A stretch of 48,041 nt of DNA from Acidobacteriota bacterium (GTDB taxonomy: Bacteria > Acidobacteriota > Vicinamibacteria > Vicinamibacterales > JAKQTR01): NCBI GenBank assembly GCA_026393755.1, contig JAPKZO010000035.1, positions 1 through 48,041 on the forward strand. The letters run 5' to 3'. The stretch's first letter is position 1. Each line of letters opens with the position of its first letter. The notes beneath the pieces were generated by a model, which saw only the letters and a list, made by a program, of their open reading frames with translations, did not search any database and was not told the origin of the DNA. Of the stretch, positions 1-48,041 are shown piece after piece. Position numbers and translations under genes: made by a program.

Positions 1-361
1 ACACAGACTCCCATAAAGTCAAGCCCTTTCTTCCGAATGCGACAATAGCGCCGCCCGGGCCAGCTGCCCCGTCAGCGCACCGGCGTCGACCCCGCCTGCT
101 GTTTCTCAGGGATCACTTACTATGGGTTCCGAAACGGCTGCGCCTGTCTGCGCTGTTTCTTTGCAGTTCCCGTGCCAGCTGGCCATCTCAATTTCCGGCG
201 TGATCCGGGCTCATTCGGCTGATATCGCCTCGCGGCCACTGTCATCTGTCACCGATCATGAGCTCGCATCAGGCGCTGGACAACGCATTCTGCCTGGCGC
301 TTGCCTCAGAGCGTCGCAATCGATCGAATCGTACCCAACCCGGCTCGGGTCGAAGGGTAGA
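1..361. other. Leading region with no supported gene
   Basis: I see no convincing gene, RNA or repeat here. The reading frame of the following deaminase stays open back to position 122, but that extension is Cys/Ser-rich, does not resemble a TadA N-terminus, and has no ribosome binding site. Confidence 0.5.
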
Positions 362-835
362 ATGGTCCGCTGGGACATGGTTGATCAGGATGTCTTCATG
401 CGGGCGGCGCTCGAGGAAGCCAGGAGGGGCTTCGATGCCGGAGAGGTGCCAATCGGGGCGGTTGTCACGCTTGGCGACCAGATCATCGGGCGCGGTTTCA
501 ACCAGCCCATCGGCCGGATCGATCCGACGGCCCATGCCGAGATCATCGCGCTGCGGGACGCCGCAGCCACCACGGGCAATTACCGCCTGATCGACACAAC
601 GCTCTACGTCACCATTGAGCCGTGCCTGATGTGCGTGGGCGCCATCGTGCATGCGCGCGTCGGGACGCTCGTGTTCGGAGCGGCCGAGCCGAAGGCCGGC
701 GCCGTGGTGTCGACGATGCGGGCGCACGAGCACCCGGCGCTCAATCACCGACTGACCGTGATTGATGGCGTGCTCGAGGCCGACTGCCGCGCGATCATCC
801 AGGCGTTCTTCAAGCTCCGCCGCCACAAGGTATAA
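362..835 (+). CDS. tadA: tRNA-specific adenosine deaminase TadA
   Basis: This gene encodes a cytidine/deoxycytidylate-deaminase-fold enzyme. By family it converts A34 to inosine in the wobble position of tRNA-Arg(ACG) in the cytoplasm. The zinc site is visible as HAE at residues 58-60 (AHAEI) and PCLMC at 87-91, with the glutamate as proton shuttle. The N-terminal part (EEARRGFDAGEVPIGAVV) is typical of TadA. I chose ATG 362 because a GAAGGG stretch lies a few bases upstream. ATG 377, five codons later, is equally compatible with the family's length of about 150-160 aa. It is followed within 20 bp by a tRNA-Ser gene. A related guanine or cytosine deaminase is possible, but the length and motif context favour TadA. 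Confidence 0.92.
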   Translation: MVRWDMVDQDVFMRAALEEARRGFDAGEVPIGAVVTLGDQIIGRGFNQPIGRIDPTAHAEIIALRDAAATTGNYRLIDTTLYVTIEPCLMCVGAIVHARVGTLVFGAAEPKAGAVVSTMRAHEHPALNHRLTVIDGVLEADCRAIIQAFFKLRRHKV

Positions 836-854
836 TACTGGGTCGTTCTCAATC

Positions 855-945
855 GGAGAGGTACCGAAGTGGTCGTAACGGGGGCGCCTCGAAAGCGTCT
901 TGTCGCGTAAGCGGCACGGGGGTTCGAATCCCCCCCTCTCCGCCA
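855..945 (+). tRNA. tRNA-Ser(CGA)
   Basis: The 91-nt gene includes an encoded CCA end. The acceptor stem is GGAGAGG pairing with CCTCTCC, and the discriminator base is G. The anticodon arm is GGCGC / loop CTCGAAA / GCGTC, giving anticodon CGA. A long variable arm (TGTCGC, GTAA, GCGGCA) is typical of class II serine tRNA. The T arm is GGGGG TTCGAAT CCCCC. The 3' 24 nt are duplicated at 13,278-13,301, so this tRNA is the insertion site of the island that follows and keeps an intact 3' end after integration. Confidence 0.96.
922..945 (+). repeat. attL: 3' end of tRNA-Ser(CGA)
   Basis: This 24-nt direct repeat begins GTTCGAATCC and ends CTCTCCGCCA. It covers the T loop to the CCA end of the tRNA. 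The identical sequence is at 13,278-13,301. The next bases (TCCTT against GCCTT) also nearly match. Confidence 0.9.
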
Positions 946-992
946 TCCTTAAACTACTGTAAATAAAGCATTTATAATTCCTGCGCAGGGCC

Positions 993-1009
993 GCGTACTC
1001 AATACGTAC
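993..1009 (+). other. GTAC-flanked dyad near attL, possible recombinase arm site
   Basis: GCGTACTCAATACGTAC occurs 48 nt inside the left end of the island. The same 17-mer with one change is at 13,153-13,169, near the right end. Paired arm-type sites are usual for tyrosine integrases, hence the suggestion. A more distant relative lies in a repeat at about 16,926, which weakens it. Confidence 0.3.
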
Positions 1010-1029
1010 CCTTCGGCTATACTCTCCTT

Positions 1030-2115
1030 GTGCTCAATCTCTATCGCCGCCACCTGATCGAGTGCCCATACCGCTCCAGAAGATACCGCCGCTGCCAGTG
1101 TCCGATTTGGATCAGTGGGAGTCTCCGCGGCGAGAAGATCCGGCGGTCGCTGGACCTGACTTCTTGGGAAGCGGCCTCGGACCTGGTCGCGGGATGGACC
1201 GCCGCGGGCGAAATCGGCATGGTGAAGGTGGAGGCGCCGCCGATCGCCGAAGCCGTGGACAAGTTCCTCGCCGATGCGAGAGCTCGGCATCTCGGTTGGG
1301 AATCGATTCGGAAATACGAGAGCTTCCTGCAACGCCGCCTTCTGGCGTGGTGCGACACGCGCGGACTGCGTCTCTTGAAGCGACTCGATATCGACAACGT
1401 CCGCGCATTCCGAAACACCTGGAAGGACGGTCCCGTTTACGCATCGAAGAACCTCGAACGCCTCCGCGCCTTCCTTCGCTTCTGCCGTGACAGTCGTTGG
1501 ATCAACGATAATCCTGCGCTCGCCCTCAAACTGCCGAAGGTGGCGGATGTTCCCACACTGCCGTTTACCGCAGGCGAGATGAAGAAGATCTTGGGGGCCT
1601 GTGGCAAGTACCGCGGCGACAAGGACCGCATGCGGGCCTTTGTGCTCACGATGCGCTACTCAGGACTACGAATCGGTGACACGGCGACGCTCAAGAGAGA
1701 CCGATTACAGGCGAACAAGATTCTGCTCTACCAGGCGAAGACGGGAACACCAGTCTACGTGCCCATCCCAAAGCTCGTGGTCGATGCGCTGGAAAAGCTG
1801 AAGAATGGCAGTGAATATTTCTTCTGGCAGACAGGACGGGGCACGGTTCGTACCATCACGTCGAACTGGGAGCGGTACCTGTCCAGTGTTTTCGATCTGA
1901 GCGGGGTGCCCGGCGCTCATTCTCATCGCTTCCGCGACACGTTCGCCGTGGAACTGCTTCTCGCCGGTGTCCCGATTGAGCAGGTCTCGATGCTCCTTGG
2001 CCATAGTTCCATGAGGATTACCGAGCGGCACTACGCCCCATGGGTCAAGGCGCGACAACACCAGCTTGAAGTTGCGGTGCGAAAGGCGTGGCGATCGGCG
2101 GCATCTTCCGCGTGA
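1030..2115 (+). CDS. Tyrosine-recombinase integrase of island 1
   Basis: A site-specific tyrosine recombinase that by position integrates and excises the island at tRNA-Ser(CGA). The catalytic set is visible: R215 (SGLRIGD), H300-x-x-R303 (HRFRD), H326 (LLGHSS) and nucleophile Y336 (ERHYAP). A core-binding SAM-like domain lies at about residues 70-165. The N-terminal 40 residues carry a Cys/Arg-rich segment (ECPYRSRRYRRCQCP) that may be a small zinc-binding or arm-DNA-binding domain. The length of 361 aa is usual for the family. It starts with GTG 1030 and I see no strong ribosome binding site, so expression may be low. It is convergent with the excisionase-like gene at 2335-2664. Confidence 0.93.
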   Translation: MLNLYRRHLIECPYRSRRYRRCQCPIWISGSLRGEKIRRSLDLTSWEAASDLVAGWTAAGEIGMVKVEAPPIAEAVDKFLADARARHLGWESIRKYESFLQRRLLAWCDTRGLRLLKRLDIDNVRAFRNTWKDGPVYASKNLERLRAFLRFCRDSRWINDNPALALKLPKVADVPTLPFTAGEMKKILGACGKYRGDKDRMRAFVLTMRYSGLRIGDTATLKRDRLQANKILLYQAKTGTPVYVPIPKLVVDALEKLKNGSEYFFWQTGRGTVRTITSNWERYLSSVFDLSGVPGAHSHRFRDTFAVELLLAGVPIEQVSMLLGHSSMRITERHYAPWVKARQHQLEVAVRKAWRSAASSA

Positions 2116-2334
2116 TTGCCCTGCCAGCCATACAGCCGTAACGCGTCGGCCATGGCCGCGCCTGGCCCACCTTCCGATAGCGCCGCAGACGGCGTCTATG
2201 AGTGTGGCCAAGAGACGCGCCAACCGACTCGCGTCGACACTTGCGCAAGCGGGAAGTCCCCGCTTTCTCAAGCATCGCCGCGGACGGAGCCGTCTTGGAA
2301 TCATCTGAAAGGCCACAGATTTCTTGAAGACCAG

Positions 2335-2664
2335 CTACCTCTCTTTACTGAAGCGGCGAATGAACACGATCAGCGTCGAGTACGGGATCAAGAGGGTGCG
2401 ATACGTCCGCCGCCCAGGCTTGGCATTGCAGATCTCCAGGACTTGCCCGTGCTTGCCGTTCCGGAACAGGCTCCGAACCAGATCGTCACTGATGCACAGG
2501 ATGCGCGTGACCTCGCGGATTGTGTAGTAGGGATAGCGGACAAAGCCGGTCGGTTCTCGGAAATCCAGAAGCGGCCGAGCAGAGCGCTCTGGGCGCGCTC
2601 GGCCGATCAGGTCGCGATCGACTCGCTCAGTGCACTGCGCGGGATCAGTCGTCACAATCGGCAT
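2335..2664 (-). CDS. Excisionase-like helix-turn-helix protein
   Basis: A 109-aa protein whose C-terminal half is a MerR/excisionase-type HTH: TIREVTRILCISDDLVRSLF forms the HTH, followed by a wing and a basic end (KPGRRTYRTLLIPYSTLIVFIRRFSK). Such proteins bind DNA at or near att sites and set the direction of the integrase, or act as small repressors. The N-terminal 40 residues are low in structure, and a shorter form from an internal start is possible. It lies on the strand opposite the integrase and is convergent with it. The homologous role in the second island is filled by a different excisionase-family gene. Confidence 0.68.
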   Translation of the reverse strand: MPIVTTDPAQCTERVDRDLIGRARPERSARPLLDFREPTGFVRYPYYTIREVTRILCISDDLVRSLFRNGKHGQVLEICNAKPGRRTYRTLLIPYSTLIVFIRRFSKER

Positions 2665-2952
2665 GGGACACTGCGTCCGGAGATTACCAGTCTAGGGTGA
2701 TGGCCTGTGGGAGCTTGTGCAAAACGTTCCACTGTCGGACGTTTTGCAAAGAACTTGTGGGAGCCGACAGCCGGATTGTTCGTCGGCTTCCACAGTTCTG
2801 GCAGCTTCCACAGGCCGTTGATGCTCGTGGTCGTGAGCCGTCAGCACGGAGCCGCCGCGATCGATCAACGTCACCGTGCGGTACCGATCCCGCTCCACGC
2901 CACGGCCTGCGATCGGTAGCAACGACGATGGCCCTCCGATCGGGTCCGGCGC

Positions 2953-3102
2953 GACCGATCAGTGCCACCGTGCGGTACCAATCCCGCTCTTCATCGCAGG
3001 CCGGGCCACGAATTTTGTGTTGCCCTTCAGCAAGCAGAAGATCCGGACGTCCAGCCGGACGTTGGCGGCTTCGCGAGCGTGCTTGTGTTGCCATGCGATG
3101 AC
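2953..3102 (-). CDS. Possible 49-aa conserved small protein in the repeat
   Basis: On the minus strand, AGAAGGA precedes an ATG by 7 nt and opens a 49-aa frame beginning MPVIAWQHKHAREAANVRLD and ending GTARWH. The second repeat copy has the same frame (MPLIARQPKHAREAVNIRLD, ending MGTAR). Differences between copies are largely conservative (V/L, V/I, A/V, K/E), which hints at selection on the protein. In the second copy the upstream ribosome site is poor. I do not recognise the family, and it may only be repeat sequence. Confidence 0.3.
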
Positions 3103-3196
3103 CGGCATGGTGATGTCCTTCTTGCTTGCAGAAAACCCGGATGCCGCGGCGGACCAGTTCGTGGATTGGGCAAGCAGAATCTGACGCCTGACGGGT

Positions 3197-3295
3197 GGGG
3201 CGAGGGAGGGAGCGACCCCCGAAAGAGAGCCGGCCCGTGGCGCAGCCCGGGCGGATCAGGCCGCCCAACAGGGGGGTCGCTCCCTCCCTCGCCCC
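3197..3295. repeat. 24-bp perfect inverted repeat around a 51-nt GC-rich spacer
   Basis: The left arm 3197-3220 starts GGGGCGAGGGAGGGAGCGAC and the right arm 3272-3295 is its exact complement. The spacer contains a smaller stem (GGGCGG ATCAGG CCGCCC). The left arm recurs at 47,979-48,002 with the window ending before its partner. It may be a transposon or integron-like end, a strong hairpin, or a replication/processing structure. Confidence 0.7.
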
Positions 3296-3310
3296 CATCC
3301 TGGCGTCGGT

Positions 3311-4031
3311 CGGAGCCACGGCGGCAGACGAACGCCGCCTCCCTGGAAACACGTGGCGGAATGGGACTTGCGACGACGGGGCGCTCTGCCGACCGGGCCG
3401 GATGGATAGACATCCAGGTAGAAGGGTGGATCCAGGATCGCTGTCTAGGCCGATGTCTATCTCCATCTCCGCGTCGAACGACGTGGTGGCGTGCGGGCCG
3501 CCGCTCACCCAACCCGATCGCGAGGTCTGCGGAAGGTGATCAGTGGCGTGCCTGCGAGGTCTCATCGGGTGTCGGCTCCTGCCCAGAACATCAGGCAAGA
3601 ACCGTGACAGGTACGCCTGCCGACGCCGGTTCGGCATGCCCAAGCACCGTGAAACCCGAACAATTCACGGCCGAAGTATGCGTGGGCCAACGCTCCGGAG
3701 CTACGCAACGCCAGCGTTCACGCCGGCGGAGATCACGGATTCTTTACGTTCTGGAACAGTCCGAACGGAAAGATCCTTTCAAGGAGAGGAGACCTAGCGC
3801 CTCGGGTACGAATGCCGGGTTGACGAGGATTGCGCGGCGTCAATTACTATTGCCGGCGGCAGATCTAATTGTCGCCGCGCAAGGATCAGCCCGCGCAGGA
3901 CCGCCGACGGGTGGCACGGGCGTCGATGGCCCATTAGTGCGGAGACTAGTTTACGCACGAAGGCTACTGCCAGAAAGGTGCCAGCATCTGCGGCGCCGGC
4001 CAGCGGCTCCAGGTGGGTGCACTATGCCGAT
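3311..4031. other. Gap without a supported gene
   Basis: No frame is convincing. A plus-strand stretch near 3680-3790 reads like protein (YAWANAPELRNA, then HGFFTFWNSPNGK) but lacks a start and a recognisable domain, so it may be a gene relic. The palindromic element at 3830-3882 lies within this gap. Confidence 0.45.
3830..3882. repeat. Palindromic mini-element (CAATTA/TAATTG type), copy 1
   Basis: The arms TTGCGCGGCGTCAATTA (3830-3846) and TAATTGTCGCCGCGCAA (3866-3882) pair over 17 bp with one T-T mismatch around a 19-nt loop. A relative lies at 13,084-13,132. The form resembles REP-like or miniature non-autonomous elements. Confidence 0.65.
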
Positions 4032-4751
4032 CTATAGATTCTCAAGAGCTGCAAGCAGCCGTTCGGCAAACGCATCAGCAGTAGTCTTGACCCAGTTGGG
4101 CTTGAAAAGGCCAAGCCAGCCAACGACGAGAGCTGCAGCAACGACCGCCGAAGCAACTGGCACGGGCCTTATGGAATCGTCGGTAGCGACGTCACGATAG
4201 AGGAGTAGGCCGATTGCTGCAGCAGCCAAGAAGGCAAGCGTCAGCCCAAGCGGTTTCATCCCCCAGAAGTTCCGACGGAATCCATAGTCGCAGTTAGCTT
4301 CGAACACAAGCGGAAAGGCATCCCGAGATCTGGTCTTCTCGAGCAAGTAGACCGTGCAGGCGTCGTAGACGGCGTCCGCCGCTTTCGGATTAGCCATCTC
4401 CTCGTCTCGAGATGGCATGTGAACATTCGGCAGGACGAGGGCCAGCTTTCGGTGCCGGTGTTCGACCATTACGGGGTTGGCAGAATCGTTGTGACGCAGG
4501 AGCCGTGCCGTCGGTCTTCCACCCCATTTGGCGAAGAGTTCCGGCTCCTTCGCCTTCCCCCGGTCGCGCGCCACCTGTGCAATCAGAGCCGTTCCACCTG
4601 ACCATACGATGAAACTCCACAAAGCGCCGGCAACAAGCGCGTCGGTCGGAAACCAAGCCAAGACAGCTAGTGCAACGGGCAGGGCCACCAATAACGCTGG
4701 CTGCAGCCGCGCTCGTCTGACGTATGGGTCTAGCAGTGAATTGGTTTTCAT
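4032..4751 (-). CDS. Four-TM membrane protein of the E2-E1-JAB operon
   Basis: A 239-aa protein with two N-terminal hydrophobic helices (about residues 18-35 and 38-58), a soluble region of about 95 residues, and two C-terminal helices (about 168-185 and 198-215). The soluble part holds a block that looks conserved (ELFAKWGGRPTARLLRH, then YGFRRNFWGMKPLG just before the third helix). The start codon overlaps the stop of the E2-E1-JAB gene by 4 nt (ATGA), so the two are translationally coupled. In many immune operons a small multi-TM protein is the membrane-damaging effector. That role is inferred from context, as I do not know a characterised homologue. It has no C-terminal glycine, so it is not an obvious conjugation substrate. 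Confidence 0.78.
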   Translation of the reverse strand: MKTNSLLDPYVRRARLQPALLVALPVALAVLAWFPTDALVAGALWSFIVWSGGTALIAQVARDRGKAKEPELFAKWGGRPTARLLRHNDSANPVMVEHRHRKLALVLPNVHMPSRDEEMANPKAADAVYDACTVYLLEKTRSRDAFPLVFEANCDYGFRRNFWGMKPLGLTLAFLAAAAIGLLLYRDVATDDSIRPVPVASAVVAAALVVGWLGLFKPNWVKTTADAFAERLLAALENL

Positions 4752-7114
4752 GAGTGATTCGTTCGTGAACGTGAACCGGACAGCAAGGCACGCAGGGTCT
4801 GTACCAGCCAGTCCCAGGAGCGGCTCGTAGCTCGTCGTGTCAAGTAAGAAGCCGAAGGCGTTCCCCAGAAGTCGTCACGCCTGAAGAGGTACGCAGCGGG
4901 AGTCGGGTTGGCCGGCGTGTGGCCGACGATCACCAGCAGTGCTTGGGCGATCGGCGGATCGAAAGACGACACGAGACGTGCCATGCCCTCCAGATCGATA
5001 CTGCTCGGCTCTGGTGGAGCGCCAGGGTGCGTGTGCCACATGCCAACAAAGTGGACTCCGTTCAGCGTCTCGGCTCTCCGTTTGGCGTCCGTTTCGTGGC
5101 AACCCTTCGTCCCGCACACGAATCCAGATCGGGTAGCCCGACTGTCCGGCGGGGGCTCCGTGGCGTCTGTGATCCATACAACGCGCGACGCGTCATCTCG
5201 CTCCCCCAACAGTAACCCGCCAGTCTCAACGCGCGGACCTCTCCTCCGACGACCTTCTTCTATGACGGAGAGGATGCTGGCCCAAGCATTGTCGCTGATG
5301 CGAACGTGGTAGCCCCGTAGGCCATCCTGCACGGTTCTCTCTGCCGTCCAAGTGAAGTGCGCGGCGACTCGCTCACTCGGTTCAGTGTCGAGGTCGTGAC
5401 GGAGAATGAAGTGCGCGTGTGCCGGGTCCGTGGAGGACGCATCGCGGGCCACCAGATTCGTCATGGCTCCGGCGAGTTCCGCGAGATCGGCCGACGAACC
5501 GACGAATGTGGGGTCAGAGCAGCCGGGCTCCGGTTGAAACAGCCCCTTCGACTTCCCGGTGTCTGGCCAGAATTCTCGCCGAAAACGCAGGAGCGATTCG
5601 TCCGCACAGGCGGCCAACTTCGCCCGTCGAGTTACATCCAGAGGGCCACCCGAGTGCTGCCCGGCGCGCGCGACTACTGCGAGTGCCCGCTCGGCGGCGG
5701 GACCGACTACCAAGGAAGCGACAGCAGGTCGTTTATCGGACGCCGATGCCCATCGCCGCTCAAGCTTCTTGAGGACCGACTGTGAGCCAGTCGATTCGAT
5801 GATGACATCAACGTCATCGTCCCAGCTCTCCGCCGACAGCAATCCAGTCACCAGGTCGTCCAGTTCCACCTCGACGTCAACTTCCCCGCGAATTCGTTTG
5901 AGTCGAAGAGCGAGCGACCCGGCCTTGCTCTTGCCAACGTCGGCATCGTCGAACTGCTGCCTGACCAGCAACCCCGGCGCGACAACTCCGCTGTCCCGCA
6001 ACACTAGCCTGCGAACACCAGCCCGAACAAGATGCTCGGCGACGTGGCTGCCCAGAGCACCGCATCCCCACAATGCGACGGTCTTGTTCCGAAAGAACGC
6101 CATCGGTGAACTATGGTCCCGTCTCGTCACGATCTCTGGTCGGTCCTCTCGAACATTGCACCAACTCACCTTCACACGCTCGGCCCAGTCCCAAATAATG
6201 GCCTCAACTTCCGCCCCGATCTCTTGAAGCCGTTCATGTTGAGAGTACTTCTCGACGGCAAGACGGAGAGCCTTCGCCATCATCGGCTCGATGAACCAGA
6301 CGCTCAAGTGCTGGCGTAGCTCGCCTCCACGAATGCCACGCATGGGCGCACCGATTACGACGTACAACGGCGCGTCTTCAGGGTTCCGAATCACAGCGAC
6401 TTGCAGCGCGAAAAGAAGGCGACCGCGCTCCACGCCTAGTGCCTCGAGATGCGTGACCAGCTCCCTCACCGATCGCGGGAACTCCCAGGGCATCGTCGAT
6501 GCCAATAGAACCGCTGCGCCGACCGGTGGCACCACTTCTTGCCCAAATGCTGGCAGCCAGCCGACGATATCGAGGCGGCGGTCGGATACGACCGACAGCC
6601 GTGCAAGACCATACCAATGATCAGCGCCTACGGCAGGCGCGTCCATCCTCGGGATTACTAGTTGGGGATGCGTCGGGTAGATTGCCGGCGGGTGAAGTGG
6701 CCCCCCCACTGGATCAAGCTGATTCGCGGCCCCCTGTGCCAACCACTCCTCGAGCCGAGTCAAAAAGCCGAAGAACCCGTCGGACGGATTCCATTCGACG
6801 CCAGGTGCCTGGTACAGGCAGAGGTGTCGGCTGAACTGCACGTGCGGAAAGCCCGCGAATCTCGAATGTCTCGTCTCGACGGTTGGGCGCTCGAACGGAA
6901 AATCTGGGGGAATGTCGATCAGAACTCGTTCGCGGTCGCGAAGCGGCAGACCGTCCTCTGCGCGGGCCAAGTGGCCGGTTCGGAGAGACAAATCGACACG
7001 TAATACGTTGGTGGTTGGCTCATCAGGCTTGAGTTCGACAACCTCCAGATCTCGGGCGCCGAACCTCGCGACCTCTCGCAATTGCTCGAGAGCCAGTTCC
7101 TGCCCTTCAGTCAT
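4748..7114 (-). CDS. E2-E1-JAB triple-fusion ubiquitin-pathway-like protein
   Basis: A 788-aa protein with three domains of ubiquitin-type conjugation. (1) Residues about 1-130 are a prokaryotic E2 fold: IDIPPDFPFERP, then HLCLYQAPGVEWNPSDG with candidate catalytic C99. (2) Residues about 335-560 are a ThiF/E1 adenylation domain: GCGALG (350-355), the RQQF...DVGKSKA block, and candidate E1 cysteine C532 in EPGCSDPTFVGS. (3) Residues about 600-720 are a JAB/JAMM metalloprotease with E630, H694-T-H696 and S704-x-x-D707. All key residues are present. The start at 7114 overlaps the stop of the upstream gene by 8 nt. An in-frame ATG at 7186 would overlap by 80 nt and is less likely. Such fusions occur in bacterial antiviral operons (CBASS-type Cap2/Cap3, Bil/Bub-like), but no ubiquitin-like protein or CD-NTase is next to it here. 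Confidence 0.93.
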   Translation of the reverse strand: MTEGQELALEQLREVARFGARDLEVVELKPDEPTTNVLRVDLSLRTGHLARAEDGLPLRDRERVLIDIPPDFPFERPTVETRHSRFAGFPHVQFSRHLCLYQAPGVEWNPSDGFFGFLTRLEEWLAQGAANQLDPVGGPLHPPAIYPTHPQLVIPRMDAPAVGADHWYGLARLSVVSDRRLDIVGWLPAFGQEVVPPVGAAVLLASTMPWEFPRSVRELVTHLEALGVERGRLLFALQVAVIRNPEDAPLYVVIGAPMRGIRGGELRQHLSVWFIEPMMAKALRLAVEKYSQHERLQEIGAEVEAIIWDWAERVKVSWCNVREDRPEIVTRRDHSSPMAFFRNKTVALWGCGALGSHVAEHLVRAGVRRLVLRDSGVVAPGLLVRQQFDDADVGKSKAGSLALRLKRIRGEVDVEVELDDLVTGLLSAESWDDDVDVIIESTGSQSVLKKLERRWASASDKRPAVASLVVGPAAERALAVVARAGQHSGGPLDVTRRAKLAACADESLLRFRREFWPDTGKSKGLFQPEPGCSDPTFVGSSADLAELAGAMTNLVARDASSTDPAHAHFILRHDLDTEPSERVAAHFTWTAERTVQDGLRGYHVRISDNAWASILSVIEEGRRRRGPRVETGGLLLGERDDASRVVWITDATEPPPDSRATRSGFVCGTKGCHETDAKRRAETLNGVHFVGMWHTHPGAPPEPSSIDLEGMARLVSSFDPPIAQALLVIVGHTPANPTPAAYLFRRDDFWGTPSASYLTRRATSRSWDWLVQTLRALLSGSRSRTNHS

Positions 7115-8285
7115 GTCGTCGGCCGAAGCCCACTCTTTCTTTTGGGGGCTCCTGCGTGCCTCGAGCGACTGTAACAGCTGCGGCAATCGGTTTCTGGATG
7201 TCGGCGCTCTTGGCCGCTCCAGATTCGGGCAGGGACAGACCGTCCTTCGCGAACTGGAAGACTACTGGGACTGGTTTCCTGGTGTCTGGGTGTTCTTGTG
7301 TGCAGATAAAGGCATCCTTGACGATTTCTTCGTAGCGGGCCTTGGCCTTCCCGTGCGGTGGGTTGTCGCCATCCTCGTTGCTCGATGGAATTGGTTCTGA
7401 ACTGGCCACGATGTAGCCGGGGCTCAACTCGGCTTTCTCCAGGTCATCGAGGAGCGCCTGCTTCAGCGATTCCTCCTTCTCGCCTTCATCCTGCCAGTAC
7501 ATGACCGATTTCGAGCAGTGATGGGCAGCCAGCATCACGTTCCATGCGAGGTCGACTGACTTGCTCCGTTTGAAGATGCGCCTGATGGTCGGATAGCGAT
7601 GATCTCCGAGGAGCAACGCCGAGCATTCTGTCTTCCCGCTGCGCAGAACCACCTGGAGAGCGATGCTCGTGTCGTTACGTTCGCCATCCGAGTCGTCCTT
7701 GAAGGGCGCATGGACGAATGCACGAAACACATCTGCGCATTCCTCGCCGTCGAGTTCGGTGATCGTGTTACCGGGGACCGTCAAGTGTTTCAGGGGAAAC
7801 CCCTTGTACTCGTCTTCTTGCAACAAATCGTCGTATCCGATGAGTTGTAGGCGATCGCCGGACGCGACCTGTCCATCAGCATCGATCATCTTCTTGACGC
7901 GCCGCTTCGCCTCCTTCTGAAACGCTTTGGCATCGTCGCAGAGGTCTGTCTTGAACTCGCGAAACACTCGGGGGGAGAACCACAGTTCACCGATCTGGGC
8001 ACGCTTGAGGAGGTCAGTGAATCCCAGACAGTGGTCTTCGTCCGGATGGGTCAGCACAAACACCGAGAGATACGGCTTGTCGTTTCGACGTGGCAGATGT
8101 TCTACCAACGGATCGAGAATCGGTGCATGGGGGTCATCGTCATCTTCTGCGCAGGTCAAATGATGCAGATCCACCTGCATGTCGATGTCGTCCTTCACCA
8201 CGATCGTGGTGCTGTCACCAGTTCCGACCGGCCAGAACACAAATCCCTTCGCCGGCATCTCGAAGTCGTCTTTGTTGTTAGTCAT
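7107..8285 (-). CDS. ComEC/Rec2-like metallo-beta-lactamase-fold protein
   Basis: A 392-aa soluble MBL-fold hydrolase. The metal motif THPDEDHCLG (residues 79-88) is of the H-x-D-x-D-H kind seen in ComEC/Rec2-type domains. Later ligands are probably the Asp in ALLLGDHRYP and the His in MLAAHHCSKSV. The N-terminus (WPVGTGDSTTIVV) matches the first strand of this family. Comparative genomics has linked this kind of MBL protein with bacterial E2/E1/JAB fusions. It could be a nuclease or phosphodiesterase effector, or the protein that E1/E2 modifies; neither can be decided from sequence. Its ATG abuts the lexA-like stop (TAAATG), and its stop overlaps the next gene's ATG, so it is the second gene of a four-gene operon. 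Confidence 0.88.
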   Translation of the reverse strand: MTNNKDDFEMPAKGFVFWPVGTGDSTTIVVKDDIDMQVDLHHLTCAEDDDDPHAPILDPLVEHLPRRNDKPYLSVFVLTHPDEDHCLGFTDLLKRAQIGELWFSPRVFREFKTDLCDDAKAFQKEAKRRVKKMIDADGQVASGDRLQLIGYDDLLQEDEYKGFPLKHLTVPGNTITELDGEECADVFRAFVHAPFKDDSDGERNDTSIALQVVLRSGKTECSALLLGDHRYPTIRRIFKRSKSVDLAWNVMLAAHHCSKSVMYWQDEGEKEESLKQALLDDLEKAELSPGYIVASSEPIPSSNEDGDNPPHGKAKARYEEIVKDAFICTQEHPDTRKPVPVVFQFAKDGLSLPESGAAKSADIQKPIAAAVTVARGTQEPPKERVGFGRRHD

Positions 8286-8945
8286 TTATTCCTCGATCAG
8301 ATCTAGGATTTCCGACCCTTTCTTCAGCACACGATCTACCACGCCCAGCACGCGGAAGTCGTCTCCGACAACGATCGGCCGGTGGATGGGATTGGAACTC
8401 TCAGGTTTCAGGACGCCGTATCCATCCGCGGGAGAGAACCGTTTGACGGTTGCCTCGCCATCAATGAGGCCCACCACAATGTCGCGTGGCGCGGCCGTCG
8501 CCTGCTGACGGACCAGCACAAGGTCGCCGTTCTCGATCGTGTCCCGGCCGACCTTGGCGCGGTTCATGGAGTCGCCACGCACGCGCAGCAGAAAGAACCG
8601 GCTGCTTTCCGGCCGGAGAAACGATTTCGGCAGGCGGATCCAGCCCTCGAGGTTTTCCTCCGCTGCCATGAGCGGGCCGGCAGGCACTTGGCCCACCAGC
8701 GGCACGGCCTTGGTCTCGATGCCGGCGGGGGACGTCCTCAGTAGCCGGACGCCGCGGGCCCCGGAGCGCCGCTCGATGGCACCGTCCGCTTCCAGCCATT
8801 CCAAATAGCGCAGCACGGTCCGGGCCGAACCGACTTTGAGCCGTACGCGCAACTCTTCCACCGTGGGGGACATGCCGTGCTCTACCACCCAGCGCTGGAT
8901 CGCGCCGAGGACCTGCTCTGTCGTGAATTGACGTTTGCGTCCCAT
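8286..8945 (-). CDS. LexA/S24-type repressor heading the defence operon
   Basis: A 219-aa LexA-like protein. The N-terminal winged HTH covers about residues 1-70 (TVEELRVRLKVGSARTVLRYLEWLEADGAIE). The S24 peptidase follows: self-cleavage site A89-G90 in VGQVPAGPLM, nucleophile S126 (RVRGDSM) and general base K168 (DGEATVKRF). The catalytic dyad is intact, so RecA-stimulated self-cleavage is expected. The region after S126 (NRAKVGRDTIENGD) is longer than in the canonical housekeeping LexA, so this is probably an island-specific paralogue. Being first in the operon with the MBL gene immediately after, it likely represses itself and the three genes behind it, making the system inducible by DNA damage or by phage. 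A regulator of the divergent methyltransferase operon is also possible. Confidence 0.9.
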   Translation of the reverse strand: MGRKRQFTTEQVLGAIQRWVVEHGMSPTVEELRVRLKVGSARTVLRYLEWLEADGAIERRSGARGVRLLRTSPAGIETKAVPLVGQVPAGPLMAAEENLEGWIRLPKSFLRPESSRFFLLRVRGDSMNRAKVGRDTIENGDLVLVRQQATAAPRDIVVGLIDGEATVKRFSPADGYGVLKPESSNPIHRPIVVGDDFRVLGVVDRVLKKGSEILDLIEE

Positions 8946-8980
8946 AATTGTGTTAGGATTCTGTCACATACATGTCCCTT

Positions 8981-9008
8981 ATTTTACGCCGCCACGGGGG
9001 AATGTCAA
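8981..9008 (-). promoter_or_regulatory. Sigma-70 promoter of the lexA-MBL-E2E1JAB-4TM operon
   Basis: On the minus strand TTGACA (complement of 9003-9008) and TAAAAT (complement of 8981-8986) are separated by 16 bp, a near-consensus housekeeping promoter 35-65 bp upstream of the lexA-like start. Confidence 0.65.
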
Positions 9009-9017
9009 CATCTTGAC
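9004..9017. promoter_or_regulatory. Candidate operator palindrome overlapping the -35 box
   Basis: GTCAA-CATC-TTGAC is a perfect 5-bp dyad with a 4-nt spacer that covers the -35 element of the lexA-like gene and lies between the two divergent operons. A second imperfect dyad (ACAT-AC-ATGT, 8966-8975) lies just downstream of the -10. Either may be the binding site of the LexA-like repressor. Confidence 0.45.
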
Positions 9018-9101
9018 GGTGTCCTGGCGGGAAGCGGGCTCGGAGCCGTATGCTATAGTCACGAACTTCCGAACCTCAGATCACTGAGAGCAGGCGGACA
9101 C

Positions 9102-11270
9102 GTGAGTCTGGAACAGCACTTCGACGCGGCGTTCGCCACCGCGTTGGCGCTCAAAGAGAAGCAGATCCAACAGAACTACCGACCGATCATCGGTATCCAC
9201 AAGTGGTTTGCGCGGCGCCCTGGCACGATCTTCCGCAACCTCCTCCTCGCCGAATTCAACGGACGCGAGCCCCTCGACACGAGCTATTGGCGGACACACC
9301 AACTGCAGGGCGTGATCGCCGATCCCTTCATGGGCGGTGGTACACCGGTTGTCGAAGCGAATCGCCTGGGCTTCAGCGTGATCGGCGCGGATGTGAATCC
9401 GATGGCGCACTGGATCGTGCGCCAGTCGCTGTCGCCGCTTGACCTCGAGGCCTTCGAGGCCGCCGCTGCGATTGTGGTCGTTGACACGGAGCGGCAACTG
9501 GCAGACCTCTACCGCACGCGGTGCCTCGATTGCGGTAAGAGCGCGGACGTCAAGTACTTCCTTTGGGTAAAGACGGAGAGTTGCCCTGCTTGCGGAACGG
9601 CGAACGATCTCTTCCCGGGCTACCTGCTCGCGGAGGCAGAACGTCATCCTCGGCACGTCGTCGTCTGCGCCGAATGTGGGGCGTTGAACGAGTACGACGA
9701 GCAACCAACCCAGAAGCGCCCTGCCCGGTGTAGCTCCTGCCGGGCGTCGGTCTCGGTGGAGGGGCCAGCGCAGCGCCAGCAGATCGAATGTCGGCAATGC
9801 GGCCAAGGGTACAGGTATCCTCAGCCTCGACTGCTGTCGCAGCCTCCTGCCCACCGCCTCTGGGCACTGGAGTATTTCTGCGAGCGGTGCAAGCCCAACC
9901 ACCAGGGCCGCTTCTTCAAGGCACCCGATCCGCGCGATTTGGCTCGGGTACGGAAGGCGTCCAAGCTGCTGGCCGCTAGCCCTTCGCTCACCATTCCGAC
10001 CGATGCCATCCCGAACGGGGATGAGACGGCGCGGCTGCACCGCTGGGGCTATCGCTTCTACCGCGACATGTTCAACGCGCGGCAACTGCTAGGCTTGGGA
10101 ACGCTATTGGATCGGGTTCGGCAAGTGCCGGACGCGTCCGTGAGACACGCCCTCCTCACGGTCTTCTCCGATTGCTTGCGCTACCAGAACATGCTTTGCC
10201 GTTACGACACGTACGCCTTGAAGTGCCAGGACATTTTTAGCGTGCATGGCTTCCCCGTCGGCTTGGTGCAATGCGAGAACAACTTGCTGGGAATTCCCGC
10301 CGTCGGATCCGGCTCCTTCCGCCACTTCGTTGAGAAGTACCTTCGCGCGAAGCGATATTGCACGACGCCGTTCGAGACACGGCAGAACGGCGGCCGGAAG
10401 GAAACCGTACGGATCGAGGGTGAGCGAATCGGCGCTGATCTGGTCGACCAACCGCCTGCGCCCGATCGCCGGGAAGCCTGGTTGGTCGCCGGACCGGCGA
10501 CGCAGCCGGTGCTCGCCCCCAATTCGCTCGATGGGGTATTCACGGATCCGCCCTACTTCGACAACGTCCAGTACGCAGAACTGATGGACTTCTGCTATGT
10601 CTGGCTCCGGCTCGGCCTGCAAGATGACTTCGCCGCGTTCCGGAAGACCACGACCCGGACGTCCGAGGAGTTGACGGGCAACACGACTCTGGGCCGAGGG
10701 CTCGATCACTTTACCGTCGGGCTCTCCGCGGTTTTCCGCCACTACGCGGCTGCGCTGAAACCCGGCGCCCCGTTTGTGTTCACCTATCACCACAACGTGC
10801 CAGCTGTCTACGCCCCGCTTGTCGTCGCCATCCTCGACGCCGGCCTCGACTGCACGGCCACGCTCCCCGCCGCCGCCGAGATGAGCGCCTCATTGCATAT
10901 CGCCGGCACCGGCTCGTCCGTGCTGGACTCGGTCTTCGTGTGCCGGGATAACGGCAGCCGCCGCTCAAGCGCCAACGTGGCAGTATGCTTGGCCCATGAT
11001 CTCGAACTGCTCCAACCGGAGATGCCACGTCTCAGTGAAGGTGACTTGCGGTGCCTAGCCGCCGGCCATCTGGCGAGGGTCGCGGTGAATCGCCTCCACC
11101 CGGTTTGGAATCCGGACGCTCCACTCGTCGAACGGCTCGCCCGGGCCCGAGAGACCCTTCTCTTGCTCACGCGCGATCAGAGCATCGAACATCACATTCT
11201 GCGGTTGGTTGGCCAACTCGCGACATCCCAGCCCCACGGAAAAGAGGCCCGGATTGCCAAGGCCGTTTGA
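9102..11270 (+). CDS. DUF1156-type DNA methyltransferase with zinc-ribbon insert
   Basis: A 722-aa DNA methylase of the DUF1156/COG1743 kind. The N-terminus (GIHKWFARRPGTIFRNLLLA) fits the domain that opens such proteins. The SAM-binding motif I is DPFMGGGT at residues 74-81, and the catalytic motif IV TDPPYF lies at about 481-486, which implies N6-adenine or N4-cytosine methylation. Between them is an insert with several CxxC pairs (CLDCG, CPACG, CAECG, CSSC, CRQCG, CERC, about 145-270), probably zinc ribbons for DNA recognition. I chose GTG 9102 since upstream sequence in frame is promoter DNA of the divergent operon. The stop lies inside the start region of the next gene, so the two form a coupled modification-restriction pair. 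DUF1156 methylases occur in several anti-phage loci. Confidence 0.85.
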   Translation: MSLEQHFDAAFATALALKEKQIQQNYRPIIGIHKWFARRPGTIFRNLLLAEFNGREPLDTSYWRTHQLQGVIADPFMGGGTPVVEANRLGFSVIGADVNPMAHWIVRQSLSPLDLEAFEAAAAIVVVDTERQLADLYRTRCLDCGKSADVKYFLWVKTESCPACGTANDLFPGYLLAEAERHPRHVVVCAECGALNEYDEQPTQKRPARCSSCRASVSVEGPAQRQQIECRQCGQGYRYPQPRLLSQPPAHRLWALEYFCERCKPNHQGRFFKAPDPRDLARVRKASKLLAASPSLTIPTDAIPNGDETARLHRWGYRFYRDMFNARQLLGLGTLLDRVRQVPDASVRHALLTVFSDCLRYQNMLCRYDTYALKCQDIFSVHGFPVGLVQCENNLLGIPAVGSGSFRHFVEKYLRAKRYCTTPFETRQNGGRKETVRIEGERIGADLVDQPPAPDRREAWLVAGPATQPVLAPNSLDGVFTDPPYFDNVQYAELMDFCYVWLRLGLQDDFAAFRKTTTRTSEELTGNTTLGRGLDHFTVGLSAVFRHYAAALKPGAPFVFTYHHNVPAVYAPLVVAILDAGLDCTATLPAAAEMSASLHIAGTGSSVLDSVFVCRDNGSRRSSANVAVCLAHDLELLQPEMPRLSEGDLRCLAAGHLARVAVNRLHPVWNPDAPLVERLARARETLLLLTRDQSIEHHILRLVGQLATSQPHGKEARIAKAV

Positions 11271-12297
11271 GCTCAACCCCGATGAACTCCTGAGCCACCT
11301 CGACGAATTGGTCGATGCAACGTTTGCCGACCTGCAATCGCAGTTCCTTGTCCTGCCACGAGGACCGCACTTCGTCGAATATCGCGACTTCCAGGCGGCG
11401 TACGAGACGCTGAAGCAGCAGACGAACGCGTTCGACACGTTCACTGTCGAGACAATATGGGCGGCCTTACGAGTCGATGCCGTGGCATTCCTGGTGCTCC
11501 GGACCATGCTTGGGCTCTCTTCACCGGAGTGGGCGGACCTCGCCCGCACCGAACGCGACGTAGCCGTGCCCCAGGGAGCGGTTCGCGATCTGGACGTCCG
11601 GTGTCGGCATGAACGTGACTATTTCGCGTGTCTGGCCCGCCCGCGAAATAATCTCGCGTTGACTCGCGCGGAAGCCCTGGTATCTGTCGCCGTCGACTAC
11701 GTCGGGCGCGGCGCCCCAGCAGGGGCGGCCGACACGGTTCATCGCCTCGCGAAGATGGACACGATGGAGGGTTTGATTTCCCTGCGCCACGCGGCGATGG
11801 AGCACGTGCCGTATGCGGTGCTCTTGTACGAGCGCTACCTCGGCCGACCGTTTGCGAGCCATCGAGACTCAGTGTCTGAATTGGTCGGCGACGTGATGGA
11901 GAGCGCTATCGAAGAACGGTTGCACCGCGCGAAGATCACCACTCGGAAGACCAAACGCGCGGAGCGGATCCCTGGGTTCGAACAAACGCCGGACTTCCTA
12001 ATCCCTACCGAGTTCGATCCGACCGTCGTGATTGAAGCGAAGATCACCGGGGACGACGGCACGGCTCGCGATAAGGTGACACGGATCGAAAAGCTCGCCA
12101 CCATTCGAGACGAACGAATCCGGGCCGGTCAACCGGGCTTCGAGGTTGTGGCCTGCATCGACGGACGAGGTTTTGGCGTGCGTCGTGAAGATATGCGCCG
12201 CATGCTAATGAAGACTCAGGGCAAAGTGTTCACGCTCGCGACCTTGGACCAGTTGATTCAACACACACGGCTCAAGGAGTTCCTACCGATCCCGTAA
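11254..12297 (+). CDS. Predicted PD-(D/E)XK restriction endonuclease partner
   Basis: A 347-aa protein of no family I recognise over its first 200 residues. Near the C-terminus is a PD-(D/E)XK signature: P246-D247 in TPDFLIPTEF, then E261-A-K263 in VVIEAKIT, preceded by an acidic helix with E at about 221 (MESAIEERLHRAK). This suggests a nuclease fold. TTG 11254 has AAAGAGG about 7 nt upstream and overlaps the methylase stop by 17 nt. TTG 11209 is an alternative start. Position directly behind the methylase suggests the cleaving half of a type II-like restriction-modification system. The specificity cannot be read from sequence. Confidence 0.72.
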   Translation: MPRPFELNPDELLSHLDELVDATFADLQSQFLVLPRGPHFVEYRDFQAAYETLKQQTNAFDTFTVETIWAALRVDAVAFLVLRTMLGLSSPEWADLARTERDVAVPQGAVRDLDVRCRHERDYFACLARPRNNLALTRAEALVSVAVDYVGRGAPAGAADTVHRLAKMDTMEGLISLRHAAMEHVPYAVLLYERYLGRPFASHRDSVSELVGDVMESAIEERLHRAKITTRKTKRAERIPGFEQTPDFLIPTEFDPTVVIEAKITGDDGTARDKVTRIEKLATIRDERIRAGQPGFEVVACIDGRGFGVRREDMRRMLMKTQGKVFTLATLDQLIQHTRLKEFLPIP

Positions 12298-12630
12298 TAG
12301 CGCTATCGAGCTACCCGTTGATCGGCCATAGGATGAGCGGGAGACCGGCGAGCTGCTTCTGGCGCTGACCGATCTGGTCCGGGCTTCAGTCGGGATTCTG
12401 CGCAACGTGGCTGGTCGATTTGAGTTCGGAGGCTTTCAGGATCGCTCTCAGCGATTGTCGTGAGTGGTGAACGGGCTTCCGTCGCGCACAGCGTGCTCCT
12501 GAGGCAGGAACTGCCAACTTCGCAACCCCTACGAATGGCAGAAACTGCGCACGGCACAGAGCACAGTCCTTGAAACCGGCGCAGTAATTATCATCCCTGC
12601 TTGGCCCACATTTCGCATGCCTGTGCTGGA
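12298..12630. other. Gap without a supported gene
   Basis: No open frame on either strand looks coding and I see no RNA gene or clear terminator. It follows the nuclease gene and precedes a small hypothetical frame. Confidence 0.5.
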
Positions 12631-12957
12631 ATGAACGACGAGCTAGACGCGACATGTGCCACCACCGGGCACGTTTCGGCGGATCGCAGTCAGGAGCGGC
12701 AGCCGCTGAGCGGTGTGCTGGTGTTGAGACGCCGAGAGACCGACCAGGAGGACCATACGGGAATGTACCTGGTCGATGAACGTCGGGGCACGCGATTCAA
12801 GTTGTCGGGGCGAGCGGTCGAGCAGCTCCAAAGCGCGGTCGAGGCCCGGCGCACAATATTGAGAGAATGTTGGACGGATACGCCCAGGGGCCGACGCGAA
12901 CGTTGGCTGGCGTCTCTCGCGCTCCGACGCGTTCTTGCGTTCTTGAATGGCTTGTGA
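12631..12957 (+). CDS. Small hypothetical protein at the right end of island 1
   Basis: A 108-aa frame that opens at ATG 12,631 (MNDELDATCATTGHVSADRS). It is charged, with a middle part (TGMYLVDERRGTRFKLSGRA) that looks like a folded beta segment and a basic helical C-terminus. I do not recognise it. The ribosome binding site is weak. An in-frame ATG at 12,601 is an alternative start. It may be an accessory gene of the defence cargo or a non-coding frame. Confidence 0.4.
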   Translation: MNDELDATCATTGHVSADRSQERQPLSGVLVLRRRETDQEDHTGMYLVDERRGTRFKLSGRAVEQLQSAVEARRTILRECWTDTPRGRRERWLASLALRRVLAFLNGL

Positions 12958-13083
12958 ACGACGATAGGGTGTGAATCGTACCGGGAATCTGGGAGAGCGA
13001 GTTATGTGAGTCAGGCCACCTTGGCGTGCTCATAATAGCGCGCCTCGTATTCCGCCGGCGGTACGCCCTGGACTGGATTCGTG

Positions 13084-13132
13084 GTGCGCGGCGTCAATTA
13101 CTTGTCGGCAGCTAATTGTCGCCGCTCACGTG
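13084..13132. repeat. Palindromic mini-element (CAATTA/TAATTG type), copy 2
   Basis: GCGCGGCGTCAATTA and TAATTGTCGCCGC face each other around a 12-nt loop. The element interrupts a repeat whose intact form lies near 16,900, with GTG on both sides as a possible 3-bp duplication. A relative is at 3830-3882. Confidence 0.65.
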
Positions 13133-13152
13133 GGCCTGAAGCGCCGATTCTC

Positions 13153-13169
13153 GCGTACTCGATACGTAC
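13153..13169 (+). other. Dyad near attR matching the one near attL
   Basis: GCGTACTCGATACGTAC differs by one base from the sequence at 993-1009 and lies 109 nt inside the right island end. It may be an integrase arm site or just part of the repeat it sits in. Confidence 0.3.
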
Positions 13170-13277
13170 TCGTCCGGTGGTATTTGAGCGGTTTGAGCCG
13201 TTCTAGCGGTTCTGGCGGATCCGGGCTAAGTCGTTTATGTCGTTATATTTCAATGAGTTGCGGCAATTGCGGCGAGA

Positions 13278-13301
13278 GTTCGAATCCCCCCCTCTCCGCC
13301 A
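13278..13301 (+). repeat. attR: duplicate of the tRNA-Ser(CGA) 3' end
   Basis: The 24 nt are identical to 922-945. There is no tRNA body upstream, so this is the displaced end of the target. Beyond it lies a low-complexity GC-rich tract with no gene up to 13,533. Confidence 0.9.
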
Positions 13302-13533
13302 GCCTTCGCTCGCCCTCGGCTTGCCATCCACCTTGAGCGAGCTTCGGCTGGGCAAGCCCAGGACAGGCGAAGGCTGTCCCGCCAAAGCGCAACGGCGCGA
13401 AGGCGGACAAATCCCCCCTCCGCGCCGCGTCGCTGCCGGAGGTACGCCTCATTGTTCGCACGGTGCGGAAGTCACCCTGTCTGCGTCTCTCAGTCATTTG
13501 GATCCAAGTGCCGACTGCGGATAGGCTGTAGCC

Positions 13534-13851
13534 ATGCAATCGCCGGTTCTCAACCGCGAGCAGGCACTTGAACGGCTAGCGGCATGCGAGCGGGAGATTC
13601 GCGCCTTGGGCGTGGCCAGGCTCGCGCTGTTTGGATCCGTCCTGCGGGGCCAGACTCACGCTCAAAGCGACGTGGATCTCCTGGTCCAGTTCGCACCGGG
13701 GGCGAAATCGTACAACCGGTTTCTGGCCCTTGCCGAACTCCTTGAGGCGCATCTGGGGCGGCCCGTCGAGCTTGTGACAACCGAGGCGCTCTCCCCGTTT
13801 CTCGGCCCTCGAATCTTGACGGAAGCGCAAGATGTCCTTCGAGCCGCTTGA
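13534..13851 (+). CDS. mntA: MntA-type nucleotidyltransferase antitoxin
   Basis: A 105-aa minimal nucleotidyltransferase. The active-site pattern is G34-S35 (LFGSVLRGQ) with D46 and D48 in SDVDLLV. In the MntA/HepT systems studied, this enzyme AMPylates a tyrosine in the HEPN toxin and so blocks its RNase action. It overlaps the toxin gene start by 20 nt, as is usual for the pair. It lies just outside the right end of island 1, so it is either part of an older accessory region or of a neighbouring element. Confidence 0.88.
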   Translation: MQSPVLNREQALERLAACEREIRALGVARLALFGSVLRGQTHAQSDVDLLVQFAPGAKSYNRFLALAELLEAHLGRPVELVTTEALSPFLGPRILTEAQDVLRAA

Positions 13852-14167
13852 TTATCTTCGGCACATTCTCGTCGAAGCCGAATACCTGATCGACCGGAGC
13901 GCAAACTTGTCATTCGAGGCCTTCGTGGTCGACGAGACTCTGCGTCGGGCGTTTGTTCGGAGTCTTGAGATCTTCGGCGAGGCCGCGAAGAAGGTTCCGG
14001 AGGACTTTCGGGCGACGCACCCAACAGTTGAGTGGCGCGCCATGGCCGGTATGCGGGACAGACTGATTCACGACTACTTCGGCGTCGACTTCGAATTGGT
14101 ATGGGACGTGGTTCAGACGCGCGTCCCCGAATTGCGGAACCAGTTAGCATCCATCCTCAAGGCCTAA
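13832..14167 (+). CDS. hepT: HepT-type HEPN RNase toxin (DUF86)
   Basis: A 111-aa HEPN/DUF86 protein. The Rx4HxY catalytic motif is intact at R75, H80 and Y82 (MRDRLIHDYFGVD). Y82 is the expected target of AMPylation by the partner. The rest fits the helical fold (FVRSLEIFGEAAKKVPEDFR). The 20-nt overlap with the antitoxin gene shows coupled translation. It is full-length with no sign of decay. Confidence 0.9.
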   Translation: MSFEPLDYLRHILVEAEYLIDRSANLSFEAFVVDETLRRAFVRSLEIFGEAAKKVPEDFRATHPTVEWRAMAGMRDRLIHDYFGVDFELVWDVVQTRVPELRNQLASILKA

Positions 14168-14846
14168 CCACGGGCTGGAGTCGACAGCGCGAATGTGTTC
14201 CTGAGTGTTTGCACTGCGGTTCAGTGCTGATCGTTGGGCGAGATCAAGGACAACGACAAAGACGACGAACGATCGAATCACGGATCGGATCGGTCGTCAC
14301 CCGGGCAAGGTGAAGCGGGCAGTAGCGAACGCTGAGGCCCGCCCGTTCGAGACATGCGCTGCCTGTGCGCCCTGGGTTGGCGCATGGCGTGCGCTGTTCA
14401 CCCTGGGCTTGGACTTGCGGGCCTGAAGCGCGCGCTTTGCACACATTCTTCCATCGGCAGCCACAAACGTTTGACTCCCGTTCCAGCCGCAGTGAGAATG
14501 CCCTTGAGAACAACAGGCGGTGCAGGCGCCTTGTTGGTCCAGTCACAGCGATGTCTCCAGTTGACGCCCGGCGTCGGGAGAGATTGACTCCCCAAGATTC
14601 GGCGGTGCGTGTCGGCCCTGAGTGCGGGTTCTCATCTGTTCGCATCGTGGGCGAACGCCACGCGCGATTCGTCCGCCATGCACGCCCATCGAACACCCCG
14701 GTTGACCGTCGGACCGCACGCCGGATGCCGGCTTCCGCCATCGGCTGTACGGGGTCTTTGCATCGCGCCTGCGCCAGGGCGCGTGGCCCCCGTGGGCTGC
14801 TGTCTGCAGGCGTATCTGGTCAGCAACTACAAGGAAGGAGGAACGA
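14168..14846. other. Gap holding a repeat; no supported gene
   Basis: The left third is a repeat (14,232-14,447). I see no coding frame in 14,448-14,846 on either strand. CTAA followed by CCACGGGCTG (14,164-14,177), at the edge of the HepT stop, resembles the end of the MITE at 44,303-44,460. Confidence 0.5.
14232..14447. repeat. TA-associated repeat, copy a
   Basis: About 215 bp, diverged from 16,728-16,945. Shared stretches include GACGACGAACGA, GGATCGGATCGGTCGTCAC, GAGGCCCGCCCGTTCGAGA and GGGCCTGAAGCGCGCGCT. Each full copy lies just downstream of a complete toxin-antitoxin pair. Confidence 0.7.
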
Positions 14847-15578
14847 ATGCACCATCGTCTTGCAGTCGCAGTCGCACTCCTGGTCCTGGGCGTCGGGCCC
14901 GTCCTCCCGCTCGCCTCGGTGAGGGCGGACCAGCAGGGCGCGGATGAGCGCCAGAACGTTGCACTGAAGAGGCAGGCGCAGGAACGGTCGCTGGCTCACA
15001 CGCTGGCCAGCGTCGGTCGAGCCCGCGCGGCTGGTAGGCCGGACATCCTCACGGCACAGTGGGATCGCGCAATTCAGGACGAGCGCAGTTCTGTAATTGA
15101 GGCCGGCGGTCCCGGCACCTGGGAGGAGCAGGTTCGACAATCGACCTGTGCGGCGCAGGTCGTCTCAGTGGGAACCGCGATCGACCGGCAGTCATTCTTG
15201 ACGCAGAACGCTCAGTTCATCCTGAGCGACTACACGATTCGAGTCGACGCGGTGCTCAGAGGTGACCCCAAGGCGTCCGGAGGCACGACAAGCTATGTAC
15301 GGCCCGGCGGCGCCGTCATGGTGAAGGGAAAGCTGGTCACGGCCAGGCACAGCCGCTTCCCCGCGCTCGAGGAAGGCAGCCGCTACATCATCTTCGCAGA
15401 CCAGACCGAGGGGAGTTTCGGATTGACGGTTCAGCGGTCCACCCGGTGGAGCCTCGACCTCCTCTCGGCTGACCCCATTGCCCGCGCCATTGGGCCTGAC
15501 GCCGTCAAGGCCCTTCAGGAAGGCGTGGCCTCGGACCGGGTCGTGGCGACTATCAAGGCGACAGTCTGCGGCAAGTAG
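14847..15578 (+). CDS. Secreted protein of unknown function
   Basis: A 243-aa protein with a Sec signal peptide (MHHRLAVAVALLVLGVGPVL; cleavage probably near ASVRA-DQ at residue 28). An AAGGAGG site lies 7 nt before the ATG. After a helical region, residues about 100-185 form a beta-rich stretch (FILSDYTIRVDAVLRGDPK, then GGAVMVKGKLV, then GSRYIIFADQ) that reads like a small periplasmic domain of OB or Ig-like kind. I do not recognise a family. It stands alone and is followed by an uncertain region. Confidence 0.72.
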   Translation: MHHRLAVAVALLVLGVGPVLPLASVRADQQGADERQNVALKRQAQERSLAHTLASVGRARAAGRPDILTAQWDRAIQDERSSVIEAGGPGTWEEQVRQSTCAAQVVSVGTAIDRQSFLTQNAQFILSDYTIRVDAVLRGDPKASGGTTSYVRPGGAVMVKGKLVTARHSRFPALEEGSRYIIFADQTEGSFGLTVQRSTRWSLDLLSADPIARAIGPDAVKALQEGVASDRVVATIKATVCGK

Positions 15579-15986
15579 AAGGAGGGAACGATCACCACGT
15601 ACATCACCTTCGCGCCGCGGGAGGGTTCTGAGACAGCCGAGTTGCGCGGGTCGGCGCTGGTGGCTCGCGAGGTGGCGACACCGGAGTTGTCGCTTGGACG
15701 CTGCTGGGACTACTTGGTCGGAGTCGTCGACGGAAGAAGTGACACCGGCACGTGGCTACGCGAAGCGTGTCTTGGTGGCGCGTTGGGGGATCGACCTGAA
15801 CGCGCCGAGTGGCGTCGGGGTGGACTGGGTCGACCTCATCGCTAACAGCCCGTGGTGAACACGATGGCGCTCTCGGCCCGAATCAAGTTCAGCAGCGATG
15901 GCAAACCGACTCCGGAGTCGTTGCTGGCGGTGGAGTTTCTGGAAGGGACAGACAAGAAACGCCGCCCGGCCACTTGTCAATCAACG
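15579..15986. other. Gap with possible gene relics
   Basis: A good AAGGAGG site after the previous stop is followed by an open frame to 15,848 (TTYITFAPREGSETAELRGS) whose first codon would be ATC, so a lost start is possible. In a second frame, GIDLNAPSGVGVDWVDLIAN looks more protein-like toward the end. This suggests a decayed small gene. CTAA plus CAGCCCGTGGTG at 15,842-15,857 matches one end of the MITE near 44,303. Confidence 0.35.
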
Positions 15987-16002
15987 CATTACCGTGGTAA
16001 TG
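15987..16002. promoter_or_regulatory. Palindromic operator of the AbrB/VapC module
   Basis: CATTACC-GT-GGTAATG, a perfect 7-bp dyad with a 2-nt spacer, ends 8 nt before the antitoxin ATG. This is where an autoregulating antitoxin-toxin complex would bind. Confidence 0.6.
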
Positions 16003-16010
16003 TATCGCCT

Positions 16011-16274
16011 ATGCCAATCGCACGATCACGAGTGACGGCTCAAGGTCAGGTGTCGGTACCTGCCGAGGTGCGCCGCAAACTTGGTGTCGGGCCGGGTTCC
16101 CTGTTGGAATGGAACGAAGAGGGGAACGCGGTCGTGGTCCGGCGGTCTGGGCGGTACACTTCGGTGGAAATTCACCGGGCGCTCTTCGGGCAACAGATCC
16201 CGCCACCACGAGCGCTGAGCGAACTGAAGGAAGGCATCCGGCAGCACGCCCGGGTACGCCATGCGCGCGGTTGA
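16011..16274 (+). CDS. AbrB/MazE-family antitoxin (VapB-like)
   Basis: An 87-aa antitoxin. Residues about 5-50 form the swapped-hairpin AbrB DNA-binding domain (SRVTAQGQVSVPAEVRRKLG, then GPGSLLEWNEEGNAVVV). The C-terminal tail (HRALFGQQIPPPRALSELKE) is the usual toxin-wrapping region. I chose ATG 16,011, right behind the palindromic operator. The frame stays open upstream but has no family sequence there. It overlaps the toxin gene by 14 nt. It should neutralise the PIN toxin and repress its own promoter. Confidence 0.88.
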   Translation: MPIARSRVTAQGQVSVPAEVRRKLGVGPGSLLEWNEEGNAVVVRRSGRYTSVEIHRALFGQQIPPPRALSELKEGIRQHARVRHARG

Positions 16275-16641
16275 TACGAACGTTCTCGTGCGGCTGCTGA
16301 CGCGGGACAAGCCGAAGCAAGTGGCGGTTGCCGACGCGTTCGTACAACCCGGCGCCTGGGTATCGGTGCTGGCCCTGGCCGAAGCCACGTGGGTGCTGGC
16401 CACCGTCTACGACCGCGACGCGGACCACGTCGCTCGGGCGGTCGACATGCTGCTGAACCATCAGTGCCTCACGCTGCAGGAGCCGGAGGCGGTGGCGGCG
16501 GCACTTGAGACATTTCGGCGGCGACCCGCGCTGGGGTTTTCCGACTGTCTCCTCGTCGAACTCGCGCGAAAGGCGGGACATCTGCCGCTTGGCACGTTCG
16601 ATCGGAATCTCAGCAAGGTCGACGGGGCCGCAAAGCTGTGA
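16261..16641 (+). CDS. vapC: VapC-type PIN-domain RNase toxin
   Basis: A 126-aa PIN protein. Acidic metal-binding residues are D5 (AVDTNVLV), E41 (LAEATWVL), D95 (GFSDCLLVE) and D114 (TFDRNL), all in place. VapC toxins cut specific RNAs such as initiator tRNA or the 23S sarcin-ricin loop; the target here is unknown. It is coupled to the antitoxin by a 14-nt overlap. It is complete and shows no sign of decay. Confidence 0.92.
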   Translation: MRAVDTNVLVRLLTRDKPKQVAVADAFVQPGAWVSVLALAEATWVLATVYDRDADHVARAVDMLLNHQCLTLQEPEAVAAALETFRRRPALGFSDCLLVELARKAGHLPLGTFDRNLSKVDGAAKL

Positions 16642-16727
16642 GCGACGGAAATCTTCGACGGCGGTCCAACAATCGAATGGGGTCGACGCGCCCAGGGTCG
16701 CAAAGGCGCGCGGCTCATTCGTAACGT

Positions 16728-16945
16728 TGAGTGAGATCAAAGACAGAGACGACGAACGACGGAACCACGAATCGGATCGGTCGTCACGTGGGAAAGGCCA
16801 GGCGGGTCGTGGCGAACTCTGAGGCCCGCCCGTTCGAGAGCTGCGTTGCGTGCGCGTACAGGGTTACCGCATGGCGGGCGCCGTTTACCCTGGACTGGAT
16901 TCGTGGGCCTGAAGCGCGCGCTCTCGCGTACGCGATAAGTACGTC
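16728..16945. repeat. TA-associated repeat, copy b
   Basis: This diverged copy of 14,232-14,447 lies 86 bp after vapC. Its 3' part (CTGGACTGGATTCGTGGGCC) is the uninterrupted version of the interrupted copy at 13,068-13,170. Confidence 0.7.
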
Positions 16946-17044
16946 TTCTTGGACTCTTGGGCACGTCGGTTCGGTTTCCACACGAGACGGCCGCGCGAGA
17001 CGAGAGCCGCCGCGGGTGAGCGCCAGACCTTGGGCGGTCCGCTC

Positions 17045-17390
17045 GAAGGCGGCCATTTCATCGGGACGATTCTGGAGCGAAGCCAGGCGGCAACCTCCGG
17101 CTCCGTGAGTCGACCGGCAGCAAGATCGAGCATGTTGGTCAGGACATCATCCTCGTCGGCTTCAATGTCTTGACCATTAATCGCCAGGAACGTCAGCATG
17201 ACCACGAGCGCGACGCGTCTGTTCCCGTCGTTGTACGGGTGATTTCGTGCGAGGCCGAATGCGCAGGCGGCACCGAGCGCCGCCAGATCGGTCGTTGGTT
17301 CGTAGAGCCACGTGTGGTGAGGGCGAGCCAGCGCCGACTCAAGACCGTTTTCGTCGCGAAGTCCGCCAGATCCTGTAGATTTGCCAGGAC
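17045..17390 (-). pseudogene. 5'-truncated Doc (death-on-curing) Fic toxin
   Basis: The minus strand encodes most of a Doc protein: GSGGLRDENGLESALARPHH, then LGAACAFGLARNHPYNDGNR with the Fic motif H-x-F/Y-x-D/E-G-N-x-R (HPYNDGNR), followed by VALVVMLTFLAINGQDIEAD. The N-terminal 15-20 residues and a start codon are missing: going upstream the frame runs into the 5' region of the next gene with no family sequence. The frame continues past the usual Doc C-terminus (SRIVP) into the neighbouring repeat. No antitoxin is present. I regard it as a relic left by a rearrangement at its 5' side. Confidence 0.7.
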
Positions 17391-17432
17391 CGGGGAACCG
17401 CTGCCCCGACGCACCAGGCCATCGGAGCCGTC

Positions 17433-18719
17433 ATGAGTCAATCTGCAAACGACACCGCATTTCACATCATGGCCTCGAACTGCCGCTTCGGACGCGGGAT
17501 CACGCACGAGGTCGGCATGGACCTGGTCGATCTCGGGGCCGAGCGCGTGTTGGTCGTGATTGACCCGGCGCTGAGGTCACTGCCGACTGGCGCGATCGTG
17601 CAGCAGTCGCTGGAGGACAGCCGGTTGGAGTTCGACGTGTTTGACGGCGTGGAAGTGGAGCCGACTGACGCGAGCTTCATGGCGGCGTCGGCGTTCGCGA
17701 CGGAAGGTCGGTTCGATGCCATCGTGGCCGTCGGTGGGGGCAGCACCATCGATACAGCCAAAGCGGCGAACGTATATGCGACGTATCCGGCGGACTTCCT
17801 CGACTACGTGAATCCGTCGATCGGCAGGCAGCGGGCGGTGCCGGGCCCCCTGAAGCCGCTGATTGCCATTCCAACGACCGCCGGAACAGGCAGCGAGACG
17901 ACCGGCGTGGCGGTCTTCGACTACACGCCACTGCGGGTGAAGACCGGCATTGCGTCGAAGTTCATGCGGCCCACCATGGGGATTGTCGACTGGGACAACA
18001 CGCACACTCAACCCGCGGCAGTGGCAGCCAGTGCAGGATTGGATGTGCTCAGTCATGCTCTGGAGAGTGTCACGGCGTTGCCGTACGACCAACGCCTGCG
18101 TCCGCCGCGGCCTTCGATGCGGGCGGCGTATCAAGGCGCGAATCCGATGAGCGACGTCTGGGCCATGCGAGCGCTGGAGATCGTTGCCGAATTTCTTCCT
18201 CGAGCGGTGGCAGACGCGAATGACGTTGACGCTCGAATGCAGATGATCCTCGCGGCGTCGATGGCCGGCATCGGATTTGGAAACGCCGGAGTGCACCTGC
18301 CCCACGCGATGGCGTATCCGGTGGCCGGAATGGTCCGTGGATTCCGGCCGGATGGGTACGCGACGAGACATCCGCTTGTGCCGCATGGAATGTCCGTGAT
18401 CCTGCAGACGCCGGCGGTGGCTCGATTCACAGCCCCAACGTCGCCGCAGCGTCACTTACTCGCGGCGAAAGCACTGGGAGCCGACATTTCTCACGCGAGT
18501 CCGGCTGACGCAGGGCCTGTTCTGTCAGATCGTGTCATGCACTTCATGCAGACGTTGAGGATGCCGCGCGGCTTGAAGGCGGTCGGTTACTCACTGTCTG
18601 ACCTGCCAGCGTTGGTCGACGGGACACTCGCACAGCAGCGACTGCTCGGGTTGTCGCCACGCCCCGCTGCAGCCGACGATCTCGCGAAGTTGTTCGAAGA
18701 GTCGATGGTGTTGTGGTAG
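17433..18719 (+). CDS. Iron-containing alcohol dehydrogenase, hydroxyacid-oxoacid transhydrogenase-like
   Basis: A 428-aa group III Fe-ADH. The start (ASNCRFGRGITHEVGMDL) matches the hydroxyacid-oxoacid transhydrogenase branch (ADHFE1 type), which passes hydride from 4-hydroxybutyrate to 2-oxoglutarate. The nucleotide-binding loop is VGGGSTIDTAKAAN, with IPTTAGTGSETT after it. Metal ligands are expected at D and H of SAGLDVLSHALES, H of GVHLPHAMAYPV and H of LVPHGMSV. An insert after the first His (YDQRLRPPRP) is also found in that branch. The gene stands alone and its 5' end abuts the truncated Doc. A general Fe-ADH activity on another alcohol is the alternative. Confidence 0.87.
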   Translation: MSQSANDTAFHIMASNCRFGRGITHEVGMDLVDLGAERVLVVIDPALRSLPTGAIVQQSLEDSRLEFDVFDGVEVEPTDASFMAASAFATEGRFDAIVAVGGGSTIDTAKAANVYATYPADFLDYVNPSIGRQRAVPGPLKPLIAIPTTAGTGSETTGVAVFDYTPLRVKTGIASKFMRPTMGIVDWDNTHTQPAAVAASAGLDVLSHALESVTALPYDQRLRPPRPSMRAAYQGANPMSDVWAMRALEIVAEFLPRAVADANDVDARMQMILAASMAGIGFGNAGVHLPHAMAYPVAGMVRGFRPDGYATRHPLVPHGMSVILQTPAVARFTAPTSPQRHLLAAKALGADISHASPADAGPVLSDRVMHFMQTLRMPRGLKAVGYSLSDLPALVDGTLAQQRLLGLSPRPAAADDLAKLFEESMVLW

Positions 18720-18787
18720 ACGCCCCGACGTGGGAGCGACGGCGGTCGGACGGGACGCGCCGCCACTCTCGTTCGGACTCAGGCTCG

Positions 18788-19906
18788 TCAGCGCGTCGGC
18801 CTCAACGCGACGATGCGCGCGATGAGGGCCTTGTCGTCTGGCAACTGCCCGGCCGCCGGAAGCCGCGGCACCAGATCCGCCCAGTAGGGCTCCTTCGCAA
18901 AGACGCGGCGGAAGATCGGCTCGGCCTCGGCGATCCGCCCGATCGACGCCATGGTGACCGCCTGCCAGAACGGCAACTCGAGGATCTCCGGCGCGAGGCG
19001 CCCGGCCTCGGCGTACTCCTTGAGCGCGGCCTCGATCTTCTTGTCAGCCACGAGCTCGTCGCCGCGGTTCGCGTGGGCATACGCGCGCTGCAGCCGCACC
19101 AGCCTTCGCAGTTCGGTAATCGGATCGGGATGATCCTCCACGCGGAGATCGAACAGCCGGTCGGCGCCCGCCCACGGCTTGCCGGATGACTTTGCCTTCA
19201 CCACCAGGATGGCGGCCGACTGCCTGCCGCGGATGTCGCCGCCGACTCGCTGACCCGCCTCCAGCGCAGCCAGCAGCCGATCGGCGAGATCGCCCTTCGC
19301 GCTTTCGTACGCCGCCGACATGGCTGGCCACACCTTGTCGTTGGCCATCAGGTTGGCCTGCACCGAGTACTGCGCGCCGACCTTGTGGCCGGCGGCCGCA
19401 ATGGCCAGCTTGCCGGTGTGCGCCGCCACGCGCCCCTGCGTGTCGATCATCGCCACCTGCCGCACCTCACGCTGCGCGTCTTCGGCCACCAGCCGCTTCA
19501 GCGCATCGGGCGCCGGTGCGCCCTTGCGGATCAAATCGAGTCCCCGCGGCCCGTAGGCGGGCTCGACAAACGACTGCGTGGCGACGGCCCCGACTCCCGC
19601 TTCGGCCCACGTGACGATGGAGCCGACCGAGAACCAGTGTGACTGGACGGCTACACCAAGATCGCCCGTCGCGGGGTCGCGAGCCACGATCGAGAAGGTG
19701 TGCGCCAGCGGCCCCGTCGCGCCCCGGGGCCGCACAGGCGTCTGCGCGAGGGTCGCCACGACGGCTGTCGCTGCGGGCGGCGCCGTCGACTGAGCGGTGG
19801 CCGCCGGAACAACAGGCTGCTGCTCGACGTTCTTTTCCGGCGAGCCGCAGGAGCACAGCAGAGTCATGCCGACAAGAATGGCGAGAATCCGGCCGCTCTC
19901 TTTCAT
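18788..19906 (-). CDS. DUF1028 lipoprotein with TPR-like C-terminus
   Basis: A 372-aa protein. The N-terminus is a lipoprotein signal with a Cys pair in ILVGMTLLCSCGS. A low-complexity Ala/Pro/Thr linker follows (about 25-65). Residues about 68-285 are DUF1028, an Ntn-hydrolase-like domain of unknown role: HTFSIVARDPATGDLGVAVQ, SHWFSVGSIV, then QSAAILVVKA. Residues about 285-370 carry TPR-like helices (EYAEAGRLAPEILELPFWQA). DUF1028 is sometimes fused to peptidoglycan-binding parts, so an envelope function is likely. The gene stands alone, convergent with the Fe-ADH gene. Confidence 0.85.
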   Translation of the reverse strand: MKESGRILAILVGMTLLCSCGSPEKNVEQQPVVPAATAQSTAPPAATAVVATLAQTPVRPRGATGPLAHTFSIVARDPATGDLGVAVQSHWFSVGSIVTWAEAGVGAVATQSFVEPAYGPRGLDLIRKGAPAPDALKRLVAEDAQREVRQVAMIDTQGRVAAHTGKLAIAAAGHKVGAQYSVQANLMANDKVWPAMSAAYESAKGDLADRLLAALEAGQRVGGDIRGRQSAAILVVKAKSSGKPWAGADRLFDLRVEDHPDPITELRRLVRLQRAYAHANRGDELVADKKIEAALKEYAEAGRLAPEILELPFWQAVTMASIGRIAEAEPIFRRVFAKEPYWADLVPRLPAAGQLPDDKALIARIVALRPTR

Positions 19907-20292
19907 GTTGCCTCCTCCGAGTCGTGACCGTCGCTTGTGCCAACGAGGCCGTTGTGCGCACCTGATCCGGCCGGGTTTCGATCATCCGCAGGGTCCTGGC
20001 GAGAGCCGGCGCGGGCCACCAGTCGGGCCGCGGCGATCCTATCACCAGCCGACTGAAGTCCGAGTCTCTCAGCCTCCGCGGATTCCGAACGTCGAGCGCA
20101 TCTGCAATGCGCCCCGCGGCGCTCTCTGTCCAGCTGTCCCTTTCCCGTGGCATGACTCCAGACAGATCATGTACATTGGTGCGCTTGACGGACGAACCTC
20201 GGACCCGGGCCCCGATTCATCCCGTGCGGCAGCGCGAGGACGTGCTGCGACGGCCGGTTCTTTGTGCGCGCGATCGCGCCTGAGCAAACACG
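19907..20292. other. Gap without a supported gene
   Basis: This is the divergent space between the DUF1028 lipoprotein and the glycosyltransferase. I find no gene, RNA or clear promoter. Confidence 0.5.
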
Positions 20293-21603
20293 ATGGACAA
20301 CCCGCTGTTCGGGGAACGGTTTCAGAAGAGGTTCTTCGGCCTTTCCAGCGTGCTCACGACCCGTTTCCCTCGTCTGGGCGCCACGATTCTCGATTCGACC
20401 CTGGTTCCTTTGATCGGAAGCCCCCTGCTGACCTGGCATGCCCGTCGACACAATCTGAGGCTTCTGAAGAACGTGCGTGAATTCAGGCGCATCCTCGTCC
20501 TCGCCGACATCCACATCGGCGATGCCGTGATGATGCAGGCCCCGGTGTCGGCTCTGCGCGACTTTCTTCCGGACGCCGAAATCGACTATGTCACGATGAA
20601 GGGCATCTTCAGCCTCATCGAGGGCAATCCTGACATCACGCGCGTCGTGCCCCTCTACACCGGCTCTCCGCTGCCGTCGGACCGTGACCGCCAGGGCGTT
20701 CGCGAATGCATTGCTCAAGGAGCCTACGACATCTGTTTCAATTTCAGTCCGTTCTTCGATGGTTCGGACCTGTTCCCGCCCGATCTGGCCGTCATCCATT
20801 TTCTGAGCCATGCCTCGGTCCTGGTTCACAACGAGTTCCACCCGGTCGCTCCCAATCATTTTCTCTATCAGGCACACAGCTTCGTTCGTGAACTGCTGTC
20901 GTCGTTGTTCCGGCCCAAACGGGACGTGCCATTCACGGGCGTTTCAATCCATCTGTCCGATGCCGCAGTCGACCAGGCTGAAGGCTTCCTTCGAGGCGCC
21001 GGGATCGCCGGGAACGCTCCATTGGTCATGCTGAATCCGGACGCTGCCTCCCCCTATACGCGGGTGCCGTTTGATGAACAGGTGGGGTTGCTGAAACAAC
21101 TGTCAGCGCTCGCGGTGCCCATTCTGATGGCCGCGGGGCATTCCGAAGCGAATATTGGTGTCCGGCTCAGGGACGCCCTCCCGGCCGCGCAGCAGCGCCA
21201 CATCCACATCATCCCGCCAACGATGCCTCTGGACGCCTGGTCGGCATTGATCGATCGGGCCGACGCATTCGTGTCTGCTGACACAGGCCCCCTGCACCTC
21301 GGAGCCGCCCGAAAGGTGTCGAGATCCGGATCCCGCACGTTCCGCAACCGGACGGCCATTCACGGTATCTTCGGCGCCACGCCGGCTCGGATGTCGGGAT
21401 ACGATTCGGCTCTTCCCGGTTTTCTGCCCGCCAATCAGGATGCGCCGTCGCACACCTACGTTGCCGGCAGTCCGTGCCGGAACATCACGTGCTTGAACAA
21501 GCTCTACAAGACCTGCCAGACTGTCCGCTGCTTCGAGGTGACGGACATCGACGCCATCGGCTCGAGGATCCGAGCCGAGATTTCGACGTTACGTCACGCC
21601 TGA
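20293..21603 (+). CDS. Glycosyltransferase family 9 (heptosyltransferase-like)
   Basis: A 436-aa GT-B glycosyltransferase of family 9. Residues about 65-90 (ILVLADIHIGDAVMMQAPVS) match the family's G-D-x-x-x-x-x-P acceptor-side motif. The C-terminal half has MLNPDAASPYTRVP and ADAFVSADTGPLHLGAARKV, the sugar-nucleotide-binding signature with D-T-G-P-x-H. Family members add heptose or other sugars to the LPS inner core. The Cys-rich C-terminus (SPCRNITCLNKLYKTCQTV) is also common in this family. It is 60-90 aa longer than a standard WaaF, mainly at the N-terminus. No other LPS gene is nearby, so the acceptor is unknown. Confidence 0.85.
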   Translation: MDNPLFGERFQKRFFGLSSVLTTRFPRLGATILDSTLVPLIGSPLLTWHARRHNLRLLKNVREFRRILVLADIHIGDAVMMQAPVSALRDFLPDAEIDYVTMKGIFSLIEGNPDITRVVPLYTGSPLPSDRDRQGVRECIAQGAYDICFNFSPFFDGSDLFPPDLAVIHFLSHASVLVHNEFHPVAPNHFLYQAHSFVRELLSSLFRPKRDVPFTGVSIHLSDAAVDQAEGFLRGAGIAGNAPLVMLNPDAASPYTRVPFDEQVGLLKQLSALAVPILMAAGHSEANIGVRLRDALPAAQQRHIHIIPPTMPLDAWSALIDRADAFVSADTGPLHLGAARKVSRSGSRTFRNRTAIHGIFGATPARMSGYDSALPGFLPANQDAPSHTYVAGSPCRNITCLNKLYKTCQTVRCFEVTDIDAIGSRIRAEISTLRHA

Positions 21604-21643
21604 TGCCCGGACGATCGACCAACGGCAACGCAGTCACGCCACC

Positions 21644-22300
21644 ATGACTCTGATGCTCCTGTTCCTCCTGGCGTTCACGTTGGGGTTTGTGAGCGCCATT
21701 CCCCTGGGCGGTTCTCAGGTCGAGGTGGCGCGGCGCGCTCTGGGCGGGCATCCGTGGGCCGCCGTCGCGGTCGCCATGGGTTCGGCCAGTTCAGACGTGA
21801 TGTACGGCTGTGTGGCGTTCTTCGGAATCGCTCCTTTCCTGTCCAGGCCGGGCATCATGGCGTGGTTCTATCTGGCGGGAGGGGTGGTGCTGCTGGCGCT
21901 GGCCTGCTTCAGCTTCAGGCAGAGCAGGACGCTTCATCAACTCGACGTCAGCCACCCGATGCTGCGCAGGAAGCATCTGTCCTACGTCGTCGGATTCGTT
22001 CTGGCCGTCTCCAATCCCCAGATGATCATCACGTGGCTGATTGGGAAGGGCATCGCGGAACAACTGGGCGTTGTCACGGTGTTCACGCCCGGACAGTCGG
22101 CGATGTTCGTGGCGGCCGGCGGCCTGGGGCTGATGAGCTACCTGGTCGGCCTGGCATTCGTCTTGAGCCGGCTCAAGCGGTTCATTCCCGTCAGCGCGTT
22201 GAGACGAACCTACTATTGGCTCGGATTCATCCTGATCGGACTGTCTTCGCTGTTCCTCCTCGGCTGCGTAAGAATATGGCTCGCGAGACAAGGCGGTTGA
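21644..22300 (+). CDS. LysE/RhtB-family exporter
   Basis: A 218-aa membrane protein with about six TM helices. The N-terminal AFTLGFVSAIPLGGSQVEVA is the family's G-x-x-x-x-x-P-G/L motif, and NPQMIITW is its conserved middle Asn-Pro. These proteins export amino acids or similar small molecules. The gene lies 41 bp after the GT9 gene and 62 bp before thiM in the same orientation. A second LysE protein follows thiM. Confidence 0.83.
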   Translation: MTLMLLFLLAFTLGFVSAIPLGGSQVEVARRALGGHPWAAVAVAMGSASSDVMYGCVAFFGIAPFLSRPGIMAWFYLAGGVVLLALACFSFRQSRTLHQLDVSHPMLRRKHLSYVVGFVLAVSNPQMIITWLIGKGIAEQLGVVTVFTPGQSAMFVAAGGLGLMSYLVGLAFVLSRLKRFIPVSALRRTYYWLGFILIGLSSLFLLGCVRIWLARQGG

Positions 22301-22362
22301 CGAAGCTGGATCATTCGAGCGTGTGCGGCACCGGCGCCGCTGGGATGCTGGGAGAGAGCTGG

Positions 22363-23166
22363 ATGACAACACCATCGGCGGTTTGGAGCGATGTGGTCTG
22401 CATTCGCGAGACGGCGCCGCTCGTCCACAACATCACGAACTTCGTCGTCATGAACACGACGGCCAACGCGTTGCTTGCCATCGGAGCTTCGCCCGTGATG
22501 GCGCACGCGATCGACGAAGTGGAAGACATGGTGCGCCTGGCGGGGGCGCTCGTCATCAACATCGGGACGCTGAGCCCGGCCTGGGTGGATGCGATGGTGA
22601 GGGCGGGGAAGGAAGCGTCGCGGATCGGGATTCCGATCGTCGTCGATCCGGTCGGCGCGGGTGCGACGCGCTACAGGACGGAGACGGCGCAGCGCCTGGG
22701 CCGTGACGTGGCGCCGGCCATCATTCGAGGCAACGCATCTGAGATTCGGGCGCTGGTGCAGGCTGATGCGACAACCCGGGGCGTCGACAGCATGCATGCA
22801 ACCGGAGAGTCGATCGAGCACGCGCGCCGCGTGGCCGGCCAGTACCGCTGCGCCGTGTCGATGAGCGGAGCGACCGACATCATCGTCTCCGCCGATGCGA
22901 CCGCGCGCGTCGACAACGGCCATCCGATGATGCCGCGCGTGACCGGACTCGGCTGCGCCGCCACGGCGCTGACAGGCGCGTTTGCGGCGGTCAATCCGTC
23001 CGCCTTCGAGGCGGCCCTGCACGCGATGATCGTGATGGGGGTCGCGGGCGAAATCGCCGCTGAGCGGGCCGCCGGGCCTGGCAGTTTCTGGGTCCAGTTC
23101 CTGGATGCGCTCTACGCGCTCCAGCAATCCGACATCACCGCGCGCATGAGGGCCAGCGACGGATGA
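22363..23166 (+). CDS. thiM: Hydroxyethylthiazole kinase
   Basis: A 267-aa ribokinase-like enzyme that phosphorylates 4-methyl-5-(2-hydroxyethyl)thiazole for thiamine salvage. Visible are PLVHNITNFVVMNTTANALL, the sugar-site DPVGAGATRYRTET, IRGNASEI and the anion-hole VTGLGCAATALTGAFAAV. I chose ATG 22,363, which follows GGGAGAG, because everything upstream in frame lies in the lysE gene or is non-conserved. It overlaps the next gene by 4 nt (ATGA), so kinase and exporter are coupled. No thiD, thiE or TPP riboswitch is seen in the window. Confidence 0.93.
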   Translation: MTTPSAVWSDVVCIRETAPLVHNITNFVVMNTTANALLAIGASPVMAHAIDEVEDMVRLAGALVINIGTLSPAWVDAMVRAGKEASRIGIPIVVDPVGAGATRYRTETAQRLGRDVAPAIIRGNASEIRALVQADATTRGVDSMHATGESIEHARRVAGQYRCAVSMSGATDIIVSADATARVDNGHPMMPRVTGLGCAATALTGAFAAVNPSAFEAALHAMIVMGVAGEIAAERAAGPGSFWVQFLDALYALQQSDITARMRASDG

Positions 23167-23801
23167 TGCCCGATTCGCGCTTCCTCGCCTTCGCGGGCAT
23201 CTCGGCGCTCCTCGTGTTGAGCCCGGGTGCCACGCTGGCCGTGGTCACCGAGACGGCGATCGCCGAAGGCCGTGTGGCCGCTCTGTTCACGGTACTGGGT
23301 GTCGGCATCGGCAACTCGACGCTGGCGCTCGGGTCGGCGCTTGGGATGTCGCTCGTGCTGCATCGGTGGCCGTGGGCGCTTGACGCCGTGAAGGTCGGCG
23401 GTGCCGTGTATCTCAGCTTCCTTGGTCTGCGAGGGCTCTGGTTCGGCGTCAGAGGACGCGGACCTGATCGCCAGGCGGGCGGTGAACCGCACGCGGCACC
23501 CTGCGCGCCGGGGCGCAGCCACATCGGGCGCGGCATCATGACCAACATGCTCAATCCGCCGGTTGTGCTGTTCTATATGACCCTGCTCCCGCAGTTCATC
23601 GACGCCAGCGATCCCCTCTTCGCGCGCTTCCTGCTGCTCGCCGCCACACACGTGTCGATGAGTCTCGCGTGGCAATCGAGCTGCGCGATCGCCGCCAGCG
23701 CGGTCGCCGATCGGTTTGCGCGGCCTGCGGTCAGGCGGACGCTCGAGGCCACGACCGGCGCAGTGCTGGTCTTCCTCGGCGTGCGGCTGCTCTTTCGCTG
23801 A
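23163..23801 (+). CDS. LysE/RhtB-family exporter, coupled to thiM
   Basis: A 212-aa protein with five or six TM helices. The start region (LLVLSPGATLAVVTETAIAE) is the classic RhtB opening, and NMLNPPVVLFYMTLLPQF is the conserved N-P-K/P region. It overlaps thiM by 4 nt. Pairing with a thiazole kinase is unusual. It may move a thiamine precursor or product, but the family mostly exports amino acids such as threonine or homoserine lactone, so the substrate is open. Confidence 0.87.
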   Translation: MMPDSRFLAFAGISALLVLSPGATLAVVTETAIAEGRVAALFTVLGVGIGNSTLALGSALGMSLVLHRWPWALDAVKVGGAVYLSFLGLRGLWFGVRGRGPDRQAGGEPHAAPCAPGRSHIGRGIMTNMLNPPVVLFYMTLLPQFIDASDPLFARFLLLAATHVSMSLAWQSSCAIAASAVADRFARPAVRRTLEATTGAVLVFLGVRLLFR

Positions 23802-23846
23802 CCTCAGTCTTTTTTTCAGGGCCTTCGTCCTGGCGCTCGGTGCCCG

Positions 23847-24524
23847 CTACCGCAGGTCGGCCTGCCGATCGAAGACGTGATTGGTCGTCAACTCGCGAGG
23901 CAATCCGCCGCCTTCGACTTTGATGTGGATCATCAACTGCCGCAGATCCGACGACACGGTATAGGTGCTCGTCACCTTGGGTCCGTCCTGGTACTTGGCC
24001 TCGATAATGAGTTGCTCGCCGTTCCAGCGCGTCTTGCTCTTGATGACGCCATCGCCGGTGAGGTGTTCCTCTTCCTTGCCGTCAGCCGTGAACTTCTGCG
24101 TGCGGCCGTCCACGTTCGTGAACAGCATCAGCGGGCCGTCCTGGACGATCGTCCATCCGTCGGCCGGCCTGATCAGGTCAGCAAGCAGGGTGCGCATCCG
24201 CTTCATCTGTTCCGGGTCGCCTCCCCGGCCGCCCTGGTAGCCGCCCCCGCCCGTGCCCCCGCCCATCCCTCCGCGTCGTCCGCCACCGCCTCTTCCGCCC
24301 GGGCCGCCGATGCCGCCGCCCATTCCGCTCGGGCGCCGGCCACTTTCCCCAGCCCGGGCGTTCTCAGCCACGGGCTTGTCGGTCAGGTCCTTGTTGAGTT
24401 TCCACGCGCCGACGATCGGGTTTGGCTTCCCGCCGGCCTGCGCGGCCGGCCGCTCCTGACCCCATGCCATCGCGCTGGCGCCAAGAAACGCGGCGCTCAC
24501 CAGCACGGCCACCAATCGCTTCAT
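23847..24524 (-). CDS. Secreted Gly-rich protein
   Basis: A 225-aa protein with a signal peptide (VAVLVSAAFLGASAMAWG; cleavage before QERP). Residues about 60-100 are a Gly/Arg-rich low-complexity stretch. Around it is a beta-rich domain found in many secreted proteins of this kind: PIVGAWKLNKDLTD near the start, and VIKSKTRWNGEQLIIEAKYQ with TYTVSSDLRQLMIHIKVE later, resembling a lipocalin-like or DUF-type barrel. It is followed at 40 bp by the RND pump genes on the same strand and may be the last gene of that operon. Confidence 0.75.
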   Translation of the reverse strand: MKRLVAVLVSAAFLGASAMAWGQERPAAQAGGKPNPIVGAWKLNKDLTDKPVAENARAGESGRRPSGMGGGIGGPGGRGGGGRRGGMGGGTGGGGYQGGRGGDPEQMKRMRTLLADLIRPADGWTIVQDGPLMLFTNVDGRTQKFTADGKEEEHLTGDGVIKSKTRWNGEQLIIEAKYQDGPKVTSTYTVSSDLRQLMIHIKVEGGGLPRELTTNHVFDRQADLR

Positions 24525-24563
24525 GATGTCTCCTCTGCCGGTTCCGTGAGTGTAATCCCGCCG

Positions 24564-27500
24564 TTACGCCGCTGGTGTCTCGCCGTCGCCGAGCCGGCGC
24601 ATCAGGTAGTAGACCGTGGGCGTGGCCACAAGTGACAGAAGCACGGAGATGCAGAGCGCGCCGATCACGGCGACCGCCAGCGGCTTCAGCATGTCGGCGC
24701 CAGAACCGACGCCGTACGCGAGCGGCAGCATACCCATCGCCGCCGCCATCGACGTCATCAGGACGGGCCGCAACCGGCGCCGGCCCGACTGCACAAGGGC
24801 CTCCTGCAGTGGTTGACCGCTCGCCACGAGCTGCTCCACGAAGTCGAGCATCAGGATGCCGTTCTTGGCGACGATGCCGACGCCGATGATCGCGCCAAGA
24901 AACGAGACGACGTTTAGTGATGTGCCGGTGAGCCACAGCGCGAGGATGGTCCCGAACATCGCCAGCACGGCTCCGATGACGATGGCGAGCGGCTCGAGAA
25001 ACGAACGGAATTCCACGAGCAACACCGTAAAGACCAGCACGATGGCCATGCCGAGGACAATCAACAGGTTGCGGAACGACTCCTGCTGTTGCTGATACAG
25101 CCCGCCGTACTCGATGGTTCCTGGCGGCAGCGAGGTCTGCCGGCCGAGCGTTTCGCGGATCTCCGCCATCGCGCTGCCAAGATCGCGTCCTTCCAGCCGC
25201 GCCGTGACGGCGACGTTCTGGCGCAGATCCTCCCGCCGCAGTTCCAGCTGGCCCGGCTCTTCGACGACGTCGACCACCTGCGAGAGACGGATCTCGCTCC
25301 CGTCCGGCGCACGAATGGGCAACTCCTTGAGGACGGCCAGCCGGTCGAGGCGCGACGGATCGATCTTGACGCGGACGCCGACGACGCGGTCGCCTTCGAG
25401 GACGGTCGAGGCCGTCTCACCGAGCATGGCGATGTTGACCGACGTCGCGATATCGTCGGCGGTCAAGCCGAAGCGCGCGGCGTCAGCCTGTCTGACCTTG
25501 AGGCTGATTGACGATCCCGCGTAGACGAGGCCATCGAAGGAGTCCACGACGCCACGGATCTTCTTGAGCTGCGCTTCGATCTCCGGAGCATGCTGCTTGA
25601 GAAACGCGGTGTCGGTCGAGAAGAGTTTGATCTCGATGGGCTTTGGGGCCCACATCAGGTCGCCGATCAGGTCGCCCAGGATCCCGGGGAACTCCCAGTT
25701 CACTCCTGGCAGCTCGGTGTTGAACTTCTGCCGCAGTTCCGAGATGACCTCGTCGGTCTTGCGGGTACGATCTGGTTTGAGCTTGACGAGGAAATCGCCG
25801 GTGTTGGGCTCGGCAATCGACAGCGCCAGCCGCGCGCCGGTTCGGCGCGAGTAACTCTCCACCTCCGGCGTCTTCACCAGGATGGCTTCAGCCTGCACCA
25901 ACTGCCGATGGGTCTCTGACAGGCTCGTGCCCGGCGGCGTGAAGTAGTCGATCACGAAGCCGCCCTCATCCATGGGCGGCAGAAACTCGCTCTCGAGTTG
26001 CGAGTACAGACCAGCCCCGCCGGCGAGCACGATCGCGCAGACGCTGGCCGTCAGCCATTGATGCCGGAGCGCCAGCCGAACGGCCTTCTCGTAGACATGG
26101 ATGACGCGCCGAAAGAGGAATCCGCCCTCTTCGACATCATGGCCCTCGACGGCGTGCGGCCGCCGCCGCACCAGCCAGGTCGCCAGCGATGGCGTCAGCG
26201 TGACGGCCAGCACCAGCGACGTGAGAAGCGACACGACCATCGTGAGGGCGAGCGCGCGGAAGAACACTCCCGTGATGCCGTCCAGAAAGGCCAGCGGGAT
26301 GAACACGACGACGGGCGTCAGGGTCGACCCGACCAGGGGCCTGACAATCTCGCGAATGGCCTCCTGCACGGCATCGGTCGTCTTCAGCCCGCTCATCAGC
26401 TTTGCGTGAATCGCCTCCACCACGACGATCGCATCGTCGATGACCAGACCAATCGCGGCCGCGATGCCTCCAAGCGTCATCAGATTGAAGGTGAGCCCCA
26501 TCATCTTCATCGCCACCAGCGTGATCAGCACGGTGATCGGAATGACCAGGGTGGCCACCAGGGTGGTGCCCCAGTTCTTCAGAAAGAGGTAGATGATGAC
26601 GATCGAGAGGATCAAGCCGAACGCAATCGCTTCCCACACGCTGCGCACCGACTCGCTGACGATCACCGACTGGTCGTAGAAGAACGCCAGTTTCATGTCG
26701 GGGGGCAATTCGCGCTTGAGGGCCTGGAGTTCCTCTCGCAGGCGGCTCGCGATGTCCAGCGTGCTGCCGTCCGGCTGACTGCGGATGTTCAGCAGAACCG
26801 CGTTGACGCCGTCGGCGGTGACAACGTTGAACACAGGTTCCGGCCCGCGTTCGACGCGCGCCACGTCCCTGACGCGGATTGGAGTTCCGCTGACGACCGC
26901 GACGACCAGGTTTTCGATGTCGCCAGCACCGTGCAGGCGGCCGTCCACCACGGCCAGGTACAGCGTGTGGTTCTCCTCGTGCATCCCCGTGGGCGCCACG
27001 AGGTTGTTCTTCGTCAGCGCCTCGGTGATCTGTGTCAGGCCGATCCCGGCGGCCTGCAGGCGCACGGGATCAACGATCACGTGGAATTCCGGCGTGCGGC
27101 CACCGACCAGATCAACGCGCGCCACGCCTGGGATCTGGAGAAACCGGAGCTTGAGGTTGTACCGAGCGGTTTCCCAGAGCGCGGTCGTGCTTCGGGTGGG
27201 ACTGGTCAAGCTGACGCCGACGATCGGGAAGGCGGAAAAGGTGAGGCGGAACACCGCGGTGGTCGCCGATGGCGGCAGGGTGCTGCGAATCTGCGACAGT
27301 CGGCTCAAGACGTAGAGTTCCGACTGGGTCATGTCGACCGACCACGTGAAGAAGACGCTGATCTCGGCAGATCCCCGGCCGGTGGCAGACCGGACCGTCA
27401 CGGATCCGGGGATGTCCTTCATCGATTCTTCGATGGGTCGGGTGATGGTGGCCATCATTTCGTCGGCCGGCATCACGCCGTTGTCTACGAGGATGACGAC

Positions 27501-27644
27501 GCGCGGGAAGTTCGTTTGCGGAAAGACAGACGAAGGAATGTGAAACGCGGCGTACCCGCCACCCAGGCACAGGGCGAGGCACACGAACGCTATGGCGACG
27601 CTGTAGCGAGAGGAAAACCGACCCAGTCGTGAGGTGCTGGTCAT
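24564..27644 (-). CDS. RND-family efflux permease
   Basis: A 1026-aa inner-membrane RND transporter of full length, with 12 TM helices expected and two large periplasmic loops. Visible are the opening TM1 (VAIAFVCLALCLGGGYAAFH), the TM4 proton-relay region AAIGLVIDDAIVVVEAI, the TM2-TM3 part VIPITVLITLVAMKMMGL, and the second-half signature VGIVAKNGILMLDFVEQL. The DD in TM4 fits multidrug/HAE-like permeases rather than copper-type HME pumps. It overlaps the adaptor gene by 4 nt. The substrate is not readable. Confidence 0.92.
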   Translation of the reverse strand: MTSTSRLGRFSSRYSVAIAFVCLALCLGGGYAAFHIPSSVFPQTNFPRVVILVDNGVMPADEMMATITRPIEESMKDIPGSVTVRSATGRGSAEISVFFTWSVDMTQSELYVLSRLSQIRSTLPPSATTAVFRLTFSAFPIVGVSLTSPTRSTTALWETARYNLKLRFLQIPGVARVDLVGGRTPEFHVIVDPVRLQAAGIGLTQITEALTKNNLVAPTGMHEENHTLYLAVVDGRLHGAGDIENLVVAVVSGTPIRVRDVARVERGPEPVFNVVTADGVNAVLLNIRSQPDGSTLDIASRLREELQALKRELPPDMKLAFFYDQSVIVSESVRSVWEAIAFGLILSIVIIYLFLKNWGTTLVATLVIPITVLITLVAMKMMGLTFNLMTLGGIAAAIGLVIDDAIVVVEAIHAKLMSGLKTTDAVQEAIREIVRPLVGSTLTPVVVFIPLAFLDGITGVFFRALALTMVVSLLTSLVLAVTLTPSLATWLVRRRPHAVEGHDVEEGGFLFRRVIHVYEKAVRLALRHQWLTASVCAIVLAGGAGLYSQLESEFLPPMDEGGFVIDYFTPPGTSLSETHRQLVQAEAILVKTPEVESYSRRTGARLALSIAEPNTGDFLVKLKPDRTRKTDEVISELRQKFNTELPGVNWEFPGILGDLIGDLMWAPKPIEIKLFSTDTAFLKQHAPEIEAQLKKIRGVVDSFDGLVYAGSSISLKVRQADAARFGLTADDIATSVNIAMLGETASTVLEGDRVVGVRVKIDPSRLDRLAVLKELPIRAPDGSEIRLSQVVDVVEEPGQLELRREDLRQNVAVTARLEGRDLGSAMAEIRETLGRQTSLPPGTIEYGGLYQQQQESFRNLLIVLGMAIVLVFTVLLVEFRSFLEPLAIVIGAVLAMFGTILALWLTGTSLNVVSFLGAIIGVGIVAKNGILMLDFVEQLVASGQPLQEALVQSGRRRLRPVLMTSMAAAMGMLPLAYGVGSGADMLKPLAVAVIGALCISVLLSLVATPTVYYLMRRLGDGETPAA

Positions 27645-28744
27645 GGGCGAATCACCCGAACCTTGGTCTCCTTCGGCAGCCCGTATGCGCCAGCAGCCAC
27701 CACCGTCATGCCAGCCTTGATCCCGTCGCCTTCCACCTCCACGAGCGCTCCGTCGCGCAGTCCTGTGTTCACCGCGCGCTTCACGGCCGTATCGCCGGTG
27801 ACGATCGCGATCGTGCTGCCGTCGGCGTCAGTGACGACGCTCTCGACGGGCACAGCCAGGCAGTCGCGGTGCTCTTCGGACACGATTCGGAGATTCACGA
27901 ATTGGCCCGCACGCAGTCCCGCGCCCATCGGGACCGACGCACGCACCAGTACCGTATCGGTCTTGCTGTCGACCTGCGACGCGATGAAGACGAGCGTGCT
28001 GCGTTGGCTGATCACCTGACTGGCCAATGCGGCGGACCCCTGCGCGCCGAGTGATACCTCGACAGGCTGGCCGATCCTCAGCCTCGCCACATCCACGCTC
28101 CGAACGGCGGCCCCGATGACCAGACGGTCCAGATCGATCACGTCGGCCAGTACGCTTGTCAGATCCACGGCGTCACCCGGCCGCGCCGCCACGTGCACGA
28201 CGGTCCCGGCGAGCGGCGACGAAATGACAAGCAACGCACGCTGGGCTTCGGCGTTGGCCACCTCGTTTCTGGCGATCGTCAGATTCTGTTCGGCTTCCTG
28301 GAAGAGCCGTTGGGAGGTGGCCTCGCCCGCGCCGAGTTTCTGCTGTCGTGCAAATTCCCGTTCGGCGTATTGCACCGCTTGCTTCGCCTTTTCGACGGCA
28401 ACATCGGCGACGCGGCTGTCCAGGCGAAACAGCACCGTCCCCTTTGCCACACGCTGCCCTTCGGCGCATGACGCTTGTGCCACGATCCCGGCGACGGGCG
28501 TGGCAATGCGGGCGCTGGCCGGAGGCTCGGTGCCGGTCGCCTGCTGGGGCTCAACCGTCCCCCACGCGGGCACGTAGCCTCGCAGCGTCGTCTTCACGAG
28601 CGGGGCGACCCGCACGGCGACGACGGTCGGTCCCGATTCCGGATCGCCTTCCGCCGGGGCCGAACGCATGGCCCGCCATGCCACAATGCCCGCGAGAGCC
28701 ACCACGGCCACGATAACCAGAGTGAACGCCGCGCCTCGTCTCAT
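27641..28744 (-). CDS. RND efflux periplasmic adaptor (MFP)
   Basis: A 367-aa membrane-fusion protein. The N-terminal TM helix (LVIVAVVALAGIVAWRAM) anchors it. The lipoyl halves are GIVAQASCAEGQRVAKGTVL and VISSPLAGTVVHVAARPGD, with a coiled-coil hairpin of about residues 105-165 between them (AEREFARQQKLGAGEATSQR). The beta-barrel follows (LRAGQFVNLRIV). It links the permease with the TolC-like channel. The 4-nt overlap with the permease and the 16-bp gap from the channel gene show one operon. Confidence 0.9.
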   Translation of the reverse strand: MRRGAAFTLVIVAVVALAGIVAWRAMRSAPAEGDPESGPTVVAVRVAPLVKTTLRGYVPAWGTVEPQQATGTEPPASARIATPVAGIVAQASCAEGQRVAKGTVLFRLDSRVADVAVEKAKQAVQYAEREFARQQKLGAGEATSQRLFQEAEQNLTIARNEVANAEAQRALLVISSPLAGTVVHVAARPGDAVDLTSVLADVIDLDRLVIGAAVRSVDVARLRIGQPVEVSLGAQGSAALASQVISQRSTLVFIASQVDSKTDTVLVRASVPMGAGLRAGQFVNLRIVSEEHRDCLAVPVESVVTDADGSTIAIVTGDTAVKRAVNTGLRDGALVEVEGDGIKAGMTVVAAGAYGLPKETKVRVIRP

Positions 28745-28760
28745 GATGATTCCTCTTGCC

Positions 28761-30176
28761 TCACTGCCTGACCTGCCCCGGATCTCTTGGCATCACGGTC
28801 GACACCCATTCAGTCAGGTCGGTCGGTCGCTGGATCGCATCTTCCAGCCGCCCCAGCGCTTGATGGGTCTTGACAAGCGCGTCGAGCCGCGCCAGTTGAA
28901 TGACGGCGAGCTGAAGTTGGATGACACTCAAATCAAGCCGGGAAAGATCGCCAGCGTCGAACGAGGCTTTCGTCAGGCGTTCCTGCTTCTGCGACTGCGC
29001 GACGAGGGTCTCAGCAGTTGTGACCTTCTCGAGCGCCGCCCGGTAGGTCGCCAGCGCGACGTCGATCTCGCCAATCGCATGCGCCTGCACCGCGGTGAAC
29101 CGCGCGGCGGCCTGCGTGCGCCGCGCCTCGGCTTCGGCGATCGGTCCCCGGTTTCGATTGAAGAGCGGCAGCGCGCCCGAGAGTCCAAGCGTCCACTTGT
29201 TGTCGGTCTGGTCCAACTGGTAGCCGGGTCCCAGGTGAATATCGGGGTACTGTCTGGCGATCTCGAACTGCAGCGCAGCCTGACTGGCGCCGTAGGTCTC
29301 GAGCGCACCCAGGATGTCCGACCGGTTGAGCAGCGACTGACGCCGCACATCCGGGGCCGGCAGATCCTTCGGCAGGGGCCGGAACAGGCCGAAGTCGAAT
29401 TCGGCGCCATCGAGTGCGTGGACGCTGATGCCCAGCGCGTCAGCAAGCTGCCCCCTGGCTTCGGCGCGCTGCCTGGCTGCATCGTGCGATGCGAGCCGGA
29501 TGGTATCGAGCGCGATCCGCGCCTGGGTCAGCTCGAACGGAGAGATGGCGCCGGCGGCGAGCTGCCGATCGAGCAGCTCGACGACGGTCGATTGGAGCTT
29601 CTGCTGGGTCTCGAGAAGCGCCGCTGTCTCGCCGGCTTCGAACAGGCCGAGCAGGCTCTGCCGCACGCGGCTGCGCACCTGCCACGCCGCGCTCGCAATC
29701 GCGAGTTGAGCAGCCCGCGACAACTGCCGGGCCTGCGCGATGCGATGCCCCCGTTTGCCGGCCGTCTCGATGGTGAAATCCAGATCGAGCGAGAGAATCC
29801 ACGGACGGACCTGGCTGGCCGGCGTCGTGGAGTTAAAAGCGGGGGCGAGGCTGGCGTTCGGGTTCGGTCGCTCCCCGGCCGTGATTCCGGCTGCACGCGC
29901 GACGGCCCAGTCGGCCCGGGCCACATCAAGATCGGGGTTGTAGTAGAGGCCGACCAGGCTGAGCGCCTGGACATCCCATCGCTTCGGCGGCCACGCGGAA
30001 ATGTGTTGATTGGTCCGGAGGAAGATCCCGAGATCAGGATTGTCCAGCGTCCGGGACTCTATCGAATCCAGATTGACAAGCGCCGAGATGGGCCTCGGCT
30101 GGTAGTGTACACAACCAGCCACGACCACCATCAGAAGTCCAAGTCCAGACGCCAGGAACCCGCGGCCATTGCTCAT
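28761..30176 (-). CDS. TolC-family outer-membrane efflux channel lipoprotein
   Basis: A 471-aa outer-membrane factor. The signal ends in a lipobox (LLMVVVAGC) at about residue 22, so it is probably lipid-anchored. Two internal repeats are typical of TolC/OprM: QALSLVGLYYNPDLDVARAD begins the first and RQQSLLNRSDILGALETYG the second. Long helical parts follow each. It is the first gene of the channel-adaptor-permease set on this strand. Confidence 0.9.
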   Translation of the reverse strand: MSNGRGFLASGLGLLMVVVAGCVHYQPRPISALVNLDSIESRTLDNPDLGIFLRTNQHISAWPPKRWDVQALSLVGLYYNPDLDVARADWAVARAAGITAGERPNPNASLAPAFNSTTPASQVRPWILSLDLDFTIETAGKRGHRIAQARQLSRAAQLAIASAAWQVRSRVRQSLLGLFEAGETAALLETQQKLQSTVVELLDRQLAAGAISPFELTQARIALDTIRLASHDAARQRAEARGQLADALGISVHALDGAEFDFGLFRPLPKDLPAPDVRRQSLLNRSDILGALETYGASQAALQFEIARQYPDIHLGPGYQLDQTDNKWTLGLSGALPLFNRNRGPIAEAEARRTQAAARFTAVQAHAIGEIDVALATYRAALEKVTTAETLVAQSQKQERLTKASFDAGDLSRLDLSVIQLQLAVIQLARLDALVKTHQALGRLEDAIQRPTDLTEWVSTVMPRDPGQVRQ

Positions 30177-30273
30177 GATCGGATCTCACTCGGCTTTATC
30201 ACGAGCCAGAACGCCGCTGGACCGGTGTCGCTGTGCTCGGCACGGCTCGGTCGATCAACGGGGGCGCGCCCTC

Positions 30274-31329
30274 TTACCTGGCCTGCGCTGCGGACATCTC
30301 GTAAACGATGACCCTGAACGATCCGGCCACGATCGCCGGCCGACCCGGCTGGCCGTTCGCACCCGGAGGGCCTGGCGCTCCGTACTCGGCAGCCGCAATA
30401 TACACGCGATGCGTCTTCGGATCGAGCGTCATCGTTCGTGACCGTGCCGGCGTCGCGAGCGTCTGCACGAGCGTGAGCTTTCCCGCCGCGTCCGATTTCG
30501 CGATCGTCATCGTGCTGTCGCTGTTGGACGCGAAGATCAGCCCCGTGGACGGATCGTACGCCGCCGCATCCGGACCGGCGCCAATCGGGAACGTCGACAG
30601 CAGCTTACCGCTGGTGCTGTCCACCACGGCCATCAGCGTGTCGGTCACCGCGTAGAGACGGTGGTGGGACAGGTCAAGAGCCAGCCCCGACGCGCCTTCG
30701 GCCGGCTTAATCGGCCACGTCGCCACAACGGCGTGCGTGGCCGTGTCGATGGCGACAATGACGTTCGCATCCTCGATATTGTTGTAGATGCGTCCGGCCT
30801 TTACGTCCACCTGCGCGAACTCGGGCTTGCCGGGCAGCTTGATAGTGGCCTTCACCTCGCCCGACACGGCGTCGAACACGGTCGCGTCATTGCTGCGGCC
30901 GTTGAACGTGTAGACCTCCTTGTGGCCCGGCTCGTAGAGAATGCAGTCAGGATTCTGGCCGGTCTTGACGGTCGACTTGATCTGCAGCGTCTTGAGATCG
31001 ACGATGCTGGCCGTATTGTCGCGGCCGTTGCTGACGAAGCCGACGCCGAGGTCCGGGGCCAGCGCGATGCCATGAACGCCGTTGGCCGGGGCGATCTCGC
31101 CGACGACCGTGTTCTTGTCCATGTCAATGACGATGACCTTGATCGCGTGCGAGACATAGAGCCGGCGCGCAGCAGAATCGACCGAGAGGTAATCCCAGCC
31201 GCCTTCGCCGCCGATCTTGATCTCAGCAAGCTGCTTGTAGGGGCCGTCGGCCGCCAACAGCGGGGCCTGTATCCCGACGAGGCCGATCGCCAGCAGGCAG
31301 ATAACAAGTGCAACGCGAAACATTTTCAT
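30274..31329 (-). CDS. YVTN/YncE-type beta-propeller secreted protein
   Basis: A 351-aa protein with a signal peptide (VALVICLLAIGLVGIQAPLL, cleaved near LAADG) and about seven propeller blades: RRLYVSHAIKVIVIDMDKNT, IALAPDLGVGFVSNGRDNT, HHRLYAVTDTLMAVVDST, then HRVYIAAAEYG. Such proteins occur next to efflux and metal-related genes but their function is unclear. It lies between the PepSY-like gene, with a 4-nt overlap, and the TolC-like gene about 100 bp on, so it is probably transcribed with both. Confidence 0.85.
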   Translation of the reverse strand: MKMFRVALVICLLAIGLVGIQAPLLAADGPYKQLAEIKIGGEGGWDYLSVDSAARRLYVSHAIKVIVIDMDKNTVVGEIAPANGVHGIALAPDLGVGFVSNGRDNTASIVDLKTLQIKSTVKTGQNPDCILYEPGHKEVYTFNGRSNDATVFDAVSGEVKATIKLPGKPEFAQVDVKAGRIYNNIEDANVIVAIDTATHAVVATWPIKPAEGASGLALDLSHHRLYAVTDTLMAVVDSTSGKLLSTFPIGAGPDAAAYDPSTGLIFASNSDSTMTIAKSDAAGKLTLVQTLATPARSRTMTLDPKTHRVYIAAAEYGAPGPPGANGQPGRPAIVAGSFRVIVYEMSAAQAR

Positions 31330-31919
31330 GCGCAGTCTTCTTTCTCATCCTTTTCGCCGGCCTTCGCGGCGGGCGGTACGATCTTGCCTTCCGGCGTGAT
31401 TTCAATCGCCTTCACCGAGCCCGCCCCGGCGATCGCCATCTCGAACGTGAGCGTCTTCCCCTTCATCAGCTTCTCAGCCTTGGTGATCGTCGCTTTCGGA
31501 AACTTCGCCTTGAGGGCGGCGGTCACAGCCGGAGGAAGGCTGGCCGCGGCGACTTCCTCTTCGATATCTACGACGGTGCCGTCAGGATTGTATACAAGAT
31601 CGCGGGCGAGGCCGTTATCGGTGCTCTCGACTTCCCACGTAATCTTTCCGTTGTCCTTCTCTTCGGCCGCGTTCTTGATGACGGCCTTCGGGTAGGCCTT
31701 CTTGAAGGCGTCGAGAATGACCTTTGGCAGCTTCGCGGCCGGATCCTGGGCCTTCGCGGCCGGAGCAGCCTTGGCGGCGGGAGCGGCCTTCATGACGGGC
31801 GCGGCTTTGGCGGCCGGCGCCGGGTTCGGGACGGGCTTGGTGGCTGTCTGCGCCGTAGCGAGGGCGGCGATGGTGAATGAGCAGGCAACAGCGAGCGCTG
31901 ACACACGGACAATCTTCAC
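31326..31919 (-). CDS. Secreted PepSY-like protein with Ala/Lys/Pro linker
   Basis: A 197-aa secreted protein. After the signal (ALAVACSFTIAALATAQ) comes an Ala/Lys/Pro repeat of about 35 residues. Two PepSY-like (beta-lactamase-inhibitor-like) units follow: KLPKVILDAFKKAYPKAVIK and SLPPAVTAALKAKFPKATIT, each ahead of a beta hairpin (ITWEVESTDNG and LTFEMAIAGAG). In other genomes such proteins sit next to OmpR-type two-component genes and are their targets. Here it is divergent from the regulator across 127 bp and starts the minus-strand efflux series. Confidence 0.8.
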   Translation of the reverse strand: MKIVRVSALAVACSFTIAALATAQTATKPVPNPAPAAKAAPVMKAAPAAKAAPAAKAQDPAAKLPKVILDAFKKAYPKAVIKNAAEEKDNGKITWEVESTDNGLARDLVYNPDGTVVDIEEEVAAASLPPAVTAALKAKFPKATITKAEKLMKGKTLTFEMAIAGAGSVKAIEITPEGKIVPPAAKAGEKDEKEDCA

Positions 31920-31975
31920 GGTTGACCTCCAGGGTTGAGAAATGGGTCGTGCTCCTGACAGTAGACCAGAGAAGT

Positions 31976-32004
31976 CTGAAGATCCGCTGAATTGGATTCT
32001 TCAG
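31976..32004. promoter_or_regulatory. Imperfect dyad between the PepSY gene and the regulator
   Basis: CTGAAGATCC and GGATTCTTCAG form a dyad with one indel and an 8-nt spacer in the divergent promoter region. It could be an operator of the adjacent OmpR-type regulator. I cannot place the -35/-10 boxes with confidence. Confidence 0.35.
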
Positions 32005-32046
32005 CCGGCTTTCAGGGACGGCAGTGCAGAATAGATACGGCGGCGC

Positions 32047-32727
32047 ATGCGAATACTGACGATCGAAGACGACCGGCACATGGCGGGGCTGCTCCAGAAG
32101 GGGCTCACCGAAGAGGGCCATACGGTGGCCCTCGGCAGGACGGGTCCCGAGGGACTGGCTCTGGCCGAGAGCGGATCGTTCGACGTCATCGTTCTGGACG
32201 TGATGTTGCCGGGGATTGATGGCTACGAGGTCGCGCGACGGCTGCGCAGCGCCCGTAACCGCACGCCGATCCTGATGTTGACGGCGCGCGACGCCACCTC
32301 GGACGTCGTGAAAGGGCTTGATGCGGGCGCCGACGACTATCTGACGAAGCCATTCTCGTTCGACGAACTGCTGGCCCGCGTCCGAGCCGTTGCCAGGCGC
32401 GGCCCGATCGTCCAGGGCGTCAGCCTCCGCGTGGGCGATCTCACGCTCGATCCTTCCACGCGTGACGTCGTCCGCGAGGGCGAACCCCTGACGCTGACGC
32501 GCACGGAGTACAGCCTGCTCGAGTTCCTCATGCGGCGCGCCGGCCACGTCGTGGCGAGAGACGCCCTGATCGATGGCGTGTGGGGCTACGACCGGGAGAT
32601 CGAAGCCAACACGCTCGACGCGTTCGTGCGACTGCTGCGCCAGAAGGTCGACGGCGGCGACCGACCCCGGCTGATTCACACCGTTCGCGGCGTCGGGTAC
32701 TGCGTGCGCGAGGAGCCGCTCGCATGA
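32047..32727 (+). CDS. OmpR-family response regulator
   Basis: A 226-aa regulator. The receiver domain (1-115) has the acidic pair E7/D8-D9, phospho-acceptor D51 (IVLDVMLPG) and the conserved K near 102 (DDYLTKPF). The C-terminal winged helix spans about 125-222 (LTLTRTEYSLLEFLMRRAGH, then NTLDAFVRLLRQKV and HTVRGVGYCV). The stop overlaps the kinase start (ATGA). Divergent placement suggests that it controls the PepSY-propeller-efflux genes as well as itself. Confidence 0.93.
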   Translation: MRILTIEDDRHMAGLLQKGLTEEGHTVALGRTGPEGLALAESGSFDVIVLDVMLPGIDGYEVARRLRSARNRTPILMLTARDATSDVVKGLDAGADDYLTKPFSFDELLARVRAVARRGPIVQGVSLRVGDLTLDPSTRDVVREGEPLTLTRTEYSLLEFLMRRAGHVVARDALIDGVWGYDREIEANTLDAFVRLLRQKVDGGDRPRLIHTVRGVGYCVREEPLA

Positions 32728-34115
32728 CGCGCTGGTCGATTCGCGCGCGGTTGACGGTGTGGGTCGCGACGGTGCTCGGCCTCGTGCTCGTCGTCCTGGC
32801 GGCCTCGACGTGGTGGACCCTTCAGGAGAGCTTTGCCGAAGCCATCGACAAGGGGCTGGTTGCGAGGGTTACCGCCATTGGGCGATTCCTCGATCAGCAG
32901 ACCGGACCGGCGTCGATGCAGGAGATGGAAGACGATCTGCGCGAGTACGTGACGCTCGATCCGGGTTGGAATCTGGTTCGCATCACCGGCCTAGGCATAG
33001 CCGTACTCTACAAGTCGCCCGCCTTCGATGACGCGGCCCTGCCGCCTGCCGGGCCGGAATTGGCGGCAGGCGGACGGGTCTTTCACGACGTGCAGATGAA
33101 AGGGCGCCCGCTTCGGATGATCACCGCGCGATTGGTGGCACGGCACCAGACGTACACCGTTGATGTCGCCTTACCGCTCGGGGAGCTGCAGGAGGCGCTC
33201 GATCAGTTCAAGTGGGCCGTCCTGATCCTCGTGCCGTGTGGCATCCTGGCTGCCGCGCTGGGAGGCTACTGGATCAGCCGTCGCGCTCTTGCGCCGGTGG
33301 ACAGGATTGCCAGCACGGCCCGTTCCATCACTCCTCAAGACCTCGGACGCCGGCTCGACGTGCCAGCCACCGGAGACGAACTGCAGCGGCTCACCGAAAC
33401 GCTCAATGCGATGCTGGACCGGCTGGAGGCCGCCTTTCGCGAGACCACGCGGTTCACCGCAGACGCGTCGCACGAGTTGAGGAGCCCGATCTCCGTGATC
33501 CGCACATCGGCCGAGATCGCGCTTCGGCGCGAGCGATCCGTCGCGGAATATCGCGAGGCGCTCTCGGGCATCCTGCACGAATCAGAGCGCACCTCCGTGC
33601 TGGTGCAGGATCTGCTGACGTTAACCCGGGCGGACGCCGGCGTGGACATCCTCCAGCGGACGCCTCTCGATCTGCGAGTGCTGCTCGACGACCTGCATGG
33701 CTCGCTGTCGACGCTCTGCGCGCATGCCAGCCTCGATCTGAACGTCGAACTGCCAGAGCAGCCCGTTCCCGCCAGCGGCGACGCGGCGGCGCTCGGCCGC
33801 CTCGTGCGCATCCTGGTGGATAACGCCGTCAAGTACACGCCCGCGCCGGGCCGGGTCACCGTGTCGCTGAGGGCCACCTCCGATGGCGCGATCATCGAGG
33901 TGGCCGACACGGGTATCGGCATCAGCGCCGACGATCTGCCCCGCGTGTTCGATCGGTTTTATCGCGCCGACAAGGCGCGCTCGCGTGATTCGGGTGGCGG
34001 CGGCCTCGGGCTGTCGATCGCGAAGTGGATAGCCGAGCAGCACGGCGCCGGCATCGCGGTCGAAAGCGACCCCGGCCACGGCTGCCGCGTGAAGGTCACT
34101 CTGCCGCTGGCGTAG
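32724..34115 (+). CDS. Sensor histidine kinase (heavy-metal-sensor-like)
   Basis: A 463-aa kinase. TM1 is at about 10-31 and TM2 at about 164-184, with a periplasmic sensor of about 130 residues between them. HAMP follows (SRRALAPVDRIASTARSITP), then the H-box with H250 (DASHELRSPISVIR). ATPase boxes are visible: N (RILVDNAVKYTP), G1 (VADTGIGISADDLP), F (VFDRFYRADKAR) and G2 (GGGGLGLSIAKW). It is cognate with the regulator, with which it overlaps by 4 nt. The sensor part resembles CusS-type kinases only loosely, so a metal signal is a guess. Confidence 0.92.
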   Translation: MTRWSIRARLTVWVATVLGLVLVVLAASTWWTLQESFAEAIDKGLVARVTAIGRFLDQQTGPASMQEMEDDLREYVTLDPGWNLVRITGLGIAVLYKSPAFDDAALPPAGPELAAGGRVFHDVQMKGRPLRMITARLVARHQTYTVDVALPLGELQEALDQFKWAVLILVPCGILAAALGGYWISRRALAPVDRIASTARSITPQDLGRRLDVPATGDELQRLTETLNAMLDRLEAAFRETTRFTADASHELRSPISVIRTSAEIALRRERSVAEYREALSGILHESERTSVLVQDLLTLTRADAGVDILQRTPLDLRVLLDDLHGSLSTLCAHASLDLNVELPEQPVPASGDAAALGRLVRILVDNAVKYTPAPGRVTVSLRATSDGAIIEVADTGIGISADDLPRVFDRFYRADKARSRDSGGGGLGLSIAKWIAEQHGAGIAVESDPGHGCRVKVTLPLA

Positions 34116-35075
34116 GGTCGGGACGATTCGGCCCGGCCCCCGCATCCCCGCGTTCGTTCGCGTCAGGCGCCATTAGTACGGCAATTGGAGCGACCTCGAC
34201 GCCGGGGCGAGACGCAAGGCGCACCGCGTAGCGGAACTCGGCATGAACCAGCGACACCCGTAGCCCGACGCGCGTCACCACGATTGCCTGCTGAATGCCG
34301 AAGAGCAGGGCAATAGTTCCCCAAGAGGCCGCGACGGGCGACATCGTTTCGTACGCGACATACCCGAGCATCAGCATGGCGGCGGGAATGAGAACCAGGA
34401 TGGCCATCCCGTACGTGGTGACGGGGTGCCTCAGGACGAACAGCAGTGCGCGGAAGTACGTCCTGACCATACCGCGTGAATCACCGATGACCACATGGAT
34501 GCGGGCGTAGTCGAGCGCAAGCAGGAACAGGCCGCACGTGATCGCCACTACGGGCAGGTTGAAGAGAAGCCACAGATAGGAGCCGGCCTCTGACGCGTTC
34601 TCGAGAAGCGGCCGTTCGACAGCCGCCAGCGCGGACATCAGACCGGCGACGACGATCACCGCACACGCACCACCGACGAGCAGCAGCCGGAAGAACCGCC
34701 AGAAGAAGCAGCCCCCCCGCCAAAGAACCGATGCATCAAGCCCCGAGACGTGCCCGTACCGGAGATCACGTTGAGCATCCCGCCCATCATGAAACTGCTG
34801 GCCGCGATCGCCAGAAGCGCCACGCCTGCGATGGTGCTGTTCAACAGTCCGAAGGCGCCCACATAGTCGTACTTCGTGAGGTCTCCGAGGACCGCGAAGT
34901 TGAATCCCCTGAGCAGAGTCGAGGCTTCCGTGGCGTGGTCGAACGCCCGGCGCCACCAGGTCAGCGCCGGGGCGACCGCCACGGCGGCGAGCCCCGCGTA
35001 CCCGGCCCAGATCAAGAGCACCAGCCGGTAGTCTCGGACGGTCGCTCTCAGGCCCAACAGAACATCGGTCAGCAT
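34096..35075 (-). pseudogene. Frameshifted multi-TM membrane protein
   Basis: Two minus-strand frames make up one protein. The first runs from ATG 35,075 (MLTDVLLGLRATVRDYRLVL) through TM helices to SRGLMHRFFGGG. The sequence then continues in another frame from GCFFWRFFRLLLVGGACAVI to the stop at 34,096, with at least four more TM helices (CGLFLLALDYARIHVVIGDS, then YGMAILVLIPAAMLMLGYVA). The switch falls at a run of seven C (34,712-34,718), so it is a slippage mutation or a sequencing error. The intact product would have about 325 aa. I do not recognise its family beyond a polytopic membrane protein. Its end overlaps the kinase end by 20 nt. Confidence 0.72.
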
Positions 35076-35125
35076 GTCGCGATCTCCGCGCGTGGCAGTT
35101 CACGCCAACCCGTCCCCACCTGCGC

Positions 35126-37255
35126 CTACAGCAATCCCAGCGTCGAGATCAGCACCTGAACCAGAAACATCCAGCGCGCAGTCCAGCCTGCCGCCGGACG
35201 GCTGTCGCCGTCGAGACGCCGGCCGTTGTTGAGCCAATTCACGTCGAGCAGGACTTTGCGCTCCGGGTCGATATCGACCCATTCGAGTTTCTCTCCTCGC
35301 ACGAACGTGAACGTCCTGGTCCGGTCCCGCCCGTCCCACGTGAGACGTTCAACCGGCTTCCCCGCGAACTTGAACGCGACCTCGACCGGGAAGTACGCCT
35401 CTCCGCGGCGCCGCGCCACCACAGTCGTTTCGTACGGCCCGGCGTTCTGATCCTCGGCCCGCTGGTCGCGCCTGGCCGCTTCCTCATCGGTTACCACCCG
35501 GCGGCCTTTCGCGTCATCGACAACGCCCCTCTCCTCGGCGACTCGCACCGACGCGGCCGACCCGATCTCGTAGTCGACGACATCGGTGCCCCGCATCACC
35601 TGGTCGAAGTACCACGCGAAGTCGCGGCCGGTGACCTCGTTGACCACGTCGAAGAAATCCTGGCTCTGCGGATGCTTGAATCTCCACCGTTCGTGGAACG
35701 TGCGCATGACGCGCGCCATGGTCTGCTCGCCGACGAGGTTCTCGAGCGTGCGGAGGGCAATCTCCGGCTTCTGGTACGAATAGAAACCGTAGGAGTCCGC
35801 CGGCGTGTAGTCCCAGGAGTTGGCGATGATCCGGTTGAACTTCGCGTTGGGGCTGTTGCCCATCCGCAGCGTGTCGACCTCGCCGATTCGCAGTCCAAGA
35901 AACTCGACCACCGTTGACACCGGGCCGTAGACCGCTTCCATCACCTTGCCGGTCGAGTACGAATTGATGCCTTCGTCCAGCCAGGCTTCCTCGAACTCGT
36001 TGTTGCCAACCATCGCGTACCAGAACTGATGGCCAAACTCGTGGACCGTCACTTCTTCAGGGGCGCGAATCCGATCGAAGGGCCATCGGTTGAACAGGAT
36101 CGACGTGCCCGCCGTAATGAACGTCGGATACTCCATCCCGCCGGCGCCGCCCGCGCCGTACGCGGGATCCACCACCGTCAACGTTCGATAGGGATACCGC
36201 CCGTACCACAGGCCGAACCACTTCAGGCCGTCCTTGGCGGCCTGCACGTGCCGCGCCGACTGTGCCAGGTGCTCAGGCTGCATCAACACGGTGATGGCGA
36301 CGTCCGAGAGCCGCACCTCGTCGAGGGTCCGGCCCAGGAGTTGAGCGGCGCGCTGATACTCCGACGGTGTCACATCCCTGGTCGCCGAAAACGTCGCCGC
36401 CACCGCGACAAACCTCGGGTCGGCGGTCCAGGCGAAATCGTGAACATCAGCCTGCTCGTACGTGGAGGTGGTGGTGCCGTCGCCGTTTGTGTGCTCGTGC
36501 GTTCTCTCGCCTGTCGCACCGACGACAAACGTCGAAGGCGCGGTGATCTCGACGCGATAGGTGCCGTAGTCCGCGTAGAACTCGGAATTGGCGTGGAACT
36601 GATGGCAGTTCCATCCGCCCGTCGCTCGGCCGCGCATGCCGGCCGGCTCGTAGACGCCAAGCTTCGGGAACCACTGACCGACCAGATAAAAGTCGCCCTT
36701 GAATCCCGTGCGCGCGAACACACGCGGAAGCTGGGCGGTGAACCCGATATCCAGCGTGATCGACCCGCCCGGCGGCACTGGTTCCGGCAACGCCAGTCTC
36801 GCCACGGTCTGGTCGTCGCGATTCCCATCGTCTGGCTGCGCGAACGCCAGCCGCGTCGTCAGATCAGTGCCCGACGCCGTCCGAATCGACGTGACATCGA
36901 TCCAGCCCCAGGAGTCGCGCGCCATCGCATCGCCACGGAGTTGCCCGCCCGACTCTTTGACGAACGTGGTTCGGGTGTTCTTGAAGGCGTTCAGATAGAG
37001 ATGGAACCACAACTCGCCGACGGCGTCTGACGAAGGGTTCGTCCACGTCAGGCGCTCGGTGCCGGCGAGCTGCTTCGACGAGGCGTCCAGCTTGACCTTG
37101 ATGGCGTACTGGACGACATGATCGGACTTGTCGGGCAACGGACCCGCGACCGCGGACGCACCCATGCTTGCCGCAACCAGAAGACCGAGAAGCACCCGAA
37201 GCCGGGGTCGGGACGAATTATCGACAGTGGGCGTTCTGAGCGACACAATTGTCAT
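35126..37255 (-). CDS. M1-family metallopeptidase
   Basis: A 709-aa secreted peptidase. A signal peptide-like stretch is VLLGLLVAASMGASAVAG. The zinc site is HEFGH (VTVHEFGHQFWY) with the third ligand E about 20 residues on (NEFEEAWLDEG). The exopeptidase-type loop reads GGMEYPTF in place of the classic GAMEN, as in other bacterial M1-like proteins. The catalytic Tyr should be in the later YSYQKPEIALRTLE region. The N-terminal domain is beta-rich. Start codon and first 17 residues lie inside a REP-like inverted repeat (37,204-37,319), so the true or ancestral start is uncertain. It is probably periplasmic or surface-bound, trimming peptides. Confidence 0.9.
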   Translation of the reverse strand: MTIVSLRTPTVDNSSRPRLRVLLGLLVAASMGASAVAGPLPDKSDHVVQYAIKVKLDASSKQLAGTERLTWTNPSSDAVGELWFHLYLNAFKNTRTTFVKESGGQLRGDAMARDSWGWIDVTSIRTASGTDLTTRLAFAQPDDGNRDDQTVARLALPEPVPPGGSITLDIGFTAQLPRVFARTGFKGDFYLVGQWFPKLGVYEPAGMRGRATGGWNCHQFHANSEFYADYGTYRVEITAPSTFVVGATGERTHEHTNGDGTTTSTYEQADVHDFAWTADPRFVAVAATFSATRDVTPSEYQRAAQLLGRTLDEVRLSDVAITVLMQPEHLAQSARHVQAAKDGLKWFGLWYGRYPYRTLTVVDPAYGAGGAGGMEYPTFITAGTSILFNRWPFDRIRAPEEVTVHEFGHQFWYAMVGNNEFEEAWLDEGINSYSTGKVMEAVYGPVSTVVEFLGLRIGEVDTLRMGNSPNAKFNRIIANSWDYTPADSYGFYSYQKPEIALRTLENLVGEQTMARVMRTFHERWRFKHPQSQDFFDVVNEVTGRDFAWYFDQVMRGTDVVDYEIGSAASVRVAEERGVVDDAKGRRVVTDEEAARRDQRAEDQNAGPYETTVVARRRGEAYFPVEVAFKFAGKPVERLTWDGRDRTRTFTFVRGEKLEWVDIDPERKVLLDVNWLNNGRRLDGDSRPAAGWTARWMFLVQVLISTLGLL

Positions 37256-37319
37256 CGTCTCTCACGAAGTACAGAATCGTAATGTTCGAGAGACCTTGTT
37301 TGTAATTCGTCCCGACCCC
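37204..37319. repeat. REP-like 17-bp inverted repeat pair at the M1 gene start
   Basis: GGGGTCGGGACGAATTA (37,204-37,220) and its exact complement (37,303-37,319) flank 82 nt. The left arm encodes residues of the M1 peptidase N-terminus and the right arm reaches the stop of the cyclophilin gene. A partial match (GGGTCGGGACGATTC) is seen near 34,116. Confidence 0.75.
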
Positions 37320-37837
37320 TATGACCGGTCGATGGTGACGCTGGTGATGACAATGTCGGTGGCCGGCCGGTCGCCTGGCTTCGTCCTGGCGTTGCCGATC
37401 TTCTCGACGACGTCCATGCCGTCGACAACCTCTCCGAAGACCGAGTGCTTTCCGTCGAGCCACGGTGTCGGCGCCAGCGTAATGAAGAATTGCCCGCCGT
37501 TCGTGTTGGGGCCAGAGTTGGCCATCGACAGGATGCCGGGCTTGCTGTGCCTGCGCTTCGGGCTGAACTCGTCCTTGAAGGTGTAGCCCGGGCCGCCGGT
37601 TCCCCGGCCCAGCGGGTCGCCGCCCTGGATCATGAAGCCGCTGATGACGCGATGGAAGACGATGCCGTCGTAGTAGGGCTGATTCGATTTCCTGCCTGTT
37701 CGCGGATCGGTCCACTCCTTGGACCCTTCCGCCAATCCAATGAAGTTCGCGACCGTCAGCGGCGCATCTTCATCGAACAGCCGAATCGTGAACGGGCCTT
37801 CGGTGGTGACGAACTTTGCCGAGACACCTGTTTTCAA
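37319..37837 (-). CDS. Cyclophilin-type peptidyl-prolyl isomerase
   Basis: A 172-aa single-domain cyclophilin that catalyses Xaa-Pro isomerisation. Key parts are [20 protein letters not shown] with the catalytic Arg, [13 protein letters not shown], and [21 protein letters not shown] chose TTG 37,837 because GGGAGG lies 5 nt ahead and the upstream in-frame sequence is not cyclophilin-like. No signal peptide is seen from that start, so it is probably cytoplasmic. It is divergent from the branching enzyme. Confidence 0.9.
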
Positions 37838-37936
37838 CGTAGCCTCCCGTTGACGGTGACGACCTGTCCGGCCGTGGTCCCGTCCCGATGTCCATGGTTT
37901 CTCCAACAATCGTATAGCATGTGGCGTGTATGGGGA

Positions 37937-39886
37937 ATGTCGATACAGTATGACCCGAGGCCACCCGTGTCAGGCCACACGCTGATGAAGACGCTGCTCT
38001 CTGACCTCGATCTCCACCTGTTCAACGAGGGCACGCACCACCGCATTCACGAGAAGCTCGGCGCGCACACGGCGACCTTCGACGGCGTGCAGGGGCTGCA
38101 CTTTGCGGTGTGGGCGCCGAATGCCCGTGGCGTGAGGGTTGTCGGCGATTTCAACCGATGGCACAGCGCCGCGCACGCGATGCAGCCGGTGGGCAACTCG
38201 GGGATCTGGGCCCTGTTTGTGCCAGGGCTGTCGATGGGTGAGAAGTACAAATTCGAGGTGCGCGGGTCCGATGGGGCCGTCACGCTGAAGGCCGATCCGT
38301 ACGCCACCCGGTTCGAAGTGCCGCCCCGATCGGCGACGATCGCGTGGGAGTTATCGGGTTTCCAGTGGCATGACGATGCGTGGATGGAAAGCCGCGCTCG
38401 AAATGGCCATCTGCTCAGCCGCCCGGTATCCGCCTACGAGGTGCACCTGGGATCCTGGCGCCGGACATTGGACAACCAGTTGCTGTCCTACCGCGACATC
38501 GCCGACCAACTGGTGGCGTACGTGACGGAAATGGGCTTCACGCACGTGGAGCTGATGCCCGTCATGGAGCATCCGTTCACCGGCTCGTGGGGATATCAGG
38601 TCACCGGGTTCTTCGCGCCCTCGAGCCGGTTTGGATTGCCAGAGGACTTCAAGTATCTGGTCGATCGGTGTCACGCGGCCGGAATTGGCGTCATCCTCGA
38701 CTGGGTGCCGGGGCACTTCCCAAAGGACGGGTACGGCCTGATCCGGTTTGACGGCACGGCGCTCTACGAGCACGCCGATCCCCGAATTGGCGAGCACCTG
38801 GAGTGGGGCACGCTGGCGTTCAACTACGGTCGCCACGAAGTGCGCAATTTCCTGCTGGCCAACGCGCTCTTCTGGCTTGACGAGTATCACGTCGACGGCC
38901 TGCGCGTCGACGCGGTGGCCTCGATGCTCTACCTCGACTACTCCAGACAGGAAGGGCAGTGGCTGCCCAACAAATTCGGCGGGCGCGAGAACCTTGAGGC
39001 CATCGATTTTCTGCGGCAACTGAACACGATCGTGCACGAGCGGCATCCGGGGGCCGTGACCATCGCCGAGGAATCCACCGCGTGGCCGGCCGTGAGCCGG
39101 CCTGTGTATGCCGGCGGCCTGGGGTTCACCTTCAAGTGGAACATGGGCTGGATGCACGACATGCTGGGCTACATGTCGCAGGACCCGGTGCACCGTAAAT
39201 GGGCGCACAACGACATCACGTTCTCGATGCTGTACGCCTTCACGGAGAACTTTGTGCTGCCGTTCTCCCATGACGAAGTCGTGCACGGCAAGCGCTCGAT
39301 GCTGGCCAAGATGCCCGGGGACGAGTGGCAGCGCTTCGCCAACCTGCGGGCCCTCTACGGCTTCATGTTCGGCCACCCGGGCAAGAAGCTGCTGTTTATG
39401 GGCGGCGAGTTCGGGCAGACCCGCGAGTGGGATCACGACGTCAGCCTCGACTGGGATCTCGTGAGGCAGCCGCTGCACCAGGGCCTGCAGCGGCTCGTGG
39501 CCGATCTGAACCGCGTCTATCGCGAGGAGGCGTCGCTGCACGAGATGGACGTCACGCCCGAGGGCTTCAGCTGGATCGATTGCAACGACCACGACAACTC
39601 GGTGGTGTCGTTCTTGAGGCGCGCGAGGGCCCCGGAGGACTTTACCGCCTTCGTCCTGAATTTCACGCCCGTTCCGCGTCGTGCATACCGCGTGGGCGTG
39701 CCAGCCGCCGGCACGTACCGGGAACTGCTGAACACCGATTCGACCGCCTATGGCGGATCCAATGTCGGCAACGCCGGACTGGCGACGACCGAGCCGATCC
39801 CCGCCCACGGGTATCCCCACTCGCTCAGTCTCACGATCCCGCCGCTCGCCTGCGTCGTGCTCAAGCCCGAGCCAGGCAGACACTAG
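37937..39886 (+). CDS. glgB: 1,4-alpha-glucan branching enzyme
   Basis: A 649-aa GH13 enzyme that forms alpha-1,6 branches in glycogen. The N-terminal CBM48 domain is at about residues 50-145 ([20 protein letters not shown]). The catalytic barrel has [20 protein letters not shown], nucleophile Asp in [16 protein letters not shown], acid Glu in [10 protein letters not shown], and [10 protein letters not shown]. The C-terminal all-beta domain closes the protein. ATG 37,937 is the assigned start; ATG 37,985 ([16 protein letters not shown]) is a good alternative. It is a little shorter than E. coli GlgB, lacking the first N-terminal module. No other glycogen gene is in the window. Confidence 0.94.
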
Positions 39887-40191
39887 GAACTATTTCTTGC
39901 CATTTGTTTCCGTCCTTCGTGTACCGTCTACCGTACTCGGGGACGTCCGCGGCCAGACCCTGTGCGAGCCGAGTGTGCAGCCCATGCACACTCGATGTGC
40001 GGTCGTGCACGGCAACAGGCCGCGATCTGAACCGGTGAATAGGCTGGCATTCTCGCGCGAACACGCGAATCGCCACGTGTTTGCGGCACCGACATGGCGG
40101 TGGCCGGCCACGTGTGGATATCTGGACGCCTTCTTGCACTGTCCGGGAATACAGCGCGAGTCCGGCGGGTCGTCGCGAAGGCGGGTTTCCG
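39887..40191. other. Intergenic region with a strong hairpin
   Basis: No gene is supported. CGAGTGTGCA (39,970-39,979) and TGCACACTCG (39,985-39,994) form a perfect 10-bp stem with a 5-nt loop. It lacks a T tract, so it is not a standard terminator of glgB. Confidence 0.55.
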
Positions 40192-41220
40192 ATGTCAGAG
40201 GCTATCCAGCAGGCGGCAAGCATCATCGTCATCGACGACACTGACGTCAGTGCGGAGGTACTGAAGCGCCTCCTGCTCCGAGACGGCCACACCGTCGAGG
40301 TGGCACACGACGGGGAGAGTGGCCTGGAGGCGGTGCGCCGGTCGATTCCGGACCTGGTCCTGCTCGACGTGATGATGCCGGGAATCAACGGGTTCGAGGT
40401 TTGCAGACGGATCAAGTCTGACCCGGCCACTCGCCTCACGCCGGTCGTCCTGGTGACCACGCTCGACGGCCGGGACGATCGCATACGGGGGATGGATGCG
40501 GGCGCGGACGACTTCCTGACCAAGCCGGTCGACGGCATGGAACTGCGGGCCAGAGTCCGGGCTCTGCTCCGGTTGAAGCGGTTCACCGACGAACTCGATT
40601 CGGCCGAGGCCGTGATCCTGGGGATGGCGCGAACCATCGAGGCACGCGATCCATACACCGAAGGACATTGCGAACGGCTGGCGAGGTACGCCGTCAGGAT
40701 GGCCGAGGCGATGGGCCTGCCCGAAGACGAACTCGCGGCGCTGTACCGGGGCGGGTATCTCCACGACATCGGCAAGATCGCCACGCCCGACAGGATCCTG
40801 CTGAAACCCGGGGCCCTGTCGCCCGAGGAGTTCGAGATCGTCAAGCGGCACGCGATCGTCGGTGATCAGATTTGCGCCGACTTCAGACTGCTGCGGCCCG
40901 TGCGTCCCATTGTCAGGCATCATCACGAACGGCAGAACGGGAGCGGCTATCCCGACGGTCTGGTCGGTGATCAAGTTCCCCTGCTGGCCCAGATTGCCGG
41001 CGTCGTGGACGTGTACGACGCGATGACGACCTCGCGTCCGTACAAGGAGGCTATGGCTTCGCCCGATGCGTTCGACCTGCTGAGACGAGAAGCGGCCAAC
41101 GGTCTCCATCGAATGGAACTGATCGACCTGTTGACCGGGCTTCAGCAGGACGGGAAGCTCGGTGCCGCAACCGATGCCGAGGATATGAACCGCCGTTTCT
41201 TGAAAGGATCCGCTCGATGA
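40192..41220 (+). CDS. HD-GYP response regulator, predicted c-di-GMP phosphodiesterase
   Basis: A 342-aa protein. The receiver (about 10-125) has D59 (LVLLDVMMPG) and K in DDFLTKPV. The HD-GYP domain (about 145-320) is intact: GHCERLARYAVRMAE, the HD pair in YLHDIGK, KRHAIVG, HHHERQNGSGYPDGL with the GYP signature, and DVYDAMTTSRPYK. It should hydrolyse c-di-GMP when phosphorylated. I chose ATG 40,192 on the basis of GAAGGCGGG upstream. It overlaps the next regulator by 4 nt. Confidence 0.93.
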   Translation: MSEAIQQAASIIVIDDTDVSAEVLKRLLLRDGHTVEVAHDGESGLEAVRRSIPDLVLLDVMMPGINGFEVCRRIKSDPATRLTPVVLVTTLDGRDDRIRGMDAGADDFLTKPVDGMELRARVRALLRLKRFTDELDSAEAVILGMARTIEARDPYTEGHCERLARYAVRMAEAMGLPEDELAALYRGGYLHDIGKIATPDRILLKPGALSPEEFEIVKRHAIVGDQICADFRLLRPVRPIVRHHHERQNGSGYPDGLVGDQVPLLAQIAGVVDVYDAMTTSRPYKEAMASPDAFDLLRREAANGLHRMELIDLLTGLQQDGKLGAATDAEDMNRRFLKGSAR

Positions 41221-42002
41221 CACCGCAGAATCCCGTATTGGTTCTGGTCGATGACGACCCGCTGGTGCGGCAGATGGTCGGTCGATTCGGGGCTCGTGCG
41301 GGATATGACGTCGTGTCGTCGGTGGGCGGCGCGCAGTTGCTCGATCAACTTCAGCGCCAGCCGGCCCTCGTGCTGGTCGATCTTCAGATGCCGGGTGTCC
41401 CGGGTCTGCACGTCCTGCGGGCGGTTCGCGAGCGGGTTCCCGCATGCGAGATCGTGCTCACCAGCAGCGAAGCGACCATCAAGCAAGCCGTGGAGGCGCT
41501 GCAGCTCGGCGCCCTCGACTACCTCAGCAAGCCGCTTGATTTCGACCGGCTCGGCCGGCTGCTCGTCATCGTGCGTGAGGAGGCCACCCGCCGCAGGAGC
41601 CTGCTGGCCATCAGCACCGACGCGGAACGGACGTTGTTCAATGCTCACTGGGAAGGCCACCTGCGGGAGCTGCGCAATCGGGCCGAACCTGCCAGCCTGC
41701 TCGCCGAGGGTCTCTTGACGCCGGAATGGGGAAGGGTTGGCGCGGCCACCACGCCTGCGCCGGCCACCGAAACTGTTCCGGTCATCGCGCGAGAGCCTCA
41801 GGGGCAAGACCGGGACGAACTCGGTCTCAAGAGAGTCGAGCGCGACCACATCGTCCGCGTGCTCGAGCGCTCACGGGGCAACAAAAAAGCAGCCGCGGAG
41901 CTGCTCGGCATCAGCCGGCGGAAGCTGTATCGCTATCTCGAGGAGTACCACCTGCACATCCCGCACAAGGCGCAGCAGCACACCGACTCCGCATTGCTGT
42001 AG
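41217..42002 (+). CDS. Response regulator with Fis-type HTH (ActR/RegA-like)
   Basis: A 261-aa regulator. The receiver (1-120) has D12-D13-D14, phospho-acceptor D55 (LVLVDLQMPG) and K in ALDYLSKPLD. A linker of about 80 residues follows. The C-terminal Fis-like HTH is at about 205-245 (DHIVRVLERSRGNKKAAAEL, then LGISRRKLYRYLEEY). There is no AAA+ domain, so it does not activate sigma-54 itself. It is coupled to the HD-GYP gene by a 4-nt overlap. Its targets may include the following pseudopilin. Confidence 0.9.
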   Translation: MTPQNPVLVLVDDDPLVRQMVGRFGARAGYDVVSSVGGAQLLDQLQRQPALVLVDLQMPGVPGLHVLRAVRERVPACEIVLTSSEATIKQAVEALQLGALDYLSKPLDFDRLGRLLVIVREEATRRRSLLAISTDAERTLFNAHWEGHLRELRNRAEPASLLAEGLLTPEWGRVGAATTPAPATETVPVIAREPQGQDRDELGLKRVERDHIVRVLERSRGNKKAAAELLGISRRKLYRYLEEYHLHIPHKAQQHTDSALL

Positions 42003-42384
42003 CCGCCGGCGCACCACGCGCCGCCATTCTTGATTCCTTCCTCCCGGGTCCGCGCCGGTCGATCGGACCGCTCCGGCCGCACGCATTGTGTGCGGGGGGT
42101 GCACAGTACTGGTGCGGGCACGCTCGCACCCAACCCCGTCCGAATTCATCCATTTTCTGGAACTCATTGACAATAATAGGGTTAACAAACCTGATCCACC
42201 TGGCCCTGTGCTTGCTTCTCTCGGCCATAGAGAACCAGGCCGGCGGCGATGACGGCACACACAGATGCGCGCGACGCTCTCCGGTTCTCTCTGATTGAAA
42301 GCACGTCGGGCCGGCATTCGGGCGATGAGGCGATGGAGCCCCGGATGCGGTTGTCGGGACGAGGCCAACGAGAGGAACGCGACC
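42003..42384. other. Intergenic region before the pseudopilin
   Basis: No gene is supported. The sigma-54-like box at 42,201-42,216 is the only regulatory candidate. A GC-rich tract (GTGTGCGGGGGGTGCACAG, about 42,088) has weak dyad symmetry. Confidence 0.45.
42201..42216 (+). promoter_or_regulatory. Sigma-54-like promoter before the pseudopilin gene
   Basis: TGGCCCTGTGCTTGCT has GG and GC at the -24/-12 spacing of sigma-54 promoters and differs at one main position from the consensus. It lies about 170 bp before the pseudopilin ATG. Pilin genes are often under sigma-54. Confidence 0.4.
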
Positions 42385-43008
42385 ATGAGGCTGAAGGCAA
42401 GGCATCTGCTGGCATCGGTAAGAGGCTTCACGATCGCGGAGATGGCCGTAATCCTCACTGTGACGACCGTTGTGGCAGGCGCGGTGGCCCCCTCGGTCCA
42501 GGACTACATCTCCGAGACCAGATACCAGCGCGCGATTCGCGATACGCGCGCGATCGCGGCGGCGGTGTCGCGTTTCGACGGAGACATGCGGGATCAGTCG
42601 AACGTGGCGCGCGGCTGGGCGACGTTCGACGTACTGGCTGGCCCGGGTGCGGCCCCATCGGTCGGTGTCGGAGGCGATGCCGCATGGGTCGCGCCACTTG
42701 GCGCGTCGGGAATCGGGGCATTCGACGATCAGCTCGTGACCAATGCTGCCGGATACAGCGTGCTCGCTCGGGCTGGAACCGGATCGAGCCGGGGATGGCG
42801 GGGCCCGTACCTCGATGCCGGCATCCGGCCCGATCCGTGGGGACACCGGTACGCGATCAACATCAGCGCGCTCTCGAGCGGGGCGAGCCGCACAGTGGTC
42901 GTGTCGGCGGGGCCCAACGGCCAGATTGAGACAGCGTTCCAGGGAGCGGCCATTTTTGCGGGAGGCGATGACCTGATTGCAGTAGTGGCGCCGGCGCGCC
43001 AGAAGTGA
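42385..43008 (+). CDS. Type IV pilin/pseudopilin-like protein
   Basis: A 207-aa protein with a prepilin leader: RGFTIAEMAVILTVTTVVAG, cleaved after the Gly with a conserved E at +5 of the mature form. The mature N-terminus is the hydrophobic helix. The globular part has RGPYLDAGIRPDPWGHRYAI and VVSAGPNGQIET, like the C-terminal loop of type II secretion GspG-type pseudopilins. AGAGGAA lies before the ATG. It is alone between regulator genes, with no pilus assembly genes in the window. Confidence 0.82.
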   Translation: MRLKARHLLASVRGFTIAEMAVILTVTTVVAGAVAPSVQDYISETRYQRAIRDTRAIAAAVSRFDGDMRDQSNVARGWATFDVLAGPGAAPSVGVGGDAAWVAPLGASGIGAFDDQLVTNAAGYSVLARAGTGSSRGWRGPYLDAGIRPDPWGHRYAINISALSSGASRTVVVSAGPNGQIETAFQGAAIFAGGDDLIAVVAPARQK

Positions 43009-43059
43009 GTATGCTGAGCAGGCACACGGCGGGGTACGCGGTGGACCTCAGGAGATCCG

Positions 43060-44208
43060 GTGATGTGGCCAGTGCTGCTCGTTGATGATGAACATCTGAT
43101 TCGCGACGTGATGAGGCGGTGGCTCGAGACTCTGGGTTACGAACCGGCAGAGGCGGCCAGCGCCGAGGAAGCGCTCGAGGTGATGGCGAAGCGTCCCGCC
43201 GCTGTGGCCTTCTGCGACATCGCGATGCCCGGCCACGATGGGCTCTGGCTTGCCGAACGTCTGCGAGCGCTCTATCCGGACACGGCCGTCATCATGGTGA
43301 CCGGCACGCAGGAAGTCGATGCGGCGCTCACGAGCCTTCACGCGGGGGCGGTTGATTATCTGGCCAAGCCATTCACGCGAGAGCAACTGCGCGATTCGAT
43401 GCGGCTGGGGATGAAGTGGCATCGGAACGCCATCAGGGCCCGGCAGCGGGCTGCCACGCTGGAAGTCGAGCTGAGAGAGCGGCTGGCACCGCTGGCGGAC
43501 TACCTGAACCGGATCCCGGTGACGTCGAATGGGGCGCTCAACCAGATGCTGGAGTCGCTCGGCCTGGACCGCGTCACGCTCGAGCACAGCCAGCGCGTGT
43601 CGATGATCTCGGTCAATCTCTCCCTGGCCCTAGGACTCAGAAGCCCGGAACTGGCTGATATCGAGCGGGCTGCGCTGCTGCACGATGTCGGGAGATTGTC
43701 GCTGCCCAAGACGATCTTGAGCAAGCCGGCCTCGCTGACCGAGGAGGAGCACGCGGTGATCCGGCTGCAGCCGAAACTGGTCCACGAAATCATCAAGACC
43801 TGCCCGTTTCTGGAGCCTGCCGCAGATCTCGTCCGATCGGCGTATGAACGCTTCGACGGGACAGGCTATCCATGGGGGCTCAAGGGCGAAGAGATTCCCC
43901 TTGGGGCTCGCATCATTGCCGCCGCGGATGCGTTTGACGCGATGACGCACCAGAGGCTCCACCGAGACGCCCGCGCATTGCCGGAGGCGCTGTTTGAGAT
44001 TCAGCGTTGCCGAGGCACGCAGTTCGATCCGATCGTCGTCGATGCACTCCTGAAGGTCGCCAGCCTCCACTGGCACCGAGGCGCTCCCAAGGTGGTCAGC
44101 GGAGAGTCCGTGGACAACCCGCACGACGCGGCGTCCCTGCTGCGGGAGGGAAATCTCGACGCAGACGACGATCCTGATCATCGGGAAGATCTGGGTTCGC
44201 TTGGATGA
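43060..44208 (+). CDS. Response regulator with degenerate HD-GYP domain
   Basis: A 382-aa protein. The receiver (1-120) has D9-D10, D53 (AFCDIAMPG) and K in VDYLAKPF. The HD domain begins near 165 (LEHSQRVSMISVNLSLALG), with the HD pair kept in LLHDVGRLSLP. The ligand at the usual HxxxG is Q (RLQPKLVHE), and the HHE triplet is AYE (VRSAYERFDGTGYPWGLKGE), while GYP is kept. Loss of these metal ligands suggests a non-catalytic domain, perhaps a c-di-GMP-responsive or protein-binding one. The C-terminal tail is acidic. Confidence 0.87.
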   Translation: MMWPVLLVDDEHLIRDVMRRWLETLGYEPAEAASAEEALEVMAKRPAAVAFCDIAMPGHDGLWLAERLRALYPDTAVIMVTGTQEVDAALTSLHAGAVDYLAKPFTREQLRDSMRLGMKWHRNAIRARQRAATLEVELRERLAPLADYLNRIPVTSNGALNQMLESLGLDRVTLEHSQRVSMISVNLSLALGLRSPELADIERAALLHDVGRLSLPKTILSKPASLTEEEHAVIRLQPKLVHEIIKTCPFLEPAADLVRSAYERFDGTGYPWGLKGEEIPLGARIIAAADAFDAMTHQRLHRDARALPEALFEIQRCRGTQFDPIVVDALLKVASLHWHRGAPKVVSGESVDNPHDAASLLREGNLDADDDPDHREDLGSLG

Positions 44209-44672
44209 CGCGGATCCTCGAGTGACACCTTCCAGCGACGCGTCGTTTCGGGTCGCCGAGCGCTCTCATCTTCGTCTTCGCTTCTGGGCTGTGGCGACCT
44301 AACAGCCCGTGGTGGAAGTCGGTCGTCGCACCGAGACCGACGATGCGCCCGGATCGCAAGGCGCGAGACGCGAGAATATCGGGAATATTTGAGCGTTGAG
44401 CAACGCGGCGAGGCGGGATGCAGCGTCGGTCGAATGCAGACTGACTTGCACCACGGGCTGCTAAGGGCGACTGGCGTCCGAAGAGTCTCTTCGGCTGGTC
44501 ATTTCGACGGACAACGACATCCCCTGCAAAGTCCCGGAAATTCGGCAACGAGGACATTCTCGTGGAATTTCGCCGAAAGCAAAACCATACGAACGTTCGG
44601 TAAGTATGATAGAATGCCTTTTGGAAGCACGTCTCTCCCGATGGGCTTCAGTCCCCGGATAGCGAGGTCATC
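44209..44672. other. Intergenic region with MITE and a palindrome
   Basis: Apart from the element at 44,303-44,460, the part before the next gene holds CGAACGTTCG (about 44,590) and AT-rich sequence (TAAGTATGATAGAAT) that may be a promoter of the secreted protein. No gene is supported. Confidence 0.5.
44303..44460. mobile_element. 158-bp MITE-like element with CTAA target duplication
   Basis: The terminal inverted repeats begin CAGCCCGTGGTG and match at 20 of the first 22 positions (AAGTC and GTC are also shared). CTAA lies on both sides (44,299-44,302 and 44,461-44,464), a 4-bp duplication of the YTAR type used by IS5-like elements. There is no transposase gene. Similar ends stand alone at 15,846-15,857 and 14,168-14,177. 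Confidence 0.7.
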
Positions 44673-45119
44673 ATGCGTTCCCGTTCAACCGTCCTTATAC
44701 TTGGCGCCCTGATTCTGCTGTGCGGATTCGTTCCCTCGACCTCGGCGCAGACAACGTCGAACACCCAGTTTGAAGCCGCCGGAACCGATGCCGCCAGGGT
44801 CCAGGCGTTTCTTGCCACGTTGCAGGACGCACTGGCCATGGAGAACCACTTGAAGGTGGCCTCACTCATAAAGTATCCGCTCGACGCGTGGGCCGACGGC
44901 CAGACCGTCAAGATCAGAAACGATTCTGACCTGCTCGCGCGGTACCGTCAGATCTTCGATGCCTCGCTCCGCCGATCGATTGCCGAGGCGCGCGTCTCGT
45001 CGCTGGCGGTGAGCGCCGATGGCGTGGCGCTTGAGGGCGGCAGGCTGTGCCTCAAGGCCGGCGAGAAGGGGCGGGGGCTGAAGATCGTGAAGATCGGCGA
45101 ACCCGCGCCAATCCGGTAA
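44673..45119 (+). CDS. Small secreted protein of unknown function
   Basis: A 148-aa protein with a signal peptide (LILGALILLCGFVPSTSAQ; cleavage after SAQ or ahead of TTS). The rest looks like a small alpha+beta domain: FLATLQDALAMENHLKVASL, then IFDASLRRSIAEARVSSLAV and a short beta end (GGRLCLKAGEKG). It resembles secreted NTF2/SnoaL-like folds in layout, but I cannot assign it. It starts with ATG behind GCGAGG. The gene is single and is followed by a tRNA-Ser on the same strand. Confidence 0.75.
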   Translation: MRSRSTVLILGALILLCGFVPSTSAQTTSNTQFEAAGTDAARVQAFLATLQDALAMENHLKVASLIKYPLDAWADGQTVKIRNDSDLLARYRQIFDASLRRSIAEARVSSLAVSADGVALEGGRLCLKAGEKGRGLKIVKIGEPAPIR

Positions 45120-45256
45120 GCGACTGCCCTCGCTGGTGCTGACACGCAACCTCGGGCGTGCTCCGCGCAGCCCGCGGCGGGGCCGAACGCTCGTGCTAAG
45201 ATCAAAAGCCTCACAGCCTCTCGCGGCCTGCCGTGAGCGAGCAGAGCGAGTCGAAC

Positions 45257-45346
45257 GGAGAGATGTCCGAGTGGCTGAAGGAGCACGCTTGGAAAGCGTG
45301 TGTAGGGGAAACTCTACCGAGGGTTCGAATCCCTCTCTCTCCGCCA
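45257..45346 (+). tRNA. tRNA-Ser(GGA)
   Basis: A 90-nt class II tRNA with encoded CCA. The acceptor stem is GGAGAGA with TCTCTCC and discriminator G. The anticodon arm is CACGC / loop TTGGAAA / GCGTG, so the anticodon is GGA. The long variable arm is GTAGGGGAAACTCTAC. The T arm is GAGGG TTCGAAT CCCTC. An integrase gene ends 11 bp downstream, which marks this tRNA as the target of a second island. Confidence 0.96.
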
Positions 45347-45357
45347 ACTAACCTGTT

Positions 45358-46473
45358 CTACCGAAGCAACTTAACGGCTTCGCCTTTCGCCGTCTCCAAC
45401 ATGTCTCCACGTTCTCGGCGGAAATCGAGCAACTGAACGGCCGTTCCGAGCGCCGCGGGACTCAGGTGCATGTACCGCTGCGTCGTGATCAAGTCCTGGT
45501 GCCCGGCCAGTTCCTGGATCGCCCGGGCGGGTGCTCCGAGCATCGCCAGGTGCGAACAGAACGAGTGGCGCAGCATGTGCGGACCATTGTTGACGAGGCC
45601 CGCTTTCCGCGCTGCCCGACGGACGAACCCTTGAACCAGACCTTCGGTCAGTGGAGTCCCATCGTCCTGATACAGCACCAACGATCCGCGAAGGTGCCGA
45701 TTATCCTTCAGTGCCGTCGCGAGACGGTTGGTCAGCGGAACGTACCGAAGCCGGCCGCCTTTCGGTGACGCGACTTGCCCCTTCCAGGCTGACCGCTGCA
45801 CGCACACCTGCCGCTTGGCGAAGTCGATGTCGGTCCACTCGAGCGCGACCATCTCACCCAGTCGCAATCCCGCCTCGCCCGACAACAACACCAGCAGATA
45901 GGCGCGAGGGTCCGTTACCTTCGCGGCTGCGACGAGTCGCTCGAATTCATCGAAGTCATAGAATCGAGTCGACCCCTTCGACACCGGAAGCAATTTGACG
46001 GAGCACGCCATCCTCTCGATGACGTCCCACTCCACCGACTTCTTCAGCATCACGTTCAGCACCGTCAGAATGTTGTTGACCGTTTTCGGGGCCTTCTTCA
46101 GCAAGCGATGTTTCAATCGCTGCACGTCCTCGTTGAGAATCGTGTTCAGCGACTTCGCACCGAGTGACGGCGAGAGATGGACCCTGACGATCATCTCTTT
46201 CGCCGCGACTCCACTGGCCTTCTGTCGATTCGCGCGTGCGTATCCGTCCAAGAAACGTGGCGCGAATTCATCAAGTGTGGGCACCTCCTTCCGCGATTGG
46301 GGCACGCCGTGTTGCAGCAGATGCCGCTCGCGGTCTTCGCCCCATCGGACGGCCGCCGACCTTGACGAGACCGGGGCCTTGGCCCGCTCTCGTCGTCGCG
46401 ACCCGTTCGGCAGCCGGACGGTGATGTCCAGTTCCCAGCCGCCACTTCGATACGGTCGGATCTTCACGCTCAT
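45358..46473 (-). CDS. Tyrosine-recombinase integrase of island 2
   Basis: A 371-aa phage-type integrase. Catalytic residues are R204 (EAGLRLGE), H299-x-x-R302 (HMLRHSFCSH), H325 (LAGHQD) and Y334 (TQRYMHLS). The N-terminus is an arm-binding domain with a Lys/Arg-rich beta unit (MSVKIRPYRSGGWELDITVR), and the core-binding domain spans about 68-165. I chose ATG 46,473, with GGGGAG 9 nt ahead; TTG 46,479 is an alternative. It follows the excisionase gene directly, so both are coexpressed, and reads toward tRNA-Ser(GGA), the opposite arrangement to island 1. Confidence 0.95.
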   Translation of the reverse strand: MSVKIRPYRSGGWELDITVRLPNGSRRRERAKAPVSSRSAAVRWGEDRERHLLQHGVPQSRKEVPTLDEFAPRFLDGYARANRQKASGVAAKEMIVRVHLSPSLGAKSLNTILNEDVQRLKHRLLKKAPKTVNNILTVLNVMLKKSVEWDVIERMACSVKLLPVSKGSTRFYDFDEFERLVAAAKVTDPRAYLLVLLSGEAGLRLGEMVALEWTDIDFAKRQVCVQRSAWKGQVASPKGGRLRYVPLTNRLATALKDNRHLRGSLVLYQDDGTPLTEGLVQGFVRRAARKAGLVNNGPHMLRHSFCSHLAMLGAPARAIQELAGHQDLITTQRYMHLSPAALGTAVQLLDFRRERGDMLETAKGEAVKLLR

Positions 46474-46479
46474 CGCCAA

Positions 46480-46746
46480 TTACTCCCCTGGCGATGACGC
46501 GCGCTTCTGGTCCAGCCAGTTTAGCAGGTCGTCGGCACGCAGCAGCACTCGCCGGCGGATGTGAAGAACCCCCGGCAACTGCCGCCGTTCGGTCATCGCG
46601 TAGATGGCACGTCGCGTTGTGCGGAGAAGCGTTGCGGCCTCGTCGACGGTGAGAAGGACGGGTAGCCCGCCAATCGGTGCGGGCGGGCGGCCGGACACAC
46701 GCTCCCCGCGTGCTGTGGCTCCAGTGGCGGTCGGAACGAGACTCAT
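46480..46746 (-). CDS. Excisionase-family HTH protein of island 2
   Basis: An 88-aa MerR-like HTH protein: VLLTVDEAATLLRTTRRAIY, then AMTERRQLPGVLHIRRRVLL and DDLLNWLDQK, the classic HTH-17/excisionase pattern. GGAGG stands 7 nt before ATG 46,746, which fixes the start. It should bend DNA at the att region and promote excision by the integrase encoded next. Confidence 0.87.
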   Translation of the reverse strand: MSLVPTATGATARGERVSGRPPAPIGGLPVLLTVDEAATLLRTTRRAIYAMTERRQLPGVLHIRRRVLLRADDLLNWLDQKRASSPGE

Positions 46747-46868
46747 AATGTGACCTCCGGCCATGGCGTTTTCATGGGACCGATCCTCTTGCTTGTAGCG
46801 ACTCGGGCAGCGTTCGACGAGGCCGGACGCCGCCCCATGGCGGCGTCCGGATATCTGCCGACGCGCGA

Positions 46869-47108
46869 CTACGGCGCGCGCTCCTCGGCCACCTGCTGTT
46901 CGTAGCACGCGTACGCCTGCAGCATCAGGTCGCGAATGACGCCGCCGTATTCGGCAGCTTGAGCGACCCTGAGCCAGGACATCACACGCACTTCTCTTGA
47001 GATCGCTTTCATCCGCTCGCCCTCGTCGCGCGGTGCATGCTCATCTCGCGGCACCGTGCGCCGACGTTCGCCTTCTGGACTTGCCAACCGAACGACTCGA
47101 GTGGCCAT
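46869..47108 (-). CDS. Small hypothetical protein of island 2
   Basis: A 79-aa protein (MATRVVRLASPEGERRRTVP) with a basic first half and a helical C-terminus (VAQAAEYGGVIRDLMLQAYA, ending QQVAEERAP). I do not recognise it. It lies 122 bp upstream of the excisionase gene on the same strand and could be a regulator or accessory factor of the integration module. The frame stays open far upstream, so an earlier start is possible, but the upstream part is repeat sequence. Confidence 0.5.
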   Translation of the reverse strand: MATRVVRLASPEGERRRTVPRDEHAPRDEGERMKAISREVRVMSWLRVAQAAEYGGVIRDLMLQAYACYEQQVAEERAP

Positions 47109-47467
47109 GTTGGGATCCTTCCGGCAGATGCTCGGCTCATGTGAAGCCGCCGCCGAGCCCGAGCGACGGACGTGGCACAGCGAAGTCCAGGCGGCCGAAC
47201 GCCGTTCCGCAAACAGCAGGACCGGCATACCCGAGCAGGGGCGTTGCTTCTGACCGACCGCCGCCGTCGTGGGCAGCGACGCACCGCAAGTTTCCGCCAA
47301 GATTCCGGTCGGTTCGGATGAGAGAGGCACGGGCAGAAAGTGAGCGGCGCCCCGGCTGAGGATCGCGGACGCCGGAGTGTGGCTGTGTGCGTTCCGATTC
47401 TGACATCGTCGCACCCGATTCCGCCGGTGGGTGGGGTCTTCCGAATCACCCAGGTCGACAAGTCGTT
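47109..47467. other. Gap without a supported gene
   Basis: I find no convincing frame, RNA or hairpin between the small protein and the shared repeat. Confidence 0.45.
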
Positions 47468-48041
47468 GATGATGGCCTGTGGAAGCTCGTGCAAGACGTT
47501 TCGGGGTCGCGCGCCTTGCAAAGAACTTGTGGGAGCCGAGTACCACTGTTCCTGTCGGCTTCCACAGTTCTGGCAGCTTCCACAGGCCGTTGACGCTCGT
47601 GATCATGTGGCCCTCAGCACCGCGCCGCCGCGACCAGCGATCGTCTTCGAGTGGAACCGACCCCGCTCCCCGCCACGGGCTGCGATCGGTAGCAACGACG
47701 ATGGCCCTCTGCTCGGAATCGCCGCGACGGATCAGCGTTACCGTGCCGTACCCATCCAGTTCTCCATCGCAGCCTGGGACATGAATTCCGTCTTGCCCTT
47801 CTGTAAGCAAAAGATGGGTGCGTCCAGCCGGATGTTGACGGCTTCGCGAGCATGCTTGGGTTGCCGTGCGATGAGCGGCATGAGGATGTCTAACTTGCTT
47901 GCACGAATCCGGGACGCCGCAGCGGAGCAGTTCGTGGATTGGGCAAGCAGAATCTGACGCCTGACGGGTGGGGCGAGGGAGGGAGCGACCCCCGAAGATG
48001 AGCCGGCCCGTGGCCCGGCTCGGGCGGACCAGGCCGCCCAA
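47468..48041. repeat. ~600-bp repeat, copy 2 (island 2), cut by the window end
   Basis: Homologous to 2699-3310 in the same orientation. The minus strand has the matching small frame at 47,737-47,880 (MPLIARQPKHAREAVNIRLD). The left arm of the 24-bp hairpin is at 47,979-48,002, and the partner arm would lie just past the window. Confidence 0.72.

What the first reader, a model, noticed from the sequence alone, without database searches (positions are those of the whole stretch)
2699..3310. Same ~600-bp repeat beside the integration modules of two different tRNA-Ser islands
The copies at 2699-3310 and 47,468-48,041 are diverged but collinear, while the neighbouring integrases differ in family, size and orientation. 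The repeat may be a functional part of these elements, for example an origin, a recombination enhancer or a small gene, or a mobile unit that targets islands.
Basis: seen in the sequence. Interest (0 to 1): 0.6.

Follow-up and report, generated by a model that had tools for sequence, protein, structure and literature searches.

The report
Shared hairpin of unrelated mobile elements
The repeat beside two tRNA islands carries a folded, roughly 100-letter element that also sits just inside one end of many unrelated jumping genes across the Acidobacteriota, which suggests that different mobile elements share one plug-in part whose job is not yet known.

Summary
Copies A (2699-3310) and B (47471-48041) are collinear, 83% identical and non-coding. 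Four tRNA islands of this genome hold parts of the module in the order tRNA, integrase, small gene, repeat. Only one piece was found widely elsewhere: a 115-nt three-way-junction hairpin (2702-2816; 47474-47588). Covariance models find it in 42 of 149 relatives and 60 of 396 Acidobacteriota genomes. In 47 matches, 28 of 42 base pairs show changes on both sides. G.T pairs outnumber A.C 63 to 4, so the plus strand is the one that folds. No Rfam family fits. Of those 47 matches, 33 lie beside transposases of six families (ISL3, IS21, IS481-like, IS3, IS256, IS110), 3 in tRNA islands and 3 at HNH-DUF222 genes. Where a clear terminal repeat is seen it lies just 5' of the hairpin, so the plus strand reads inward. 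IS21 genes are often near a hairpin (26 of 81), IS4-type genes rarely (2 of 150). Small gene is rejected; REP element and outward terminator are disfavoured. Best guess for mechanism (0.4): a single-strand initiation hairpin for elements that replicate while moving. Main rival (0.3): an RNA that stops inward transcription.

The parts
2702..2816 (+). three-way-junction hairpin, copy A (outer stem 2702-2715 with 2803-2816, two inner arms)
   Evidence: fold z -9.25 as DNA, -8.86 as RNA; covariation in 47 matches
47474..47588 (+). three-way-junction hairpin, copy B
   Evidence: model match 128.7 bits; RNA z -6.09, although its own best fold breaks the first arm
2817..3194 (.). middle of the repeat, non-coding, with an internal direct repeat 2837-2895 / 2931-2989
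   Evidence: 83.6% identity A-B, no codon periodicity, single-base gaps; direct repeat
3197..3295 (.). second hairpin, GC-rich, arms 3197-3220 and 3272-3295, perfect complement
   Evidence: also in C19; the 5' arm is in copy B, the rest lies beyond the contig end
3296..3780 (.). further sequence shared with the C19 island only
   Evidence: 3120-3780 is 90% identical to C19:6152-6812
47251..47470 (.). upstream stretch shared with the C37 (tRNA-Asn) island
   Evidence: 47251-47594 matches L010:7848-8187 at 80%
855..945 (+). tRNA-Ser (CGA), attachment site of island A
   Evidence: ARAGORN; 29-bp repeat at 922-950 and 13278-13306
1030..2115 (+). tyrosine integrase of island A
   Evidence: PF00589, E 5e-19
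2335..2664 (-). small gene between integrase and hairpin, excisionase-like by position only
   Evidence: 109-aa ORF; no Pfam match
13278..13306 (+). far attachment-site repeat of island A
   Evidence: 96.6% identical to 922-950
45257..45346 (+). tRNA-Ser (GGA), attachment site of island B
   Evidence: ARAGORN, Rfam tRNA
45358..46479 (-). tyrosine integrase of island B
   Evidence: PF00589, E 4e-32
46480..46746 (-). HTH_17 gene (excisionase-like)
   Evidence: PF12728, E 7e-11

Best explanation
Shown by comparison: the core of the repeat is a conserved, about 100-nt, three-way-junction element. It sits just inside one end of mobile elements of several unrelated kinds across the Acidobacteriota, with its folding strand reading inward from that end wherever a clear terminal repeat is seen, and elements of different families carry closely similar copies. 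Inferred: it works as single-stranded DNA. When a copy-out element or an excised island is replicated during transposition or transfer, the strand whose 5' end lies at that border is peeled off; the hairpin folds on it and lets the host start or load second-strand synthesis, as a single-strand origin or primosome assembly site does. Any element that passes through such an intermediate would gain from picking up the same host-readable module, which would explain why unrelated families share it. The repeated (G)TGGR / TCCA foot of the three stems would be what the host factor reads.
For: Structure: 28 of 42 pairs change on both sides, 95.8% of cells paired against 79.2% in shuffles. Strand: G.T 63 against A.C 4 and 40 against 6 in a second set; plus strand more stable in 46 of 46 with RNA and with DNA parameters. 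Many families: 33 of 47 matches beside ISL3, IS21, IS481-like, IS3, IS256 or IS110 transposases, 21 of 46 further loci likewise. Orientation to the end, not to the gene. Family pattern: ISL3, IS21, IS3, IS256 and IS110 are five of the eight copy-out families named in PMC9333248 (passages); IstB near a hairpin 26 of 81, PF01609 2 of 150. Cross-family likeness up to 88%. Precedent in an integrative element: sso1 of ICEBs1, PMC4595007 (abstract).
Against: No RNA, ssDNA or genetic data; no host factor identified. IS481 is not in that list of copy-out families, and one match lies beside an IS240-like DDE gene (L203). Only one contrasting transposase family was counted. HNH-DUF222 genes (L061, L062, L071) and about a fifth to a third of the loci fit no such element. 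L210 has an ISL3 gene on the other side of the hairpin. In the IS3 loci L067 and L080 the hairpin is at the 3' end of the gene, whereas for a known IS3-family member the attacked end is, as I recall, the 5' one. No single-stranded stage is known for these islands. G.U pairs suit RNA at least as well as DNA. No clade outside the phylum was searched with the models (one search failed).
Confidence: 0.4

Rival explanations
1. Inward-facing RNA attenuator. Transcripts that enter the element from flanking DNA fold the hairpin and are stopped or silenced, sparing the element from chance activation or antisense interference. The C/T-rich tract 18-31 nt upstream could load Rho.
For: Plus strand reads inward; G.U tolerated and A.C avoided; pyrimidine-rich tract upstream, up to 82% per column; family-specific 'mobile attenuators' upstream of transposases, ISL3 among them, are described in PMC2965389 (section 13).
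Against: No T-run follows the hairpin. In many loci the hairpin is at the 3' end of the transposase gene, so the plus-strand RNA would be antisense. A general insulator should also suit IS4-type elements (2 of 150). Sequence conservation exceeds what a simple terminator needs.
Confidence: 0.3
2. Recombination or template-switch site: elements swap ends at the hairpin, so homology breaks there and unrelated elements come to share it without any further role.
For: Homology borders lie at the hairpin's edges in A against B, B against C37 and L054 against other ISL3 copies, and inside it in C19; close hairpins occur in unrelated families.
Against: Does not explain the strand rule, the inward orientation or the G.U foot. 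Within ISL3 and IS481-like groups it is inherited with the element.
Confidence: 0.1
3. Self-mobile hairpin of the REP/BIME or MITE kind, moved by an enzyme in trans.
For: G316 has four short units with the left boundary of its IS110 element that end inside the hairpin's outer stem; stems begin with GTGG, as I recall for some REPs.
Against: No PF01797 in G000 or G041, both carriers; single arms as rare as a reversed control; in complete elements it lies inside the terminal repeats and moves with them. The G316 units look like deletion derivatives of IS110.
Confidence: 0.07
4. Island-specific part, for example an integration or excision enhancer for tyrosine recombinases.
For: Four of five places in this genome are tRNA islands with the repeat on the inner side of integrase and small gene; L201 and L053 also have tyrosine integrases nearby.
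Against: Most assignable copies elsewhere lie in insertion sequences (33 of 47 and 21 of 46).
Confidence: 0.04

Closest known systems
Single-strand origin sso1 of ICEBs1 (PMC4595007; abstract and outline seen)
   Same: Element in the non-coding part of an integrative element, proposed there to start second-strand synthesis
   Different: Found there by likeness to a plasmid sso; not described as shared by insertion sequences; activity was measured there and not here
Mobile attenuators of insertion sequences (PMC2965389; passages and section 13 seen)
   Same: Conserved hairpins near transposase genes, including ISL3 and IS3; thought to block entering transcription
   Different: Terminators, mainly species-specific and tied to one transposon family; here no T-run and one fold across six families
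REP/BIME elements moved by RAYT transposases (recalled)
   Same: Imperfect palindromes with a conserved GTGG-like foot
   Different: Few copies per genome, three-way junction, inside insertion sequences; no PF01797 in the home genome
Bridge/seek RNA of IS110 elements (PMC11208160, PMC11187229; abstracts in a search listing only)
   Same: Structured element in the non-coding part of an insertion sequence
   Different: Bound to IS110-type recombinases; here DDE families carry the same fold

Membership tests
Any Rfam 15 family | Score at or above a family's gathering threshold | tested here: not met
   Window: only a tRNA. Seven hairpin loci at E up to 5: four weak hits, none at the hairpin
REP/BIME with RAYT | RAYT (Y1 transposase, PF01797) in the genome | tested here: not met
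   None in G000 or G041; present in 11 of 14 genomes, with and without hairpins
REP/BIME with RAYT | High copy number of the single palindrome | tested here: not met
   0-6 per strand per genome in 14 genomes, like the reversed control
Intrinsic terminator | T-run directly behind a GC-rich hairpin | tested here: not met
   No T enrichment 3' of the plus strand in 46 aligned copies; on the other strand moderately T-rich but that strand folds worse in 46 of 46
Bridge RNA of IS110 | Found only with DEDD recombinases | tested here: not met
   DDE families carry it
Single-strand origin / primosome assembly site | Strand-specific folding | tested here: met
   G.T 63 against A.C 4; plus strand more stable in 46 of 46
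Single-strand origin / primosome assembly site | Starts second-strand synthesis on ssDNA | not testable with these tools
   Needs a plasmid assay
Small protein gene | Codon periodicity and gaps in multiples of three | tested here: not met
   22/22/24 and 21/22/22 substitutions, all gaps one base
Integron attC site | Inverted core sites cut by IntI | not tested
   Compared only by eye with recalled consensus motifs

The most novel reading that the evidence does not exclude
A host-readable replication-start hairpin that unrelated transposon families and tRNA islands of one bacterial phylum exchange as a common plug-in module: shared cis equipment of a whole mobilome, read through a repeated foot in its three stems.
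Probability: 0.35. Interest if true: 0.88.

Novelty: categorically new. Interest (0 to 1): 0.72.

Why it matters
Structures at transposon ends are known to me (recall) as properties of single families. One covarying fold shared by at least six transposase families, HNH genes and tRNA islands, with a fixed orientation to the element's end, implies a common host factor that all of them exploit. That would open a poorly understood step of copy-out transposition, or of element silencing, to direct test, and the hairpin gives a handle to isolate the factor. It is also a marker for finding mobile elements in poorly annotated Acidobacteriota genomes.

Tried and rejected
Rejected or disfavoured: small gene; REP/RAYT; known Rfam family; outward intrinsic terminator, because the minus strand folds worse in 46 of 46 and G.T far exceeds A.C; island-specific element. 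Integron attC was considered only by eye against recalled motifs and set aside.

Led nowhere: the rest of the 600-bp repeat has no clear relative in 149 genomes (outside this genome only four stretches of 32-57 bases, E 1.3e-4 to 7.9e-4). One hairpin query had no BLAST match in plasmids or phages. Paper searches showed no description of such a cross-family hairpin; only open-licence papers are held. One search gave wrong coordinates for minus-strand ORFs; one search corrected this, and the gene tables used come.

Limits of the counts. Three of the 42 positive genomes supplied model R1, and nine of the 60 supplied R2, so 39 and 51 are independent. Over 40 genomes the search uses stricter filters and may lose weak matches. 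In one search one row (L090) was left out; identical rows count once. In one search the IstB rows above 100 bits (81) and the 150 listed of 208 PF01609 rows were used against the 80 hairpin places; distances are start to start. Matches chosen by a structure model lean towards G.U pairs, so the G.T to A.C ratio is probably inflated. In one search uncertain labels counted as families of their own. Terminal repeats could be sought on the 5' side in 46 of 47 matches but on the 3' side in only 37; 9 of the 14 strong 5' cases were among those 37. In one search L078's best hit is a simple repeat array and was not counted. In one search (43 of 46 loci testable on each side) eight 5' hits below 0.001 look like terminal repeats; 5' hits at L182, L191 and L206 and a 3' hit at L190 were judged not to be. 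Non-Acidobacteriota names come from metagenome contigs, most of them short, and may be binning errors: L114, named Acidimicrobiia, has the same length, 39,375 bases, as contig G037:C19 of the home order.

Full report
1. The observation. Copies A and B are real, collinear and 83% identical. The window is one whole contig, so B is cut by its end. Two further places in the genome hold parts of the module: C19, beside tRNA-Ala and an integrase, and C37, beside tRNA-Asn and an integrase. All four islands run tRNA, integrase, small gene (HTH_17 in three of four), repeat. A fifth, weaker place, C5:271361-271460, has no tRNA in the 8.1 kb fetched. Island A is bounded by 922-950 and 13278-13306.

2. 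Anatomy. The repeat is a composite. Its 5' piece, 2702-2816 in A, folds into a three-way junction with z -9.25 as DNA and -8.86 as RNA; B's own best RNA fold (z -6.09) breaks the first arm. Its 3' piece holds a second hairpin with perfect 24-nt arms, 3197-3220 and 3272-3295. The stretch between and beyond is non-coding: substitutions are spread evenly over the three positions and all gaps are single bases. A and C19 stay alike to 3780; B and C37 are alike upstream from 47251; several homology borders fall on the hairpin's edges. Apart from the hairpin, the module was seen only in this genome among 149 searched, except for four stretches of 32-57 bases with E of 1.3e-4 or more.

3. The hairpin is a family of its own. 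A model from five copies matched 42 of 149 relatives (80 places); three of the 42 supplied the model. A second model from 47 matches matched 60 of 396 genomes drawn across the phylum, 51 of which supplied nothing to it. In the 47-match alignment 95.8% of cells pair, against 79.2% in shuffles and 37-51% when partners are slid; 28 of 42 pairs show changes on both sides. Outside three special pairs (and the outermost pair), G.T cells number 63 and A.C cells 4, and the plus strand is more stable in 46 of 46, so the plus strand is the folded one. The special pairs lie at the same place of each stem, after the foot (G)TGG or TGC: G.T 92, A-T 39, T-T 5, G-C 2. The phylum set repeats this in both inner arms (G.T 30 and 32 of 40, G-C 4 and 2); in the outer stem it has G.T 21 and T-T 12. 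The 3' partner is thus mostly T. No Rfam family matched the hairpin at gathering or at loose thresholds.

4. Where it sits. Of the 47 matches, 33 have a transposase on the hairpin's 3' side: ISL3 7, IS21 14, IS481-like 6, IS3 2, IS256 1, IS110 3 (Pfam of representatives, the others by likeness to these). Three lie in tRNA islands and three at HNH-DUF222 genes whose frame ends inside the hairpin. Eight have no assigned element, among them an IS481-type end without its gene (L060), an IS21-type end (L072), a locus with a serine recombinase downstream (L086) and the fifth place of this genome. Of 46 further loci, 21 have a transposase on that side (IS21, IS481-like, IS110, IS256 and one IS240-like), one ISL3 gene lies on the other side (L210), one tyrosine integrase lies upstream (L201), four are short units of G316, and 19, five of them from G456, are unassigned. 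Complete elements show that the hairpin is inside them: in L019 the terminal repeats lie at 158-173 and 1648-1666 with the hairpin between end and gene, and G316 holds six near-identical copies of an IS110 element with it.

5. Orientation. Terminal repeats were sought on both sides. In 14 of 46 testable matches a repeat with E < 0.001 lies within 160 bases 5' of the plus-strand hairpin and has its partner downstream; on the 3' side, testable in 37, the best of five hits was 0.001. Of 46 further loci, 43 testable on each side, eight more have one on the 5' side and none judged real on the 3' side. The transposase may point either way. Many genes (IS481-like, most IS21, IS3) end right behind the hairpin; ISL3, some IS21 and one IS110 gene start after it. 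The fixed feature is therefore the relation to the element's end, not to the gene.

6. Exchange. Hairpins of unrelated families can be closely alike: L057 (ISL3) and L082 (IS110) 88%, L067 (IS3) and L078 (IS256) 84%, L063 (ISL3) and L084 (IS21) 80%. The nearest neighbour is of the same family in 25 of 42. Presence varies within a family. Of 30 ISL3 loci searched, six hold a strong match: the four full-length copies at 91% identity or more (L129, L130, L131, L150), an interrupted copy (L147) and L134. Distant copies such as three each in G041 and G019 have none, although the distant L063 and L066 do. Of five loci of the IS481-like gene of L076, three hold it.

7. Which families. ISL3, IS21, IS3, IS256 and IS110 are five of the eight families that PMC9333248 names as using the copy-out-paste-in route (passages); IS481 is not named there. 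In 42 hairpin-bearing genomes, 26 of 81 strong IstB genes lie within 3.5 kb of a hairpin, against 2 of 150 PF01609 (IS4-type) genes, both farther than 2.4 kb (Fisher p 1.4e-11; 19 of 59 against 1 of 83 without G041 and G078). This is one contrasting family only.

8. Mechanism. Two readings fit a plus strand that folds and reads inward. (a) ssDNA: in copy-out transposition the figure-eight is resolved by replication primed from the flank (PMC9333248); by my reasoning the strand peeled off has its 5' end at the attacked end, so an inward hairpin there is where a single-strand origin or primosome site would act. ICEBs1 shows that an integrative element can carry such a site (PMC4595007, abstract). 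(b) RNA: a transcript entering from outside is stopped, as proposed for family-specific mobile attenuators (PMC2965389). I prefer (a) at 0.4 because of the family pattern and because the orientation is independent of the gene; (b) stands at 0.3. Neither explains the HNH genes well.

9. Verdict. Its link to tRNA islands is true locally but is a small part of a wider pattern. What the element is rests on strong comparative evidence; how it works is inferred. Novelty is rated on the cross-family sharing, for which I found no match in Rfam or in the paper searches named above.

Noticed in passing
window 3830-3882, 13083-13128; L009 4387-4438: A second, palindromic repeat of about 50 bp occurs twice in island A, once near its far end, and once in the C19 island at 96% identity.
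   Followed up: no
window 14251-14436 and 16738-16922: A 186-bp direct repeat, 82% identical, outside island A.
   Followed up: no
L188-L191 (G316): Four short units share the left boundary of the resident IS110 element and end, or nearly end, at the hairpin, like miniature deletion derivatives.
   Followed up: partly
L088 2817-2916 (+) and 4699-4799 (-): Two hairpins face each other 1.8 kb apart near a contig end of G002.
   Followed up: no
L061, L062, L071: HNH-DUF222 reading frames run into the hairpin and stop 66-69 nt inside it.
   Followed up: partly
L009 7053-8167: The integrase of the C19 island is split into two overlapping reading frames; only the second has the Phage_integrase match.
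   Followed up: no
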